Made by a program: the position numbers and the translations under genes. The notes under the pieces were generated by a model. That model worked only from the letters and a program-made list of their open reading frames with translations. It did not search any database and was not told the origin of the DNA. 64,000 bases of DNA from Acidobacteriota bacterium (GTDB lineage: Bacteria; Acidobacteriota; Thermoanaerobaculia; Multivoradales; Multivoraceae): the NCBI GenBank assembly GCA_003388555.1, contig QQVD01000048.1:1-64000 (forward strand), read 5' to 3'. How positions within the stretch are numbered: the stretch's first letter is position 1; each line of letters begins with the position of its first letter. Below, in pieces: positions 1 through 64,000 of this stretch.

Positions 1-2
1 CC

Positions 3-1751
3 ATCTACAAGGCCGAGGACACCCACGTGTTCTCGTCGAACTTCTTCCTCACCGGCACCTACTCGTACGGCGACTTCGGCTTCGCGCTGATCTCCCGCAC
101 CGTGCCGGGCTTCGAGAACGGCCTGTCACCCGGCGCTCCGCGGCCGATCTACGACAGCAACGCGGTCTGGCAGCAGAACTTCCTCTCCGGGTACGCGTCG
201 GCGCCGAACGACGAGTTGAAGATCGACGGTTCGTACTTCTTCAACACCGGTGGCGCCAGCCACGAGCTGAAGGTCGGCGGCCGCTACCGCAACTACGAGT
301 CCTTCTCGGACTTCGCGTGGGGCCCGGACAACACGTTCGATGTCTTCTGGGGCGTCTCGATCGCCCAGCGCGGTGTGGCGGGACCGACGACGATGGAGTA
401 CTTCTCCCTCTGGGCGCAGGACACCATCACCGTCGGCAAGGCGACGATCAACGTCGGTCTGCGTTTCGACGACCAGCAGGGCACCAACGAGGCGGTCAGC
501 GTGCCGGCTCACCCTGTGTTCTCGAGCACCATGCCGGCCGTGTCGATCACCCAGCCGTACAGCGATTTCAGCTGGAACTCCGTCCTGCCCCGCATCGGCG
601 TGACGTACGCCCTCGGCCAGGACCGCGACACCCTCCTGCGGGCGAGCTTCTCGCAGTTCGCCGATCAGCTCTCGGTCGCCAATGCCGCCTGGACGGCGCC
701 GACGGCCGAGGTCTACGGCTACTTCTACGACGGCATCGAGTCGGGCTTCTACGCGGCGGTCGGCTTCGACCCGCTCAACCCGAACACCTCGCCGAACACG
801 GTCGACCCTGGCCTCGACGCCCCGGTCACCACCGAGTTCATCGCCCAGGTCGAGCACTCGATCCTGCCCGAGCTGGTGGTCGGCGCGACGGTGACCATCC
901 GCAACATCACCGACATCCTCGACCAGCGTGAGAACGTGCGCACCGCCGGCGGCGGCCTGCGTCCCTCGACGGCAGCCGACTACGTGCTCAACCGCACCGT
1001 GAACGGCAACCTGGCCGACAACTTCGGCGGCGTGCCGTACGGAGCGCGCGGCTACCGGTTGGCGTGCTTCGACGCGTTCGATCCGACGCCTGGCTGCTAC
1101 GCCGGAGGCAACCACCTCTCGAACGGTGCGCGCGAGCGCAACTACGAGGGCATCTCGGTGAACTTCACCAAGCGCCTGTCGAACCGCTGGATGGCCCGCG
1201 GTTTCTACAGCACCGGTGAGTCCGAGTGGGACGTGCCGGCCGAGTGGACGGCTCTGAACAGCCCCACCGTCTTCCGTGGCGGTGGTCAGCGTGACGGCCA
1301 GATCTACCTCGAGCGGTCGACCGGCTCCGGCAAGGGCGAGCGTTTCCTGCAGTCGACCTGGACCGCCAACCTGAACGGCATGTACCAGGTGGCGCCGGAT
1401 CGCCCGTGGGGCTTCAACATCTCGGGCAGCATGCAGGCCCGTGAAGGCCACCCGGTGCCGTTCTACGACAACGTCGGCGGCGGCATCGGCAACGTCGACG
1501 TGTTCAACGGCGAGACCCCGCTCGATCGGTTCCGTCTCGACGACGTGATCACGTTCGACCTGCGGGTCGAGAAGGAGTTCGCGCTCTCCAGCGCGGTCAA
1601 CTTCACCTTCGGCATCGACGCCTTCAACATCACCAACGAGCAGACCCCGCTGTCGGTGCAGACCCGCACCGACTCGGGCACTCGTGGCTATCTCCAGGAC
1701 AACGTGGCGCCGCGGATCTACCGCCTCGGCGTGCGGCTGGGCTGGAAGTAG
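3..1751 (+). CDS. TonB-dependent outer-membrane receptor, C-terminal part (5' end outside window)
   Basis: The frame is open from the first complete codon of the window, so only the last 583 or so residues of a larger protein are seen. The sequence is rich in alternating aromatic and polar beta-strand segments (for example LLRASFSQFADQL and RWMARGFYSTGESEW) and ends in RIYRLGVRLGWK, a typical last barrel strand. This is the pattern of Oar-like TonB-dependent receptors, which usually carry an N-terminal carboxypeptidase-like domain and a plug that would lie upstream. It would sit in the outer membrane; the substrate cannot be told. Two hairpins follow the stop codon. Confidence 0.8.
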   Translation: MYKAEDTHVFSSNFFLTGTYSYGDFGFALISRTVPGFENGLSPGAPRPIYDSNAVWQQNFLSGYASAPNDELKIDGSYFFNTGGASHELKVGGRYRNYESFSDFAWGPDNTFDVFWGVSIAQRGVAGPTTMEYFSLWAQDTITVGKATINVGLRFDDQQGTNEAVSVPAHPVFSSTMPAVSITQPYSDFSWNSVLPRIGVTYALGQDRDTLLRASFSQFADQLSVANAAWTAPTAEVYGYFYDGIESGFYAAVGFDPLNPNTSPNTVDPGLDAPVTTEFIAQVEHSILPELVVGATVTIRNITDILDQRENVRTAGGGLRPSTAADYVLNRTVNGNLADNFGGVPYGARGYRLACFDAFDPTPGCYAGGNHLSNGARERNYEGISVNFTKRLSNRWMARGFYSTGESEWDVPAEWTALNSPTVFRGGGQRDGQIYLERSTGSGKGERFLQSTWTANLNGMYQVAPDRPWGFNISGSMQAREGHPVPFYDNVGGGIGNVDVFNGETPLDRFRLDDVITFDLRVEKEFALSSAVNFTFGIDAFNITNEQTPLSVQTRTDSGTRGYLQDNVAPRIYRLGVRLGWK

Positions 1752-1760
1752 TGGTGAGCG

Positions 1761-1824
1761 GCGACGCTGACAGTGACAGCGTCGCCTGAGACCCATCAGC
1801 CGTCCCGCCCCGCGCGGGACGGCT
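1761..1824 (+). terminator. Tandem hairpins after the TonB receptor gene
   Basis: Two perfect inverted repeats lie just after the receptor stop codon. The first has 9-bp arms at 1761-1769 and 1777-1785. The second has 11-bp arms at 1798-1808 and 1814-1824 with a 5-nt loop. There is no clear T-run, so termination is inferred from position and stability only. Confidence 0.55.
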
Positions 1825-2420
1825 CGTGGCCCCGATGGAGGTCTGCGCCGGGTGCGGCGAGTCGGAGAATCTTCTCGCGGGGACTGCCTGTCGCGCGAAC
1901 GCCTCGAGCGGCCGTTCGACAGCCCGCTGTGGTTGGTGCTCCCGCCCCTGAAGCCGACCTCGTTCGAGGGTGGCCCCGACTGCACGACCCGCTGCGAGCG
2001 GACCGCGCAGTCGGGGCCCTTTCTCTTCTTCGGGCTCTGCGACCGTGGCGTCGCGCGGCATCGACGGCCGGGCTCCGGACGCTCGTCGACGCTGAATACA
2101 CCAGATTCCAGGCGGCTCGTCCCAAAGCGCCGGTGCGCCGCGCAACCTCGCCGGCGAAGTCGGCGTAGCCGAACGGGAATCCGATCGGAGTCCGTGCATC
2201 GCCACGCGATCCCGGCGAGGGCCAGACACCAAAGCATGACGAGAGCGAACTCGGCAGCCCCAGCGGGCGAGCGGGTCGAGGAGAAGCGGCCGCGGCCGGG
2301 GACGGCTGGTCACCCTCTTGTTGGCGCCCACACCTCGCAGCCGCTCCCCTCAGCCGGCCTACGGTGCTCCACGGAACACTCCCTGAGCCGCACCACCCTC
2401 ATCTCTAGATTCTCCAGCTG
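1825..2420. other. Intergenic stretch with no supported gene
   Basis: About 600 bases between the receptor terminator and the AraC-type gene. Open frames exist on both strands, but their products are arginine- and proline-rich and show no domain or good ribosome binding site. They look like chance frames of GC-rich DNA. Confidence 0.4.
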
Positions 2421-3173
2421 ATGCAGAGCAGTGTGATCCTCTGGACCCTCCTCACGGGAGGCCTCGTCGTCTTCGCCGCCCTGGCGCTGGTGGCGGTGGC
2501 CTCGAGGCTGCGCCGGACTCGCCCCGATGCGTCGGCGACGCCCGCTGCTCACGAGGAGCTCGCCGACACTGCCCAGGACGAGGTGAAACCGCCCGACGAG
2601 AGTCTGGGCGACGAGGCGCGCCTCCTCGAAGCGCACCTTCGCGAGCAGCGGCCCTGGCTCGACGCCGAGCTCAGTCTGCACGACCTGGCGCACTCCCTCG
2701 ACAGCTCGCCGCAGCGCCTCTCCAAGGTCATCAACGACGGCCTCGGGGTCGGCTTCTACGCGCTGCTGAACAACTACCGCCTCGCCGAGTTCGAGCGCCT
2801 GGTCGAGGACCCCTCGAACCGCCGTCGTGCGGTGATCGAGCTCGCCAGCGAGGCCGGCTTCAGCAGCAAGGCCACGTTCTACCGCATCTTCCGTGAGGCG
2901 CACGGAGTGACGCCGACGGAGTATCGCCGGGCCATTGCCCGCCGCCGCGCGGCCGAGAAGAGCCGGCGAGGCGGCGAGCCGGTGGATTCCGAGGAGCGCC
3001 GACCGGTGCGCGGCAACCTCGCCCGTGGCCCCTTCGGCGCCACTCTCGGCAGCGCCGGCCTGGCCGGATCGCACGACTCCTTCGGCAGCCAGCAGCTGCG
3101 CAGCCGGACCGAGCTGCCGGCAGGCGCCGTCGCGCGCAGGCATGGCCCTGCCCTGAGGTACTGGCGGGGTTAG
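2421..3173 (+). CDS. Membrane-anchored AraC-type helix-turn-helix protein
   Basis: Residues 5-28 form one strongly hydrophobic helix. A charged linker follows, then an AraC-family DNA-binding domain at about residues 75-170, with the first helix-turn-helix near LSLHDLAHSLDSSPQRLSKV and the second ending in GVTPTEYRR. The last 70 residues are low-complexity and basic. This is shorter than the membrane AraC proteins with several N-terminal helices. The weak Shine-Dalgarno leaves the start uncertain. The target is unknown. Confidence 0.65.
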   Translation: MQSSVILWTLLTGGLVVFAALALVAVASRLRRTRPDASATPAAHEELADTAQDEVKPPDESLGDEARLLEAHLREQRPWLDAELSLHDLAHSLDSSPQRLSKVINDGLGVGFYALLNNYRLAEFERLVEDPSNRRRAVIELASEAGFSSKATFYRIFREAHGVTPTEYRRAIARRRAAEKSRRGGEPVDSEERRPVRGNLARGPFGATLGSAGLAGSHDSFGSQQLRSRTELPAGAVARRHGPALRYWRG

Positions 3174-3229
3174 CCGGGCGGCAGGTCCGATCGAAGCTCC
3201 GGCCCTGCGCTGGAAGCGGTGGCCGGCGT

Positions 3230-4102
3230 TCAGTCGCCCTGCGCCAGCGTGACGGCCTCGACCACCTTTGCGGCGGTGGAGACGACGCTGCTGTCGGGGA
3301 AGGCCTCGCGCAGCTCGGCGAGGGTCTGTTCGGCCTTGTCGAGCTTGCCCAGCCGCGCCCACGCCACGACGAGCCCGCCGAGGGCGACGTCGTTCGCTTC
3401 GGAGAGCTTCAGCGCCTTCTCGAACGACTTGCGCGCCGACGCCACGTCGTCGAGGCGTAGCTCGCACCAGCCGATCTTCGCCATCGCCATCGCGCGCCGC
3501 GCGGGATCGCTCCGCAGCTCGCGGCTCTTCGCCGCCTTCTCGAAGAACTCCTTGCTCACCCCGGAGAGGATGGTGGGGAAGTAGTGCTCACCGAGGCGCT
3601 CGTAGGCGTCGCCGCTCGCCTTGCCCTGGCTGGCCGCCTCGGCGTCGGCGGCGAGCGGGCCGAAGTCGGCCGGCACCGCACGCAGCATCGCCAGGTGCCG
3701 CGTCGGGTCGCCGCCCCAGCCCGACATCAATCCCAGGGTATTGATCCAGGGATCCAGAACGACGACATTGGGAATGGTGTTGACCATGAACTCGCGCCGC
3801 AGCCCGGCCTGGCTGTCGAAGTCGACCCGCACCAGCACGAAGCGCTCCGCCTGCTCGCGCACCTGCGGGCGCGGCCAGAAGTCGCGGTCCATCGCCCGGC
3901 ACGGCGCGCACCAGTCGGCGGCGAAGTCGAGCAGGATCGGCCGCTGCTCGGCCAGCGCCAGCTCCTTCGCCTGCTTCCACTCGGTGAGCCAGGTGAGCTC
4001 GCCGTCGGGTGAGGCGCCGGCAGCGTGCGCGGTGCCCGATACGAAGCCCAGGGTCATAGCCAGTGCGATCGCACCGAGCTCGACGCATCGAGTCCAGTTC
4101 AT
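3230..4102 (-). CDS. Exported thioredoxin-fold protein with TPR-like C-terminus
   Basis: The 290-residue product begins with a signal peptide (hydrophobic stretch ending near GTAHAAG) followed by a thioredoxin domain with active site WCAPC at about residues 67-71 and the cis-proline motif NTIPNVVV. The C-terminal half contains helical repeats resembling TPR units (ARKSFEKALKLSEANDVALGG). It probably acts as a periplasmic thiol-disulfide protein. The start was chosen because AAGGGGGA lies 5 bases upstream of the ATG and the signal peptide follows directly; the longer open frame upstream has no such support. Confidence 0.75.
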   Translation of the reverse strand: MNWTRCVELGAIALAMTLGFVSGTAHAAGASPDGELTWLTEWKQAKELALAEQRPILLDFAADWCAPCRAMDRDFWPRPQVREQAERFVLVRVDFDSQAGLRREFMVNTIPNVVVLDPWINTLGLMSGWGGDPTRHLAMLRAVPADFGPLAADAEAASQGKASGDAYERLGEHYFPTILSGVSKEFFEKAAKSRELRSDPARRAMAMAKIGWCELRLDDVASARKSFEKALKLSEANDVALGGLVVAWARLGKLDKAEQTLAELREAFPDSSVVSTAAKVVEAVTLAQGD

Positions 4103-4246
4103 CTGCTTCCCCCTTCGGTCCTCAGCGATGGGATGTGACTCGACGATAGCAGTCGCGATGCTGCCGAGTGCCCGCAGAAACCTCATTCCCTCTAGACTGG
4201 GCTTGGAGATCGCGCTCGCAATCAAGAGCAGAGGAAGTTCAATACC

Positions 4247-5548
4247 GTGAGGATCAAGGTTCCTGTAGGACAACGGCTCGCTCTCGGCGCGAGGCTGTCG
4301 TCCGGGCAGCGGCTGATGAGGGGTGGCGGGGCGATGACCCTCGTACTGCTGCTGTCTGTAGGGGGTGTGGGACGCCTCGACGGACAAGCTGTGGTCGGAT
4401 CGGTTCACATGATCAGTAGCCCGTTCATGCCGCAGTTCGGCAACCGGTGGACCTTCGACCCGCAGGTCGCGAGCCATTCCGACGGCGGAGCGTCTGTCCT
4501 CTGGGTTCGGGGCCAGAACGATCCAATCATCGGGATCATCTCATTGGCTTTGCCCGCTCGCGGCGTCTCCCCGTCGGGTGCACCAACGACGCCGGAGGCC
4601 GTACTGGGGGCAGCTGATTGTTGCGGGTTCCGGATCGCCGACCTTGCTGCTGCCCGGAGCGGCTCAGATGAGATCCTGGTCGTCTGGGAGGCCTCGGGTC
4701 TGCTCCGCGTGGGGGTTGCGCACCGAGACGACTTCATACTGCGGGATGTGGCCGACATCGTTCCGAGTGACCCTCCGTTCGCGATGGCGGCGACTGGCGA
4801 CGACACTTTGCTTGCCTACCGCTCCGGTTCTCATTTCTCGGTTCGGCGGTTCGAGGCCGGTGCCGGAGGGGAGGCGCTGCCGATCGCTACTCAACTGAGC
4901 GGAGCCGAGCTCGATGTAGTCGGGACGGGTAGCGGCGGTTTTGCAGCAGTCGCTTCCGGGCATGGGGTGGTGTCGCTGCAGACGTACGATGGCAAGGCGG
5001 CGCATCTGGATCCAGTGACGACAGTGAGTGCCGATATGGACCTGCTGGTCAGGCGGCCCACAGTGGCCTCGCTCACCGACGATCGACTGGTCGTTGTGTG
5101 GACCTCAGGGTCATCGTTGGGAGCGCTCGGGATCCGTTTCAGACTCCATCGGACCGATGGAACGCCACTGAGCCCGCCTCGCGCTCTTGCTACCTCGAGG
5201 CCCGGCAGTGGGATCGTCGCGCCGGCTGATGTCACTGCCACTCCTGAAGGTGGTTTCCTCGCAGCGTGGGCGATCGAAGTCGATGGCGGCTGGCAGGTGG
5301 TCGGTCGCCGTTTCGGTTCTCTCGGGCGCCCCATCGGTTCCGAGTTCGCCGTCAGTGACGCGCAGACCTATGTGCGTGACATCTCGCTGGGTGATCACTC
5401 TGGTGATTCTTCGCTCGCTGTTTGGAGCGGGTTCATCGAGATGAACCTGGATGTCTATGGAGCTGCCATCTACTCACGGGATGCCGTCTTCGTCGACGGC
5501 TTCGAGTCAGGCGATCTCACCGACTGGTCTCGGGCAGTCAGTCCCTAG
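4247..5548 (+). CDS. Secreted protein with C-terminal DGFESGDLTDWS tail, function unknown
   Basis: The 433-residue product has an N-terminal hydrophobic segment consistent with export (MTLVLLLSVGGVG; alternative ATG start at 4316) and many short beta-rich repeats resembling propeller blades. It ends in VFVDGFESGDLTDWSRAVSP. A terminal DGFESGDxxxW motif recurs on secreted proteins of Acidobacteriota and some other Gram-negatives and probably serves sorting. No catalytic motif was recognised. The GTG start is preceded by AGGAAG at moderate distance. Confidence 0.6.
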   Translation: MRIKVPVGQRLALGARLSSGQRLMRGGGAMTLVLLLSVGGVGRLDGQAVVGSVHMISSPFMPQFGNRWTFDPQVASHSDGGASVLWVRGQNDPIIGIISLALPARGVSPSGAPTTPEAVLGAADCCGFRIADLAAARSGSDEILVVWEASGLLRVGVAHRDDFILRDVADIVPSDPPFAMAATGDDTLLAYRSGSHFSVRRFEAGAGGEALPIATQLSGAELDVVGTGSGGFAAVASGHGVVSLQTYDGKAAHLDPVTTVSADMDLLVRRPTVASLTDDRLVVVWTSGSSLGALGIRFRLHRTDGTPLSPPRALATSRPGSGIVAPADVTATPEGGFLAAWAIEVDGGWQVVGRRFGSLGRPIGSEFAVSDAQTYVRDISLGDHSGDSSLAVWSGFIEMNLDVYGAAIYSRDAVFVDGFESGDLTDWSRAVSP

Positions 5549-5560
5549 CCGCGAGAGGCG

Positions 5561-5596
5561 GTTCGTGCGCCCCGGAGATTCCGGGGAGGTGCGAAC
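5561..5596 (+). terminator. Hairpin terminator after the secreted-protein gene
   Basis: A perfect 7-bp GC stem (5570-5576 with 5580-5586, loop GAT) is enclosed by a second pairing GTTCG/CGAAC (5561-5565 with 5592-5596). The remaining bases up to 5912 contain no supported gene. Confidence 0.5.
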
Positions 5597-5912
5597 GTCG
5601 GTCTCGGTGAACCGGCCGCAGTGGTCGCCAGCCTTCTGGTGGTTCTGCATCTCGAGCTCGCCGGTCACCCGGCGCCTTTTGTACGACCTTTCGGCTGGCG
5701 ATTCGACGAGCGCAGGTCCACCAAGTCCGAGGCGGTCCGAAGCCGGAAGCAGGCCCGGTGCAGTCGGAGCGTGATGCAGCACGCACGGTGCGCGTCTGCG
5801 CCCACAGCATGCGCCGGGTAGATTCCGACTTCGAGAGATCACCGGAGCGGCGCAACGAATCCGAGAGCTTCGTGGCGTCCTGTACCGAGAGCAGCACAGA
5901 CCGAGGACTTCC

Positions 5913-7634
<1,722 letters not shown>

Positions 7635-7716
7635 GAAAGGGCTAAGGGGCTGGCCGTTGACTTCCTCATGAAGCCGTCCGTACGGTAGTCAGCGTCAACA
7701 ACGGATCGATCCCGAC

Positions 7717-7974
7717 ATGCCGACGTCGACACTCAGTTCGAAAGGGCAGATCACGCTGCCCAAAGCGATCCGAGACCGCTTGGGGCTGGTCGAGGGAGAT
7801 GTGCTCGAGTTCACCGTCGACCTGGACGGGAGCATTCGCCTCCGGCCGCGGCTGAACCGGGGTGCCTCCGGAGTGCTGCGCGACTACGCTCCGGAAGACC
7901 CGGTCTCGGTCGAGGAGATGCGCACCGCCGTTCGGGGTCGGGTCCGCCGCCGATCGTCGCCGCGAACCCGATGA
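7717..7974 (+). CDS. AbrB/SpoVT-type antitoxin (VapB-like)
   Basis: Residues 1-48 form a classic swapped-hairpin AbrB domain (STLSSKGQITLPKAIRD, then GDVLEFTVDLDGSIRLRP). Such proteins repress their own operon and neutralise a PIN-domain toxin encoded directly downstream. Here the following frame overlaps by 4 bases but encodes only a shortened PIN protein, so this antitoxin is probably orphaned. Confidence 0.8.
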   Translation: MPTSTLSSKGQITLPKAIRDRLGLVEGDVLEFTVDLDGSIRLRPRLNRGASGVLRDYAPEDPVSVEEMRTAVRGRVRRRSSPRTR

Positions 7975-8183
7975 TCGGGCTCGGACCAGTGCCCTCTTGG
8001 CGGACGGTCGCTTCGCGTTCGAGCATCCAAGAGGACCTGACTCGCGCGATCGCCAGATACGAGAACGGCACCGCCGACCTCTCGGACTACCTGATCGGCG
8101 ATCGTGCCGAACGTTCGGGTACACGGACGACGTACACCTTCGATCGGGCTTTACGCGACAACGAACGATTCACCCTCCTCTGA
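7971..8183 (+). pseudogene. Internally deleted PIN-domain toxin (VapC remnant)
   Basis: The frame begins MIGL, as VapC proteins do just before LDTN, but runs straight into unrelated residues. The C-terminal half is recognisable: a final PIN segment with ADLSDYLIGDRAERSG and the ending YTFDRALRDNERFTLL. The first catalytic Asp region and roughly 60 central residues are missing, so a catalytic toxin is not expected. The 4-base overlap with the antitoxin shows it was once the partner gene. Confidence 0.65.
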
Positions 8184-8283
8184 GGCTCGAGGCCTGGGCT
8201 CCTCGTTCTGTCGGTCGACCCGGCACAACGACGTTCCCGACCATAGGAAGGGCGGCGGAGCGGGCTGGTAAAATCGCAGAGCG

Positions 8284-8519
8284 ATGGCACAGGCCGACAG
8301 CCATTCAGAGCGCGAGAAGCGGCGCAAGCAGCGACGTTTGGAGCCCAGCCAGTGGCCGAACCGGCGTTTCGATCTCGGATCCGAACCAACCGACGATCTG
8401 ACCGCGGTCACGACCGCCGCCGAGCGCCTCGCCATGGTGTGGCCGCTCACCATAGGAGCTGGCGACTCGCAGGCCGTCCGATCCCGGACTACCCCCGTCG
8501 GGATCGCCGGGAAAGCTGA
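8284..8519 (+). pseudogene. Frameshifted small conserved-type gene
   Basis: From the ATG the protein reads through LEPSQWPNRRFDLG and AAERLAMVWPLT. At about 8450-8457 the coherent reading shifts frame and continues SWRLAGRPIPDYPRR before a TGA at 8517. The two halves join smoothly if one base is restored. The family (small proteins with an ERLxxVWPLTxxxWxxxGxP motif) is one I associate with genes next to nucleotidyltransferase-type modules, but I cannot name it. A sequencing error would give the same picture. Confidence 0.4.
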
Positions 8520-8669
8520 TCCGGCCGGGCGATCCCCGTTGAGCGAACCCGTCCTGCACCAGGACTTGCGCACGCACCGGGCGGGCGAAGGATCTGCTCC
8601 GAGAGCAGCCGTAGCCACCGTTCGCCGAGCCGCGCGCCGTGCGATGGCCCGAGTAACGATGGGCGAGAC

Positions 8670-8718
8670 TGGAGCCGATGAGCGGACTTGAACCGCTGAC
8701 CTGCTGATTACGAATCAG
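8670..8718 (-). tRNA. 3' fragment of tRNA-Thr(CGT): probable island attachment site
   Basis: Read on the minus strand, this gives an anticodon arm with loop TTCGTAA (anticodon CGT), a variable region, a perfect T arm (AGCGG-TTCAAGT-CCGCT), the 3' acceptor strand CATCGGC, a discriminator T and an encoded CCA. The D arm and 5' acceptor strand are absent: sequence beyond 8718 does not continue the tRNA. A 3' half-tRNA next to a tyrosine integrase is the usual duplicate left when an element integrates into a tRNA gene. The intact copy should lie at the other end of the element. Confidence 0.75.
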
Positions 8719-8820
8719 AAATACAGAGTGTGCCTGAGCTTGCGGAAGCTTGGGAAGTGCTGGAAATACTGGGATGCGTTCTCGTTCGGTTGGGCTGAGT
8801 TTGTCTGGCTTTGCGCCGTC

Positions 8821-8841
8821 GTGATGGTACCGTGATGGTAC
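8821..8841 (+). repeat. Tandem 10-bp direct repeat upstream of the integrase
   Basis: GTGATGGTAC occurs at 8821-8830 and again at 8832-8841, an 11-bp period close to one helical turn. It lies between the tRNA fragment and the integrase start, where integrase arm-type or excisionase binding sites are often found. The role is inferred from position only. Confidence 0.45.
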
Positions 8842-8866
8842 AAGCGACACTGAGGAGCTGGCCCAC

Positions 8867-10099
8867 ATGCGCGGAAAGATCACGAAGACAGCCGTAGACA
8901 AGCTCGAACCCACAATCCGAGAGGATGGTTCGAGAGCGCCGAACCGCCTCTGGGACACCGACGTTACGGGCTTCGGTTGTCTCGCCACCAAGGCTGGCAC
9001 CAAGTCCTTCATCTTCCAGTATCGGCTCAAGGGGCAGGCACGAGGCACTGCTCCTAAGCGCATTACCATCGGCAAGTTCGGAGACGTGACCCCGGACCAG
9101 GCGAGAGCCATTGCGCGCGATCTCCTACTCGATGTGCGAGGTGGGAAGGATCCGAAGGAGAAATGGGGCGGCCAGCAGAATCGCACCGTGGCAGACCTGG
9201 CTTCGCACTATCTCGAAGAACACCTTCCTCGTCGCAAGAAAGTGCCCCGGCCGGCGACGATCCGCAACTACAGGATTCTCGTCGAACGTCACTTGCTGCC
9301 CGCGTTGGGCGGTCGGCAGGTTGCCGACATCGAGCGGCAGGACATCGAGCGGCTCCATCTCTCGATGCGGGAGACGCCCTACCAAGCCAACAGGATGCTG
9401 TCCTCTGCCCGGCAACTCTTCGTCCACGCAGAGCGGTTGGGATGGCGTCCCAACAACTCGAATCCGGTGAATGCAATCGAGAAGTATCCAGAGGAACGAA
9501 GAGGCGCAAAGAAGGAGGTCATGCTGACCCCCGAGCAGATGCGGCTCCTGCTGCGGGCGATTGAGGACTTCCGAGGCGACGAGGGCGATCCCTATGCGGC
9601 TGCTGCGATCGAGTTCGTGTTCTGGACTGGATGGAGGATCAACGAGGTGCTCGCGCTGCGGTGGGATGACGTGGACGTCGAGCGATCTGTCGCTCGACTC
9701 CGAGAGACGAAGACCTCAGAAGAGGAGTATCGAGTGCTGCCTGCCGAAGCCTCAGCTGTCCTGCTGAAGGTTGCTCGTTCGGCGGTGTCTCCGCACGTGT
9801 TCGTCGGGCGCGATGGGAGAGCCGCGCTCACGACGGTGAAGAGACCGTGGGAGCGAATTCGGAAGCTGGCCGATCTCGATGGGTTGGAGGGCCTCGGTCC
9901 TCTGCGTCTTCACGACCTACGCCACAACACTGTGTCTTGGGACGTAAGCCGAGGTACGTCCCTCGAAATGGCCGGTAAGGCCGTCGGGCACCGATCACGC
10001 CAAGCGACGGAGGTGTACGCCCACTTCGCGCCTGATGCGCTGCGCCGCAGCGCGAACGAACGTGCGGCTGCAATGCGCAAGGCGATCAACTCCCGTTGA
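8867..10099 (+). CDS. int: Tyrosine integrase of the genomic island
   Basis: This 410-residue protein has an N-terminal arm-binding domain (about residues 1-100), a SAM-like core-binding domain (105-200) and a C-terminal catalytic domain. Catalytic residues are visible: R257 in TGWRINEVLALRW, H349 and R352 in LHDLRHN, H375 in VGHRSR and Y384 in EVYAHF. It is a P4-type integrase that inserts the element into a tRNA gene, consistent with the tRNA-Thr remnant 150 bases upstream. GAGGA precedes the ATG. Confidence 0.92.
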   Translation: MRGKITKTAVDKLEPTIREDGSRAPNRLWDTDVTGFGCLATKAGTKSFIFQYRLKGQARGTAPKRITIGKFGDVTPDQARAIARDLLLDVRGGKDPKEKWGGQQNRTVADLASHYLEEHLPRRKKVPRPATIRNYRILVERHLLPALGGRQVADIERQDIERLHLSMRETPYQANRMLSSARQLFVHAERLGWRPNNSNPVNAIEKYPEERRGAKKEVMLTPEQMRLLLRAIEDFRGDEGDPYAAAAIEFVFWTGWRINEVLALRWDDVDVERSVARLRETKTSEEEYRVLPAEASAVLLKVARSAVSPHVFVGRDGRAALTTVKRPWERIRKLADLDGLEGLGPLRLHDLRHNTVSWDVSRGTSLEMAGKAVGHRSRQATEVYAHFAPDALRRSANERAAAMRKAINSR

Positions 10100-10205
10100 C
10101 TCGGTGTTGACGCGCTCGTATGTAGATCCGGTTCCGGACGGGGAGCCGTACCACTCGAACGGCTTCGCAGCGGGTGACAGGTCGTCCACTGGTACTATTT
10201 GAGTC

Positions 10206-10688
10206 ATGAGAGTTCGACGCACTTCGATACAGGGCAGGCAGGCGCACCGCAAGGTTGGCGCCCTTGCTGTGCTGCTGTTGCTTGTCGTGCCCGGAATCGC
10301 TTGGTGCCATGAGTGCGTGTTTGGCGTTTGCTCGCAGCCGGGGGGCTTCGTCAGGGGCGCCGATTCACACCCAAGTCGCGGCGCCGCCACCGACTCTCGT
10401 ATGGCGGAACACTGTGATCAGCGCAGCGACCCCGCCGAAGTGTCTCTCGGCCTAGCTGCGAGTGGCCCGAAGGCCGAGCTGACGGACAACTGCTGTTCGG
10501 CGGAGTCCCCTGCGGTGTCAGGCGAGCTGGCTCGCGCGGGGAGCGGAGGGTACGATCCGCTCATCACCGAGGGCCCGAGGGCCAAGCTGGAGGAGTTCGC
10601 CAGGACAGCGGTACTTCTCAATCTGCAAGCCGGCCTCGCGAATCCAGGCCCTCCCCTCTTCAGACTTCACGGCGCACTGTTGCTTTGA
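10206..10688 (+). CDS. Small exported Cys/His-containing protein, unknown
   Basis: A signal peptide is clear (residues 15-32, VGALAVLLLLVVPGIAWC). The mature part carries scattered metal-ligand-type residues (CHECVFGVC near the signal cleavage site, EHCDQ, NCCSAE) and a hydrophobic tail. Located at the start of the copper block, it could bind metal in the periplasm, but no family was recognised. It might be cleaved as a lipoprotein or be membrane-bound; neither is certain. Confidence 0.5.
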   Translation: MRVRRTSIQGRQAHRKVGALAVLLLLVVPGIAWCHECVFGVCSQPGGFVRGADSHPSRGAATDSRMAEHCDQRSDPAEVSLGLAASGPKAELTDNCCSAESPAVSGELARAGSGGYDPLITEGPRAKLEEFARTAVLLNLQAGLANPGPPLFRLHGALLL

Positions 10689-11064
10689 GTCTTGGGGAGT
10701 GAGCCGAGCGCGCCGATCCTTCTCGTGGCGCTTGAAGCTCACCTACAAGCAGACACCGGCCTCGCAGAAGCGGCGCTGGTTCTGCAGTCGATCCTCGGCC
10801 TGACCTAGCTCGGCCCGACAGCGCGAGCCCGTCGCGCGGTGTCTCGTGGCCATGTTCCGCCGCGCGGCATGGGCTTGCGTTTGCGGCCCCGTTCTCGGCT
10901 GCCTAGCCGCTTGAGGGTCGGAGACTCCTAGTGTTCGTTCAGCTTCCCGATCCCACTGGAGGCGGACGCAGATCGACCGCTCGTGCACAACGACCTGACG
11001 ACACACGACCAAATGACCAACGGCGCCACGCCGACTTCCAGCTGGCGCCGACGAAGGAACCAGA
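10689..11064. other. Intergenic stretch before the DUF3347 operon
   Basis: No supported gene. A weak sigma-54-like element lies at 10771-10786, with GG and GC dinucleotides at the correct 10-base separation but only a partial match otherwise. As the following operon encodes copper proteins and an NtrC-type activator is encoded nearby, it is a candidate promoter of low certainty. Confidence 0.3.
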
Positions 11065-11595
11065 ATGATGTCTCGCACCGCTACCAAGTTTCGGATTTGC
11101 ACTCTTGTCTGTATCTCGGCACTCTTCCTGTTGCTGCCGCCTGCCTCAGCCAGCGATGGAACGGCCTTCGAGAACCTCGTACGACAATACGAAGAGGCGC
11201 GCCTTGCGCTGATCAACGACACCACTGACGGCATCGTGGCCCATGCGAGGGCGATGATCGACACACTCGACGAGTTGAAGACTGACTTGTCCGCTACGAG
11301 AGCTGGCGTCAAGCCCGAAAACGTCGCGGAGATCCGGTCGCTGATTCCTTCGCTTCGAAGCGCGGCCGAAGCCTTGGCGTCCGCGACGGACCTCGAATCG
11401 GCGCGCACGGCCTTTTACGAACTCACAAAGCCTCTCGTGCGCTGGCGCTCCGCGGCAGTCGTCGAGCTTCCGGCTGTGGCGTACTGCCCCATGGCGAAGC
11501 GATCGTGGCTGCAGCCGGAAGGTGAGGTCAGCAACCCCTACTACGGCCAGTCGATGCTCACCTGCGGTGATCTGCTGCCGGACAAGAGCAAGTAG
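11065..11595 (+). CDS. Periplasmic DUF3347 protein
   Basis: The 176-residue product has a signal peptide (to about residue 29, ASAS) and an alpha-helical domain. The C-terminal signature AYCPMAKRSWLQ followed by SNPYYGQSMLTCGDLL is diagnostic of DUF3347, a domain found alone or at the C-terminus of CusB-type adaptors and associated with copper handling. AAGGA lies just before the double ATG. It opens a likely operon with the DUF2231, NTF2-like and multicopper oxidase genes. Confidence 0.8.
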   Translation: MMSRTATKFRICTLVCISALFLLLPPASASDGTAFENLVRQYEEARLALINDTTDGIVAHARAMIDTLDELKTDLSATRAGVKPENVAEIRSLIPSLRSAAEALASATDLESARTAFYELTKPLVRWRSAAVVELPAVAYCPMAKRSWLQPEGEVSNPYYGQSMLTCGDLLPDKSK

Positions 11596-11604
11596 GGCCG
11601 CCCG

Positions 11605-12699
11605 ATGATCAACTCGATTCTCGAGATGACCGCGCTTCCGAACCTTCATCCTGCGGTCGTGCACTTTCCGATCGCGCTGCTGCCGCTCGCGCTCGGTTTT
11701 GAAATCGCTGGTCTGGTTTCAGCGCGCACGGAATGGCTGCGCTCCGCCGCTACGACGGTGTACTCCCTCGCGGCTGTCACGGCAGCAGTGGCGGTTTGGG
11801 CGGGTCGGCGCGCCGCCGATGGCTTGGTGGGAGTTCCACCAAGGGTCCAGCCACGAATCGGTGAGCACAGCGACTGGGCGCACTATGCGCTCTACCTGCT
11901 ACTGGCCGTGGCGGCGATCCGACTGTTTGTGCACTTGCGGCCCTCTCTGGGTGCTCACACCGGAGCGAGGTGCACGGTGCTCGTCCTCGGGCTAGCGGCG
12001 TTGGGGTTGGTTGCGGTCGCTGCAGACCATGGAGGCGCTCTCGTGTACGAGCACGGTGTGGGTGTGCGCGCGCCAATCGAACAGGAGGTTGGCGCAGAGT
12101 CCGATGCGGAGGAAGCCATGGCCGTCGCGGCCAAGGATTCCGCGAGCGACCGGCTGATCGCACGCAACGACGGTGCGCTGGAGTGGCGACCGCTGAGTGG
12201 AGACGGTCCGGCCCTCAGTTCGTTCTTCCGGGCGATACCTGATGAAGGTTTCGAGCACCTCATACCCCTCGATGACGAAGGCGAAGGACTCACGGTGTCC
12301 GTGCACGAGCCGATCACCCTGCTGTTTCCGGAAGCGTTCGGCGACGTGCAGGTGGAAGCTGAGATCGAGTGGCTGGATTTCGAGGGCTCGGTTGCCGTCG
12401 TCCATCACGCAGCCGGCGATGACGCCGGGTGGTTCTCACTCTCGAACGAAGGCGACGCCGTACTCGTGGACCGACGAGAAGGTGAGGAGAAGGAATTAGA
12501 CCGGCAGCGGGCCGAAGTACCGGGCCAGCGTTTCACGATCGCGGTGTCGTCCGCAGGTCGACACTTGAAAGGCCTGATCGATGGAAGAACGGTCACCCAC
12601 GGTCACATCGCGGCCGGGGCCGACGGTTCGTGCGGGCTGCGGCTCAACGGCACGGGGACGATTCGCATCGTGCGAGTTCTCGTGCAACCGCTGGCCTGA
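11605..12699 (+). CDS. DUF2231 membrane protein with C-terminal soluble domain
   Basis: The N-terminal 150 residues hold four membrane helices, starting with the DUF2231 signature LHPAVVHFPIALLPLAL, whose histidines could bind haem or metal. Residues 200-364 form an extra beta-rich domain (VQVEAEIEWLDFEGSVAVVHHA, ending VRVLVQPLA) resembling a laminin-G/concanavalin-like fold. The gene starts 7 bases after the DUF3347 stop, so the two are probably co-transcribed. Function is not known; context suggests copper stress. Confidence 0.7.
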   Translation: MINSILEMTALPNLHPAVVHFPIALLPLALGFEIAGLVSARTEWLRSAATTVYSLAAVTAAVAVWAGRRAADGLVGVPPRVQPRIGEHSDWAHYALYLLLAVAAIRLFVHLRPSLGAHTGARCTVLVLGLAALGLVAVAADHGGALVYEHGVGVRAPIEQEVGAESDAEEAMAVAAKDSASDRLIARNDGALEWRPLSGDGPALSSFFRAIPDEGFEHLIPLDDEGEGLTVSVHEPITLLFPEAFGDVQVEAEIEWLDFEGSVAVVHHAAGDDAGWFSLSNEGDAVLVDRREGEEKELDRQRAEVPGQRFTIAVSSAGRHLKGLIDGRTVTHGHIAAGADGSCGLRLNGTGTIRIVRVLVQPLA

Positions 12700-12746
12700 G
12701 CATGGACGGGATGCAGTTCCAGCATTTTTCAACGAAAGGAAACAAC

Positions 12747-13211
12747 ATGAGCACCAACAAAACACGAATAGTGGCAGCAGTTGTCGTTGCCGCCTGCCTG
12801 AACGTCGCCGCTCCAGTGCGAGCCTCTCAAGATTCCGCAGTGTCAGTCTCTCGGCAGGTCCTCGAGGCCCTAGAGAACAAGGATCTCGACGCAGCAGATG
12901 CGTTGTTCGCCTCTGAGTCCTCGGTCTTCGAATCCGGGAAGGCCGAGGGCGACTGGCAGAACTACCGAGCTCACCACATCGGTGCTGAGTTGGCCGAGTT
13001 TCATGTCTTCGAGATCTCAACGTCGGATCCAGAAGTCGTCAGCGCGTCCGATGAGAGTCTGGTCATGGTGGCCTGGCCGATCGAGTACCTGATCGAGTTG
13101 CACGATGGGACCCGAATTGAGAGCGTGGGCACGATCACCTTCGTGCTGATCGAGGCTGACGGGACCTATCGTGTTCGACACATGCACTGGTCATCGAGGA
13201 GGAAGCCGTGA
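12747..13211 (+). CDS. Exported NTF2-like (DUF4440/SnoaL-type) protein
   Basis: The start was set at 12747 because AAAGGA lies 6 bases upstream and a signal peptide follows at once (VAAVVVAACLNVAAPVRAS). The mature protein shows the cone-shaped NTF2 fold pattern: VLEALENKDLDAADALFA near the start, and final strands VGTITFVLIEADGTYRVRHMHWS. Such proteins bind small ligands or help partner enzymes; it is translationally coupled to the multicopper oxidase gene (TGATG overlap), suggesting a joint role. Confidence 0.65.
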   Translation: MSTNKTRIVAAVVVAACLNVAAPVRASQDSAVSVSRQVLEALENKDLDAADALFASESSVFESGKAEGDWQNYRAHHIGAELAEFHVFEISTSDPEVVSASDESLVMVAWPIEYLIELHDGTRIESVGTITFVLIEADGTYRVRHMHWSSRRKP

Positions 13212-15895
13212 TGGGGATGCCCTCGCCTGGAACCAGGACCGTCGGGCTTGCCGCCACGATGCTTGCGTGGATGTTCCTCAGCTCTTCCTCACTGCGAGCC
13301 GAGGTGCGAGAGATCGGGCTCGAGATCGCTTGGAGTGAAGTGAATCTCTCAGGGGTCCCCGCGCGTGCAATGACGATCAACAGAGGGATTCCGGGGCCGA
13401 CGCTTCGATTCAACGAGGGCGATACCGCAAGGATCAAGGTGCACAACCGGATGGATGTCGAGACGTCGATCCACTGGCATGGCCTGCTGGTTCCACCGGG
13501 CATGGACGGGGTTCCCAACCTGTCCTTCCCTCCGATCGCACCGGGGAGCACCTTCGTCTACGAGTTTCCGATCCGCCAGAGCGGTACCTACTGGTACCAC
13601 TCACACACGTCTCTGCAGGAACAGCGAGGTGTCTATGGTTCGATCGTGATCCTTCCTGCCGGAGGACTCGAAGATGAGGCCGATCGGGATCACGTCGTCC
13701 TGCTCTCCGACTGGACAGACATCGACCCGCATCGCGTCCTGCGTGACCTTCGTCGAGGCAACGAATGGCCAGCGCTTCAGAGAGGTATCGGCCAGAGCAT
13801 TCTCGGCGCGGCAAGAGCTGGCCGACTGGGCGACTACTTTCGACGAGAACTGCAGCGAATGCCCGCTATGGACATCGCGGATGTCTCCTACGACCGGTTC
13901 CTGGCGAACGGCCTGCCGGAGTCCAGCCTGCCGGGACAAGCAGGAGAGACCGTGCGCCTCCGCTTGATCGACGGTTCGGCAACGACCTACTTCCACGTCG
14001 AGTTCGCGGGTGGCCCCATGACCGTGGTCAGCGCGGATGGGATCGATGTCGAGCCTTTTGAAATCCAACGGCTGCTGGTCGGCGTGGCCGAGACCTATGA
14101 CGTCTTGGTGAAGGTGCCCGAGGAGGGGTCGTGGGAGTTGCGAGCCACGTCGCACGATGCGTCGGGCTTCGCCAGCGTCTGGCTGGGCGACGGCTCGCGC
14201 CACCACGCCGCCACCGTCCCGTACCCAAACTCCTACGAGCCGATGATGACTGAGCTGAATCCACGGAGGATCTTCGCCTGGACGCCTGCGGGGTCGATGG
14301 GAATGCCTGATCGATGGGTTGAAGAGGGGCGCTTCGATCAACCCGGCATGAACATGGACGGGCATGGCGAGATGGGGCACGGCTCCATGGGCTCTGGTTC
14401 GATGGGTGACGGTGCGATGGACCACGGGTCGATGGGACATGGCGAGAGCCCACACGCTGCGTCCGACCATGATCGTGTGGACGACGGCGAGGCGCCCCAG
14501 ACGTCTCAGATGGATCACGGCTCAGAGGACCACGGTGCAATGGACCACGGTGCAGCGGATCACGAATCAATGCACCATCGCGCGGGAGAACCCCGGTCCG
14601 AGGATCACGGTGAGATCGAAAGCGGCACGATGGACCACCACGGTGTAGCCGACAGCACGCCGTCCTCGGCCGACCCGATGCAGGTACAGGACGCCGAGGG
14701 TCAGCACGACCATGCATCCATGGATCATGAAGCCTCGCAAAGGCCGGCTTCGAAGACGCATGGGCCCGCTTCGGCGTCACACGCACACGATGCATCAGGA
14801 GATCTCGAGCAGGATTCGAAGCACGACGGCAGGAGCGTAGATCGGTCTGGGAAGCGCTTCGGAAAGGCGTTCGGGTGGCTCGGGACCGACCTCGCTTCCA
14901 GGAAGGCTCTCGCCACGGACGGCGGGACTGAGCGTCCTTGGCCACCCTACGATCGCTTGAGGGCCGTCGAGCCTACGGCCCTAGATGCCGATCAGCCGGT
15001 TCGGGAGGTGCGACTCACTCTCGATGGAGATATGGAACGCTACGTGTGGTTCCTCAACAACAAGCCGCTCTCCGCGTCCGACGACATTCGGATCCGGGAA
15101 GGCGAAGTGGCTCGATTCATCATGATCAACCGGACGATGATGCATCATCCGATGCATCTGCACGGACACTTCTTTCGTGTGGTCAACGGTCAGGGGGAGC
15201 GGTCTCCCCTCAAGCACACCGTCAACGTCGCTCCGATGTCGACGACGGTGATCGAATTCGACGCCAACGAAGTCGGAGACTGGTTCTTCCACTGCCACCT
15301 GCTCTACCACATGAAGGCCGGGATGGCGCGGATCGTCTCCTATGAGAGCTTCGAGCCGTCTCCAGACGTGGCCTCGATCCGAGACCGCATGTATGCCGAT
15401 CCGTGGTACGCTTGGGGTTCGTCCGATTCGTTGAGTCACATGAACGTCGGCATGGTCACCACGTCCGACTCGCGGAACATTCTGACTCTGGGTTGGGAAA
15501 TCGGCTGGGAACGGGTTGCGGAGACGTCGGGCGAGGCCACTCTCACATGGGATCGCTATCGGAATCGCTTCCTTCGATGGTTTGTCGGAGTCGATGCCGA
15601 GGGGAACGCCGAGGAGATCGAGGATCCCCGCGGAGTCCTGGGCTTGCGTTATGTGCTTCCGCTCAACGTCGAATCTTTTGCTTGGGTGGACAGCGATGGC
15701 GAGTTCCGAGTCGGTGTCGAGAAGATGCTGCATCTGACGCCACGACTTGGTCTCGCACTCGAGGCGGAGTACGACACGGCGGAGGAATGGGAGGGGGCGG
15801 CAAGGCTCTCCTACACGCTGAGCCGAAGCTTCGACCTGGTTGGCCAGTGGCATTCCGACTACGGATTGGGCGCGGGTGTCTCAGTCAGGTTCTAG
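13211..15895 (+). CDS. CopA-type multicopper oxidase fused to CopB-like outer-membrane barrel
   Basis: After a signal peptide, residues 35-345 carry the first cupredoxin domains with copper motifs HWHG (about 88-91) and YWYHSH. Residues 380-530 form a long Met/His/Asp-rich segment (repeats of DHGSMGHG type), the copper-binding region of PcoA/CopA. The C-terminal cupredoxin has HHPMHLHGHFF and HCHLLYHMKAGM, completing the type 1, 2 and 3 sites. From about residue 730 the chain continues, with no stop, into a region like the C-terminal barrel of CopB (ending SDYGLGAGVSVRF). CopA and CopB are normally separate genes. GTG at 13208 is an alternative start. Confidence 0.85.
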   Translation: MGMPSPGTRTVGLAATMLAWMFLSSSSLRAEVREIGLEIAWSEVNLSGVPARAMTINRGIPGPTLRFNEGDTARIKVHNRMDVETSIHWHGLLVPPGMDGVPNLSFPPIAPGSTFVYEFPIRQSGTYWYHSHTSLQEQRGVYGSIVILPAGGLEDEADRDHVVLLSDWTDIDPHRVLRDLRRGNEWPALQRGIGQSILGAARAGRLGDYFRRELQRMPAMDIADVSYDRFLANGLPESSLPGQAGETVRLRLIDGSATTYFHVEFAGGPMTVVSADGIDVEPFEIQRLLVGVAETYDVLVKVPEEGSWELRATSHDASGFASVWLGDGSRHHAATVPYPNSYEPMMTELNPRRIFAWTPAGSMGMPDRWVEEGRFDQPGMNMDGHGEMGHGSMGSGSMGDGAMDHGSMGHGESPHAASDHDRVDDGEAPQTSQMDHGSEDHGAMDHGAADHESMHHRAGEPRSEDHGEIESGTMDHHGVADSTPSSADPMQVQDAEGQHDHASMDHEASQRPASKTHGPASASHAHDASGDLEQDSKHDGRSVDRSGKRFGKAFGWLGTDLASRKALATDGGTERPWPPYDRLRAVEPTALDADQPVREVRLTLDGDMERYVWFLNNKPLSASDDIRIREGEVARFIMINRTMMHHPMHLHGHFFRVVNGQGERSPLKHTVNVAPMSTTVIEFDANEVGDWFFHCHLLYHMKAGMARIVSYESFEPSPDVASIRDRMYADPWYAWGSSDSLSHMNVGMVTTSDSRNILTLGWEIGWERVAETSGEATLTWDRYRNRFLRWFVGVDAEGNAEEIEDPRGVLGLRYVLPLNVESFAWVDSDGEFRVGVEKMLHLTPRLGLALEAEYDTAEEWEGAARLSYTLSRSFDLVGQWHSDYGLGAGVSVRF

Positions 15896-15897
15896 GT

Positions 15898-15915
15898 CCT
15901 CGCTCGGCAGCGAGG
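15898..15915 (+). terminator. Hairpin terminator after the oxidase gene
   Basis: Perfect 7-bp arms CCTCGCT and AGCGAGG with a 4-nt loop begin two bases after the stop codon. This probably ends the DUF3347 to oxidase operon. No T-run follows. Confidence 0.5.
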
Positions 15916-16092
15916 AGCCGCCCCCTCAAGTCATGGGAGAGCTGCCTGTGAAGAAGAATTCAATCTGCGGACGTCGTTCAACGGCGCCGCTTGCGTGGCC
16001 ACGAGCCGTCGGCGACCGGGCTTTGTTAGCGCACGCGGACTCTGTAGGCATGGCTCGGTGTTCCGTTTCGTTGGTGCGATGAAGATCTCCGA

Positions 16093-17892
16093 ATGTCTCT
16101 CCTAGACCACATCCTCTCGTTCGCTGTGCTGGCACTGGCGAGTTGCGTGGCGTTCGCGCTGCTGCTCAGGGACAGCAAGAAGGTCGAGGCCTCCGCGGAG
16201 AAGGAGATCAGCCCGTTGGGACTTGGGATCGTGGATCAACTGACGTGGGTGGTCCGGCTCAGGTGGCTCGTGGCAGTTGTCGTGCTCAGCTTGAGCTTGC
16301 TCGCAGTCTTCGTTCTCGAGGCACTCCCGGTCTCGTCTTTGCTCCCTCTCTTGTTCTGGATCGCAGTTTTGACGACATCCAACGCTGTCCTAGCGAGAAG
16401 CGCTGGCGATGCCCAGGAGCTGGAAAGACGCCTGAGCCGCCATCTGGCGCTCGACTTCGTGGTCGTCACGGGACTTCTCAGCGCCTCCGGAGGGGTGGAA
16501 AATCCGCTCTACCTTTCGTACGTCTTCCCGACCATTGTGGGAGCCACGCTGCTCTCCGCCCGAAAGGCGTTCCTGCTGACCGTGTTTGGGTGTGCACTTT
16601 TCTGCCTACTGGCTGCGGGCGAGGCGACCGGGCTGCTGCCGCACGTAACGTTCGATCTCTTTCCGCACGAGACCTCGATGTCTCCGGGTCATGCGGCTCA
16701 CCAGCCTGCGTTCGTTGCTGGGAAGACCGCGTCGCTGTTGGTCTTGATGCTCGTGTCCTTTTACCTGACGGCGCTTCTGACGAGCCGGCTGCGGGCGAGC
16801 GAAGCGCGAGCCTTCCATGCTGCAAACGAGGCCGTGAGGGAACATGAACGCCTGGAGCGTGTGGTCGACGCTGCGGGGCTGGGCATGCTCGTCGTGGATC
16901 CCGAGGTCACCTTGTCCTGGCGGAGCCGACGCGCCAAGAGATGGGTAGGCGGCAGCGAGCTGGCTGGAGAGACCTGCCCCCTACTGGCTGCCAAGGGCGG
17001 TTGTTCCGTTTGCGTCGCGCAGTTGACCTTCGAGACCGGCAAGCCGAGCGAAGTCGAGCGGACCGTCTCGGGAGCGACAACCCGCGTCTTCAGGCACTTG
17101 GCGGAGCCGCTGCTGGACGAGACGGGGCGCTGTGTCCAGGTCGTGGAGGTCATGGAGGAAATCACCGAGAGGAAGACGCTGGAAGCAGATGCACTTCGTG
17201 CCGGCAAGCTTGCGCTTCTCGGGCAACTCGCTGCGGGTATTGCTCACGAGATCGGGAATCCCCTCGCTTCGCTGATGGCTCGGCTGAACCGCCTGGAGCG
17301 GCGTCGCGACGACCAGTTCGTCCACGAGAGCCTCGATGTGCTGAAAGCTCAGGTCGAGCGCATCGACCGGACCATCAAGAACGTCTCCGGCTTCTCTCGG
17401 ATGCCCCCAGCAGACTGGAGAGCGTGTTCGCTGAACGCCATCATCGCGGAGGCTTTGGGTCTGGTTCGCTACGACGAGCGAGGGCTGAAGGTCGAGATAG
17501 AGGATGACTTGGCCGAGCCATCCGCCACAGTGTGGGCAGTCCGCGATCAGATCGTGCAAGCGGTGTTGAATCTGCTTCTCAACGCGGTTGAGGCCACTCC
17601 AGATGGTGGACGAGTTTCAGTCACGTCCTCTGTGAGCGGAGGGAACGCCGTGATCGAGGTTCGTGACTCGGGTAGCGGAGTCCCACTCGAGCTCCAGGAG
17701 CAGATTTTCGATCCGTTCGTGACCACCAAGGAGAGCGGGGTCGGGCTTGGTTTGGCGATTTCGAGAAGCCTCGTTCATGGACACGGCGGGTCACTGGAGG
17801 TGGAGACCCTCCCGGCCGGCGGGAGCTGCTTCCGGATCATCCTTCCGCTGGAGGGCAGTGGTGTGCAGCACACGTCCGAGGTGATGCCATGA
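16093..17892 (+). CDS. NtrB-type sensor histidine kinase
   Basis: The N-terminal 230 residues hold about six membrane helices. A PAS-like domain follows (about 250-360; LGMLVVDPEVTLSWRS, with cysteines in CPLLAAKGGCSVCVAQ). The dimerisation/phosphoacceptor helix has LAAGIAHEIGNPLASL, and the ATPase domain has NLLLNAVEAT, DSGSGVP and GVGLGLAIS. The Cys-rich loop in the PAS region could sense metal or redox state. It overlaps the response-regulator gene by 4 bases. Placed between two copper operons, it likely senses copper or silver, but the ligand is inferred. Confidence 0.88.
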   Translation: MSLLDHILSFAVLALASCVAFALLLRDSKKVEASAEKEISPLGLGIVDQLTWVVRLRWLVAVVVLSLSLLAVFVLEALPVSSLLPLLFWIAVLTTSNAVLARSAGDAQELERRLSRHLALDFVVVTGLLSASGGVENPLYLSYVFPTIVGATLLSARKAFLLTVFGCALFCLLAAGEATGLLPHVTFDLFPHETSMSPGHAAHQPAFVAGKTASLLVLMLVSFYLTALLTSRLRASEARAFHAANEAVREHERLERVVDAAGLGMLVVDPEVTLSWRSRRAKRWVGGSELAGETCPLLAAKGGCSVCVAQLTFETGKPSEVERTVSGATTRVFRHLAEPLLDETGRCVQVVEVMEEITERKTLEADALRAGKLALLGQLAAGIAHEIGNPLASLMARLNRLERRRDDQFVHESLDVLKAQVERIDRTIKNVSGFSRMPPADWRACSLNAIIAEALGLVRYDERGLKVEIEDDLAEPSATVWAVRDQIVQAVLNLLLNAVEATPDGGRVSVTSSVSGGNAVIEVRDSGSGVPLELQEQIFDPFVTTKESGVGLGLAISRSLVHGHGGSLEVETLPAGGSCFRIILPLEGSGVQHTSEVMP

Positions 17893-19232
17893 GCCACTCG
17901 CTCTTGATCGTCGATGACGAAGAGGATCTGCGCGAGGATCTGGCCGAACTCCTGTCTGATCTGGGATTCGACTGCCGAACAGCGGATTGCGGCGAGGCGG
18001 CGCTCGAGGAGATCCGTGCTGATGAGCCGGACTTGGTTCTTTGTGATCTGTCGATGCCGGGGATGGATGGCGTGGAGCTGGTCGAACGGGTCGTAGAGGA
18101 CAACCCGACCGTGGCCATTCTGATGATGACGGCGTATGGATCGCTCGATACGGCACTCGCAGCGTTTCGAAACGGCGCGGTGGACTACTTGCTCAAGCCA
18201 CTTCAGCAAGAAGAGCTCCTCGCGAAGATCGGCAGGGCGCTGAACCATCGCAAGACCAACCGTGAATTGCGTTTCCTCCGCCGCGCCGTGTCGCAGGCTG
18301 AGGAATCCACCCGACTCGTCGGAAGCAGTCCCGAAATGAGATCCGTCCGGGACCTGATTCGTCGAGTTGCGGCGGTGGAGAGTCCCGTTCTGATCACTGG
18401 AGAGACCGGCACCGGCAAGGAGGTTGTGGCGAGATCGATTCACGAAGCAGGCCATGCCGATACGGCTCCTTTCGTCGCGGTGAACTGTGCGGCGCTTCCC
18501 CGAGACCTGGTTGAGAGCGAGCTCTTTGGCTACCGGAAGGGAGCCTTCAGCGGAGCAACCAGCGACAAGCCAGGCCTGTTGGAGGTTGCACGAGGTGGGA
18601 CCCTTTTTCTGGACGAAATCGGCGACCTGCCGCTCGATCTGCAGCCGAAGCTTCTCCGCGTACTCGAAAGTGGCGAGCTGTTGCCGATTGGCGGGACTCG
18701 ACCGATCCCGACCCGCTTCCGGTTGCTGGCCGCAACCCACCGAGACCTGAGCGAGCTGATGGAGTCGGGCAAGTTCCGGCAGGACCTCTACTATCGGCTC
18801 GCTGTCGTCGAAATCGAACTCCCACCGCTCCGCGCGCACCTTTCCGATGTTCCTGAGCTGGTCGATCATCTGATGGTCGGTATTCGAGCCCGACTGAAGC
18901 GACAGATCGACGTTGACGACAGTGCTCTGCGAAGGCTCAGCGAGGCGTCGTGGCCGGGCAACGTGCGAGAGCTCGAGAACGCTCTCGAGCGGGCTGTGCT
19001 CCTCGCGGATTCGGGCCCACTCACCAGCGTTGACTTTCTCAACCTCGGAGAGGCCGAGAGGGGTACTGCCCAGAACCTGGAGTTGAAGTCGCGCGTCCGA
19101 GAGTTCGAGCTCGGGCACATCCGACGGGTGTTGGCGACAACTGGGGGGAACCGCGAAGAAGCCGCGCGAGCCCTCGGCATCAATCCATCGACGCTCTATC
19201 GCCGACTGCAGAACGCCGAGGGTGAGGACTGA
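17889..19232 (+). CDS. NtrC-family sigma-54-dependent response regulator
   Basis: Receiver domain (1-120) with phospho-acceptor D53 in LVLCDLSMPGMD and conserved K in LLKPLQQ; AAA+ domain (145-380) with Walker A GETGTGKE, the sigma-54 contact loop reading GAFSGA instead of GAFTGA, and Walker B TLFLDEIGD; Fis-type helix-turn-helix at the C-terminus (NREEAARALGINPSTLYRRL). It should activate sigma-54 promoters when phosphorylated by the kinase encoded just upstream. A good sigma-54 site lies 170 bases downstream, before the Cus operon. Confidence 0.92.
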   Translation: MSHSLLIVDDEEDLREDLAELLSDLGFDCRTADCGEAALEEIRADEPDLVLCDLSMPGMDGVELVERVVEDNPTVAILMMTAYGSLDTALAAFRNGAVDYLLKPLQQEELLAKIGRALNHRKTNRELRFLRRAVSQAEESTRLVGSSPEMRSVRDLIRRVAAVESPVLITGETGTGKEVVARSIHEAGHADTAPFVAVNCAALPRDLVESELFGYRKGAFSGATSDKPGLLEVARGGTLFLDEIGDLPLDLQPKLLRVLESGELLPIGGTRPIPTRFRLLAATHRDLSELMESGKFRQDLYYRLAVVEIELPPLRAHLSDVPELVDHLMVGIRARLKRQIDVDDSALRRLSEASWPGNVRELENALERAVLLADSGPLTSVDFLNLGEAERGTAQNLELKSRVREFELGHIRRVLATTGGNREEAARALGINPSTLYRRLQNAEGED

Positions 19233-19272
19233 GCCGACCGCGTCGAGCCTTGACGGCGGCTCGCTGTAGCCC

Positions 19273-19298
19273 GAGCTTCTTGCACTCTTGCAAGGCTC
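19273..19298 (+). terminator. Hairpin after the response-regulator gene
   Basis: GAGC (19273-19276) pairs with GCTC (19295-19298), and CTTGCA (19279-19284) with TGCAAG (19289-19294), with a two-base bulge and a 4-nt loop. Located 40 bases after the stop codon. Confidence 0.45.
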
Positions 19299-19401
19299 GA
19301 GCGGGACTTTCGTGCATCTCTGCGAGGTGAAGCTGCCCTGAGCCTCCTTGCGATGCCGCCGACGGTCAGGAAACTCGTGTATCCGGTCGTTACGGCATCG
19401 G

Positions 19402-19417
19402 TGGCCTGGTCCTTGCA
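19402..19417 (+). promoter_or_regulatory. Sigma-54 (-24/-12) promoter candidate for the Cus efflux operon
   Basis: TGGCCTGGTCCTTGCA keeps the invariant GG and GC with the exact spacing of the consensus TGGCACG-N4-TTGCA and matches it except at two positions. It lies immediately downstream of an NtrC-type activator gene and upstream of the efflux operon. The open frame that runs across it (from 19353) must then start lower, at 19431. Confidence 0.65.
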
Positions 19418-19430
19418 CTCACCGAGCGAG

Positions 19431-19775
19431 ATGTCGCGCTCGCCGAATAGCGGGTTGGAGAGAAGTACCCGCGAGCTGATGAAAGCACTCGAGGTTGATT
19501 TCAGGTCCCATCTCGGCCAGCGCGGAGTCGAAGGTCGATTCGTGGCGGCGGTCTACAGCCGGCTACGACGCGCCCTTGCGGAGTCTCTACGAGATGAGTT
19601 CGAAGGCACAGCAACATGTTTGGATCCTCGAAGGCTAGCTATGGAGCTCTACCTACTTGCAGCCACGGAGCTTGGCGACGCGGATGTCACGCCAGGTTTC
19701 CTTGTGGCCGTGGCAGAGACGATCGAGCGCCATGCGGTCGGCGGTCCAAGAACGGGACCCCGGAGGCGCAAGTGA
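19431..19775 (+). CDS. Small helical protein of unknown function, first gene of efflux operon
   Basis: The 114-residue product is predicted helical (RFVAAVYSRLRRALAESLRDEFEG) with a basic tail and no signal peptide or known motif. The start at 19431 was chosen because an upstream ATG at 19353 lies before the sigma-54 promoter. It overlaps the next small gene by 4 bases. A cytoplasmic accessory role in metal efflux is only a guess. Confidence 0.5.
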   Translation: MSRSPNSGLERSTRELMKALEVDFRSHLGQRGVEGRFVAAVYSRLRRALAESLRDEFEGTATCLDPRRLAMELYLLAATELGDADVTPGFLVAVAETIERHAVGGPRTGPRRRK

Positions 19776-19930
19776 GCGTTCGACTTCTCGCGCCGGAAGA
19801 GGGCATCGTTGGGCTGGTGAGGTTGCTGCCCTCGCGGTCGAAGGTCGTACGGTTCCAGGCACATGGATTGGATAGCAGCACGACTTCTTTCGGCCCGACC
19901 TCAGTCGTCGTGGCGGATGGTCCGTCGTGA
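19772..19930 (+). CDS. 52-residue small protein coupled on both sides
   Basis: A GTG start overlaps the previous stop (GTGA), the stop overlaps the GTG of the TolC gene in the same way, and a strong GGAGG lies 6 bases upstream of the start. The product begins MSVRLLAPEEGIVGLVRLL and ends VVVADGPS. It matches nothing I know. The tight overlaps and ribosome binding site argue for real translation, at least as a coupling leader for the outer-membrane component. Confidence 0.5.
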   Translation: MSVRLLAPEEGIVGLVRLLPSRSKVVRFQAHGLDSSTTSFGPTSVVVADGPS

Positions 19931-21267
19931 GGCGCCCGGCGACTGCAGGAATGCTGGCCCTCCTCGTTGTCTCGACTGGCATCTGGGCACAAGGCACCTC
20001 CGAGGCGGAGGCTGGGTCCTCAGAAGACCGTTGCGGAAGTGACGAGCTCGCGGTGAGCACGCGAGTTGACGACTTCATTAGCTTCGCCACGACCTGCAGC
20101 CCTCGGCTGGAGGCTGCACGAGAAAGGTGGAAGGCGGCGCTTCAACGGGTCGATCAGGTGGGGGTGCTCCCTGATCCGAGACTCCACTTCGGTCACTTCA
20201 TCGAGTCGGTTGAAACGCGGGTCGGTCCGCAGAAAAACCGGCTTGGCGTGACCCAAGGCGTGCCTTGGCCGAGCAAGCTCCGAGTGCGGCGGCAGGTCGC
20301 TCGCGAAGCCGCTCGAGTCGCTGAAAAGGCCTACGATGCCGCGCGGGTTCAGGTTCTCTTCGCCGTGAAAGATGCCTACTACGAGCTGTATTACCTGGCA
20401 CGAGCGATCGCGACTACCGAAGACAACATTGCTTTGCTGCTGCACCTCGAGAGCGTGGCGCAGGCCAACTTCACCGTTGGCGCTCCGGTTTCAGGGGTCG
20501 TCAAGGCTCAGGTTGAGCTGGGCAGACTGGATGATCAACTGAAATCGCTCAGTGCTCTGCGGAGCCCGGCGGTTGCCCGCTTGAATGCTGCGTTGGGCAG
20601 GCCGGCCTCGTCGCCTGTCAGCTGGCCGGGAGAGCTGATTCCGGGGACGCTCGAAGTCGATGATGAAGAGGCTCTTGCGTCTCTATCGGACGGGAACCCC
20701 GAGTTGCTTGCTCTCGACCATGAGGTCGATCGCAACGCGCGGGTTGTTGACCTGGCCCGCCTGAGTTTTCGGCCGGACTTCGCGTTTGGTCTCGACTGGG
20801 TCGACACTGGCGAAGCCATCAACCCCCTCCTTGCTGACAGTGGCAAGGACCCATTGGTCGCCAAGGTTTCTATGACGGTGCCCATTTGGAGATCCAAGTA
20901 CAGGGCGGCGGTTCGCGACTCTGAACATCGACGCGAAGAGGCGCGTCAGAAGCGAGAAGGCCTCGGATTTGCGCTCGAATCACGCCTCGAACTGGTGCTC
21001 TTCAAGTTTCACGACGCGGAGCGGAAGATCGACCTCTTCCGCGACACTCTGGTCCCGCTGGCTGAAGCGTCGCTCGAAGTGGCGCAACAGGGATACGAAG
21101 CTGGCAACGAGAGCTTCCTCGACGTCATCGACGCGCAACGCCAGCTTCTCGAGCTCCAGTTGGCGCTCGAACGGAGCCGCGTAGATCGTGAACAGCGCCT
21201 CGCCGAGATCGAGATGCTCGCGGGCCGGCCTCTGGCCTCTAGGCCCGCGCAAGGAGACCAGCCATGA
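19927..21267 (+). CDS. TolC-family outer-membrane channel (CusC-like)
   Basis: A signal peptide ends near WAQ. The 446-residue body has the two internally repeated helical-hairpin halves of outer-membrane efflux proteins (SPRLEAARERWKAALQRVDQ at about 58-77 and AEASLEVAQQGYEAGNESFL near 380). It forms the trimeric exit duct of the RND efflux pump encoded by the next two genes, with which it overlaps by 4 bases. Confidence 0.88.
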   Translation: MRRPATAGMLALLVVSTGIWAQGTSEAEAGSSEDRCGSDELAVSTRVDDFISFATTCSPRLEAARERWKAALQRVDQVGVLPDPRLHFGHFIESVETRVGPQKNRLGVTQGVPWPSKLRVRRQVAREAARVAEKAYDAARVQVLFAVKDAYYELYYLARAIATTEDNIALLLHLESVAQANFTVGAPVSGVVKAQVELGRLDDQLKSLSALRSPAVARLNAALGRPASSPVSWPGELIPGTLEVDDEEALASLSDGNPELLALDHEVDRNARVVDLARLSFRPDFAFGLDWVDTGEAINPLLADSGKDPLVAKVSMTVPIWRSKYRAAVRDSEHRREEARQKREGLGFALESRLELVLFKFHDAERKIDLFRDTLVPLAEASLEVAQQGYEAGNESFLDVIDAQRQLLELQLALERSRVDREQRLAEIEMLAGRPLASRPAQGDQP

Positions 21268-22655
21268 ATCGCCAAGTGGGTGTATTCGCCATCGTCTTCG
21301 TGACGGCACTGACTCTCGGCTACTTCCTGCGCGGAGGCTACACGACGGAGCCGCCTGATCACGCGGCTGGTCCAGGAGGGGCCCAAGAGCACAGTGCAGA
21401 CGGGTCCCCCGGAGAACACGGCGAACTCGGGCCACGCGAGATCCGCCTGACGGCGGCAGCGGAGAAACTCGCTGAGATCCAGACGGCTCGAGTTGAGCGG
21501 CGGCACGTCGGGGCCGAGGTCCGCATGGTCGGCAAACTGGCCTACGACGAGACCCGATTGGCATACATCTCGGCCTATGTCCCGGGTCGACTCGACCGCC
21601 TGTACATCGACTTTACGGGAGCCAGGGTCAACAAGGGGGACCACTTGGTCTACCTCTACAGTCCTGAGCTGCTCGCCGCTCAGGAAGAGATGATTCAGGC
21701 GATTCGGACGGCCAAGAGTTTGGAGAACAGCAATGTGTCGGTCCTTCGTGAGCGCGTTCAGACTACGGTGGAATCATCTCGCGAGAAGCTAAGACTCTGG
21801 GGGCTGACGAACGAGCAGATCGCTCGCATCGAAGCGGGAGGCGTGCCGCAGGAGCATCTCACGATCTATTCACCGTTGACTGGGATCGTCATCCACAAGA
21901 ACGCCCAGGAAGGGATGTACGTGCAAACTGGCACGCGCATCTACACCATCGCAGATCTCTCGCACCTCTGGGTGCTATTGGATGCCTACGAGTCTGATCT
22001 CGAGTGGCTGCGCTACGGCCAGCCCGTAGACCTCGAGATCGAAGCATTTGCCGGAGAGATCTTTCGAGGTCGGATTTCGTTCATCGACCCCGTTCTCGAT
22101 CCCGCGACGCGGACCGTGAAGGTGCGGGTGCAGGTGGCCAACCCGGATGGCCGGCTCAAGCCGGAGATGTTCGTGCGCGCGGTTGTCCAGCCGCAGCTCA
22201 CTGCCAGCGGCAAGGTGACGAGCTCGGATCTCGTGGGCAAGTGGATCAGCCCGATGCATCCCGAGATCGTTCGCTCCCGGCCCGGTGTCTGCCCTATCTG
22301 CGGTACTCCTCTCGTTCCCGCCGAAAGGCTCGGTTACGTCGAGGACGGGAGCGATGCGGACGAGACGCCGCTCGTGATCCCGGCATCAGCTCCGCTCCTG
22401 ACCGGAAGACGCGCGGTCGTCTACGTTCAGGTCGAGGGTCGCCCGGGGAGCTACGAGGGACGCGAAGTGACTCTGGGACCCCGTGCGGGTGGCTATTACC
22501 TCGTCGAGGACGGGCTGGTGGAGGGCGAGAGAGTCGTTGTCAACGGCAACTTCAAGCTCGACAGTGCGCTGCAGATTCAGGCCAAGCCCAGCATGATGAA
22601 TCCGGAGGGCGGCGGCCCTTCGCCTGCTCATGCCCACGGTGAGGGGGATCGATGA
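21264..22655 (+). CDS. cusB: RND adaptor (CusB-like) with heavy-metal-binding domain
   Basis: An N-terminal membrane segment is followed by a polar linker, then lipoyl/hairpin and beta-barrel domains of the HlyD family (GRLDRLYIDFTGARVNKGD; LTGIVIHKNAQEGMYV). Near residues 330-350 sits a heavy-metal-binding module [20 protein letters not shown], a CPxC/MHP motif common in copper adaptors. It links pump and channel in the periplasm and probably hands over Cu(I) or Ag(I). Both ends overlap neighbours by 4 bases. Confidence 0.88.
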   Translation: MNRQVGVFAIVFVTALTLGYFLRGGYTTEPPDHAAGPGGAQEHSADGSPGEHGELGPREIRLTAAAEKLAEIQTARVERRHVGAEVRMVGKLAYDETRLAYISAYVPGRLDRLYIDFTGARVNKGDHLVYLYSPELLAAQEEMIQAIRTAKSLENSNVSVLRERVQTTVESSREKLRLWGLTNEQIARIEAGGVPQEHLTIYSPLTGIVIHKNAQEGMYVQTGTRIYTIADLSHLWVLLDAYESDLEWLRYGQPVDLEIEAFAGEIFRGRISFIDPVLDPATRTVKVRVQVANPDGRLKPEMFVRAVVQPQLTASGKVTSSDLVGKWISPMHPEIVRSRPGVCPICGTPLVPAERLGYVEDGSDADETPLVIPASAPLLTGRRAVVYVQVEGRPGSYEGREVTLGPRAGGYYLVEDGLVEGERVVVNGNFKLDSALQIQAKPSMMNPEGGGPSPAHAHGEGDR

Positions 22656-25600
22656 CGCAGTCGTCACCTAGTCCCGGCGCCGGTGGTAGCGGCTCGGTCT
22701 TCGATGGCCTCGTTGCCGGCACGGTCGCGGCGTGTCTGAAGAACAAGCTAGTCGTCGGCCTCGGGGTGTTGGCCGTGATCGTTTGGGGAGCCGCAGTTGC
22801 TCCTTTCGACTGGCAGCTCGGCGGTCTCCCGCGCAATCCTGTGGCCACGGATGCCATCCCGGACATCGGTGAGAACCAGCAGATCGTTTTCACGAGGTGG
22901 ATGGGCCGGTCACCGCAGGACGTCGAAGATCAGATCACATATCCGCTGACGGTCTCGTTGCTGGGTCTGCCGCAGGTGAAGACGATACGCAGCTACTCGA
23001 TGTTCGGCTTCTCGACCATCTTGATCATCTTCGAAGATGACGTCGAGTTCTACTGGTCGAGGTCACGCATCCTGGAGAAACTGAACCGCCTGCCCACGGG
23101 AACTCTCCCTGCAGAGGTGCAGCCCTCGCTCGGTCCAGATGCGACCTCCCTGGGCCAGATCTTCTGGTACACGCTCGAAGGGGCGGACTCCGAGGGACGA
23201 CCGACGGGCGGTTGGGACCTGCACGAACTACGCACGATTCAGGACTGGTATGTGCGCTATTCGTTGATGTCAGTGCCCGGTGTGTCGGAGGTGGCATCGA
23301 TCGGAGGCTTCGTTCAGGAGTATCAGATCGACGTCGATCCCGACGCGATGCGCGCTCACGGCGTGAAATTGCAGCAGGTCTTCCAGGCCGTGCAGCGCTC
23401 GAACATCGATGTCGGCGCTCGCAGTATCGAAATCAATCGAGTCGAGTACGTGATTCGCGGTCTCGGATTCATCGAGAGTCTCGAGGACATCCAGTACAGC
23501 GTCATCAGGATGACGGACAACGTACCGCTGTACATCAAGGATGTTGCCGAGGTCCACCTAGGACCAGCAGGACGCCGCGGCGCCCTGGACAAGGGCGGGG
23601 CGGAGACGGTTGGTGGTGTGGTCGTTGTGCGGTACGGCGAGAATCCTCTGGCAACCATCAACAGCCTGAAGGAAAAGATCGCCGAGATTGCGCCAGGCTT
23701 GCCGCGAAAGACGCTCGATGACGGCACCCTGAGTCAGGTACGAATCGTCCCCTTCTACGACCGATCAGGCCTCATCTACGAGACTCTCGGAACGCTGAGC
23801 GGCGCGTTGATCGACGAGATCTTCGTCACCATGATCGTCATCCTTCTAATGGTCATGCACCTGCGCAGCTCTCTGTTGATCTCCGCCATGCTGCCCCTTT
23901 CGGTACTGATGACCTTCATCGCGATGAAGATCTTCGGTGTCGAGGCCAACCTGGTGGCTCTCTCTGGTATCGCGATCGCCATCGGCTCGATGGTGACGAT
24001 GGGCATCTTCCTCTGCGAAAACATTCTCCGGCACCTAGAGAAGGCAGGGCCAGAGGCAGACACCAGTGCCGTCGTGTACCAGGCCTCGACAGAAGTGGGA
24101 AGTGCAGTGTTGACCGCGCTACTGACCACCGTGATCAGTTTTCTGCCGGTGTTCACGATGCAGGCGGCGGAGGGCAAGCTGTTCAAGCCTCTCGCCTTCA
24201 CCAAGACGTTCGCGATGATTGCGTCGCTGGTGGTCGCTCTGGCGATGTTGCCACCGGCTGCACATGTTCTTTTCACCGCGCGCATACGGCTACGTGCCAC
24301 GCGGCAGTTCCTGCTAGGAGCTCTCGGTCTTGCCGGTCTGGTGGCTGCCCTCCTTCTCGAGTGGTGGATCGGAGCAATCCTCATCGCGGCAGCCGCCGTT
24401 GGCTTCCTCTACGAGAGGATTCCCGACGGTGCACGATCGCACTTCACCAGCGGGCTGAATGTTCTGACGGCACTCGTGGTGAGTCTCTTCTTGACCCGGC
24501 ACTGGCTCCCTCTGGGAGTAGACCGTGGGTTCGCACGCAACTTTCTCTTCGTCGTGCTCATCATCGGCTCGATGCTTCTGCTGATCGAGTGGTACAAGCG
24601 CTCCTTCCCTTCGTTGCTGCGTTGGTGTCTCCGCCGCAAAGCGCCGTTTCTCGTCGGCTCGCTCGGTGTCTTTCTGGTGGGCATGATGGTCTGGCGCGGG
24701 TCCGACGCCTTCCTAGGCTGGCTGCCCGACATGGTGAGCGAATCCCGACTGGTTGGAGCCGTGTCACGCACTTTTCCGGGTCTGGGCGAAGAGTTCATGC
24801 CGCCGCTCGATGAGGGGTCCTTCCTCTACATGCCGGCGCTGATGCCACATGCTTCGATCGGCGAAGCCCTCGATGTCCTGCAGAAACAGAATCGCGCGGT
24901 CGCCGCAATTCCCGAGGTCGAAACGGTCGCTGGGAAGCTGGGCAGAGTCGACAGTGCTCTCGATCCGGCGCCGATCGCCATGCTCGAGACAATCATCAAC
25001 TATCTACCCGAGTACAGGACGGACAAAGACGGACGCCGTCTTCGGTTTGCGTTCGATACTGAACAGCAAGAGTTTCTTCGAGACGAGAACGGTGAGCTGA
25101 TACCCGATCGTCGAGGGCGGCCGTTCCGTCAGTGGCGCGATCACATTCGTCGACCGGACGACATCTGGGACGAGATCGTCCACGTGTCCGAGATGCCGGG
25201 CGTCACGACTGCACCGAAGCTGCAGCCAATCAACGCACGCATTGTCATGTTGCAGAGCGGAATGCGCGCGCCGATGGGTGTCAAGGTCAAGGGCCCCAGC
25301 CTGGAAGCGATCGAGAAGGTGGGGCTCGAGATCGAGCGCTACCTGAAGGAGGTGCCCTCCGTCGAAGCTGGCGCCGTGGTCGCTGACCGAATCATCGGCA
25401 AGCCCTATCTCGAAATCGATATCGACCGAAGAGCCATTGCTCGCCACGGCGTTGACGTGCGGTCGGTGCAGCATGTCATCGAGGTCGCGATCGGCGGCAT
25501 GGGGGTGACAACGACCGTGGAAGGACGCGAGCGCTTCCCGGTACGGGTGCGCTATCTGCGCGAGCTCAGAGACCAGGTCGAGTCGTTGGAGCAGATCCTC

Positions 25601-26521
25601 GTACCAGCAGCCGACGGCGCTCAGGTCCCGCTGCGCCAGCTGGCCAACATCGAGTTCGTGCGAGGGCCGCAAAACATCAAGAGCGAGGACACATTCCTCG
25701 TGGGCTACGTCGTGTTCGACATGAAGCCTGGCTACGCGGAGGTGGATGTTGTCGAGCAGTGTCAGAGCTACCTGTCGCAGAAGATCGAATCTGGAGAGTT
25801 CGTTCTCCCTGCAGGTGTGAGCTACGCCTTCGCCGGCAGCTACGAGAACCAGATTCGGTCCGCGAAGCGCCTTGCCATCGTGTTGCCGATCGCGCTGGTT
25901 GCGATCTTCTTCGTTCTGTACTTCCAGTTCAAATCGGTGTCGACAACCTTGATTGTCTTCTCGACGATCGCGGTCGCGTGGTCCGGAGGCTTTCTCATGC
26001 TTTGGCTCTACGCGCAGCCGTGGTTTCTCGACTTCTCGGCGTTCGGTGTCGGCATGCGAGAGCTCTTCCAGATGCAGTCGATCAACCTGAGCGTCGCGAT
26101 CTGGGTCGGGTTCCTTGCGCTCTTCGGAATTGCTTCGGACAACGGAGTGGTGGTGGCGAGCAACCTCGAGCAGGTCTTCCGCACTCGTAGACCGGGAACT
26201 GTCGAGGAGATCCGACAGGCAACCTTGGATGGGGCCCAGGGCCGCTTGCGCGCGACCTTGATGTCGTCGGCGGCAACGATGTTGGCCCTGCTTCCCGTGC
26301 TCACGTCGTCAGGCCGAGGTGCCGACATCATGGTGCCGATGGCGATCCCGTCGTTTGGCGGCATGGTCCTGGCGCTCGTGACCGTGTTGATGGTGCCCGT
26401 TCTCTACTGTTCCGCCGCTGAGATCCGGCTGCGCTGGCAGGACGTTCGGGGGGATTCTGGCTCTGCAGCGCTCGGCGGGAAGGACGAAATTGACGACCAA
26501 GACGAGGAGGAACGTCCTTGA
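22652..26521 (+). CDS. cusA: Heavy-metal RND pump (CusA-like), extended form
   Basis: At 1289 residues it is longer than E. coli CusA (about 1050). The core is clear: NQQIVFTRWMGRSPQDVEDQ in the first periplasmic loop, porter repeats and C-terminal helices. Two extra regions exist: additional membrane helices around residues 545-690 and a charged periplasmic insert near 785-845. In TM4 the usual Asp of the proton relay (family pattern GxMVDxG) is replaced by Thr at residue 449 (GSMVTMG), which is odd for a proton-driven pump. Context with CusB and CusC indicates copper/silver export. Confidence 0.9.
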   Translation: MTQSSPSPGAGGSGSVFDGLVAGTVAACLKNKLVVGLGVLAVIVWGAAVAPFDWQLGGLPRNPVATDAIPDIGENQQIVFTRWMGRSPQDVEDQITYPLTVSLLGLPQVKTIRSYSMFGFSTILIIFEDDVEFYWSRSRILEKLNRLPTGTLPAEVQPSLGPDATSLGQIFWYTLEGADSEGRPTGGWDLHELRTIQDWYVRYSLMSVPGVSEVASIGGFVQEYQIDVDPDAMRAHGVKLQQVFQAVQRSNIDVGARSIEINRVEYVIRGLGFIESLEDIQYSVIRMTDNVPLYIKDVAEVHLGPAGRRGALDKGGAETVGGVVVVRYGENPLATINSLKEKIAEIAPGLPRKTLDDGTLSQVRIVPFYDRSGLIYETLGTLSGALIDEIFVTMIVILLMVMHLRSSLLISAMLPLSVLMTFIAMKIFGVEANLVALSGIAIAIGSMVTMGIFLCENILRHLEKAGPEADTSAVVYQASTEVGSAVLTALLTTVISFLPVFTMQAAEGKLFKPLAFTKTFAMIASLVVALAMLPPAAHVLFTARIRLRATRQFLLGALGLAGLVAALLLEWWIGAILIAAAAVGFLYERIPDGARSHFTSGLNVLTALVVSLFLTRHWLPLGVDRGFARNFLFVVLIIGSMLLLIEWYKRSFPSLLRWCLRRKAPFLVGSLGVFLVGMMVWRGSDAFLGWLPDMVSESRLVGAVSRTFPGLGEEFMPPLDEGSFLYMPALMPHASIGEALDVLQKQNRAVAAIPEVETVAGKLGRVDSALDPAPIAMLETIINYLPEYRTDKDGRRLRFAFDTEQQEFLRDENGELIPDRRGRPFRQWRDHIRRPDDIWDEIVHVSEMPGVTTAPKLQPINARIVMLQSGMRAPMGVKVKGPSLEAIEKVGLEIERYLKEVPSVEAGAVVADRIIGKPYLEIDIDRRAIARHGVDVRSVQHVIEVAIGGMGVTTTVEGRERFPVRVRYLRELRDQVESLEQILVPAADGAQVPLRQLANIEFVRGPQNIKSEDTFLVGYVVFDMKPGYAEVDVVEQCQSYLSQKIESGEFVLPAGVSYAFAGSYENQIRSAKRLAIVLPIALVAIFFVLYFQFKSVSTTLIVFSTIAVAWSGGFLMLWLYAQPWFLDFSAFGVGMRELFQMQSINLSVAIWVGFLALFGIASDNGVVVASNLEQVFRTRRPGTVEEIRQATLDGAQGRLRATLMSSAATMLALLPVLTSSGRGADIMVPMAIPSFGGMVLALVTVLMVPVLYCSAAEIRLRWQDVRGDSGSAALGGKDEIDDQDEEERP

Positions 26522-26760
26522 AACATCATGATTCCGGCCCCACGAGGCCGAGGAATGCGGTCTACCTCTGGTTGGGTGCTTTGACCTTCGCAACCGTTGC
26601 CGGCTTCTTCTTGTGGGGCGAACATCGAGTCCACTTGCTTGGCAATTGGCCGTGGCTGCTCCTCCTGGCGTGCCCGCTCCTGCACTTCGGTATGCACGGT
26701 GGGCATGCTCACCACAGAGAGAGACCGGAGGGCGACGATCCTGGGGATCGTCCGTCATGA
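26518..26760 (+). CDS. DUF2933 small membrane protein
   Basis: This 80-residue protein has two membrane helices and the ending LLLACPLLHFGMHGGHAHH typical of DUF2933, a small His-rich membrane protein that recurs beside CusA and copper ATPases. It overlaps both neighbours by 4 bases. It may bind copper at the His/Met cluster. Confidence 0.8.
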   Translation: MKHHDSGPTRPRNAVYLWLGALTFATVAGFFLWGEHRVHLLGNWPWLLLLACPLLHFGMHGGHAHHRERPEGDDPGDRPS

Positions 26761-27422
26761 GTCACGCTCAAGCTGTGCCGGCGTACGGACTCTGGCCATT
26801 GGTGGTCTTGAACTCGGCGATCTTCATCTTCTTTGCCTTCAGCTTCTTCAAGCCTCGCTCTCGGAGGGACTGGCGAACTCTCGGCTCATTCTCCGCCTTC
26901 GTGGTCGCGCTGTTTACGGAGATGTACGGCTTCCCGCTGACGATCTACCTGCTGTCGGGATGGCTGCAGGCCAGGTATCCGGGTGTGGACTTCCTCAGCC
27001 ACGACGCAGGCCACCTCTGGTTCCGGCTCCTAGGATTCGATGGAGATCCTCACTGGAATCCGATTCATGTCTTGAGCACCGTGGTGATCGTGTCCGGGTT
27101 CTTCCTTCTTTCGGCTTCCTGGAGGGTGCTCTATCGGGCGCAGACGGAAGGTCGCCTAGCTACGTCTGGGCCGTACGCGAGGGTCCGCCATCCTCAATAT
27201 GTGGCCTTTGTCGTGATCATGCTCGGATTTCTACTCCAGTGGCCGACGCTCGTCACGCTGCTGATGTTCCCGGTGCTCGTGGCTGTGTACGTCCGTCTTG
27301 CGCATCGCGAGGAGCGGGAGGCCGCGCGAGGTTTCGGTGAGGAATGGAGCAGGTACGCGGAACAAACTCCGCGCTGGTTTCCACGGCCACTCAGAAGAGT
27401 CGAATCTTCGCTCCTCTCATGA
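26757..27422 (+). CDS. Isoprenylcysteine carboxyl methyltransferase-like membrane protein
   Basis: The 221-residue product has five or so membrane helices and the conserved SAM-binding C-terminal part of the ICMT/PEMT family (SGPYARVRHPQYVAF, later EEREAARGFGEEWSRYA). The start at 26757 overlaps the DUF2933 stop. Such methyltransferase-like proteins are often found in copper and lead/zinc operons; the substrate is not known. Confidence 0.8.
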   Translation: MSHAQAVPAYGLWPLVVLNSAIFIFFAFSFFKPRSRRDWRTLGSFSAFVVALFTEMYGFPLTIYLLSGWLQARYPGVDFLSHDAGHLWFRLLGFDGDPHWNPIHVLSTVVIVSGFFLLSASWRVLYRAQTEGRLATSGPYARVRHPQYVAFVVIMLGFLLQWPTLVTLLMFPVLVAVYVRLAHREEREAARGFGEEWSRYAEQTPRWFPRPLRRVESSLLS

Positions 27423-27467
27423 AGCCGCGAGGAGCCGATCTGCAATTGGTAGTTGGGAGAAACGAGA

Positions 27468-27737
27468 ATGGAGTTTGTCGCTACTTTACTGGTTCTAGCC
27501 TTTGTGTTCTACGTCTTCATGCGCTTGGGTTGCGGTGGTCGCATGGTCCACGGCCTTGCGCCGCAGGAAGGCGACACCGAAGTGCGCAGGCTACAGCTGC
27601 AAGATTCCGACCCAGTTTGTGGCATGCGTGTGGGCAGCGACGATGCGTTCCTGCTGGAACATGAGACGCGAATCATCCGATTCTGTTCGGAGGACTGCCG
27701 GGAGCGCTTCAAGCGTCACCCCGAGTCCTATCTGTAA
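27468..27737 (+). CDS. Membrane-anchored YHS-domain protein
   Basis: The 89-residue protein starts with a membrane helix and ends with a YHS/TRASH metal-binding domain: DPVCGMRVGSDDAF, then FCSEDCRERFKRHPESYL. The domain normally binds a single metal through its cysteines. The ATG at 27468 is preceded by GGGAGA; the TTG at 27453 is not needed. It likely supplies metal to the CusCBA pump or the CopB ATPase of the same operon. Confidence 0.75.
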   Translation: MEFVATLLVLAFVFYVFMRLGCGGRMVHGLAPQEGDTEVRRLQLQDSDPVCGMRVGSDDAFLLEHETRIIRFCSEDCRERFKRHPESYL

Positions 27738-27775
27738 CCACTGACGCGCCGCATGGCGCGAAGAGGAGTTTTGTC

Positions 27776-28063
27776 GTGCGCAATCGAATCTCGATATCCG
27801 CCGTTGGTCACTCGACGAGCATCCTGCTCGTTCTGACGTTCGTGGTCTGTGTCGGCTTTGATCTGCTCGTGCCGAAGTTCGCGATGTATGAGCACTGGCA
27901 GGGATTCCTGCCGGGCTTCTCCTGGTTGAGCCCTGGCACCTTCGTCTTGGGTTTGGTCGAGACCTACGCCTATGGCTGGTACTTCGCGCTCGTTTGGGTT
28001 CCGCTCTACAACGTCTTCCTTCACCGCGCGGAACGTAGGTCCAAGACCGCGAGCAGCACATGA
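27776..28063 (+). CDS. DUF5676 membrane protein
   Basis: The 95-residue product has two membrane helices (TSILLVLTFVVCVGFDLL and GWYFALVWVPLYNVFLHR) with the family motif FVLGLVETYAYGWYFA. DUF5676 proteins recur in heavy-metal operons together with YHS proteins and P-type ATPases. Starts with GTG after AGGAG. Confidence 0.7.
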   Translation: MRNRISISAVGHSTSILLVLTFVVCVGFDLLVPKFAMYEHWQGFLPGFSWLSPGTFVLGLVETYAYGWYFALVWVPLYNVFLHRAERRSKTASST

Positions 28064-28133
28064 CACGGCAAGCCCCTAGTGGGGGGGCCGGAAGCCTCGG
28101 TTTTGACTCGCTGGTGCGAGGGATGAGGTTGGT

Positions 28134-28793
28134 ATGAAGCTCCCAGGCGCTGGCTACTTGGCCTGTGGTTGCGCAAGCGAGGAACACTCGCCGGTGTTCA
28201 TCGTCATCACCGGCGGGCCCGGGGCCGGCAAGACGGCGATCCTCGAATTGGCGAGACGGGTCTTCTGTGAGCACGTGACGATTCTGCCCGAGGCAGCAAG
28301 CATCGTGTTCGGCGGCGGGTTTCCGCGGCTAGATTCTACGCCGGCCCGGCGTGCCGCCCAGCAAGCAATCTTTCATGTGCAGCGCCAGTTGGAGACCTGG
28401 GTTGCGGAGGAGCGGCAAGCCGCAATCGTTCTTTGTGACCGCGGCACGCTTGACGGACTCGCCTATTGGCCCGGTGCGCATTCCGGCTACTTCGAGAGGC
28501 TCGAAGTCACTCGAGCGCAGGAGCTGGCGAGATATCGCGCGGTGATTCATCTACGCACACCCGCAGCGAAGGGCGGCTACGTGAATAGCGCGCTTCGCAT
28601 CGAAAGTGCGGAAGAGGCAGCGAAGATCGATCAAGAGATCTGGCAGGCCTGGGAAGGTCACCCGCAACGCCACGAAGTCGTCAGCGAGGGCGACTTTTCG
28701 GTCAAGGCGCTCGCTGCGCTCGAGTGGGTTCGCAGCCAGCTTCCAGAGTGCTGTCGCTCCCACCCTATTTCCGTCGCGGAGGAGGACGAATGA
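28134..28793 (+). CDS. P-loop AAA-type kinase-like protein
   Basis: Walker A GGPGAGKTAIL lies near residue 27, with CDRGTLDGLAYWP as the Walker B/lid region and a C-terminal helical domain. The layout matches the AAA_28 (TTD14/NadR-like) family of nucleotide-binding proteins, which can phosphorylate small substrates. It overlaps the next gene by 4 bases. A kinase in a copper operon is unusual, and its substrate cannot be inferred. Confidence 0.75.
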   Translation: MKLPGAGYLACGCASEEHSPVFIVITGGPGAGKTAILELARRVFCEHVTILPEAASIVFGGGFPRLDSTPARRAAQQAIFHVQRQLETWVAEERQAAIVLCDRGTLDGLAYWPGAHSGYFERLEVTRAQELARYRAVIHLRTPAAKGGYVNSALRIESAEEAAKIDQEIWQAWEGHPQRHEVVSEGDFSVKALAALEWVRSQLPECCRSHPISVAEEDE

Positions 28794-29512
28794 TTTCTGA
28801 TTCCTATGTGTGGTTCGCGTGGTCGGTCGCGTTCCTGATTCCGTGGGCGTTTCTTTGGGTCTCGTTCTCAACGCAGAGAAAGGCGATGTTGTGGGCGAGC
28901 CTCTTCACGATGCCCTTCGGATTGACTGAACCGCTGTTCGTACCGGAATACTGGAATCCTCCCAGCCTCTTCGGACTCGCGCAAACCACCGGCTTCGACA
29001 TCGAGAGCCTGATCTTCTGCTTCGGAATCGGAGGCGTGGCGGCGGTTGTGGTCAACGTGGCGACCCGACGACGGGCCCAAGCGGTATCGAAACAGGAGCG
29101 GGGCTCCGCCAGGCACCGTTTTCATCGTTGGGCGATGGCGATGCCCTTCATTGCCTTTCCGTTTCTGTGGCTCTTGCCCTGGAACGCGATCTATGCGGGC
29201 ATCGGCTCGATGTTCGTTGGGGTAGCCGCAACCATTCTCTGTCGCCCGGATCTGCTGCGGAACTCCGTGCTCGGAGCCCTCATTTTCACCTGCTACTACC
29301 TCATCTACCTCTTGGGGCTCGAGGCGATGGCGCCGGGTTTCATCGAGCGCGTCTGGAAACTCGACGTGCTCTCGGGCATCTTCGTTCTTGGACTCCCGTT
29401 GGAGGAACTCCTGTTCGCGGCCGGCTTCGGCGGCTACTGGGCGGGAGTCTACGAGCACTTCACCTGGCACCGATCCGTCTCCGCGGACACAACACCGGAA
29501 GGAGCAGCATGA
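28790..29512 (+). CDS. Lycopene-cyclase-domain membrane protein
   Basis: The 240-residue protein has about seven membrane helices, with [20 protein letters not shown] and the second signature [20 protein letters not shown] of the CrtY c/d-like lycopene cyclase domain. GGAGGA precedes the ATG at 28790. No other carotenoid gene is nearby, so a carotenoid role is doubtful; it is embedded between the kinase-like gene and the copper ATPase with 4-base overlaps at both ends. Confidence 0.75.
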
Positions 29513-31578
29513 ACGATCGAAGAGTCGGACCGAGCGAAGCGGAACCGGTTGGCGCCCACGGGCATCACAGCGACGGTCAGTCTCCCGGCGCAGCAGGACA
29601 CCAGCACGGCTCCGGAGCGAGCCAGGGACATGATCACGGTCAGATGATCGCCGACTTCAGGCGTCGCTTCTGGGTGTCCTTGGCTCTGTCCCTTCCGGTG
29701 CTTTTGCTGGCGCCGATGATTCAGAGGCTGCTCGGCCTCGAAGAGGCCCTCGCGTTTCCAGCCGACGGCTACGTCCAGGCTCTCATCGCGAGTGTCGTCT
29801 TCTTTTACGGCGGGTGGCCATTTCTCCGTGGCTTCTTCCGAGAGGTCGGCAAGCGCAGCCCAGGAATGATGACGCTGATCGCCATGGCGATCTCGGTGGC
29901 CTGGGCGTACAGCACCGCGGTTGCCTTGGGGCTTGCGGGCCAGGTTTTCTACTGGGAACTGGTCACCCTGATCGACATCATGCTGTTGGGGCACTGGATC
30001 GAGATGCGCTCGGTGATGGGGGCCTCCCGGGCTCTCGAGGCACTCGTCCAGCTCATGCCCTCTACGGCTCATCTCGTGCAAGACGACGGTTCGACGCGAG
30101 AGGTCGCGGTAGCGAGTCTGGTGGCGGGACAGAGAGTTCTGGTGAAGCCTGGTGAGAAGGTACCGACGGACGGCGTGGTGGTTGAAGGCCAGTCTTCGCT
30201 CGATCAGTCGATGTTGACTGGAGAGAGTCGACTGGTGGAGCGTGGCGTCGGGGATGAGGTGATCGGCGGATCTGTGAATGGCGATTCGTCCTTTACGTTC
30301 GAGATCGCAAGGACGGGGGAAGAAACGTACCTCTCCCAAGTAGTCGCGATGGTCCGTGAGGCGCAGGAGTCTCGGTCTCGGACACAAGATCTGGCGAACC
30401 GTGCGGCTTCGTGGCTGACCTACACTGCTTTGGGAGTCGGTCTGCTCACCCTCGCTACCTGGCTCGTGGTGGGACAGGGGTTCGACTTCGCGTTGGAGCG
30501 GATGGTCACCGTGATGGTCATCGCCTGTCCCCACGCCCTCGGCCTTGCCGTCCCGCTAGTGGTTGCGGTCTCGACGGCACTCTCGGCCTCGAGCGGTCTC
30601 CTGATTCGAGATCGCTCGGCTTTCGAGCGAGCGCGCGAGCTCCAGACCGTGATCTTCGACAAGACCGGAACACTGACCGAAGGGCGTTTCGGCGTTACGG
30701 ATGTCATTCCCATTGGCGGCCTCGAGGAGGATGAGCTGGTCCGGCTCGCCGCCTCGCTGGAAAGCCAGTCGGAACATCCGATTGCCGCCGGGATCGTCCG
30801 CGCTGCAGAGGAGCGGCAGCTCGAGTTCGCCGCCCCGAAGAACTTCACCGCAATTCCTGGGAAGGGCGCCGGGGCCCTCGTTGAGGGGCGGAGCCTGAAA
30901 GTCGTCAGCCCGGGCTACCTGCGGGAACATGGCGTGGAGCTCGGCGATCCAAGAGTCCAGCAGGTAGCCGATCAAGGAAAGACCGTGGTCCACCTCCTCG
31001 AGGATGACCGGCCGATCGGAGCGATCGCTTTGGCTGATGTGATCCGAGAGGAGTCACGCGAGGCGCTGGCTCGGCTCGAGTCGTTGGGGATCCGTTCGAT
31101 GATGCTCACAGGGGATGCCGAGGCAGTGGCGCGATGGGTCTCCGAAGACCTGGGCCTCGATGGGTACTTTGCCGAGGTTCTGCCGCACGAGAAGGCCGAG
31201 AAGGTTCGCGAGGTCCAGGAGAGCGGCCGGATCGTGGCAATGACGGGTGACGGTGTGAACGACGCGCCGGCCCTTACCGTCGCCGATGTCGGGATCGCCA
31301 TCGGCGCCGGCACCGACGTCGCCATCGAGTCGGCCGACATTGTCCTCGTTCGGTCGGATCCAAGAGATGTCGCGAGCATCGTGGCGCTGGCCGCCGCGAC
31401 CTACCGCAAGATGGTGCAGAACCTCTGGTGGGCCACTGGGTACAACATCGTTGCCATTCCCCTTGCGGCGGGAGTCCTCCAGCCGTGGGGGATCGTGCTC
31501 TCGCCTGCGCTGGGTGCCGGTCTGATGTCCCTGTCGACAGTCATCGTTGCGGTCAATGCCCGACTACTAAGATCTTGA
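29509..31578 (+). CDS. copB: CopB-type P1B-3 copper-exporting ATPase
   Basis: The 689-residue protein begins with a His-rich tail ([20 protein letters not shown]) instead of an HMA domain. It has the transport motif CPH in [14 protein letters not shown], phosphorylation site [13 protein letters not shown] and [13 protein letters not shown] defines the P1B-3 group, which exports Cu(II), Cu(I) or Ag(I). The start at 29509 overlaps the cyclase-domain gene by 4 bases; it closes the Cus-CopB operon together with the small gene that follows. Confidence 0.9.
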
Positions 31579-31600
31579 AATGGGAGTCTAGGAGGTAGCA

Positions 31601-31915
31601 ATGGACGAGACGCGAAGAGCAGCGCCGGTTGCTGTGGGAGTGGTACTGGCGGGCCTTGGATCTCTGTGGCTCATGGCGGCACCCGTGCTGGGCCACATGG
31701 GACGTCCATGGCCCTGCTTCTTCTTCGGACTCGCAATCCTGGCGAGCACTGTCTTGGCCTGGAAGCGCCCTCGCCAGCGACGCGGATGGTCTGTCTTGGT
31801 CGTCGCCCTCTCAGCGGCGTCGCTGCTCCTCGGCGCGGGCTCGTTTGTGCCGGCCCTCCTCGGCGTCGCGGGTGGAGCGCTCTTGGTGAGTGGGATCGGC
31901 GCTGGCCCGGAGTAG
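31601..31915 (+). CDS. Small membrane protein, three helices
   Basis: AGGAGG lies 6 bases before the ATG. The 104-residue product is almost entirely hydrophobic (VAVGVVLAGLGSLWLMAAPV and two further helices) with a basic loop. No family recognised. It starts 22 bases after copB and is probably in its operon. Confidence 0.6.
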   Translation: MDETRRAAPVAVGVVLAGLGSLWLMAAPVLGHMGRPWPCFFFGLAILASTVLAWKRPRQRRGWSVLVVALSAASLLLGAGSFVPALLGVAGGALLVSGIGAGPE

Positions 31916-32013
31916 TTGGTTCCGCCTGTGGTCAGAGGGTATCCGCTCGAGATCCGACACGAAGAGTGCGGCGGCGGCCCGACCATGTCGGCGCTCGAAA
32001 TGGAGGATTCTTC

Positions 32014-32946
32014 GTGACATCGGTCGGAATTGAGTCACTCTTCGCGGTGGTCGGCGCGGGAGTCCTTGCGCTTCTTTTCTATGACGTTCTGCTCACCGTC
32101 TTTCATCCGCGACGCCACGGCGGACCTGTTCATCGGAGGCAAAACCGAGCCCTGTGGCACCTCTTCCGCTGGGCCAGCGGGTATCTCCCAGAGCCGCTGA
32201 ACCAGAGGATGCTGTCGCTCGGCGGTCCTCTGATCGCCGTGCTGAGTGTCGGATCTTGGGGCTTGTGGCTCGTCCTGGGGTTCGCGTTCGTCTGTTTCCC
32301 ATACAGAGCAGATCTCTCCTCCGGCCTCATCGAGGAACTGGGCTGGTCTGATGTCCTCTACTTCAGCGGCTACGTCGTGTCGACCTTGGGAGTGGGCGAC
32401 GTCGTTCCGTCGTCGCCAGGCCTTCGTCTGCTGACTGTCGTTGCTGCCATGAGTGGCTTCGCACTGTTCGCGGTGGCAACGGCCTACCTACTAGCGGTGT
32501 ACCAGCATGTCGCGAAGGAGCAGGTCCTCGCAGTCGAGCTCGCGACCCTTCTTGAATACTCTCGAGGCACGGAGGACGGTGATCGAGTCGGGTTCGAGTC
32601 GCCGGAAGTGGCAGCTTGGGCCCAGACGGCTTCCCGCCGATTCTTCGAGATCGCTCAGGCCCACGGTCAGTATCCGGTGCTGCACTACTTCCGGCCTGTC
32701 GATCACGAAAGGGCCTTGGTCGTTCAGGTTGGTCGCATGTTGCGCCTGCCGATGCTCCGGCGCATGCACGGCTGGCCGGGGTACCAACTGACTCAGGCAG
32801 TCCGAAGGTATGTACGCGGGCTCGAATCGGGATGTTTGCCGATGGCAGACCGCTCCCAACCCGCTGGTCTGGCCAGTGATTCCTGGGCTCGACTGGGGAT
32901 CGCGCACGGCCGGCTTCTTCGGTACATGAGGTACGGCGATGGATAA
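32014..32946 (+). CDS. Two-helix potassium-channel-like protein
   Basis: Starting from the GTG with GGAGGA 6 bases upstream, the 310-residue protein has two N-terminal helices, then a pore region with filter-like STLGVGDVVPSS (about residues 123-134) and a following inner helix, as in Ion_trans_2 channels. The cytoplasmic C-terminal half lacks a recognisable RCK domain. It may counterbalance charge during metal stress, which is speculative. Confidence 0.7.
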   Translation: MTSVGIESLFAVVGAGVLALLFYDVLLTVFHPRRHGGPVHRRQNRALWHLFRWASGYLPEPLNQRMLSLGGPLIAVLSVGSWGLWLVLGFAFVCFPYRADLSSGLIEELGWSDVLYFSGYVVSTLGVGDVVPSSPGLRLLTVVAAMSGFALFAVATAYLLAVYQHVAKEQVLAVELATLLEYSRGTEDGDRVGFESPEVAAWAQTASRRFFEIAQAHGQYPVLHYFRPVDHERALVVQVGRMLRLPMLRRMHGWPGYQLTQAVRRYVRGLESGCLPMADRSQPAGLASDSWARLGIAHGRLLRYMRYGDG

Positions 32947-33544
32947 CGCGGTCGCCCTCGTTCAGGCGTATCTCCGTGTCAACGGGTACTTCACCATCAC
33001 CGAGGTGCCGATGATCGAGGTTCTTCGGACGCAGAATCGCGCGGTGACCGATCTCGATGTGCTCGCCTTTCGGCTTGCGGATGAGCACGCGAAGGCCGGC
33101 ACGCGGCGCATCGTGAGTGATCGATCCGTGAGGCCGGATCCGGTACTCGCCTGCGACCGAGGAAGGAACGAGATGTTGATCGGTGAAATCAAGGAGGGGC
33201 GGGCCAGCCTCAACAAGGGGGCTCGAAACCCGAGCGTGCTTGCTGCGGCCATGCGGCGGTTCGGTTGCTGTTCCCCGGAGGAGGCCGATTCGGCTTCGCG
33301 AGAACTCAGGCGTCGAGGAGAGGTGCAGGTCGCTGCGGGCCATCGCGTGCGCCTTTTCGCCTTCGGGTCACAGGTTGAGCAGCGAACGTCCGGCTATCGG
33401 CAGGTTGCACTTGGCCACATAGCTTCATTTCTAGAGCGTCTGCTACGGGACCGCTGGTCGGAGCTACATCATGCACAAATCAAGGATCCCGCACTCGGCT
33501 TCCTCCTGACGCTGGAGAAGGCCAGGCGCGGTCAAGATGATTGA
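32939..33544 (+). CDS. PD-(D/E)xK nuclease-like hypothetical protein
   Basis: The 201-residue product shows TDLDVLAFR at about residues 37-45 and MLIGEIKEGRA near 79-89, compatible with the D...E-x-K core of a restriction-endonuclease fold. The rest is helical. The start overlaps the channel gene by 8 bases, so both are likely co-expressed. Nuclease activity is inferred from the motif spacing only. Confidence 0.5.
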   Translation: MDNAVALVQAYLRVNGYFTITEVPMIEVLRTQNRAVTDLDVLAFRLADEHAKAGTRRIVSDRSVRPDPVLACDRGRNEMLIGEIKEGRASLNKGARNPSVLAAAMRRFGCCSPEEADSASRELRRRGEVQVAAGHRVRLFAFGSQVEQRTSGYRQVALGHIASFLERLLRDRWSELHHAQIKDPALGFLLTLEKARRGQDD

Positions 33545-33613
33545 AGAAGGCGGCTACGGGCCAGGCAACTGCAGCGAACTGGCCTGGCTTGCACGAGCAG
33601 TATGGAGACGACG

Positions 33614-34840
33614 ATGTCTACGATGAAACGCGGCCGCGCCCGTCCTGGGCGGCTCTCAGTTCGGTTGATGACGCTCTGCGGGCTACTGTTTGTGCTTCCC
33701 GCGACAGCTCAGACAAAGGTGTTCCCGGCCGACCCGCCCGCCTCGCCAAGAGCTGCGGCACCAAACCTGGTGTCCGGAGGCGACGGTAGCGTCTGGATGA
33801 GTTGGCTCGAGCCCGACGGCGAGGAGGATGTTCTGAAGGTCGCGCAGTTCGTCGACGGGCGGTGGCTGGTACCCCGCGAGGTTGCCCGCGGGAGCCGACT
33901 GGTCGTCAACCGCTCCGACGTGCCCGAGCTGGCGGTTGCTGCGGATGGCACCCTGTTCGCGCACTGGCTCGAGAAGCTAGGTGGCGACGGCCATGCGTAC
34001 GGGGCGCGCATTGCGAAATCGACCGACAGCGGCTCGTCATGGGTACCGATTGGTTGGTTGCACGACGATCTCTCGCCGGTGGAGCACGGATTCGTTTCCT
34101 TCGTGCCGGCAGAGAGCGGCGCCATCGAGGCCTACTGGCTCGATGGACGGGCCCACCCGACAGGAGGCGCCACGGCGTTCCGTACTGCTGCAGTCCACTC
34201 CGAGGGTTCGCCGCCATCCGCGGTTTTGGACGATCGCGTATGCGAGTGCTGTTCCACAGATGCCGCGCTCACGGCAGATGGCCCGCTGGTGGTGTACCGG
34301 GACCGCAGTGCCGACGAGATACGCGACATCGGCGTCGTACGCAGATCAGCAGATGGCTGGAGTCCGCCGCAGAGCATCCACGACGACGGCTGGCAGATCA
34401 ACGGTTGCCCAGTGAATGGGCCTGCGGTAGCAGCCTCGGGCCGCTCGGTGGCCGTTGCCTGGTTCACCGCGGCCGCAGCTGATGCACGCGTGCTGATCGC
34501 GCTGTCTGACGACGCCGGCGCATCGTTCGCCGAGCCCCTCGTGGTCGATGAGGACGGCCCCCGTGGTCAGGTCGATGTGACCCTGGCGCAGCAGGGGGTG
34601 GTGATCACTTGGCTCCGTCGCGCTGAGACAACCACAGAGGTCGTCTGGCGCCTCGTCCGTGCCGACGGCACGCTCGGGCCAGTCGGTATTGCAGGGCCAC
34701 GTGAGGATGCGAGGATCAGCGGCTACCCGAGAATCGAGGCCGTTGACGATGGCGCTCTGCTCGTGTGGGTCGAGACGGCCGAGGAAGTTCGGGTTCGGGG
34801 TGCGGTACTGCGCTTGAATGAGGCGGTGAGCGAACGATGA
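33614..34840 (+). CDS. Secreted sialidase-fold beta-propeller with CECC motif
   Basis: A signal peptide (LMTLCGLLFVLPATAQ) precedes a protein of repeated beta-propeller blades with BNR-like turns (STDSGSSWVP, SDDAGASFAEP). A CECC cluster at about residues 210-213 and NGCPVNG further on are unusual in a sialidase and could bind metal. Start at 33614 chosen for the GGAGA 5 bases upstream. True glycosidase residues were not identified, so an exo-sialidase function should not be assumed; the copper island context suggests a metal-related exported protein. Confidence 0.6.
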   Translation: MSTMKRGRARPGRLSVRLMTLCGLLFVLPATAQTKVFPADPPASPRAAAPNLVSGGDGSVWMSWLEPDGEEDVLKVAQFVDGRWLVPREVARGSRLVVNRSDVPELAVAADGTLFAHWLEKLGGDGHAYGARIAKSTDSGSSWVPIGWLHDDLSPVEHGFVSFVPAESGAIEAYWLDGRAHPTGGATAFRTAAVHSEGSPPSAVLDDRVCECCSTDAALTADGPLVVYRDRSADEIRDIGVVRRSADGWSPPQSIHDDGWQINGCPVNGPAVAASGRSVAVAWFTAAAADARVLIALSDDAGASFAEPLVVDEDGPRGQVDVTLAQQGVVITWLRRAETTTEVVWRLVRADGTLGPVGIAGPREDARISGYPRIEAVDDGALLVWVETAEEVRVRGAVLRLNEAVSER

Positions 34841-35335
34841 ACCCGCTTGTCTGGGATCGGTGGACGCACCCGACCACAGATTGCAAGCGGATCAGGAAAG
34901 ATCCCCGTCCATCTCAGGTGTGCCAGCGGAGCGAATATGACACGGTCGTCGCCAACGCTCTCGCGCCTCCGCTGCGACCTTCTTGGTAGGCGCCAGCTAG
35001 GGACAGTCGTCGAAAGCATTTTCCGGAAGAGCGGCAAGAAGTACACCTCGGAGCGTGGCACGACACCGCAAACGGTTGATTTTGCATTAGTTCGGGATGA
35101 TCTCTGCCCCAGCAGCACTGGCACACAGTTTGCTCAGTGGAGCATGATAGGCAAGGACCTCGCCGACTTCAGCGCCCAGGACACAGGCCCATCAGCGAAC
35201 TGCGGGTGGCGCGAGCGCTCCCTACACCACGCTAGTGCTACCTACCTTGACGGTGTGGAAGGCCGGTCGCCGAATATCCGGATGGGATCGCGCGCCGTCT
35301 CCCAGAAAGATCTATCCAATTTAGGAGGAACCAAC
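34841..35335. other. Intergenic stretch, no supported gene
   Basis: An open frame runs through this region into the DUF305 gene, but it has no start signal or recognisable domain. Base composition is less GC-rich than around it. It may hold a decayed gene or an insertion remnant; nothing definite is visible. Confidence 0.35.
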
Positions 35336-35875
35336 GTGCAGAGCGGACAGAACAACCACGGAAGCTACAAGCGTTTTTTCGCCATGATCGGAACCTCGAC
35401 TGTGGTGATGTTCGTGCTGATGTACCTCCACTCGTACCAGCTGATCGACCATGCCCGTTTCAGCGAGACCCGTCTGTTCATGACGTTGATCATGGCTGCC
35501 GGCATGATGGTCGTCATGCTTTCGTTCATGCTGCAGATGTATCGGGACGCTAGGAAGAACGGCCTGATCTATCTGGTGGCTGGAGTCCTCTTCGCGCTGT
35601 CACTCTGGCTGGTCCGCAGCCAGATCACGGTGGACGGCGTGGACTACATGGAGGGAATGATCCCGCACCACTCGATTGCGATCCTCACCAGCGAACGCGC
35701 CGGGATCGACGATGTCCGCGTCCGCGAGTTGGCAGATGCGATCATCGAAGCGCAGCGGCGCGAGATCAAGGAAATGGAGTGGTTGATCGAGGACATTCGG
35801 AGGAATGGTGTCGCCGCGACGAAGGCCGAAGCCGGCGCCAGACCGGTGCCGGAATTTCCGGGCACGCGCGACTAG
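35336..35875 (+). CDS. DUF305 membrane protein
   Basis: GTG start with AGGAGG 7 bases upstream. Residues 10-95 hold three membrane helices and the C-terminal half carries the DUF305 signature YMEGMIPHHSIAILTSE followed by helices ending in EIKEMEWLI. DUF305 proteins resemble ferritin-like metal-binding domains and are frequent in copper resistance loci. The longer frame from 34847 is not supported. Confidence 0.8.
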   Translation: MQSGQNNHGSYKRFFAMIGTSTVVMFVLMYLHSYQLIDHARFSETRLFMTLIMAAGMMVVMLSFMLQMYRDARKNGLIYLVAGVLFALSLWLVRSQITVDGVDYMEGMIPHHSIAILTSERAGIDDVRVRELADAIIEAQRREIKEMEWLIEDIRRNGVAATKAEAGARPVPEFPGTRD

Positions 35876-35946
35876 CCACGGGTTGAGAAACGCGCGCGAT
35901 CGAGAGTCACAGGTGGGGCTCCTGAGGGATTTCCTCGCGATGGGTC

Positions 35947-35978
35947 TTGACTCCGTATCTGGGTACGGGGTCTACACT
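35947..35978 (+). promoter_or_regulatory. MerR-type promoter of the CueR-CopA operon
   Basis: A -35 TTGACT and a -10 TACACT are separated by 20 bp, longer than normal, with an imperfect dyad CCGTA-N5-GTACGG between them. This geometry is characteristic of promoters twisted open by MerR-family activators. The same -35 and dyad half occur at the Hg-type merR promoter at 44603-44634. Confidence 0.7.
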
Positions 35979-35998
35979 TCTCGTGAGAGGAGGTTCCC

Positions 35999-36418
35999 AT
36001 GCAAGCACTCACCATTGGACAGTTGGCGGCCGGGGCGGATGTCGGGGTGGAGACCGTCCGCTTCTACGAGCGGAAGGGGTTGATCCCCGAACCGCCGAGA
36101 CGAGCCTCAGGCTACAGACAGTATCCACCAACGGCTCTGGAAAGGCTCCGTTTCATCCGCCGTGCCAAGGTCCTCGGATTCACGTTGGACGAGATCCGGA
36201 AGCTCCTCGAGCTGAGCACGTCGCCGGCGTCGAGCCGCGATCTCGTCCGCAGACGGGCGAAAACCAAAATCGCCGACATCGAACGACGAGTCGCCGACCT
36301 CGAGCGGATTCGTCGCGCGCTCTCCGCGCTGGTCCGGGACTGCGCCGAGGGCGGAGATCTAGATCCGTGCCCTATTCTTGCTGCCCTCGGCGACGACGAG
36401 GTAGAGGCGAGTCAGTGA
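35999..36418 (+). CDS. MerR-family metal regulator, CueR-like
   Basis: Winged-helix domain at residues 3-70 ([20 protein letters not shown]) then a dimerisation helix and metal loop with C115 and C124 ([16 protein letters not shown]). The position equivalent to the first Cys of Hg-sensing MerR is Ser/Arg here (PASSRD), and CueR has Ser at that place, so a monovalent copper/silver sensor is likely. AGGAGG precedes the ATG. Its stop overlaps the start of the copper ATPase gene (TGATG). Confidence 0.75.
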
Positions 36419-38850
36419 TGCAACCTACTTCGACCAGCGATCAACCGGCAAGCCAAGAGCAGGACCCTGTCTGCGGCATGGAGGTCGATCCTCGCACGGC
36501 CTCACGACGGACGGAGGCTGCAGGGCAAGTGTTCTACTTCTGCTCCGATGGCTGCCTCGCGAAATTCGAGCTTGATCCCGAACGCTATCTAGGGGCCACG
36601 GCACCTATGTCGGCACATGGAGACTCCCTTGCGACCTACGTTTGCCCAATGGATCCGGAGGTTCGTCAACAAGGACCTGGCAACTGCCCCAAATGCGGTA
36701 TGGCCTTGGAGCCGGAGACGCCTGCCCTAGGATCGCGCACCGAGTACACCTGCCCTATGCACCCGGAGATCGTCCGGAACGAACCTGGATCGTGCCCGAT
36801 CTGCGGCATGGCCCTGGAGCCCCGGATCGTGACCCTCGAGGAGGAGAACCCCGAGCTGCGCGACATGACGCGCCGTTTCTGGTTCGCTGCGGCAATGGCC
36901 GTCCCAGTTCTCGCGCTCGCCATGGGCCACATGTTGCCGGGTGACCCGGTGTCGAGATTTCTCTCGCCACATCGGCGCGTGCTGGTTGAGATGCTCCTAG
37001 CGACGCCAGTGTGTCTGTGGTCGGCGTGGCCCTTCTACCAGCGGGCGTGGCAGTCGCTGGTCAACCGAAGCCTCAACATGTTCACGTTGATCGGTCTCGG
37101 GGTGGCGATTGCCTACGCCTACAGTGTCGTTGCCGCCGTCGCGCCGGGCCTCTTCCCAGAATCGTTGCGAGACGAACACGGGACGGTTGGCGTCTACTTC
37201 GAAGCGGCGGTGGTGATCGTGGCGCTGATACTGCTCGGTCAGGTCCTCGAACTGAGGGCGCGCAGCCGGACAGGGGCGGCGATCCGCGCGCTCCTCGGTT
37301 TGGCTGCCAAGACCGCGCGGCGCATTCGCCCGGACGGCATCGAGGAGGATGTGCCGCTCGACGTCGTCCAGATCGGCGACCGTCTACGCGTGCGTCCGGG
37401 CGAGAAGGTGCCGGTGGACGGGTCGGTGGTCGAGGGAGAGAGCTCGGTCGACGAATCGATGGTGACCGGCGAGCCCATCCCAGTGAAGAAGCAGAGCGGT
37501 GATGCGGTCATCGGAGCGACAGTGAATGGTACCGGATCGCTGCTGATGGAGGCAGAGCGAGTTGGTTCGGACACCCTTCTGTCGCGAATCGTAACCATGG
37601 TCGCGGAAGCGCAGAGGAGCCGGGCTCCGATCCAGAAGCTCGCTGACCGCGTGTCCGCTTGGTTCGTGCCGGCGGTAATTGTGATCGCGGTGGCGACCTT
37701 CACGATCTGGGCCCTGATCGGGCCCGAACCGCGTCTGACGTACGGGTTGGTGAACGCGATTGCGGTGCTCATTATCGCGTGTCCTTGCGCCCTCGGGCTG
37801 GCGACGCCGATGTCGATCATGGTGGCGACCGGCAAGGGCGCCTCGGTGGGTGTTCTCTTCCGCAACGCCGAAGCGATTGAACGCCTGCGCGACATCGACA
37901 CGCTGGTGGTCGACAAGACTGGAACTCTGACCGAGGGAAGGCCTGCGCTGGTGACGGTGCAGACGCACGGTGGCATCAGCGAGCAGGACATGCTGAGCGC
38001 CGTGGCATCGCTCGAACGTGCGAGCGAGCATCCGCTGGCCGAGGCCATCGTTCGGGGAGCCGAACAACGCGATGCCCGGTTCACGGACGCCGCGGACTTC
38101 GAGTCGGTCACCGGCAAAGGGGTTCGCGGTCTCGTCGACGGCAAGCGCATCGCGATCGGCAATCGCGCGATGATGGAAAGTGTGGCTGTCGATCCAACAC
38201 CGCTCGAGGAGCGAGCCGAGGCCTTGCGGGGCGAGGGTCAGACGGTGATGCTGGTCGCTGTCGACGGCGACTTTGCAGGAATCGTCGGGGTGGCGGATCC
38301 CATCAAGGACAGCACCCCGGAGGCGATCACGTGGCTGAAGGAGGAGGGCTTGACCGTGGTGATGCTCACTGGCGACAACGAGACCACGGCGCGCGCGGTG
38401 GCAGAACGTTTGGATATCGACCAGGTGATCGCCGGGGTGCTGCCCGCGGAGAAGGCCGCGAAGATCGAGTCACTGCAGGCCGAAGGTAGGGTGGTCGCCA
38501 TGGCTGGCGATGGCATCAACGACGCTCCTGCGCTCGCTCGAGCCGACGTCGGCATCGCTATGGGAACCGGCACCGACGTCGCCATGGAGAGCGCCGGGGT
38601 GACGCTGGTCAAGGGCGACCTGCGCGGCATCGTGCGGGCGCTCCGACTGTCGCGCGCGACCATGCGCAACATCAAGCAGAATCTGTTCTTCGCCTTCGCC
38701 TACAACTCGCTGGGCGTACCCATCGCTGCAGGTGTGCTCTATCCGGTGTTTGGACTCCTGCTCAGCCCGATCATCGCCGCCGCAGCGATGAGTTTGAGCT
38801 CGGTCTCGGTGATCGGCAACTCGTTGCGCCTGCGACGCGTCGAACCATGA
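36418..38850 (+). CDS. copA: CopA-type P1B-1 copper ATPase with YHS and two HMBD modules
   Basis: Residues 1-50 contain a YHS/TRASH domain ([25 protein letters not shown]). Two heavy-metal-binding modules follow (YVCPMDPEV...[10 protein letters not shown] and YTCPMHPEI...[10 protein letters not shown]) in place of HMA domains. The ATPase core has CPC in [28 protein letters not shown] and [10 protein letters not shown]. It should export Cu(I) or Ag(I) from the cytoplasm under control of the coupled CueR-like regulator. The start was set at the ATG that overlaps the regulator stop. Confidence 0.92.
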
Positions 38851-39611
38851 TCCGGTCACTGTTCGAGAGCCGGCCGGTGCTGACTACGCTCCTGGCGGCG
38901 GTTCTCGCGTACATCGTCCTGCAGACCGCTTGGACGGGATGGAACATTCTGCGGTCGAGGAGTCTCGAACCGGTTGCTGTCGGCAGTAGAGCGATTGGCA
39001 GTGGTGGACCGGTTCTGTCGATGTTCGTCACCGGCGATAGCGCGGGGGCGGGTCTTGGAGCCACGTCCTGGCAGACTTCGTTCGTAGGACGTGTGGCCCT
39101 TAGCTTGGCGACCGGCCGGCACGTGGAGGTGCGCAACACGAGCGTCTCCGGAGCCAAGATGGCCGATCTCTCGGCACACTCGCTTCCAGAGAACCCCGTC
39201 GATCTCGTCCTCCTCTCGGCGGGGTCGAACGATCTGTTCCACCTCACCGGAGCCGAGGACTTGGAACGATCCGCGGTCGAAGTTCTCGAGCGGTACGGCG
39301 AGGTCGCCCGGCAGGTCGCGGTGATCGGCCCGGGGATGATTCACGGAGCACCGGCCGACCCGTTGGTGCTCCGGCTCGTGCACTGGCTGCGGCGCCCGGC
39401 CTACGTGGAGGCGCTGCGGAGGGCCGCTGCCGAGGCCGGGGCGACCTACGTCGACCCTTGCGGCGACATGGATTCATTGACCGATCAGCAGATCGAGGAC
39501 ACGGTCAGCGATGTCGACAACTTCCACCTCAGCGATGCAGGCCACGCGTGGTGGGCGCAGAGGATTCTGACTGAGCTGTCTCGTCACGGGTTCGCAGACG
39601 TGGAGGGTTGA
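38847..39611 (+). CDS. Membrane-anchored SGNH/GDSL hydrolase
   Basis: One N-terminal membrane helix, then the SGNH blocks: GDSAGAGLG with the nucleophile Ser, GSNDL with the conserved Asn, and [10 protein letters not shown] with Asp and His. It is probably a periplasmic esterase or lipase-like enzyme acting on lipid or cell-wall esters. It overlaps copA by 4 bases and so belongs to the copper operon, a less common partner. Confidence 0.75.
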
Positions 39612-39716
39612 GAGCCAGAACGTGAGGCGCCCCGTACCGAGAGGTTGAGCCTGCCTCGATGACCACACGGACGAATACCAGCAGCGTCAGTTCAGCGATG
39701 CGGTGAAGGAGAAACC

Positions 39717-40133
39717 ATGACCATGCTGAAGATCGGCCAGGTCGCGCGGGCGACCGGATTCACAGTGGAGACGATCCGCTACTACGAGAGCATCGGCCTC
39801 ATCCCGGAGGCCGAACGCTCATCTTCGGGCTACCGTGTGTTCTCTGCAGAGATCGTGCGGCGCCTACGTTTCGTCCGCCGTGCCCAGAACGTTGGTTTTT
39901 CGCTTGACGAGACCCGCAGGCTCCTCGAACTCCAGGGTCATCCGGATGCCTCGGCAACCGAAGTTCGGGAGCTCGCCAGTCTCAAGCTCGCCGAGATCGA
40001 AGAGAAGCTCTCGGACCTCGAGCGGGTTCGTGACGCTCTGCTCGCGGCGTCCTGCTCCTGCGATGGGTCGGGGTTGGTGCGCGAGTGCTCGATTCTCGAT
40101 GCACTGGACGGCAGCGGCGAAATCTCTGGTTGA
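39717..40133 (+). CDS. MerR-family regulator of the selenoprotein operon
   Basis: Typical MerR winged helix (KIGQVARATGFTVETIRYYE) and C-terminal metal loop with C113, C115 and C124 (SCSCDGSGLVREC). The C-x-C-x8-C pattern equals that around C115/C117/C126 of Tn501 MerR, but the position of C82 is Ala. AAGGAG precedes the ATG. A MerR-type promoter overlaps its stop codon and points at the downstream HMA-like selenoprotein gene. The inducer is probably a soft thiophilic metal, possibly Hg(II); this is inference. Confidence 0.75.
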   Translation: MTMLKIGQVARATGFTVETIRYYESIGLIPEAERSSSGYRVFSAEIVRRLRFVRRAQNVGFSLDETRRLLELQGHPDASATEVRELASLKLAEIEEKLSDLERVRDALLAASCSCDGSGLVRECSILDALDGSGEISG

Positions 40134-40160
40134 CCCTGAAGCGACTTCAGACTCTACACT
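40130..40160 (+). promoter_or_regulatory. MerR-type promoter for the HMA selenoprotein operon
   Basis: -35 TTGACC and -10 TACACT with a 19-bp spacer containing the perfect dyad CTGAAG-CGA-CTTCAG. It begins within the stop codon of the MerR gene at 39717-40133 and should be its target. Confidence 0.7.
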
Positions 40161-40220
40161 CTCATGAACGCCTGAGGATCGCGCGTCATCGGAAGGCGGA
40201 AGACAACCGGGAGAGCAATC

Positions 40221-40754
40221 ATGACCCTTCACAGAATCCTTGCCACGAACCTACTCGCCATCGCCCTGTCGACGAGCGCAGGAGCGCAGGTCGAACGCGT
40301 CGATCTCGATATCGCAGGCTATCTCTGCGGCTTTTGAGTGTACAACGTGAAGGCGGCCGTGAGCCGTCTACCATTCGGTCCGAAGCCCAAGGAGATGGAG
40401 GTGACGGACATCGCCTCGGGGCACTTCGTGTTCTCGCCCGTTCGTGAAGAGAAGGTGTCCTACGAGGCACTCGAGAAGGCCATCACGGACGCTGGATACG
40501 AGATCGAAGATGCGAAGGTCGTGGTCTCGGGGACCATGACGGAGGAGCGGCACCTGGAGACCGCCGAGGGGCAGGTGTTTCAACTCGCCGCGTCTGCGGA
40601 TGAACTGAAAGGCCGCCTTGAGGAGATCGAGCCAGGTGCGGCTCTCCGAGTTCGTGGGGACTGGCTGTTTCGTGCTGGAACCGACACCATCGACGTCGTC
40701 GAGTTCCTGGAACCGGCCGCGCCTGAGGTGGACGGCGGAGAAGACGGGCATTGA
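40221..40754 (+). CDS. Candidate selenoprotein: exported HMA-like (MerP-like) protein with C-x-x-U
   Basis: Reading from the ATG at 40221 (GAGAG upstream) gives a signal peptide (ILATNLLAIALSTSAGAQ), then VDLDIAGYLCGF, an in-frame TGA at 40335-40337, and VYNVKAAVSRLPF in the same frame, running 139 codons to a TGA at 40752. The joined region matches a heavy-metal-associated domain whose metal motif CxxC (as in MerP) becomes C36-G-F-U39. A hairpin with a G-containing loop sits at the right distance after the TGA. The C-terminal 80 residues are an additional domain. Product 177 residues, probably periplasmic. A nonsense mutation is the alternative, but downstream codons look well conserved. Confidence 0.72.
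40351..40369 (+). promoter_or_regulatory. Candidate bacterial SECIS element
   Basis: A 7-bp stem (AGGCGGC with GCCGTCT, one G-U pair) closes a 5-nt loop CGTGA. The loop G lies 22 nt after the TGA at 40335-40337, inside the usual window for bacterial SECIS elements. Stem and loop are part of the coding sequence. Confidence 0.5.
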
Positions 40755-41626
40755 GATCGATCGTCCTCGCGCTGGTGATCTCGGTGGGGTCGGTAGCGGC
40801 CCTCGAGGCTCGCCCGATTCGTACGAACACCCCGGGGACGGGTGTCTTCATCGGCACCGGCCTCGTCAGTCAGATCCTCTGCGAGGAATCGTCCCAAGTC
40901 GGGAGTACGCTCAGCGGCTGCACGCTGCTGGGAGACTTCCGCTATACGCCGGCGACACATTGGGTCCTCGGGGTCCGCGCACCGCTGTACGTCGAGCGGG
41001 AGGTGTCACACCAGGGACGCGGATGGTCTCGAAGCGGTGTCGGCGATGTCGAACTGTCGACCAAATACCGGTTCTTCCGACAGGTCGGCCCGTGGTTCGA
41101 TCGTCATGCTGCCATCGAAGTCGGAGCGAAGCTGCCCACCGGTGAGAGCCGCATCGAGGACGGTTCTCTACCGGCCACGCTCGCCCATCGTCTGGCCCCC
41201 GGCACGGGATCCACGGACTACTTCGCTGAGTTGATCTATCAACAGGGCCAGGGACGATTCGTGTGGGGAGGAGGCCTCCAGTACCGGCGGAACGGCACGG
41301 GCGAGGAGGGCTATCGCTTCGGGGATGTCGCCAGGTTGTCCTTCGACCTCGAGTACATCGCCTTTCCCCGGGAATACAAAACCCCGGGGAAAGAGGTCTT
41401 TCTCCTCTTGGAAGGTGCGCTGGTCCATCGTTCCGACGACGAGTTCGTCGGTGCGGCGATCTCGACCGGCGGAACGGAACTGCTCCTCGCTCCCGGCGTG
41501 CAGCACATCGCTTCGGAACAGATGCTCCTCTCCCTGTCTCTGCAGTTCCCGGTCTGGTCGGATCTCGAGTTGCAGTCGATCGAGAGCGACTGGAGCCTGC
41601 TCGTCGAACTCCGATTCGCATTCTGA
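40751..41626 (+). CDS. Outer-membrane barrel protein (transporter-like)
   Basis: TTG start overlapping the preceding stop by 4 bases. A signal peptide (LALVISVGSVAALEARP) precedes about 270 residues of amphipathic beta strands ending in SLLVELRFAF, an outer-membrane insertion signal. It resembles the phenol-degradation MetA-like outer-membrane transporters. Its position between the HMA selenoprotein and the permease suggests a trans-envelope route for one metal species. Confidence 0.6.
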   Translation: MRSIVLALVISVGSVAALEARPIRTNTPGTGVFIGTGLVSQILCEESSQVGSTLSGCTLLGDFRYTPATHWVLGVRAPLYVEREVSHQGRGWSRSGVGDVELSTKYRFFRQVGPWFDRHAAIEVGAKLPTGESRIEDGSLPATLAHRLAPGTGSTDYFAELIYQQGQGRFVWGGGLQYRRNGTGEEGYRFGDVARLSFDLEYIAFPREYKTPGKEVFLLLEGALVHRSDDEFVGAAISTGGTELLLAPGVQHIASEQMLLSLSLQFPVWSDLELQSIESDWSLLVELRFAF

Positions 41627-41628
41627 TC

Positions 41629-42537
41629 GTGAGCGAGGTGTTTGCCAACGCTTGGCAGAACGCGGTGTCGACCGCGCGCTACCTGCTCGCCTACAACTAT
41701 GTCCTCGTCCTTGCTCCGGTGGCGCACGTGCTTCTCGTTGCGCTCGGGTCGGCAAAGCAAGGTGCCCGTGGCGAGCGGGGGTGGCTGCGAGCCTTCTTCT
41801 GGGGGCTTGCGGGACCGCTCTCCGGCGTCCGGTTGGGCCGTAACGTCGGAGCTTTCGGCACGCCCAGCGCCGTGATCGTGTACCTGTCTGTCGCTCACAC
41901 GCTCACGGCCCCGTTCTGGATCCTGCTCGGTCCGTTGCTCGGTAAGGACTTTCTGCTGTCGCACGTGATCGGAATGGCGCTGTTCGTGAGCTTTGCTTGA
42001 ATCATCTCCCGATTCTCGGGCATCCGCTTTGAACGGGCCGGTTTCGAAGACCCACCTCGTGAGCAGGGCACAGCCCGTGTCGCACTACTCGAAGGCTCGC
42101 GGGTCGTCGTCTACATGAGCCTCGGCCTCGTACTGGGCGGCTTGGTCGCTGCCTGGGGCTTCTCTCGAGCCGCCTGGGCGCCTGCCGAGGTTGGGAACGG
42201 TGGGTTCGAGACCCAGTTGGTCAGTGGCGTGATCGGCGCTTCACTCGGACTGCTGGGCGTCCCGCCGGTCGCCAACATGGTCGTCGCGACCTATCTCTGG
42301 AAGACGGGGCTAGGTCAGGCCGGCATCGTGGCGTATCTCTGCGCAGCGACCTTGGCCCCTTATCGCTGGCCCCTATACGCGAGGCTGTTCGGTTCTCGAG
42401 GTGCCCTTCGTCTCATGGCGCTCATCCTGGTCGCATCGTTGTCGGCCGGCCTGGGGACAGCGCTGATCTTCGGGGTACTCGATGTGGATATCCGCTACAA
42501 GCTGCTGCCGGAACAGCTTTGGGTTCTCGGGAACTAG
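41629..42537 (+). CDS. Predicted permease with in-frame TGA (candidate selenoprotein or nonsense-interrupted)
   Basis: From a GTG 3 bases after the outer-membrane gene, the frame encodes several membrane helices up to MALFVSFA, meets TGA at 41998-42000, and continues IISRFSGIRFERAGF in the same frame without any other stop to 42537, giving further helices (GVIGASLGLLGVPPVANMVV; LRLMALILVASLSAGLGTAL). The whole resembles a COG0701-like permease, though this assignment is uncertain. Residue 124 would be selenocysteine. Only a weak CCCGA/TCGGG hairpin without loop G follows, so readthrough is less well supported than in the two neighbouring cases. Confidence 0.5.
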
Positions 42538-42648
42538 TCGAGTCTCTGAAAATCGAAACACTCTCGGTCCTCGATGCACCGAAGCGCAGCGCCCGTGGAC
42601 GGTGCGGGCGATGAGGAAGGTCACGAGAGAGGTCGCAGTCGGCTTGTT

Positions 42649-43239
42649 CTAGCGGGAGTTGCCCACTTCGCTCATCTTTGCGACGAGCCGATCTGGATCA
42701 AGACGGCGGTCCGGATAGCTCCGCCGGAGCCGGTCGAGTTGATGTTCCCACCAGGTGGGTTCCGGAAGCTCGTCGGACCATTTGGCGTCTGGCCCGTAGA
42801 CCATCCAGAAGTCCCAGGCCGGCATCTCGAGCTCCGGAACAAACCTCCGCACTTCGCTTCCGACGAGTCGACCAGGATCCCAGAAGTGCTGCACTCGGTC
42901 TCCACTCATGAGCTGGATCGCGTTGGCAACGTGCTTCTCTTTGGCACCCAGATCGGGTGTCGAGACGACGAACAGCCGGACATCGGTTTGATTTGCGGCC
43001 TCAAGGGCCTTGGCGACTTCGGAGACCCCCCGAAGACAGACTCCTCACGTGGGTCCCACGAGCAAGATGGCTCGTGGGTATCCAGCAGCTTCATTGAAGG
43101 CGGACTCGAGGGTCTCCACGCTGCCATCTAGCACTCGGTAGTCGGTTTGCGTGGAAGTAGTAGCAGCCACGAGGGTTCCCGTGAGGAGGATGCTGACGGT
43201 GAAGAGATCGATAGACAAGACGCGTCGAACCATGGCCAT
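42649..43239 (-). CDS. Candidate selenoprotein: membrane-anchored thioredoxin-like protein with U-x-x-C
   Basis: The ATG at 43239 directly follows the merT stop. After a membrane helix (FTVSILLTGTLVAA) the protein reads YPRAILLVGPT, an in-frame TGA (43047-43045, residue 65), then GVCLRGVSEVAKALEAAN and continues to 42649, 196 residues in all. The site is U65-G-V-C68 at the end of a strand, the position of the redox motif in thioredoxin folds. Conserved-looking blocks follow (VVSTPDLGAKEKHVANA, HFWDPGRLVG, AWDFWMVYGP). A hairpin with apical GGUCU follows the TGA at SECIS distance. It is the last gene of the mer operon. Confidence 0.8.
43017..43035 (-). promoter_or_regulatory. Bacterial SECIS element of the U-x-x-C protein
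   Basis: On the minus strand, 9 nt after the TGA, a perfect 6-bp stem CTTCGG/CCGAAG closes the loop GGGGTCT. The GGUCU in the loop is the same as in the E. coli fdhF SECIS as I remember it, and the loop begins 16 nt after the TGA. This is strong support for selenocysteine insertion. Confidence 0.75.
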
Positions 43240-43668
43240 TTACACCATACTTCGAAGGAACTGCAGGACGTTGAGCCCGAGCGCTAGAGCCCAGAAGGCG
43301 GCGGAGCACCACAGCACGGCGCGGACCGGCAGTGGCCGTCGAACCGGACAGGTGGCATCGTCGCTGCCTGGGCGCGGCCGGTAGACCGTCCAGAATCCGT
43401 AGCCAAGAAGAAGTCCAGAGAGAAGAAGGATTGGAAACGCATATGGGGCGAGCCCCGCTGCCCAAACGGCGCCGCTCACGCCGAGCACACTCACAAAGAG
43501 AGGCGCGAAGACTGGAACACAACAAGCGCTAGCGGCCGTCGCTAGCGCAGCGGCGCCCGCGCTTGTGGTCACAGCACCCCACGTTCTGGCGTTCGAATCC
43601 TGAGTCAAAGAGCAGGCCCTCCGAACAGCGCCAAGAGGCCTAAGCACGTCGCGGAACACAGGACGCAT
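43240..43668 (-). CDS. merT: MerT-like mercuric ion transporter
   Basis: Three membrane helices; the first carries the paired cysteines in ATAASACCVPVFAPLFVSVL, matching the CC pair in helix 1 of MerT, which takes Hg(II) from MerP. A second Cys pair region is weaker (DATCPVRR in the loop). About 25 residues precede the usual MerT start, so translation could begin later. The stop is immediately followed by the selenoprotein ATG. Confidence 0.78.
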   Translation of the reverse strand: MRPVFRDVLRPLGAVRRACSLTQDSNARTWGAVTTSAGAAALATAASACCVPVFAPLFVSVLGVSGAVWAAGLAPYAFPILLLSGLLLGYGFWTVYRPRPGSDDATCPVRRPLPVRAVLWCSAAFWALALGLNVLQFLRSMV

Positions 43669-43707
43669 GTCGTGCGGCAGAGGGTTCGGCAGTTCGTTCT
43701 CATCAGT

Positions 43708-44184
43708 TCATGCTCCCTTCGTGGAGTTGGCATGCGCGAGCGCTTTCTTGATGTCTCCCAGACAACATCGGCCCGTGGGGTTTCTCACCGAGCAGGCGCA
43801 TTTCTTCTCTCTCGTGGCGGTACGGATGGACTCGACGATGCGGCTCTGCCGGCCGCGGTCGATCTCGTCGAGGATATCGGTCAGTCGATGGTCAAAGCAG
43901 AAGCAGGCCTGCCCCTGGAGACCGGCCTTTGCCAGCGGTAAATGGCGCACGTTGCTCCGGTTGACCACGCTACGCCCATCCACGCTGAAGTAGACGACAT
44001 CGCAGTCGGGGTCCTCACACACCAGGTAGGCGGTCTTCAGGGGCAAGGGGCCAGAGGTAAGGGCCGCCACGGTCTCCCAGGAGACGGAGCGACCGCGAGT
44101 GGCGGAGTTCGGGCAGACCGGAGGTGAGCGCACCTGCGTCTTCTCGACGCAGCATGCAGCGGCTAGTTCGTTCGCTTGTTCCAT
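43708..44184 (-). CDS. CopZ-like iron-sulfur/zinc metallochaperone
   Basis: The 158-residue protein resembles the N-terminal half of CopZ of Archaeoglobus: early CC, a CPNS where CPxC is usual, VCEDPDCDVVYF, then CFCFDHRLTDILDEI and CACSVRNPTGRCCLGDI. The latter cysteines bind a 2Fe-2S cluster and the former zinc in the characterised member. One zinc-site Cys appears to be Ser here. It lies 7 bases after merR, first in the operon after the regulator, and may reduce or deliver metal. Confidence 0.72.
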   Translation of the reverse strand: MEQANELAAACCVEKTQVRSPPVCPNSATRGRSVSWETVAALTSGPLPLKTAYLVCEDPDCDVVYFSVDGRSVVNRSNVRHLPLAKAGLQGQACFCFDHRLTDILDEIDRGRQSRIVESIRTATREKKCACSVRNPTGRCCLGDIKKALAHANSTKGA

Positions 44185-44191
44185 CGAAAAG

Positions 44192-44596
44192 TCAGATCCG
44201 TCGGTGGTTGATCTGATCCAGAGTTGGGCAGTCATCTGCTGCGTTCGCATCGCAGGCCGCGTGAAGCTGCTCGAGGTCCTGCTGAATCTCCTCGAGAGAC
44301 CGAATGCGAGATCGGATATCGGCGAGCTTTCCTTCGACGCGCTCGCGCACGGAATCGCAGGCGGTCGACGGTTCGTGGCGAAGTTCGAGTAGCTCGCCGA
44401 TCTCGGAGAGCGAAAAGCCCAGCTGTTTGGCGCCACGGATAAAGCGCAGGCGATCCAACTCTTCGCTGGAGTATCGCCGGTAGCCAGCGGCACTACGCGG
44501 CGGCTCCGGGAGGAGGCCCTGCCGCTCGTAGAACCGGATCGTTTCGACTCCCACGCTGGCTTGTTGCGCGAGCTGGCCGATGGTCATCGCTTCCAT
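44192..44596 (-). CDS. merR: MerR mercury-responsive regulator
   Basis: Winged helix at residues 4-70 (TIGQLAQQASVGVETIRFYE) and a dimerisation helix. Three cysteines C80, C115 and C123 are spaced like the Hg(II)-binding triad of Tn501 MerR (35 residues apart, then 8 instead of 9). It precedes merT on the same strand, and its own promoter has the MerR geometry. This makes Hg(II) the likely inducer. Confidence 0.82.
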   Translation of the reverse strand: MEAMTIGQLAQQASVGVETIRFYERQGLLPEPPRSAAGYRRYSSEELDRLRFIRGAKQLGFSLSEIGELLELRHEPSTACDSVRERVEGKLADIRSRIRSLEEIQQDLEQLHAACDANAADDCPTLDQINHRRI

Positions 44597-44602
44597 GACT
44601 GG

Positions 44603-44634
44603 ATTCTAGAACCCGTACCCTGGTACGGAGTCAA
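44603..44634 (-). promoter_or_regulatory. mer operon promoter/operator
   Basis: Read on the minus strand: -35 TTGACT, perfect dyad CCGTAC-CAGG-GTACGG, -10 TAGAAT, spacer 20 bp. The TTGACTCCGTAC start is identical to the classical mer operator. It drives merR and the downstream Fe-S, merT and selenoprotein genes. Confidence 0.78.
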
Positions 44635-44736
44635 GCTTGGGTGAGCCGTGGAGTGGCTGATTCCGGTTTTCCCGAGACCGGTGCGACGAAGTGTGCAAGC
44701 TGGGATTGCGCGAACGCCCGCGCTAGGGTGGCGGAG

Positions 44737-45561
44737 ATGAATGCCAAGTTTCTTCCCAGCGTGGCGGCGATCAGAGAGGGTGAAGTCGATGCCCTCCTCG
44801 CGGAACTCTCCCGATCTCCCGCCCTAGCCGCGGACAGATCGACCTGCAGCCACCCCACGCTGATGCAGTGCCTCGCGCTGGATGGTGTGGACCTGCCGCT
44901 GGCGACCCAGCGGACAATGGCAAGGGCACTCCTCGAGCGCGGTTCTCCAATCGACGAGCCCTTGATTGCCTGCGCCAGCGTGGGGAATCTGGTCGTTGGT
45001 CAGTTCTTGATCGAGGCCGGCGCGTGTCTCGACGGTCGAGTGGATCTAATCGAAGGTTGGAGCCCGCTCGAAGAGGCTCTCTACTGGGGGCAGCAGGAGA
45101 TGGCAGCGGTTCTGCTCGCCCGCGGAGCCCGAATCCGGAACCTCCGAACGGCCGCCGGGCTGGGCCAAGTCGAACAGACGAAGCGCATGGCGGAGAACAT
45201 CGACCAGGCAGATGTGAGAGCTTCAGTGCACTCACCCTTCGGTGCGCTCGGCCGTGAGGGCGACGCCGTTGAGCAGGAAGTGCTCGACAATGCCTTGGTC
45301 TACGCGGCAATGGGAGGTCACTGTGAGGTCGCCGAGACACTCTGCGCGCGCGGCGCGAATGCGGCCTCGTTTCCTGCAGGGTTTCACTATCGAGGGGCGC
45401 CGCTGCACTGGGCGGCCCATCGAGGCCACCAGCAGACCTGCCGCACCCTGTTGACATTGGGCGCAGACCCCGGGGCCAGAGATCTGACCATCGAGAAGAC
45501 AGCGGCGGAGTGGGCCGTTCATGCTGGTCACGAGCAGCTGGCTGCTGAACTGTCCTGGTGA
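44737..45561 (+). CDS. Ankyrin-repeat protein
   Basis: The 274-residue protein consists of ankyrin-like units, for example GWSPLEEALYWGQQEMAAVL, GAPLHWAAHRGHQQTCRTLL and KTAAEWAVHAGHEQLAAEL. No signal peptide is seen, so it is probably cytoplasmic and binds a protein partner. It is divergent from merR and could share its control region. The start at 44737 (GGCGGAG just upstream) is preferred over GTG at 44641. Confidence 0.7.
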   Translation: MNAKFLPSVAAIREGEVDALLAELSRSPALAADRSTCSHPTLMQCLALDGVDLPLATQRTMARALLERGSPIDEPLIACASVGNLVVGQFLIEAGACLDGRVDLIEGWSPLEEALYWGQQEMAAVLLARGARIRNLRTAAGLGQVEQTKRMAENIDQADVRASVHSPFGALGREGDAVEQEVLDNALVYAAMGGHCEVAETLCARGANAASFPAGFHYRGAPLHWAAHRGHQQTCRTLLTLGADPGARDLTIEKTAAEWAVHAGHEQLAAELSW

Positions 45562-45848
45562 GTCGCAAGCTGGCTTCGCCGCAGTCGACGTCAGAACAGC
45601 AGTGAGATCCACGACGAAGTTGTCGGCCCCATTCCGGCTCTTCTATTGAGCTTGGAGCAGGAGCGTGTCTGAGCGATTCGGTAGCGAGGCGACGACGTAC
45701 GGAACGGGTGCAGCTGGGCGGCCGTCCTCCGAGACATCCTCGAAGCGGAGGCCTGCAGCGGACCAACGCAGCTTGCCTAGTTTCGCAAAGAGTCACAGCC
45801 CAACTTGGGGCGACAGCGCGAACCACTCGTTGGTGTAGTGCGTCGAGA

Positions 45849-48347
45849 TCAGGTTGCACTCCGATAGGCCAGCAGCCGAAGTGCATTGGCGACGACGATC
45901 AGGGTCGAGCCCTCGTGCAAGACGACGGCAAGACCGATTCCAGCGAAGCCGAACAGGGTTGCCGGAATCAGGAACGCCACCATGCCGAGACTGGCCCACA
46001 GGTTCTGCCGAATGATTCGGCGGCTCGCCCGGCTCAGTCCCACCGCGAACGGAAGCGTCGCCAGGTTGTCGGCCATGAGCGCAACGTCTGCTGTTTCCAA
46101 CGCGACGTCCGAGCCGCTGGCTCCCATGGCGATCCCGACATCGGCTTGGGCCATTGCGGGCGCGTCGTTCACGCCGTCGCCCACCATCGCGACCACTGAG
46201 TCTCCTGAACCGAGTTCGCGGATCGCTTCGACCTTCTGCTCCGGCAACAGGCCTCCTCGTGCCTCGTCGATCCCGACCAGGCTGGCGACCGCGTCGCCGG
46301 CTCGTTGGTGATCGCCGGTAAGCATGATCGTGCGGCGGACACCGAGCCTCTTGAGACGCTGAAGCGTGTCCTTTGCTGACTCACGGGGCGTGTCGAGCAG
46401 GCCGAGTACGCCGAGGAACTCTTCGCGCGTCGCGACCACGACGGTTGTCTCGCCAGCGTCGGCCAGCCGTTGCTCCGCGCTCGCCACCTCATCTGGAAGC
46501 CGGCGGTCGAGGCGCTCCTCGAACAATCCTCGCTTGCCGATCCAGACCTCCTGGCCTTCGACCTGCGCCTTCACCCCGTAGCCCGTGATCGACTCGACGG
46601 AGGATGCTTCGGCAACCGAACCCCCGAGGTCCTCTCGAAGGCCGTCGACGATCGCTGTCGCCAGTGGGTGATCGCTCTCACGTTCCACGGCCACGGTGAG
46701 CCGAGCCAGGATCCCGTGATCGACACCTGGTGCTTCGACCACGCTGGTGAGCCGCGGCTCGCCCTTGGTGAGGGTTCCGGTCTTGTCGAAGGCGATGACG
46801 TTGGCGGCACCGAGAGTCTCCAGGTGACTACCGCCCTTGATCAGCACGCCGCCGCGAGCAGCCCGGGCCACGCCGCTGAGGACTGCGCTGGGGGTCGCAA
46901 TGGCCAATGCGCATGGACTGGCCGCCACGAGCACCGCCATCGCCCGGTAGAAGCTCGCGGAGAACGGCTCGTCGAGCACGACCCAAGCGAACATGCACAG
47001 TGTGGCGAGAGCGAGCACCGACGGGACGAAGATGCGCTCGAACCGATCGGTGAAGCGCTGTGTGGGCGAACGCTGCGTCTGCGCCTCCCTGACCATCTTC
47101 ACGACGCGAGCGAGAGTGCTGTCGGCCGCCGGACGCGTGACCACGACCTCCAGACTCGAAGGGCCGTTGATCGTGCCTGCAAAGACCTTCGATGCGTCGT
47201 CGATTGACGCTGTCTCTCGGAGACTGGCTTCGGGGTCCGCGACCGGCTTCTTGTCGACCGGGATGCTCTCGCCGGTGATCGGGGCCTGGTTGACGGCACT
47301 CGTGCCGTCGACGACGAAGCCGTCGGCAGGAACGCGGCTATTGGGCTTGATCAGCAAGCGGTCGCCTAGGGCCAGCTCCTCGACCGCGACCTCTTCTTCC
47401 TGGCCACCCGGCAGGAGCCGAAGAGCAGTCCGTGGAGCGAGTTCGGCAAGTGCTTCGATCGCTCGTTTGGCTCGGCCCATGGCGTAGCCCTCGAGGGCGT
47501 GACCGAGGCTGAACAGAAAGAGGAGAAGCGCACCCTCAAACCACTCGCCGAGTACGGCCGCGCCCGCCGCGGCTACCAGCATCAGCGAGTCGATCTCCAG
47601 GCGTCGAGCTCGCAGCGCGCCGATCGCCTCGCGAACGGTGAACCATCCCCCGAAGAGGTAGGCGACGACGAAAGGAGCGATCAGCAGCCACCGTGCGAGA
47701 TCGACATCCCACCGATCGAGCAGCCACCCCACGAGGGTGGCGACGCCAGCGAGGATGGAGAACACGAGCTCCGTCGCCCGCCCGAAGACGCCGCCGTGTT
47801 CATGGTCATGCGGTTCGCTGGTTTCGTGGTCGTGGGCCGCGCCGTGCTCGGCGTCATGGGGTTCGTGATCGCTTGGCCGCGCTTCGGCGCTTTGCGGTCC
47901 TGCTTCCCTGATGGAGACGCCAAGCCTGTTGAGATGCGCCCGGATGGAGTCCTCGTCCGTGATCTGTCGGTCGAACTCGATCCGAATCGGGCCACCTGCG
48001 TCCGCCTCTGCCTCGACGACGCCGGGAAGGCGCCTCACCCTGGTGGCAACGGTCCGCGCCCGCCGCTGGTGTCCGAGGTCATCGGTCTCCCAGAGCGCGT
48101 GCCCGTATCGGCCGGTGATCCGCGCGCCAGCCCGTTCGGCGATCCGGCGAATGCGCGGCAGGTCCACGTGGGTTGGTTCGTAGTGGATGCACACCTGAGC
48201 AGCACGCCCTTCTGCCGGTACGAGGTGGATCTTGTCCACACCTGCTGCTGCGGAGAGTTCGTCCGTGAGGCGCATCGTACACGCGTCACAGGCATCCACA
48301 GAGTTTGGGAGTAGTACATCGAGGTCGAGTCGAATTGGTTCGGCCAT
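45849..48347 (-). CDS. P1B-type heavy-metal ATPase with SPC motif (Co/Zn/Cd type)
   Basis: The 832-residue protein has an N-terminal HMA-like domain with CDACTMRLTDEL, a second HMA-like segment without cysteines, and a His/Asp-rich linker (DHEPHDAEHGAAHDHE). The transport site is SPC in VAASPCALAIATPS, with DKTGTLTKGEP and [12 protein letters not shown], and HEGSTL in a late helix. SPC plus HEGS is the signature of P1B-4 ATPases, linked to cobalt, zinc or iron export. It is the last gene of the Czc operon. The longer TTG start at 48476 was rejected. Confidence 0.82.
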   Translation of the reverse strand: MAEPIRLDLDVLLPNSVDACDACTMRLTDELSAAAGVDKIHLVPAEGRAAQVCIHYEPTHVDLPRIRRIAERAGARITGRYGHALWETDDLGHQRRARTVATRVRRLPGVVEAEADAGGPIRIEFDRQITDEDSIRAHLNRLGVSIREAGPQSAEARPSDHEPHDAEHGAAHDHETSEPHDHEHGGVFGRATELVFSILAGVATLVGWLLDRWDVDLARWLLIAPFVVAYLFGGWFTVREAIGALRARRLEIDSLMLVAAAGAAVLGEWFEGALLLFLFSLGHALEGYAMGRAKRAIEALAELAPRTALRLLPGGQEEEVAVEELALGDRLLIKPNSRVPADGFVVDGTSAVNQAPITGESIPVDKKPVADPEASLRETASIDDASKVFAGTINGPSSLEVVVTRPAADSTLARVVKMVREAQTQRSPTQRFTDRFERIFVPSVLALATLCMFAWVVLDEPFSASFYRAMAVLVAASPCALAIATPSAVLSGVARAARGGVLIKGGSHLETLGAANVIAFDKTGTLTKGEPRLTSVVEAPGVDHGILARLTVAVERESDHPLATAIVDGLREDLGGSVAEASSVESITGYGVKAQVEGQEVWIGKRGLFEERLDRRLPDEVASAEQRLADAGETTVVVATREEFLGVLGLLDTPRESAKDTLQRLKRLGVRRTIMLTGDHQRAGDAVASLVGIDEARGGLLPEQKVEAIRELGSGDSVVAMVGDGVNDAPAMAQADVGIAMGASGSDVALETADVALMADNLATLPFAVGLSRASRRIIRQNLWASLGMVAFLIPATLFGFAGIGLAVVLHEGSTLIVVANALRLLAYRSAT

Positions 48348-48495
48348 TGGATTGCGCCTTCTTGGTCTACCTGTGGTTTTGAAGCTGCGCAGAGCAGCCG
48401 TCTGGGTGCCTCGCTCCGAACGTGGCCCGCGCGGCGACTCGTTTGGGCAACGTTCTTCTGCCATCGGTTCGATCAAAGCTTCTTTCGAGTTGGCC

Positions 48496-49314
48496 TCAAC
48501 TGGAGAGAGCGAAAATCCTGCGCGCTCCGTTCGCCACGATCAGGAAAACAAGCGCGCCGGCGATCAGATCTGGGACCGCAGACGAGGTGAACCAGACGAG
48601 TAGCGCCGCCAGGATCACGATTCCGTTGACCTTGATGTCGTTGGACGTGAAGATCCACGAGGCCTCGACGTGCGCTTCCCCGCGTTCTGTTTTGCTCAAG
48701 AGCCAGAGAGTCAGGACGTTCCCGGCGAGAGCGAGCAGCGCCACGACGACCATGGTGAGGACATCGGGCGGTTCCTCGTCCATCGCGAAGCGGCGTATGA
48801 CCTCGACGAGACCGAGAATCGCGAGACCGAGCTGCAGAAAGCCGCTGGAGCGCGCGAGCCGTTTCTTGCGTGCGACCGAACCGCCCACGGCGACCAGGCT
48901 CAGCGTGTAAACGAGCGCGTCGGCAAGCATGTCGAGGGAATCGGCCACCAGCCCCATCGAGCCCGAGACGAGACCGGCGGTCAACTCTCCGACGAAGAAG
49001 GTCGCGTTGATCGCGAGTGCCACCACGAGTGGTCTCCGCTCCTCGCTACCGGAAGCTGAGCCCGTGATGGCTGCTTCGGGCTCGACGACGTCGACTTCGT
49101 GTGCGATTTCGCGTGCGCCCAACCCGAGGGCCTCGAGCTCTTGGGTGATCGTGGTCCGGTCCCGACGGTGGTAGACCTCGAGGCGATGGCCCGAAAGGTC
49201 GAAGGCGAGACTTTCGATTCCCTCCCAGCCGCTCAGACGCATGCGAATCATCTGCTCCTCGGCCGCGCAATCCAACGCGGCGACATGATAGGTCGTTCGT
49301 TTCAGGGAACTCAC
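48496..49314 (-). CDS. Cation diffusion facilitator with N-terminal HMA-like domain
   Basis: Residues 1-75 form an HMA-like fold with an unusual metal motif (ALDCAAEEQMIRMRL) followed by a CDF membrane domain with the metal-site helices SMGLVADSLDMLADALVY and a later HVEASWIFTSNDIKVN. It should export Zn(II), Co(II) or Cd(II) to the periplasm, feeding the CzcCBA pump. The C-terminal cytoplasmic domain typical of CDF proteins is missing or very short. GTG at 49314 has AGGAAG well placed; GTG at 49320 is an alternative. Confidence 0.8.
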   Translation of the reverse strand: MSSLKRTTYHVAALDCAAEEQMIRMRLSGWEGIESLAFDLSGHRLEVYHRRDRTTITQELEALGLGAREIAHEVDVVEPEAAITGSASGSEERRPLVVALAINATFFVGELTAGLVSGSMGLVADSLDMLADALVYTLSLVAVGGSVARKKRLARSSGFLQLGLAILGLVEVIRRFAMDEEPPDVLTMVVVALLALAGNVLTLWLLSKTERGEAHVEASWIFTSNDIKVNGIVILAALLVWFTSSAVPDLIAGALVFLIVANGARRIFALSS

Positions 49315-49394
49315 AGGCACTTCCTCATGAGTTCCAAGAAACGACTTTCAAGTCATGGCGCAGCTGCGGCGCGGGAGCAGTCACCTGCCAACGC

Positions 49395-52300
49395 TCACCC
49401 ATCATCGTCTTGCTCCGGCTGAGTCTTCGCTTGCCCGGATCGGTCCTGCTGGTTGCTGATCGGTTCGCGACCGCTTCCTCTGGCGACCCATGAGTAGAGG
49501 GTCGGCAGCACCAGCAGCGTGAGCAGCGTAGAGGTGACGAGCCCTCCGATGACCACGGTAGCAAGCGGGCGCTGAACCTCTGCACCCGCGCTCGTCGCCA
49601 GTGCCATGGGCACGAAACCGAACGAAGCCACTAGGGCTGTCATCAGCACCGGGCGCAGACGGACCAGAGCGCCCGCTCGCGCCGCTTCGAGCGCGGCCCC
49701 TCCTCGCTCGTGCCGTTCGACGACGTACGAGATCAAGACCACTCCGTTGAGCACTGCGATGCCGAAGAGTGCAATGAAACCAACGCCGGCGGAGATCGAG
49801 AACGGGTATCCCCGAGCCGCCAGGGCCAGGAGGCCACCCGTGATCGCGAGGGGCACGTTGAGGTAGATCAAGGCCGCTAGCCGCGCCGACGCGAAGATGG
49901 TGTAGAGGAGCAGGAAGATCAAGACCAGGGCGAGCGGCACGAGCAGTGCCAGCCTTCGAGACGCCGACTCGAGGTTCTCGAACTGGCCGCCCCACTCCAG
50001 CGTCCAGCCGGCTGGGAGGTCGACTCCGGTCCGAACGGCTTCCTGCGCATCGGCAACGAACGAGCCCAGATCGCGCCCGCGAACGTTGGTCTCGACTGTG
50101 ATCTTGCGGCTGATGTTCTCTCGACTGATCTGCGCAGGTCCGTCCTCGATGGTGACCTCGGCCACCTGCGACAAGGGAACTAGCCGGGGTAGTCCGCCCG
50201 GCATCGCCGGAGGGGCAGCCACCCGCAGATCTCGGACCCGTTCGAGGTCCGATCGAATGGCGTCGTCGAAGCGGACCTGCAGCAGATAGCGCTGCTGGCC
50301 TTCGAGGACGACGCCGGCTGGAATCCCTCCGACTGCCTCGACGACCTGCAGAATCTCTTCGGCGTGAACACCGAGACGAGCTGCCGCCCGGCGGTCGATA
50401 CGGATGCGCATCATCGGCAGTCCGGCGGTCTGCTCCGCCTTCACGTCCGCAGCGCCGGGGATTCCCTGTAGAACGCCGACGATCTCGTTCGCGGTCTTGG
50501 CGAGCCCTTCCAAGTCGTCGCCGTAAATCTTGACGGCGACATCCGAGCGTACGCCGGAAATGAGCTCGGCGACTCGCAGTTCGATGGGCTGCGAGAAACT
50601 GAAGATCGCACCCGGCACCCGCTCGTTCATGGTCTCTTCCAGCGCCTCGACCAGTTCCTCCTTCGTGCCGAAGCGCCACTCGGCCTTCGGTCGCAGCATG
50701 AGGTAGGTATCGCTGATCTCGACACCCATCGGGTCGGTTGCGATTTCCGGCCGGCCGGTGCGCGAGACGATCGTGCGCACCTCGGTGCCGAACTCCTCCA
50801 GAACAACGCGCTCCGCTTCGGTCGAAATCTCATTGGACTGTTCCAGCGAGATCGATGGCAGACGCCAAATCTGCATGGCGATCGCTCCTTCGTCGAGTCG
50901 AGGGATGAACTCCGCACCCATGAACGGGACGAGCAGGAGGCTCGCGAGGAACACTCCCAGTGCGACACCGACGGTCACACGCCTGTGCGCGAGCGACTTG
51001 TCGAGGACCGGTACGTAGATTCGCTTGGCCCAGCGGAACAGCATCGGTTCCTTCTCGGAGACGTTCTTGAGGAACAGGCTCGCGAGCACGGGCATGAGCG
51101 TCAGGGCGAGCGCCAGCGAGGCAGCCAGAGCGAACACCACCGTCATCGCCATCGGCCGGAACATTTTTCCTTCGACCCCGCGAAGCGCGAGGATCGGCAG
51201 GTAGACGATGATGATGATGCCGACCGCGAAGACCACGGGTCTTGCGACCTGATGGGCTGCCGAACGCACCTTCTCGAGATGCGGCACCGAATCGTCTTTG
51301 CGGCGCTCGTGGAGCGTGCGGACGATGTTCTCGATCATCACCACCGACCCATCGACGATGAGGCCGAAGTCGATGGCGCCGAGGCTCATCAGGTTGCCCG
51401 AAATGCCGGCGTTCTTCATCACGATGAACGCAGCGAGCATCGAGAACGGAATGGCCGACGCGACGATCAGGCCGCCGCGCAGGTTCCCGAGCAGAAGGAG
51501 CAGCACGAGGATGACGAGGAGCCCGCCTTCGCCCAGGTTCTTTGCGACCGTCTTGATCGTTCTGCGCACCAGGTCGGTCCGGTCGTAGTAGGTGTCGATG
51601 GTGACCCCGTCGGGCAGTGTGCTTTCGATCTGATCCATCTTCTCCTTCACCCGATCGACCACAACGCGAGAGTTCTCGCCCATCAGCATGAGAGCGATCC
51701 CGACGACCGCTTCGCCCCGCCCGTCGCGGGTCACGGCTCCTTGTCGAATCAACGGTGCGAGTTCTACGGTGCCGACGTCGTCGACGGTGACGGGGGTTCC
51801 GTCGGCGTCGTTGGCGAGGACGACGCGACCCAAATCTTCGAGGTTCTCGATCAGCGCCTCGCCGCGGATCAGGTACTGCTCACCCTCGTGCGCGATGTAG
51901 CCGCCGCCGACGGCACGATTGCTCGACCGCACCGCGTCCAGCACGGCTCCGACCGAGAGCCCGTAGGACGTGAGAGCCGCGGGATCGAGCGTCACCTGGT
52001 ACGTCCTCAGCATGCCGCCAAAGGAGTTGACCTCGACGATCCCGGGCACCGAGCGGAGCTGATAATTGATGAACCAGTCGAGGATGGAGCGCAGTTCCAT
52101 CGGGCTGTAACAAGCATCCGTGTCGGGAGCATCGCTCGGGCACGGGTTCTCCGCCCGCACCTCGAATTGGTAGATCTCACCCAGCCCGGTGGAGATCGGT
52201 CCCATTGCCGGCTCGCCGTAGCCTTCGGGGATGGCCTCGCGCGCTTCGCTCAGACGCTCGGAGACGAGCTGCCTGGCCCAGTAGATGTCGGTCCCCTCCT

Positions 52301-52592
52301 GGAACACGAGGGTCACCGCCGAGAGGCCGAACTTGGAGACCGAGCGCAGTTCCTCGATCCGCGGAAGACCACTCATCGCGGTCTCCACCGGAAAGGTGAC
52401 AAAACGCTCGACTTCTTCGGGAGCGAGACCGGGGGAGTTGGTTAGGACCTGGACCTGGACGTTGGTCACGTCCGGCACGGCGTCGATTGGTAGCTGCAGC
52501 ATGGCGCGCACGCCCAGCACGGCAATGAGCAGCCATAGGACGACCACCAAGAGACGATGGTCGAGGGAGAAATCGATGATGCGTCGGATCAT
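49395..52592 (-). CDS. czcA: Heavy-metal RND pump (CzcA-like)
   Basis: The 1065-residue protein has standard RND length. It opens with MIRRIIDFSLDHRLLVVVLW and keeps the TM4 proton-relay pattern DFGLIVDGSVVMIEN with both Asp and the Glu, as in CzcA. GAGGAG precedes the ATG at 52592. It transports divalent cations such as Zn, Co or Cd across the envelope with the CzcB and CzcC proteins encoded upstream. Confidence 0.9.
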   Translation of the reverse strand: MIRRIIDFSLDHRLLVVVLWLLIAVLGVRAMLQLPIDAVPDVTNVQVQVLTNSPGLAPEEVERFVTFPVETAMSGLPRIEELRSVSKFGLSAVTLVFQEGTDIYWARQLVSERLSEAREAIPEGYGEPAMGPISTGLGEIYQFEVRAENPCPSDAPDTDACYSPMELRSILDWFINYQLRSVPGIVEVNSFGGMLRTYQVTLDPAALTSYGLSVGAVLDAVRSSNRAVGGGYIAHEGEQYLIRGEALIENLEDLGRVVLANDADGTPVTVDDVGTVELAPLIRQGAVTRDGRGEAVVGIALMLMGENSRVVVDRVKEKMDQIESTLPDGVTIDTYYDRTDLVRRTIKTVAKNLGEGGLLVILVLLLLLGNLRGGLIVASAIPFSMLAAFIVMKNAGISGNLMSLGAIDFGLIVDGSVVMIENIVRTLHERRKDDSVPHLEKVRSAAHQVARPVVFAVGIIIIVYLPILALRGVEGKMFRPMAMTVVFALAASLALALTLMPVLASLFLKNVSEKEPMLFRWAKRIYVPVLDKSLAHRRVTVGVALGVFLASLLLVPFMGAEFIPRLDEGAIAMQIWRLPSISLEQSNEISTEAERVVLEEFGTEVRTIVSRTGRPEIATDPMGVEISDTYLMLRPKAEWRFGTKEELVEALEETMNERVPGAIFSFSQPIELRVAELISGVRSDVAVKIYGDDLEGLAKTANEIVGVLQGIPGAADVKAEQTAGLPMMRIRIDRRAAARLGVHAEEILQVVEAVGGIPAGVVLEGQQRYLLQVRFDDAIRSDLERVRDLRVAAPPAMPGGLPRLVPLSQVAEVTIEDGPAQISRENISRKITVETNVRGRDLGSFVADAQEAVRTGVDLPAGWTLEWGGQFENLESASRRLALLVPLALVLIFLLLYTIFASARLAALIYLNVPLAITGGLLALAARGYPFSISAGVGFIALFGIAVLNGVVLISYVVERHERGGAALEAARAGALVRLRPVLMTALVASFGFVPMALATSAGAEVQRPLATVVIGGLVTSTLLTLLVLPTLYSWVARGSGREPISNQQDRSGQAKTQPEQDDDG

Positions 52593-52602
52593 GGTCGTCT
52601 CC

Positions 52603-53853
52603 TCAGTGCCCGTGCTCGCCGCCGAGCTCGTCGCGGGCGAGTTCCGATTTGAGGACGAATGCTCCTTCGCTGACGACTTCCATGCCCGCTTCGAGCCCGG
52701 ACAGAATCTCCACCCACTCGCCTTCCCGACGGCCGACCTCAACGGGTCGAGCGTCGAATCGGCCGTTTCCGAGTGGCACGAATGCGATTTCCCGGCCTTC
52801 TGCGCGGACGACGGCTGCCGAGGGCACCACCAAGCTCTCGGTGCCGTCCGTGTGCGGGTCGCTCAGCCGCACGCTGGCGAACATCCCTGGTCGCAACAGT
52901 CGGGCGGGATTGGCTGCGTCGATTCGCGCGCGGACCGTGCGCGTTTCTGTCGCCACATCGGGAGAGAGGTAGGAAACCTCGCCGGCAAAGACCCGATCGG
53001 GGTATGCGTCCACACGCACCTCGACCTCGTCGCCTTCGTGCACCTTGGCGAGGTCGCGTTCGAAGACGTCGATCCAGATCCATACGTTGCTCAGGTCCGC
53101 GATGGTGAAGAGGTTGTCCGAAGGACTCACCAGCTCACCGATCGTCACGTGCCGTTCGACAATTCGACCGGAGATGGGAGCGCGCACCGGGAGAGAAGAG
53201 GCCCTGAGGTCTCCCGCTTCGAGTCCATCGATCTGACCACCAGACAGGCCGAAGAGCCGTAGCGTCTCGCGTGCGCTTTGCCGGATCGCCTCGGCCTCGA
53301 GAAACTCGGCCTTGGCATCGAGCACTTCTCTCTGTGAGGTGATCCGGTCTTCGTAGAGCTTCTGCTCCCGCTCGTAGGTTTCGCGCGTCACGCTCTCGCG
53401 GCTGCGGGCGGCGAGGTATTGCGCTTTCGCCTCGCCCAGCTCAACCGAGTCGATTGTCACCAGAGTGTTGCCGCGTGAGACCTCGTCTCCAAGGTTTGCC
53501 TGGACATTGATGACCCGACCCGGAATGCGGGGACTGACGTGAGCCCGGAGACTCTGTTCGTAGTCGACCTGACCGGTCGTTTCGAGCTGGGGCCGCAGTG
53601 GTCGGTACTCGACGAGCGCATACTCGATCTCTACTGCTTCCAGCTTTGCCGGCGTCAGCTCGACAACGCCTTCATCGTGCGGGTTCTCACCCTCTTCGTG
53701 GTTTGCGTCGGCGTGCTTTTCTCCACTTTCCGCGCCTATCGACTCTCGCGAAGGTGCGCAAGCAATGGCGAGGGCGAAGAGGACCAGGAACAGGAAGGTC
53801 CCGGCGGTAGCAGCGGCAGTCGTCGGTCCTTGGTGTCGAAGAGTCTGCATCAT
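52603..53853 (-). CDS. czcB: RND adaptor (CzcB-like), probable lipoprotein
   Basis: N-terminal hydrophobic segment ends in ALAIACAPS, a likely lipobox. An acidic, His-containing linker (KHADANHEEGENPHDEG) is followed by lipoyl, hairpin and barrel domains (IPGRVINVQANLGDEVSRGN; APISGRIVERHVTIGE). The protein ends DELGGEHGH. It couples CzcA to CzcC and may bind metal through the His-rich tail. Overlaps czcC by 4 bases. Confidence 0.88.
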   Translation of the reverse strand: MMQTLRHQGPTTAAATAGTFLFLVLFALAIACAPSRESIGAESGEKHADANHEEGENPHDEGVVELTPAKLEAVEIEYALVEYRPLRPQLETTGQVDYEQSLRAHVSPRIPGRVINVQANLGDEVSRGNTLVTIDSVELGEAKAQYLAARSRESVTRETYEREQKLYEDRITSQREVLDAKAEFLEAEAIRQSARETLRLFGLSGGQIDGLEAGDLRASSLPVRAPISGRIVERHVTIGELVSPSDNLFTIADLSNVWIWIDVFERDLAKVHEGDEVEVRVDAYPDRVFAGEVSYLSPDVATETRTVRARIDAANPARLLRPGMFASVRLSDPHTDGTESLVVPSAAVVRAEGREIAFVPLGNGRFDARPVEVGRREGEWVEILSGLEAGMEVVSEGAFVLKSELARDELGGEHGH

Positions 53854-55151
53854 GAATCTCCAGAGGCCGAATCGTTGGCCCGTGTATTCGGAATTGGGGT
53901 CCCAACGGCCAGGCGAAGGTCAGAGCGCGCCTCGGCGAGGTCGAGCTGCGCGTCGACGAAGAGGCGTTGTGCTTCGACCAGCTCGCGACGGAGGACGAGG
54001 ACGTCTGCCGCGTTCACCTTGCCGGCTTCCAGCGCGGTCTCGAGAAGCTCGAGACTCTCCTCGAGAGTGCCCACGACCAGCGACTCCAGGCCGGTGACCG
54101 CGTTGGCTGCGGCGACATAGCGGGCGTGGGCGTCGACGACTGAGCGGCGCACCGCAAGCTCGGCGCGGTCCAGCTCAGCTTCAGCCTGCGCAGACTCGGC
54201 AAGTGCCGCTTGGATAGCGCCCTGGTTGCGGTCGAACAGAGGGATTGCGATTCCGATCGTTCCTCCGAGGATGTCGTCACCCTCCTCGCGACGGCTGAAG
54301 AGACTGGCGCGGAGATTCGGGCGTGCCTTGCGTCGTTCGAGCTCGACGCGGCGTCGCGCGGCCTCGACCGAACGTTGCCGTGCAACGAGGTCGGGGCGCG
54401 AAGCCGTCGCGCGCGCGACCAGGGCTTCGAGCGACGGTAGCTCCCGGCGTGCGGGTCGCTCACTCGCGACTGGCACGAGTGGGCGAGCTGGGTCCACGCC
54501 GATCACCTCGGCGAGATCGGCACGGGCGACGGCGCGCTGCGCGAGAGCGACCTCCACTCGTTGACGGCCTCGCGCCGCAGCTGCCCGAGCCAGGTTCAGG
54601 TCGAGTTGGGTGCCCGCGCCGGCTTCGAGCCGTCGCTCCTCGAAGGTGAGGAGATGCTCGGCCAGTGCCTGTTCCGACGCGGCGATGGCGACACGGCGCT
54701 CCTCGGCGACGGCTCGGGCAAAAGCGCGCTCGACCCGGTTCACGAGCTGCAGCTCGGCGTAGCGGAAGTCTTCCTCGGCGGACTGCAGAAGTGCCTCGGC
54801 GGTGGCGATCCGTCTCCCGCGTTGGCCGCCGGTTTCGATCTCCTGGCCGATCTCGACTCCGCGATCGGTGGTCGAGTCACCTCCACCGGAGCGGTCGGCT
54901 CCTGTCAGGCTGAGTTGTGGGTTGTGCGGGTACGTACGGGCTCGAGTCTGATCCGCGCGGGCGAGCTCGAGCGTCGCCTGCGCGTTCCGGAGTGCCGGGC
55001 TCTCGCCCCGTGCCTTCTCCAACGCTTGCTCGAGCGTGATGGTGGTAGGGGTGTTGTGTTCAGGGGCTGAGGTCTGGGCAGACGCCGTCGCGGTGGTCGA
55101 GACGACCACCAACAACGCCTTCACCCAGACCAGTCTGGGACTGCGTGGCAT
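53850..55151 (-). CDS. czcC: TolC-family outer-membrane channel (CzcC-like)
   Basis: Start at 55151 with GGAGGA 7 bases upstream and a signal peptide ending at SAQ. The body contains two helical-hairpin halves with long coiled coils (VERAFARAVAEERRVAIAAS; SLELLETALEAGKVNAADVL). It forms the outer-membrane exit of the Czc pump and overlaps czcB by 4 bases. Confidence 0.88.
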   Translation of the reverse strand: MPRSPRLVWVKALLVVVSTTATASAQTSAPEHNTPTTITLEQALEKARGESPALRNAQATLELARADQTRARTYPHNPQLSLTGADRSGGGDSTTDRGVEIGQEIETGGQRGRRIATAEALLQSAEEDFRYAELQLVNRVERAFARAVAEERRVAIAASEQALAEHLLTFEERRLEAGAGTQLDLNLARAAAARGRQRVEVALAQRAVARADLAEVIGVDPARPLVPVASERPARRELPSLEALVARATASRPDLVARQRSVEAARRRVELERRKARPNLRASLFSRREEGDDILGGTIGIAIPLFDRNQGAIQAALAESAQAEAELDRAELAVRRSVVDAHARYVAAANAVTGLESLVVGTLEESLELLETALEAGKVNAADVLVLRRELVEAQRLFVDAQLDLAEARSDLRLAVGTPIPNTRANDSASGDS

Positions 55152-55282
55152 GCGTGATTCCTCCCTCGCCGGATCGGCGAGAGCCATGGCAAGAACGAGG
55201 TGCGCGATCACACCTCGACTCGAAGGTCGCTGTCCGGGGCGGAGGCTCCGCTAGAGGGAGAGCTCCAGCTCCGCCCCGGGAC

Positions 55283-55615
55283 CTAGGCTTGGGGAGGACG
55301 CAACAGGCCGGCTAGGAACGGCTCGGCCGGCGGAGTCGTCGCCCGTCCACTCTGTCGAGCGCCCGCCGCTGGATCGAAGGCGTCAGGTTGACGGACCAGC
55401 TCAGTCGGGGGCGAGTGGTGGCAGCCGCACAGATGGAAGGTGCCGGAGCAGCCGTGCTCGTCGCCCTCGGGTGCGTGGTCTTCACCCTGCTCGATCGCGT
55501 GTGCTGTGTGGCCCGACACCGCAAGGTGCCATACGTTTTCCGCGAACTCGTTGAGACCCGGCGTCAGGGACCAAATGAGGACGGCCACGAGGAGTTGTGC
55601 GGGGGCGAAGCGCAT
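55283..55615 (-). CDS. Small exported His/Cys-rich protein upstream of czcC
   Basis: The start at 55615 gives a signal peptide (FAPAQLLVAVLIWSLTPG). The mature part has AVSGHTAHAIEQ, an acidic stretch and GCSGTFHLCGCHHSPPTE, a His/Cys cluster suited to metal binding. Proteins of this kind commonly precede czcC genes in Proteobacteria and Acidobacteriota. It is the first gene of the Czc operon. Confidence 0.65.
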   Translation of the reverse strand: MRFAPAQLLVAVLIWSLTPGLNEFAENVWHLAVSGHTAHAIEQGEDHAPEGDEHGCSGTFHLCGCHHSPPTELVRQPDAFDPAAGARQSGRATTPPAEPFLAGLLRPPQA

Positions 55616-55759
55616 CTTGGGATCATAGCAGGAGGACTGACCGACGAGGACCCAAACTCGCTCGCCCACCGTGGGACCACGGCGGTTCCACGAGGTCCAG
55701 ATCGCGCGTGCTAGCCTGCTAGCTAGTAGTAACTCAAACAGCAGGAGGTCGAGTCGAAA

Positions 55760-56716
55760 ATGGGGGAACTGATCGCAGAGGCGGAACTGCGTGACATGGT
55801 ATGCCTTGAAGACGAAGGATCCAGTGAGCACATCATCTTCCGTGGATCGCACGACTGCCTTGAAGGCATTAAGTATGACTTCCGGTTTGGTGGGCGCTTC
55901 CTGAAGGCGGTCCACGGAGAGCGAGAGGTAACGGTAGACCAGTTCCCGCCAGGTGAAACCTCCAGTTTCGCCGTACAGCCCGGGGAAACTGTGTTCGTGC
56001 TAAGCCAAGAGCGATTGCAGCTTCCTCGAGACATAAAGGCTGAGCTGAGTCACAAGCGAAAACTCGCTCACGAGGGGGTCCTGGTGATGGGCGGGTTCTG
56101 CGTCGACCCGCTCTACCGAGGTGTTTTGATCTTCGGGATTCACAACATCAGTTCCGAGCCGTTCATTCTGGAGCCTGGGAAGAAGCTAATCGCGGCGCAG
56201 TTCTACCGGCTCGATGAGAGTGAGATTGATCCGGATGCGCGAGCGCCCGAGCCGATGAACTCGTTTCCTCGCGACATCGTTCGTTCGATCCAGCGCTTTG
56301 CTGGAGCGTCCACACGGGCAATCGACCGCAAACTCATTGAGTTGGAGGCGGCGGTGGCGGCGATGCGAGAGGATCTTCGGCAGCGAGAAGAGTGGTTCGA
56401 CGATATGAAGGACATCGTGACGGGGCTACAGACGTCCATTCACGATCTGACCGGCACGATCCAAGCTGAGCGAGAGCAGCGCCTGGCGGGCGAAGACCGC
56501 CTTTCGAAGGCCGTTGTGTCCGTCGGGGAACGAGCACACTCACTCGACACACGGATGAAAATCATCTACGCGGTGTCGGCGGTGATCTTCGTAGTGGTTT
56601 CTGGCGTAATCATCTTCCTGATGGTTGAGGGGATCAAGAGTCTTGGTTCTGAGGACAGCGACGCTCGGGCGGCAACTCCGCAGTCGACAACGGCAACTCC
56701 GGCCAACTCACCATAG
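55760..56716 (+). CDS. Membrane-anchored dUTPase/dCTP-deaminase-fold protein
   Basis: Residues 20-152 follow the pattern of the dUTPase superfamily: LPRDIKAELSHKRKL, GGFCVDPLYRGVLIFGIHN (D116 at the place of the catalytic Asp of dUTPase) and ILEPGKKLIAAQFYRL. The Glu of dCTP deaminase is absent. A coiled-coil region (185-260) and one membrane helix (267-289) follow, so the enzyme-like head would be cytoplasmic and tethered. The RSG-type motif is degenerate, so activity is uncertain. It is divergent from the Czc operon and begins the mobility/defence-like section. Confidence 0.65.
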   Translation: MGELIAEAELRDMVCLEDEGSSEHIIFRGSHDCLEGIKYDFRFGGRFLKAVHGEREVTVDQFPPGETSSFAVQPGETVFVLSQERLQLPRDIKAELSHKRKLAHEGVLVMGGFCVDPLYRGVLIFGIHNISSEPFILEPGKKLIAAQFYRLDESEIDPDARAPEPMNSFPRDIVRSIQRFAGASTRAIDRKLIELEAAVAAMREDLRQREEWFDDMKDIVTGLQTSIHDLTGTIQAEREQRLAGEDRLSKAVVSVGERAHSLDTRMKIIYAVSAVIFVVVSGVIIFLMVEGIKSLGSEDSDARAATPQSTTATPANSP

Positions 56717-56721
56717 GAAAA

Positions 56722-56746
56722 GCGGCAGAAGCTTAGCTTCCACCGC
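56722..56746. terminator. Hairpin between convergent genes
   Basis: GCGG-CA-GAAGC (56722-56732) pairs with GCTTC-CA-CCGC (56736-56746) across a 3-nt loop. On the minus strand it is followed by TTTT, so it suits the small gene at 56753-56926; it may also end the dUTPase-fold gene. Confidence 0.5.
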
Positions 56747-56752
56747 GTAGTT

Positions 56753-56926
56753 CTACTCGCGTATCGGCGAGAAGATCAGGACCGCTCCAAGAGAGGCGAT
56801 GCACGATGCGACACCTGCTCCGAGGAGAGCTGTTGCCCTCGGTGAGGGGCTAGCGAGAAAGAACAGGGCACACCACAGAGCCAGAATCTGGCAGAAGAGA
56901 AGCAATAGCGCTGATCGCTGCTTCAT
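56753..56926 (-). CDS. 57-residue two-helix membrane protein
   Basis: GGAGGT lies 8 bases before the ATG. The product has two membrane helices (ALLLLFCQILALWCALFFLA and ALLGAGVASCIASLGAVLIF) and a short tail. No family recognised. The longer open frame upstream lacks a start signal. Confidence 0.55.
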   Translation of the reverse strand: MKQRSALLLLFCQILALWCALFFLASPSPRATALLGAGVASCIASLGAVLIFSPIRE

Positions 56927-57416
56927 CGGTAGAGACCTCCAGTGTTGAGTCGCGGCGTAAATTAAGCGTAACATCGCCTCGCTTGGGTACACAACACGCC
57001 TTATCCACAGGTCGGTCCAGGAGCGGACACCTAAGAGTCGAAGTTCGAGTGGCGAGAAGCGGTCAGGTCGCCGTCTCAACCAGCACGCGAAGGTTCCTGA
57101 GTAGCTGCCGCTGGACGCCATTGTTCGATTCTCCCCATGCCTCGCCGATTGCCCGAATCGCGCTGCCCAGTTGCCATGGTAGGACTGGATGTCCGTGTTC
57201 CTGTGCAAACTTGTCCTGGACTCGATGAACTTCACTGGTCGCATTCTTCGGCACCCGCACGACGGTGGTGCGGCGACTACTCTCGCTTCGGACTTGATCG
57301 ATCCAGCTTATCTACGCTTCTCTGACGGAACGCTCTATTGGTTTACAGAGGCGTACGATGAGACGGCCACACTATGGTTCTTGATCGCTGAGTAGAAGGC
57401 GGCCACCGTAGCGGCA
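56927..57416. other. Low-information stretch before the direct repeat
   Basis: No confident gene. A minus-strand frame at 57063-57260 (GTG start) encodes a plausible soluble 65-residue helical protein with QDKFAQEHGHPVLPWQLGSA but no ribosome binding site, and a plus-strand frame at 57189-57395 overlaps it. Either could be a remnant of a decayed gene. Confidence 0.3.
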
Positions 57417-57721
57417 GGCACGACGAGCACCTACATCCAGTGAGTACCAACCCGCCTCGAGTGATGTCGAGTCAGCTGATCGAGATTCCAGCGACAAAGC
57501 AGTTCATGCAGTCGAGATCCGAGAACGGACTCGCCGAGCAGTACCCGGATTTCAAGGTGCGTCAGCAAGAGTACTGCAAGGAAGTGGCTCGGGCGATCAT
57601 TGACGACATCAAAGATCGTCGTTCTGACGACGCTCTTCCTCACGACGAATGGCCTCGTCGATGGTCAGCCGGGCGAGGTGTTTCGGGCACAAAGTTCGAG
57701 AACCGCCACGATCCGGTGCAC
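57417..57721 (+). repeat. Copy A of a 305-bp direct repeat carrying a truncated RHH gene
   Basis: This segment aligns without gaps to 59972-60276; I count about 18 differences by eye. It contains the C-terminal two thirds of the RHH protein without its DNA-binding N-terminus, and its stop codon (TAG) has become TGG. On the opposite strand it also holds the last codons of the serine recombinase. It is therefore a duplicated, non-functional fragment. Confidence 0.75.
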
Positions 57722-57856
57722 ACCGATGCCGTTTCCGGCACCAAACACGCCCTAGCACCGCTCAGCTGAGCGGTGTTAGATCGTTGTCCGCGGGAGTATT
57801 ACTTTGCTCGCTGAGGTCGTGTTGCGTGAGTACCTGCAGAGACGTATTCTGAAGGC

Positions 57857-59773
57857 ATGAGTATTACTTGGCGATTCTGGCTTGTGCTGATTCAGCTGAC
57901 GATCCTGGTCGTCGGGGTGTGGTTGACCACGGGCGCATACATTTCAACCGCGCCGTGGTACTTGGCCGGCCTTCTCGCCGTCGTAATCAATCCAGCGATG
58001 TTCGAGCCTCTCTTCCCGAAGCGGGGAGACGTTCTCGGGAACTCGGTTCTAGCCTTCTTCCTCGCCACCGTATCGCTCGGCGGTGAACTCGAACTCGGCT
58101 GGCTCTATCTCAGGATCCCGCTGGTTCTTGTTGGAGGCGCCGCGGCTCTCACCATCGTCGGTGAGGAGGGCTCATTCCTGTCCACCGTGTCGAGACGAAT
58201 CACAGCTCTATCGAGTGCGATGGTCCTCTACTCGGCAGTCTTCTGGATCTCCATTGCCGAGAGTTTCCCGATCGAGTCGGTTGAGTTCTGGAACCTCGCC
58301 GCGATCTGGGTGACCTTGGTCTTCCTCCATGCAGTCAAGTGGGAGAATCTGTTCATCTCTCTTCGACCTGCTCGGAAGGGCGCGACACCTGTCGAACTCG
58401 TCGGGCCATCCCGTCTCCGCGTCAAAGGTCAAGGGCTACCAGCAGTTGGCATGCATGTTGAGGTCTCCGGTGCTGGAGCGAATTGTCGCGCGACTGTCGT
58501 CGCTCGAATCCCTCGTTCCGATTCGATCCTCACTGAGCTTTTCCTGCACAAGAACGACGTCGCCGATGATCTGGTCGCGGCTCGTGAGCTGTCGGTGACT
58601 CCCGTAGATGAGCCAGGCGACATCGTTGGTCATGTTGCAGCAGGTTCGTCCGTGGGTGAACTTCTCTACTCGCCTGCAGAGGCGCCAGAGATCGGTGCTG
58701 TCGTCTTCGTTGAGAGTAGCGGTGACAAGGTCCTGTATCAGGTCATCGGTGTGCGTGCCGGGGTACTTCGCGCCGATGGCTCAGAGACTGCGGTCCCACT
58801 TGTTCAGGCCATGCAGCTGGGCCTACTCAGGACCGGGAGACGCGAGCTTTCGCGCTACCTTTCACTGCCGGCTCTTGACTCAGAGGTTCGCAGTTTTCCA
58901 GCGCCGCCAGAGAACCGAGATGAATGGCCCGCGCTCGAGACAAGCCCCTTTGAACTCGGTCATGTTCGCGGGACGACTGTGCCGGTTAGCGTCGATCTTG
59001 AGCGCCTGTGCGAAGGACACACAGCGATACTCGGCATGACGAAGATGGGAAAGTCGCACTTTGCTCGACTTCTGGTCGAACGGCTTGCACAGGATGGTCA
59101 CGTGCTAGTCATGGACCAGACGGGTGAATACCGGAGACGGATGCCGTCAGCTGGGACCTACCAACCAGGCATTGACTGGACGGCCCCAGGACTCTCGATC
59201 TGGGAGCCGGGTCCGCACACCTTCGGTCCTCCGGGAGCTGCTCTTGGTGTGCTGAATGAGATCGAGCAGCAAGCGATGGCCGAATACCGAACCCTGGACA
59301 TTGCCGGTGGAGAGAAGCCGACGACCCGCGTCATCCTCATCGAGGAGGCCCATCAGTTCATTCCTGAACCAGCCGTTATTGGCTACAAGGGAATCGGACA
59401 CGATCAGTCGCTTGAGATCGGCAAGAAGCTGATGCAGATCCGAAAGTACGGTGTGTCCATCATCTTCGTGAGTCAGCGGACCGCAGTTGTCTCGAAGACC
59501 GCTCTCTCTCAGTGCGAGAACCTGGTCGCGTTCCGGACGGTCGACCATACCGGGCTCGATTACATGGCGATGATTGCCGGAGACGGAATCAAGAGCATCG
59601 CACCACAGATTCCACCGCGACAGGCACTCCTGATCGGCGACGCTTTCAGCTGCGAGAATCCCATCGCAATTGACGTTCGCGGAGAGTTCACGCAAGGCAC
59701 TTTCCCAACTCTCCTGGGCGACCGGCCGATCTCAGCTGCGACAGAGATTGACGAGGACGACATTCCATTCTAG
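57857..59773 (+). CDS. Membrane-bound HerA-like ATPase
   Basis: Residues 1-165 hold about five membrane helices. A beta-rich region (175-340) resembles a HAS barrel. The RecA-like domain has Walker A GMTKMGKS (393-400), VLVMDQTGEY, Walker B VILIEEAHQF (492-501) and a sensor SIIFVSQRT. This is the HerA/VirB4/FtsK-type DNA translocase fold. No conjugation genes are adjacent, so it may act alone or with a partner in DNA transfer, segregation or defence. It lies between the two copies of the direct repeat. Confidence 0.75.
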   Translation: MSITWRFWLVLIQLTILVVGVWLTTGAYISTAPWYLAGLLAVVINPAMFEPLFPKRGDVLGNSVLAFFLATVSLGGELELGWLYLRIPLVLVGGAAALTIVGEEGSFLSTVSRRITALSSAMVLYSAVFWISIAESFPIESVEFWNLAAIWVTLVFLHAVKWENLFISLRPARKGATPVELVGPSRLRVKGQGLPAVGMHVEVSGAGANCRATVVARIPRSDSILTELFLHKNDVADDLVAARELSVTPVDEPGDIVGHVAAGSSVGELLYSPAEAPEIGAVVFVESSGDKVLYQVIGVRAGVLRADGSETAVPLVQAMQLGLLRTGRRELSRYLSLPALDSEVRSFPAPPENRDEWPALETSPFELGHVRGTTVPVSVDLERLCEGHTAILGMTKMGKSHFARLLVERLAQDGHVLVMDQTGEYRRRMPSAGTYQPGIDWTAPGLSIWEPGPHTFGPPGAALGVLNEIEQQAMAEYRTLDIAGGEKPTTRVILIEEAHQFIPEPAVIGYKGIGHDQSLEIGKKLMQIRKYGVSIIFVSQRTAVVSKTALSQCENLVAFRTVDHTGLDYMAMIAGDGIKSIAPQIPPRQALLIGDAFSCENPIAIDVRGEFTQGTFPTLLGDRPISAATEIDEDDIPF

Positions 59774-59829
59774 GGACTGCGACCGCGTTTCGGGCGCGGT
59801 CACTTACGAGTCTCTAGATATACAACACA

Positions 59830-60207
59830 ATGACAAACGAAAACCTTGTGCGCACAAGCTTCACGCTCCCGCAGCGGGACTTGCTCTTCCTCGACTACTT
59901 GGCCGAGTCCCGCCAGATCTCCCGGTCCGAGGTCATCCGCACCGCGATCCACATGCTCCCGTTCGTGCACTGGCACGACGAGCACCCACATCCAGTGAGC
60001 ACCAACCCGCCGCGAGTGATGTCGAGTCAGCTGATCGAGATCCCAGCGACGAAGCAGTTCATGCAGTCGGGATTCGAGAACGGTCTTGCCGAGCAGTACC
60101 CAGATTTCAAGGTGCGTCAGCGAGAGTACTGCAAGGAAGTGGCTCGAGCGATCATCGACGACATCAAAGATCGTCGTTCTGACGACGCTCTTCCTCACGA
60201 CGAATAG
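59830..60207 (+). CDS. Ribbon-helix-helix-type DNA-binding protein
   Basis: The N-terminal 45 residues (RTSFTLPQRDLLFLDYLAES then RSEVIRTAIHML) match a ribbon-helix-helix domain. The C-terminal 70 residues are specific to this locus. Its end overlaps the convergent serine recombinase by 44 bases, an arrangement suggesting joint control of element mobility. Its C-terminal part is duplicated at 57417-57721. Confidence 0.65.
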   Translation: MTNENLVRTSFTLPQRDLLFLDYLAESRQISRSEVIRTAIHMLPFVHWHDEHPHPVSTNPPRVMSSQLIEIPATKQFMQSGFENGLAEQYPDFKVRQREYCKEVARAIIDDIKDRRSDDALPHDE

Positions 60208-60276
60208 CCTCGTCGATTGCCAGTCGGGCGAGCTGTTTCGGGCACAAAGTTCGAGAACCGCCACGATCCGGTGCAC
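59972..60276 (+). repeat. Copy B of the 305-bp direct repeat
   Basis: This copy contains the intact 3' part of the RHH gene and, on the other strand, the recombinase 3' end. It matches copy A at 57417-57721 without gaps. The two copies flank 2250 bp that includes the HerA-like ATPase gene. Confidence 0.75.
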
Positions 60277-61693
60277 CAGATAGGACGCACGACGAACTAG
60301 CGGCCCTTCGAAAAGGGTTCCGCAGCTCAACAGAGGGCTCTCGTCGAGCGACGGTCAAGTTCGAACACGTGGATTTCACGGTATCGAGCTTCGACTCGCG
60401 GTCTCCCGATTCGTAGCTCAGCTGAGCGCTCCGAAAAAGTTCGAGCACGGACCTCACCTCATCCAGAAGGTCCGCCTCTGGCTTGCCGTCCGTGCCGTCA
60501 AGCGCTTCGATTCGCTCGATCAAGTCAGCCTTGGTCACGTCATAGCTGAGCTGGTCGATCTCGCGAGACACGAAGGCTGCAGTGAGGCTCGATAGTTGCG
60601 ACTTGGCCTTGGCCAAGCTTGCCGCCTGAGTACGCCGGTTCGTCTCCGATTCACGTTTCTCGGCCTGGACGAGGGATTCAGCTTCTCGGACTATCTCGTC
60701 GACCAGCTCGTCGTCGAGCTTGATGCTCCGCAGGCGCTGTTGGATGTGGCTTTCGAGCACGTCTTCTCGAACGGTCGTCGTCTCACACGCGCGGTTGTGG
60801 CATCGGTAGTACACACGCCCCTTCTGTCTCTCGCCGACCATGAAACGGCTGCACAGAGCGCAGCGCAACAGTCGGCGGTAGAGGAAGTTGTGCTTCGAGA
60901 TCCCTTTAACCGCCTTACGGTTCAGCCGTCCCTGAACCGTCTCGAAGAGCTTCTTCGTGACGAGTGCGGCATGCTGCCCATCGAAGAGTTCGCCTGTTCG
61001 CTTGTACACCAGAGTCCCGGCGTAGAAGCGATTCCGAAGGATGTGTGCGATGTTGTTCTTGGTAATCGGTCCGTCCCGTGTGTTGCGTAGGCCTCGTTCG
61101 TGCATCTTCTGCCTGAGGGACTCCAGGCTGTACTCGCCAGTGGCATAGAGCTCGAAGGCTTCCTCCACGAGTGGCCCCTTCAGGGGGTCAATCTCTTTGG
61201 GCTTTCCTCCACCGCAGTCCAGGTATCCGATTGGGGCTGGCAACGGTAGGAGGCCCTGCTTGTATCGGCCGTAGATTCCCTTGAGTGACTCCTCGCGGAG
61301 ATTCCTGACGTAGTCCGCCGCGATGACTGCCTGGATGTCGGCGGTGATCCTCCCGCCACGTGTGTTCAGGTCGACTTGGTCAATAACGAAGCGGACGTCG
61401 ATGCCGTCGTCGGCCAAATCGCCAACAGCAACCCAGTCCCGCAGGTTCCGCGCCGAGCGGTCGATCCGATGCATCAGAAGTCCGTCGGCTCGACCCGAGC
61501 GCAGGAGCCTCATCATCTCGCCGAAGACTGGTCGTCCCTTCTTCGCGGCGGTTTGCCGTTCCTCGAACCAGCGGGTGATTTCTACACCCATTCGGGCTGC
61601 GAGCGCCTGAATGGCGGCTCGCTGTTCAACTAGGGATACGCCCTCTCCTTGTTTCTCGGTTGAGACTCTCGTGTAGGCAAAGTACGAACTCAT
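60164..61693 (-). CDS. Large serine recombinase
   Basis: The 509-residue protein has a resolvase domain with catalytic S11 in YTRVSTEKQGEG and the downstream HRIDRSARNLRDW, then a recombinase domain (KNNIAHILRNRFYAGTLVYK), a zinc ribbon (CALCSRFM with YYRCHNRACE) and a coiled-coil tail. This is the architecture of phage and element integrases that use short att sites without tRNA targeting. It could be the integrase of a second element nested in the island. Confidence 0.9.
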   Translation of the reverse strand: MSSYFAYTRVSTEKQGEGVSLVEQRAAIQALAARMGVEITRWFEERQTAAKKGRPVFGEMMRLLRSGRADGLLMHRIDRSARNLRDWVAVGDLADDGIDVRFVIDQVDLNTRGGRITADIQAVIAADYVRNLREESLKGIYGRYKQGLLPLPAPIGYLDCGGGKPKEIDPLKGPLVEEAFELYATGEYSLESLRQKMHERGLRNTRDGPITKNNIAHILRNRFYAGTLVYKRTGELFDGQHAALVTKKLFETVQGRLNRKAVKGISKHNFLYRRLLRCALCSRFMVGERQKGRVYYRCHNRACETTTVREDVLESHIQQRLRSIKLDDELVDEIVREAESLVQAEKRESETNRRTQAASLAKAKSQLSSLTAAFVSREIDQLSYDVTKADLIERIEALDGTDGKPEADLLDEVRSVLELFRSAQLSYESGDRESKLDTVKSTCSNLTVARREPSVELRNPFRRAASSSCVLSGAPDRGGSRTLCPKQLARLAIDEAIRREEERRQNDDL

Positions 61694-61943
61694 GAACCGT
61701 TTTGTGAATCTGGTAATACTTCAGAATGCGCCTCCGGCTCGGCGCTGTCAAGTCGTTGCAGCGCAAGTGCAATTGCGCCGCGAGCAAGGGCTCTGATTAG
61801 GGTTCTACGTCGTTCTTCATCGGTGATGCCGGTCATGTCCTTATCGTGATGCGGTGTAGCTCAGTGAGCCAGAGGCACCGGGCTGCCGGAGTGGCACTTC
61901 GCGGCCGCTTCCAGCGTACTCGGGCAGCACGTACGGTGGGGTC

Positions 61944-62546
61944 ATGTACGACTTCACGAAACGCGCTCTCGAGTACCAGGCCGCCCTCAACGGCTACCTC
62001 CGAGCACACCTCGTCGACCATGGGATTGCAGAGGAAGTGATCGCCCGTCGAGGCATCGGTTGGGACGGCGAGCACATCACTGTCCCGGTTTGGCGCGGCA
62101 GGAGCCTGAGTTTCTTCGAGCGTTGGTCGCTCGACGCCATCGGCGTGCCTGTAGACGAAGTCGGCTTCGTGGCGCGCTACCCAAGTGACCGGTTCAACGA
62201 GGAGCACGAGACCCTCGTGTTCGCGGAGGGCATTCATGAGTGCCTCATCTTCGAGAGTATGGGCATCCCGGCGGTCGCAGCGAGCGGTCGAGGGCTCGTG
62301 TTCAAGACGAGGGACTGGAAGCCACTCCTCAACGGCATTTCGGAGGTGCTGATCGCATTGCGGTGCGGCGAGAAACGTTCACGGCGCAAGTACGTGCTCA
62401 GTCGCGATGAACTCGTGACCAAGATGCTCGTCGCGCTGTCGCAGGCTCGACGGATCGAGTGGCCGACCTCGATCGGTCGAGACGAGGGTGCCTTCGAGTT
62501 CTTCGGTCGTGACGGCCGGTCCGCTGAGGACTTCCTCGCCCTATGA
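61944..62546 (+). CDS. TOPRIM primase-like protein
   Basis: Residues 35-60 (ARRGIGWDGEHITVPVWRGR) and the TOPRIM core (ETLVFAEGIHECLIFESMGI, then AVAASGRGLVF) match the DnaG-like helical/TOPRIM segment found in plasmid and phage primases. The catalytic Glu is E95; the first Asp of the DxD is not obvious. It overlaps the next gene by 4 bases and probably serves replication of the element. Confidence 0.65.
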   Translation: MYDFTKRALEYQAALNGYLRAHLVDHGIAEEVIARRGIGWDGEHITVPVWRGRSLSFFERWSLDAIGVPVDEVGFVARYPSDRFNEEHETLVFAEGIHECLIFESMGIPAVAASGRGLVFKTRDWKPLLNGISEVLIALRCGEKRSRRKYVLSRDELVTKMLVALSQARRIEWPTSIGRDEGAFEFFGRDGRSAEDFLAL

Positions 62547-62887
62547 CCGAGTACAAACGCGACAACCAGACGCGACCTGCGTGCCGCTACGGTCGCGTCT
62601 ACTTCAACCTCCGCCGGCAGTTCCAGCTGACGGCGAGCGAAGCGTTGCTCACCGACGTGATCGACACCCTGAGTCGACGGACCGGCTGGTCGTTTGCGAG
62701 CAAGCGCTACCTGGCGTCGACTCTGGGTGTCTCCGAGCGATCAGTGATGCGCATGATCGAAAAGCTCGATGAGCGCGGTCTCGTCGAGCGGAAGCAAGGG
62801 CGACGCGGATTGGAGCTTCGAGCCAGCGAGCGCTGGCAGGCGGCAAGAGCGCTTGACGCTCCAGCCAATCCGTCACAATCCACCTGA
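62543..62887 (+). CDS. Winged-helix replication-initiator-like or regulatory protein
   Basis: The 114-residue product has a clear winged-helix pattern (FASKRYLASTLGVSERSVMR then MIEKLDERGLVERKQGRRG). Similar domains occur in plasmid replication initiators and DnaD-like proteins. It is coupled to the TOPRIM gene by a 4-base overlap. The AT-rich segment just after it (62895-62940) could be an origin or a promoter. Confidence 0.6.
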   Translation: MTEYKRDNQTRPACRYGRVYFNLRRQFQLTASEALLTDVIDTLSRRTGWSFASKRYLASTLGVSERSVMRMIEKLDERGLVERKQGRRGLELRASERWQAARALDAPANPSQST

Positions 62888-62950
62888 CAAAACGTCTCGG
62901 GTATATGAAGATATAGAAAGAGATAAGAAGACGATATGGGCCGCCGATCG

Positions 62951-62964
62951 TGCCGCTTCCGGCA
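62951..62964 (+). promoter_or_regulatory. Palindromic operator upstream of the XRE gene
   Basis: TGCCG-CTTC-CGGCA is a perfect inverted repeat. The same arms with the same 4-base spacing recur at 63834-63847. It lies 44 bases before the XRE regulator start and is a likely autoregulatory site. Confidence 0.5.
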
Positions 62965-63007
62965 GCTCACGTAGTCTCTCTCAGATCGGGTAGGCGGTGT
63001 ACCGTGA

Positions 63008-63382
63008 ATGCCTATGGCCCGATCCCTGCCCAACTACCTCCGCACCTTTCGACGTCGAGTTCATCTCTCGCAAGCGGATGTCGCGCGGCTGCTGGGAGGT
63101 TCGAGCCGCACGACGGTCGTTCGTCACGAGACGGGGGCTCGGGTCCCTTCATTGGAGACCGCGTTGGCCTACGCCGCGATCTACGGCGTCGATGTGCGCG
63201 ATCTGTTCGCTGGCCACTATGAGGACCGGATCGCCGATGTCGTGGCTCAGGCCGAGGTGCTCCGACAGATGATCTCCGAAGTCGACGGAGACGAACTCAC
63301 GCGACGGAAGGTAGAGACGCTCCGACAGCTCCTGGAGTCTCCAGAGCCCTATCTCGTTCCATGCGAGGGTGCGAACGAGTAG
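63008..63382 (+). CDS. XRE-family regulator
   Basis: The 124-residue protein has an N-terminal helix-turn-helix of Cro/CI type (RVHLSQADVARLLGGSSRTT, then PSLETALAYAAIYGV) and a helical C-terminus. Such regulators control transfer or excision of integrative elements. The gene is followed with a 22-base overlap by the RuvC-like gene. Confidence 0.8.
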   Translation: MPMARSLPNYLRTFRRRVHLSQADVARLLGGSSRTTVVRHETGARVPSLETALAYAAIYGVDVRDLFAGHYEDRIADVVAQAEVLRQMISEVDGDELTRRKVETLRQLLESPEPYLVPCEGANE

Positions 63383-63831
63383 TTGCTCTGGAGCTCACCA
63401 GGAAGGGCTTCGCGTTCGGGGTCCTCGAGGGTGAAGAGCGGTTGATCGATTGGGGGACTCGCGAGTGCGGCAGAGACGTTGCTCGTGTGCTTCCGGCGCT
63501 CCGGTCGGTCACCGAGCGCTATCGGCCAGATCGACTTGTTCTCGAAGAGCCAGCGGGCTCGCCCAAGAAACGGGCTGGACGATCGCTATTGGCGTGGATC
63601 GAGCAGTGGGCTTCTGACTTCGACCTACCTGTGTCGGTTGTCGAACGCGATCAGATGGAGCGCTATTTCGGCGTCTCTGGTCGCTACGAGATCGCGCGGC
63701 GGGTAGCCGCGCTCTTCGAGGAGCTTAGACTTCACCTCCCGGACAAGCGGAGGCGATGGGAATCGGAGCGCCCGATGCTGGGAGCGTTCGTCGCCATCGG
63801 CCGCGGTCTGGCGAGCTACCGGGGTGGCTGA
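63361..63831 (+). CDS. RuvC-like (RNase H fold) nuclease
   Basis: The 156-residue product has the RNase H-fold order: first strand VVALELTRKGFAFGVLEG, then DRLVLEEPAGSPKKR with catalytic-type Glu residues, and a final helix ending AFVAIGRGLASY. It resembles small RuvC-like resolvases of conjugative elements and phages rather than housekeeping RuvC. It overlaps the XRE gene and may resolve recombination or replication intermediates of the element. Confidence 0.65.
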   Translation: MRGCERVVALELTRKGFAFGVLEGEERLIDWGTRECGRDVARVLPALRSVTERYRPDRLVLEEPAGSPKKRAGRSLLAWIEQWASDFDLPVSVVERDQMERYFGVSGRYEIARRVAALFEELRLHLPDKRRRWESERPMLGAFVAIGRGLASYRGG

Positions 63832-63951
63832 TGTGCCGGGTGCGGCACATTGCGCCTTCTTGGAAGAAGCCGGAGTTCGGCGCACACTGAAGGTGGACAC
63901 GTTCCATCAACAACCAGCTCTCGGTACTCGTCGTGCCGAGGGGTTCGGCAC
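63831..63951 (+). promoter_or_regulatory. Two inverted repeats before the last gene
   Basis: ATGTGCCG-GGTG-CGGCACAT (63831-63850) and GTGCCGA-N5-TCGGCAC (63933-63951) share the core of the operator at 62951-62964. They precede the gene starting at 63982 and probably bind the XRE regulator. Confidence 0.5.
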
Positions 63952-63981
63952 ACGCATCGAGGGCGACCAAGGAGGAATCCG

Positions 63982-64000
63982 ATGTCGTTTCCACTCGGTC
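63982..64000 (+). CDS. Start of a gene cut by the window end
   Basis: AAGGAGGA lies 5 bases before an ATG; only MSFPLG can be read. Nothing can be said of its function except that it lies behind the operators described upstream. Confidence 0.5.

Follow-up and report, generated by a model that had tools for sequence, protein, structure and literature searches.

Does the in-frame TGA that interrupts a small gene directly behind a MerT-like gene in this soil bacterium of the Acidobacteria specify selenocysteine, and, if so, does the resulting protein take part in the handling of mercury? The very high affinity of selenium for mercury belongs to textbook toxicology, and to our knowledge descriptions of bacterial mercury systems deal almost exclusively with sulfur. 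In this light, a selenocysteine (Sec) protein that is conserved and tied to, or fused with, mercury transport proteins across several phyla would offer a natural test of whether selenium chemistry is used deliberately for mercury or other soft metals. The features that bear on this question in the window, i.e. the whole stretch of 64,000 nucleotides analysed here, are collected in Table 1.

Table 1 Coordinates of the selenoprotein gene, its recoding elements and its upstream neighbours in the window.
Feature	Position	Strand	Properties and basis
Selenoprotein gene	42649..43239	(-)	196 aa; U65-x-x-C68
In-frame TGA, probable Sec codon for residue 65	43045..43047	(-)	homolog codons, hairpin statistics
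SECIS-like hairpin CTTCGGGG-GGT-CTCCGAAG	43017..43035	(-)	9 nt past TGA; folding and covariation
MerT-like membrane protein gene, vicinal CC in TM1	43240..43668 (start tentative)	(-)	NCBIfam MerTP E=4.5e-4, below cut-off
CopZ N-terminal-like iron-sulfur metallochaperone gene, non-Sec form	43708..44184	(-)	NF047645 100.2 bits (cut-off 100); PF18423
MerR-family regulator gene	44192..44596	(-)	best Hg-MerR TIGR02051, 133.8 bits, below cut-off 150.85; next CueR

The gene comprises 197 codons and is interrupted once, by TGA at codon 65, in the context LLVGPT-U-GVCLRGVSEV. The preliminary description of one minus-strand frame broken by TGA within GPT-U-GVC proved correct to the base (42649-43239, TGA at 43047-43045), and the hairpin that it placed nine bases past this codon is present to the base as well: on the minus strand, CTTCGG (43035-43030) and CCGAAG (43022-43017) enclose the loop GGGGTCT (43029-43023), while the intervening 9-nt spacer reads GGAGTCTGT. 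In its folded form the element is an 8-bp stem, CTTCGGGG/CTCCGAAG, with the loop GGT. The gene had also been said to follow merT directly; here the zero gap stood, with the TAA of the upstream frame ending at 43240 and the ATG of the selenoprotein at 43239, but the name ‘merT’ applies only to a divergent relative that stays below the NCBIfam MerTP cut-off.

As the hairpin region is itself coding, its pairing was compared with a null of synonymous codon replacement. In the window gene, all 8 of 8 stem pairs are formed, compared with 5.2 expected, and none of 500 draws reached 8. Across the family, members with TGA form 6.35 of 8 pairs on average against a synonymous null of 4.39 (p<0.05 individually in 27 of 40), whereas members with Cys or Trp at this site form 3.47 of 8 against 3.22, with p<0.05 in 0 of 15. 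The covariance test proposed for the hairpin was likewise positive: in an ungapped alignment of 25 TGA members, in which the stem corresponds to columns 13-20 paired with 24-31, 86.5% of stem cells were paired and 21 two-sided changes were counted, compared with 4.0 in shuffles. The pairing signal peaks at zero slide only, and shifting the partner by one base abolishes it. A minority of TGA members, e.g. L025, L055 and L070, do not share the common stem and fold otherwise. Separately, GGCGCC-type or other stems were observed in the TGA members L025, L032, L038, L049, L055, L061 and L070, and such stems may suggest a second SECIS architecture within the family.

Homologs were collected by searching 396 genomes from this phylum in all six frames, which recovered the family in 47, mostly with exactly one internal TGA, and by a wider scan of 84,980 species genomes with patterns from alignment A3, whose first row served to confirm the hits. 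The wider scan added loci from Gemmatimonadota, Chloroflexota, Vulcanimicrobiota (Eremiobacterota), Poribacteria, Zixibacteria, Eisenbacteria, Planctomycetota, Calditrichota, Actinomycetota, Pseudomonadota and Nitrososphaerota archaea, individual names being taken with caution because the loci come mostly from metagenome-assembled genomes. A search of the plasmid collection PLSDB found no relatives. After removal of duplicates, about 55 distinct homologs from at least 10 phyla carry TGA (40), Cys (14) or Trp (1) at residue 65, the archaeal members having Cys. The exchange between Cys and Sec expected at this position was thus found in all members but one, and the conservation expected past the TGA is strong and runs on to the C-terminus: W142 is invariant, and W93, W120, A141 and D143 (which flank W142), Y148, W154, P161 and Q167 are invariant or nearly so. 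The single Trp belongs to a member from Calditrichia (L067:5905-6498) that has also lost the second Cys (SPTWLISQ), which indicates that the fold can outlast the redox pair. Standard gene calling cuts the genes of this family at the TGA, and some remain annotated as shortened MerTP-like proteins (L061).

The genome holds selA, selB, selD and tRNA-Sec, with selB over its cut-off and the tRNA scoring 70 bits (gathering score 47). Of the 37 TGA carriers in the phylum sample, 35 have a selB match over the cut-off and two a partial one, compared with a base rate of 251 of 392 (64%) across that sample (Fisher p ~7e-6). Other readings of the codon have to be weighed against these data. A Cys-type gene damaged by a nonsense mutation, or misread in sequencing, would need a single base change from TGC or TGT, and Cys homologs exist; however, TGA occupies the same codon in 40 distinct homologs, the covarying hairpin is absent from Cys forms, the sole carrier genome without any selB (G329) has a Cys copy only, and the coding composition is kept past the TGA, which leaves this explanation highly improbable. 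That the TGA might be a genuine stop, separating two short proteins of which the second would begin at an internal start (e.g. ATG 42909), agrees with the existence of mechanical ORFs of 64 and 86 aa, but a stop here would split the thioredoxin fold between its first strand and its catalytic helix, and Cys homologs read straight through, so that we give this reading hardly any credence. Both readings, the broken gene and the true stop, were rejected in view of the recurrence of the TGA, the hairpin statistics and the coding composition. UGA-65 is very probably a real selenocysteine codon, as predicted by computation.

To characterize the protein, an AlphaFold2 model was built from 29 window and locus sequences, a single-sequence model being poor (pLDDT 43.5). 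The resulting model (pLDDT 89.1, pTM 0.81) displays a thioredoxin (Trx) fold spanning residues 34-196, preceded by a hydrophobic N-terminal anchor or signal at about residues 8-27. This agrees with the membrane-anchored, thioredoxin-like protein anticipated earlier, with the TGA at the end of a beta strand: in the model, strand 56-61 runs into the U65-G-V-C68 motif, which is followed by helix 66-81. The best structural matches were DsbF (Z 12.6) and ResA (Z 11.7), and the Foldseek matches also include Sco proteins and glutathione peroxidases. At the level of sequence families, a search of 23 members against Pfam, NCBIfam and PDB gave no meaningful match, the best being PF00085 with E=0.16 in one member. 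Many members have a hydrophobic segment or lipobox at the N-terminus, and the Trx domain should therefore lie outside the cytoplasm. From the model we are confident in predicting a TlpA/ResA/DsbF-type thioredoxin fold with U65-x-x-C68 at the start of the catalytic helix.

The question of which metal the locus serves is less easily answered. The unit in the window runs from a MerR-type regulator over a CopZ-N-terminal-like Fe-S metallochaperone and the MerT-like protein to the selenoprotein, and the order CopZ-like, MerT, selenoprotein is repeated in G152, the closest relative, which shares 47% identity and is placed as sister with 100/99 support. The MerR-type and MerT-type proteins are both homologous to their namesakes and both fall under the curated cut-offs; a Pfam search of the MerT-like protein gave no match to PF02411, and its counterpart in the sister genome (L071) matches this family with E=1.2e-6. 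MerA was found neither in the operon nor over the cut-off in the genome, where the best match, on another contig, reaches 399.9 bits against 454.45. With no MerA over the cut-off, a divergent MerT and a MerR below its cut-off, mercury becomes less certain as the ion of this operon; it is our first guess, but another soft metal could take its place.

The surroundings of the operon deserve a description of their own. ORF translations and neighbour clusters outline a metal-resistance island at 35999-52742, with three MerR-family regulators and two P-type ATPases flanking the operon, as well as a cation-diffusion-like protein and a CusA-like pump. Tail-to-tail with the selenoprotein gene lies a permease-like frame of 302 residues (41629-42540, plus strand; weak PF03773/ArsP_1), which has one in-frame TGA of its own at 41998-42000, followed by a short CCCGA/TCGGG hairpin and continued coding composition. 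This TGA may represent Sec, an error or decay; a search for a homolog covering the site found none.

Across the family, MerT, MerC or MerA is encoded nearby on the same strand in 21 of 73 loci; MerT is found at a distance of up to 500 bp on that strand in 14 loci, MerC in 6 and MerA in 4, as judged by mer profiles that were built from the neighbour clusters of the same loci, with six MerT-like genes checked independently against Pfam. The MerA-containing loci are L041, L047, L070 and L075, with MerA over the cut-off in L075. On the tree, the mer label is clustered yet appears in several clades (9 changes compared with 19.3 in shuffled labels). Two Acidobacteriota loci have the gene order MerR, MerT, a MerA-like reductase, MerC, a GDCCVxC-domain protein and then the selenoprotein. 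Furthermore, several members are direct fusions: MerT-Trx(Cys) beside MerA over the cut-off (L017/L075), HMA-Trx(Sec) in L039, HMA-Trx(Cys) in L062, and a triple fusion MerT-HMA-Trx(Sec) in L061. The C-terminus of MerT is periplasmic, so the Trx domain of these fusions comes to lie on the periplasmic side, next to MerP. The fusions provide the strongest functional hint for the family. For some of its members the association with mer genes is real; as about two thirds of the sampled loci have no nearby mer gene, mer is not the family's sole role. The attachment to mercury import that had been proposed for this gene therefore held in so far as part of the family retains the link (21/73 loci and the fusions), whereas for the operon in the window mercury is less certain, with no MerA over the cut-off.

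Further (seleno)protein domains were observed around these loci. A long frame directly upstream of the family gene in mer operons of Pyrinomonadaceae (L041:4257-5897, also L040, L042 and L047) has a GDCCVxC (seleno)protein domain (NF041374) at its end, and a DF family (seleno)protein domain (NF049942) is fused to a full-strength MerT in L072:5776-6483. A small frame after the family gene in L054:1586-1903 is possibly similar to the latter domain.

Taken together, we consider it likely that the gene encodes a membrane-anchored, extracytoplasmic Trx-like selenoprotein that works beside a MerT-type importer, with proteins of soft-metal uptake as its putative substrates. UGA-65 would be decoded by the SelA/SelB/SelD/tRNA-Sec set of the genome with the help of the hairpin just downstream, and Sec65 and Cys68 would, judging from the model and from conservation, form a redox or ligand pair where the first helix of the Trx fold begins. 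The selenoprotein would then most likely reduce the cysteine pairs of MerT and of the metallochaperone (MerP/HMA or CopZ-like), or exchange thiol and selenol with them, and gene order and fusions suggest that Hg(II), or a soft metal like it, would thereby be bound and passed inward. Selenocysteine could make the protein faster and less prone to oxidative inactivation, or give it a direct affinity for the metal. Members outside mer clusters would presumably act in this way on further exported proteins with thiols. As mer neighbours are missing from about two thirds of the sampled loci, the family's general activity is probably a thiol redox step on metal-binding proteins that are exported.

Two other functions can be envisaged for a true selenoprotein. 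It might be a generic extracytoplasmic thiol-disulfide reductase of the TlpA/ResA/DsbF kind, or a copper-handling Sco-like protein, with MerT as one context among many and a metal other than mercury in the present operon. This would agree with the 52 of 73 loci without MerT, MerC or MerA nearby, with ResA, DsbF, TlpA-like and Sco proteins as nearest folds, with a genome lacking MerA over the cut-off, and with the Cys spacing of the window MerR (35, then 8), which exactly fits neither the usual spacing of Hg-MerR nor that of CueR. However, linkage to mer genes is found repeatedly, in separate clades and in several phyla, and extends to operons with MerA and to proteins fused directly to MerT and HMA domains; moreover, the CxxxC motif of Sco proteins is absent, the family motif being U/CxxC; on balance we regard this reading as rather unlikely, though worth keeping in mind. 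In classical operons, the two thiols of MerP take metal in the periplasm and relay it to MerT. A comparable selenolate relay, in which Sec65 and Cys68 would themselves be the ligands of Hg(II) or another soft metal and hand it to the vicinal cysteines of MerT, appears doubtful to us. We retain the reading of a selenoprotein that acts on the cysteine pairs of the uptake proteins.

Selenoproteins of mer-type systems have been catalogued before, namely a putative mercuric transport protein (PF02411) and an UxxU metal-binding protein (PMC13188914, PMC9312934). The earlier remark that such a selenoprotein was not known from mer operons therefore holds for the Trx-like family and fails for selenoproteins of mer-type systems in general; no description of a mer-linked Trx-like selenoprotein was found in the literature searched, which excluded the organometallic eight-family paper (PMC9879109). 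The catalogued UxxC Trx-like selenoproteins GOS_C (NF045500), SaoT (NF040730) and the HUIPC motif family (NF047660) (PMC13188914, PMC2398784) share fold type and motif with the present family, but their NCBIfam models gave no match at E<=1 to 23 of its members, and the 2026 catalogue (PMC13188914, Table 1) lists no family whose NCBIfam or Pfam model matches. Since it fits no catalogued model, we rate the Trx-like family as new among selenoproteins and absent from public family libraries, in a kind of system that is already known. It adds an uncatalogued family whose Cys counterparts extend up to archaea.

With TlpA, ResA and DsbF proteins it has in common the Trx fold, a CxxC-type motif opening the catalytic helix and a membrane anchor or signal, whereas identity is only about 10-16% and no Trx model of Pfam or NCBIfam matches the family. 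We know of no TlpA, ResA or DsbF family with its A-W-D before strand 144-148 or its W/P/HQL C-terminal motifs. NCBIfam also holds selenoprotein models of the CopZ and MerT/CopZ types, NF045877 (Csac_0668 family CopZ_Nterm_CU) and NF045683 (MerT/CopZ fusion-like heavy metal transport selenoprotein), which are built on the kinds of partner that surround the window gene; there, the MerT/CopZ part itself is the (seleno)protein, whereas the MerT-like and CopZ-like genes of the window have no in-frame TGA and Sec resides in a separate Trx-like protein. The classical mer operon, finally, has the order merR-merT-merP-merA. The operon in the window resembles it in its MerR-family regulator, MerT-like importer, metallochaperone-type protein and tandem genes on one strand, but instead of merP and merA it contains a CopZ-like protein, with a seleno-thioredoxin added.
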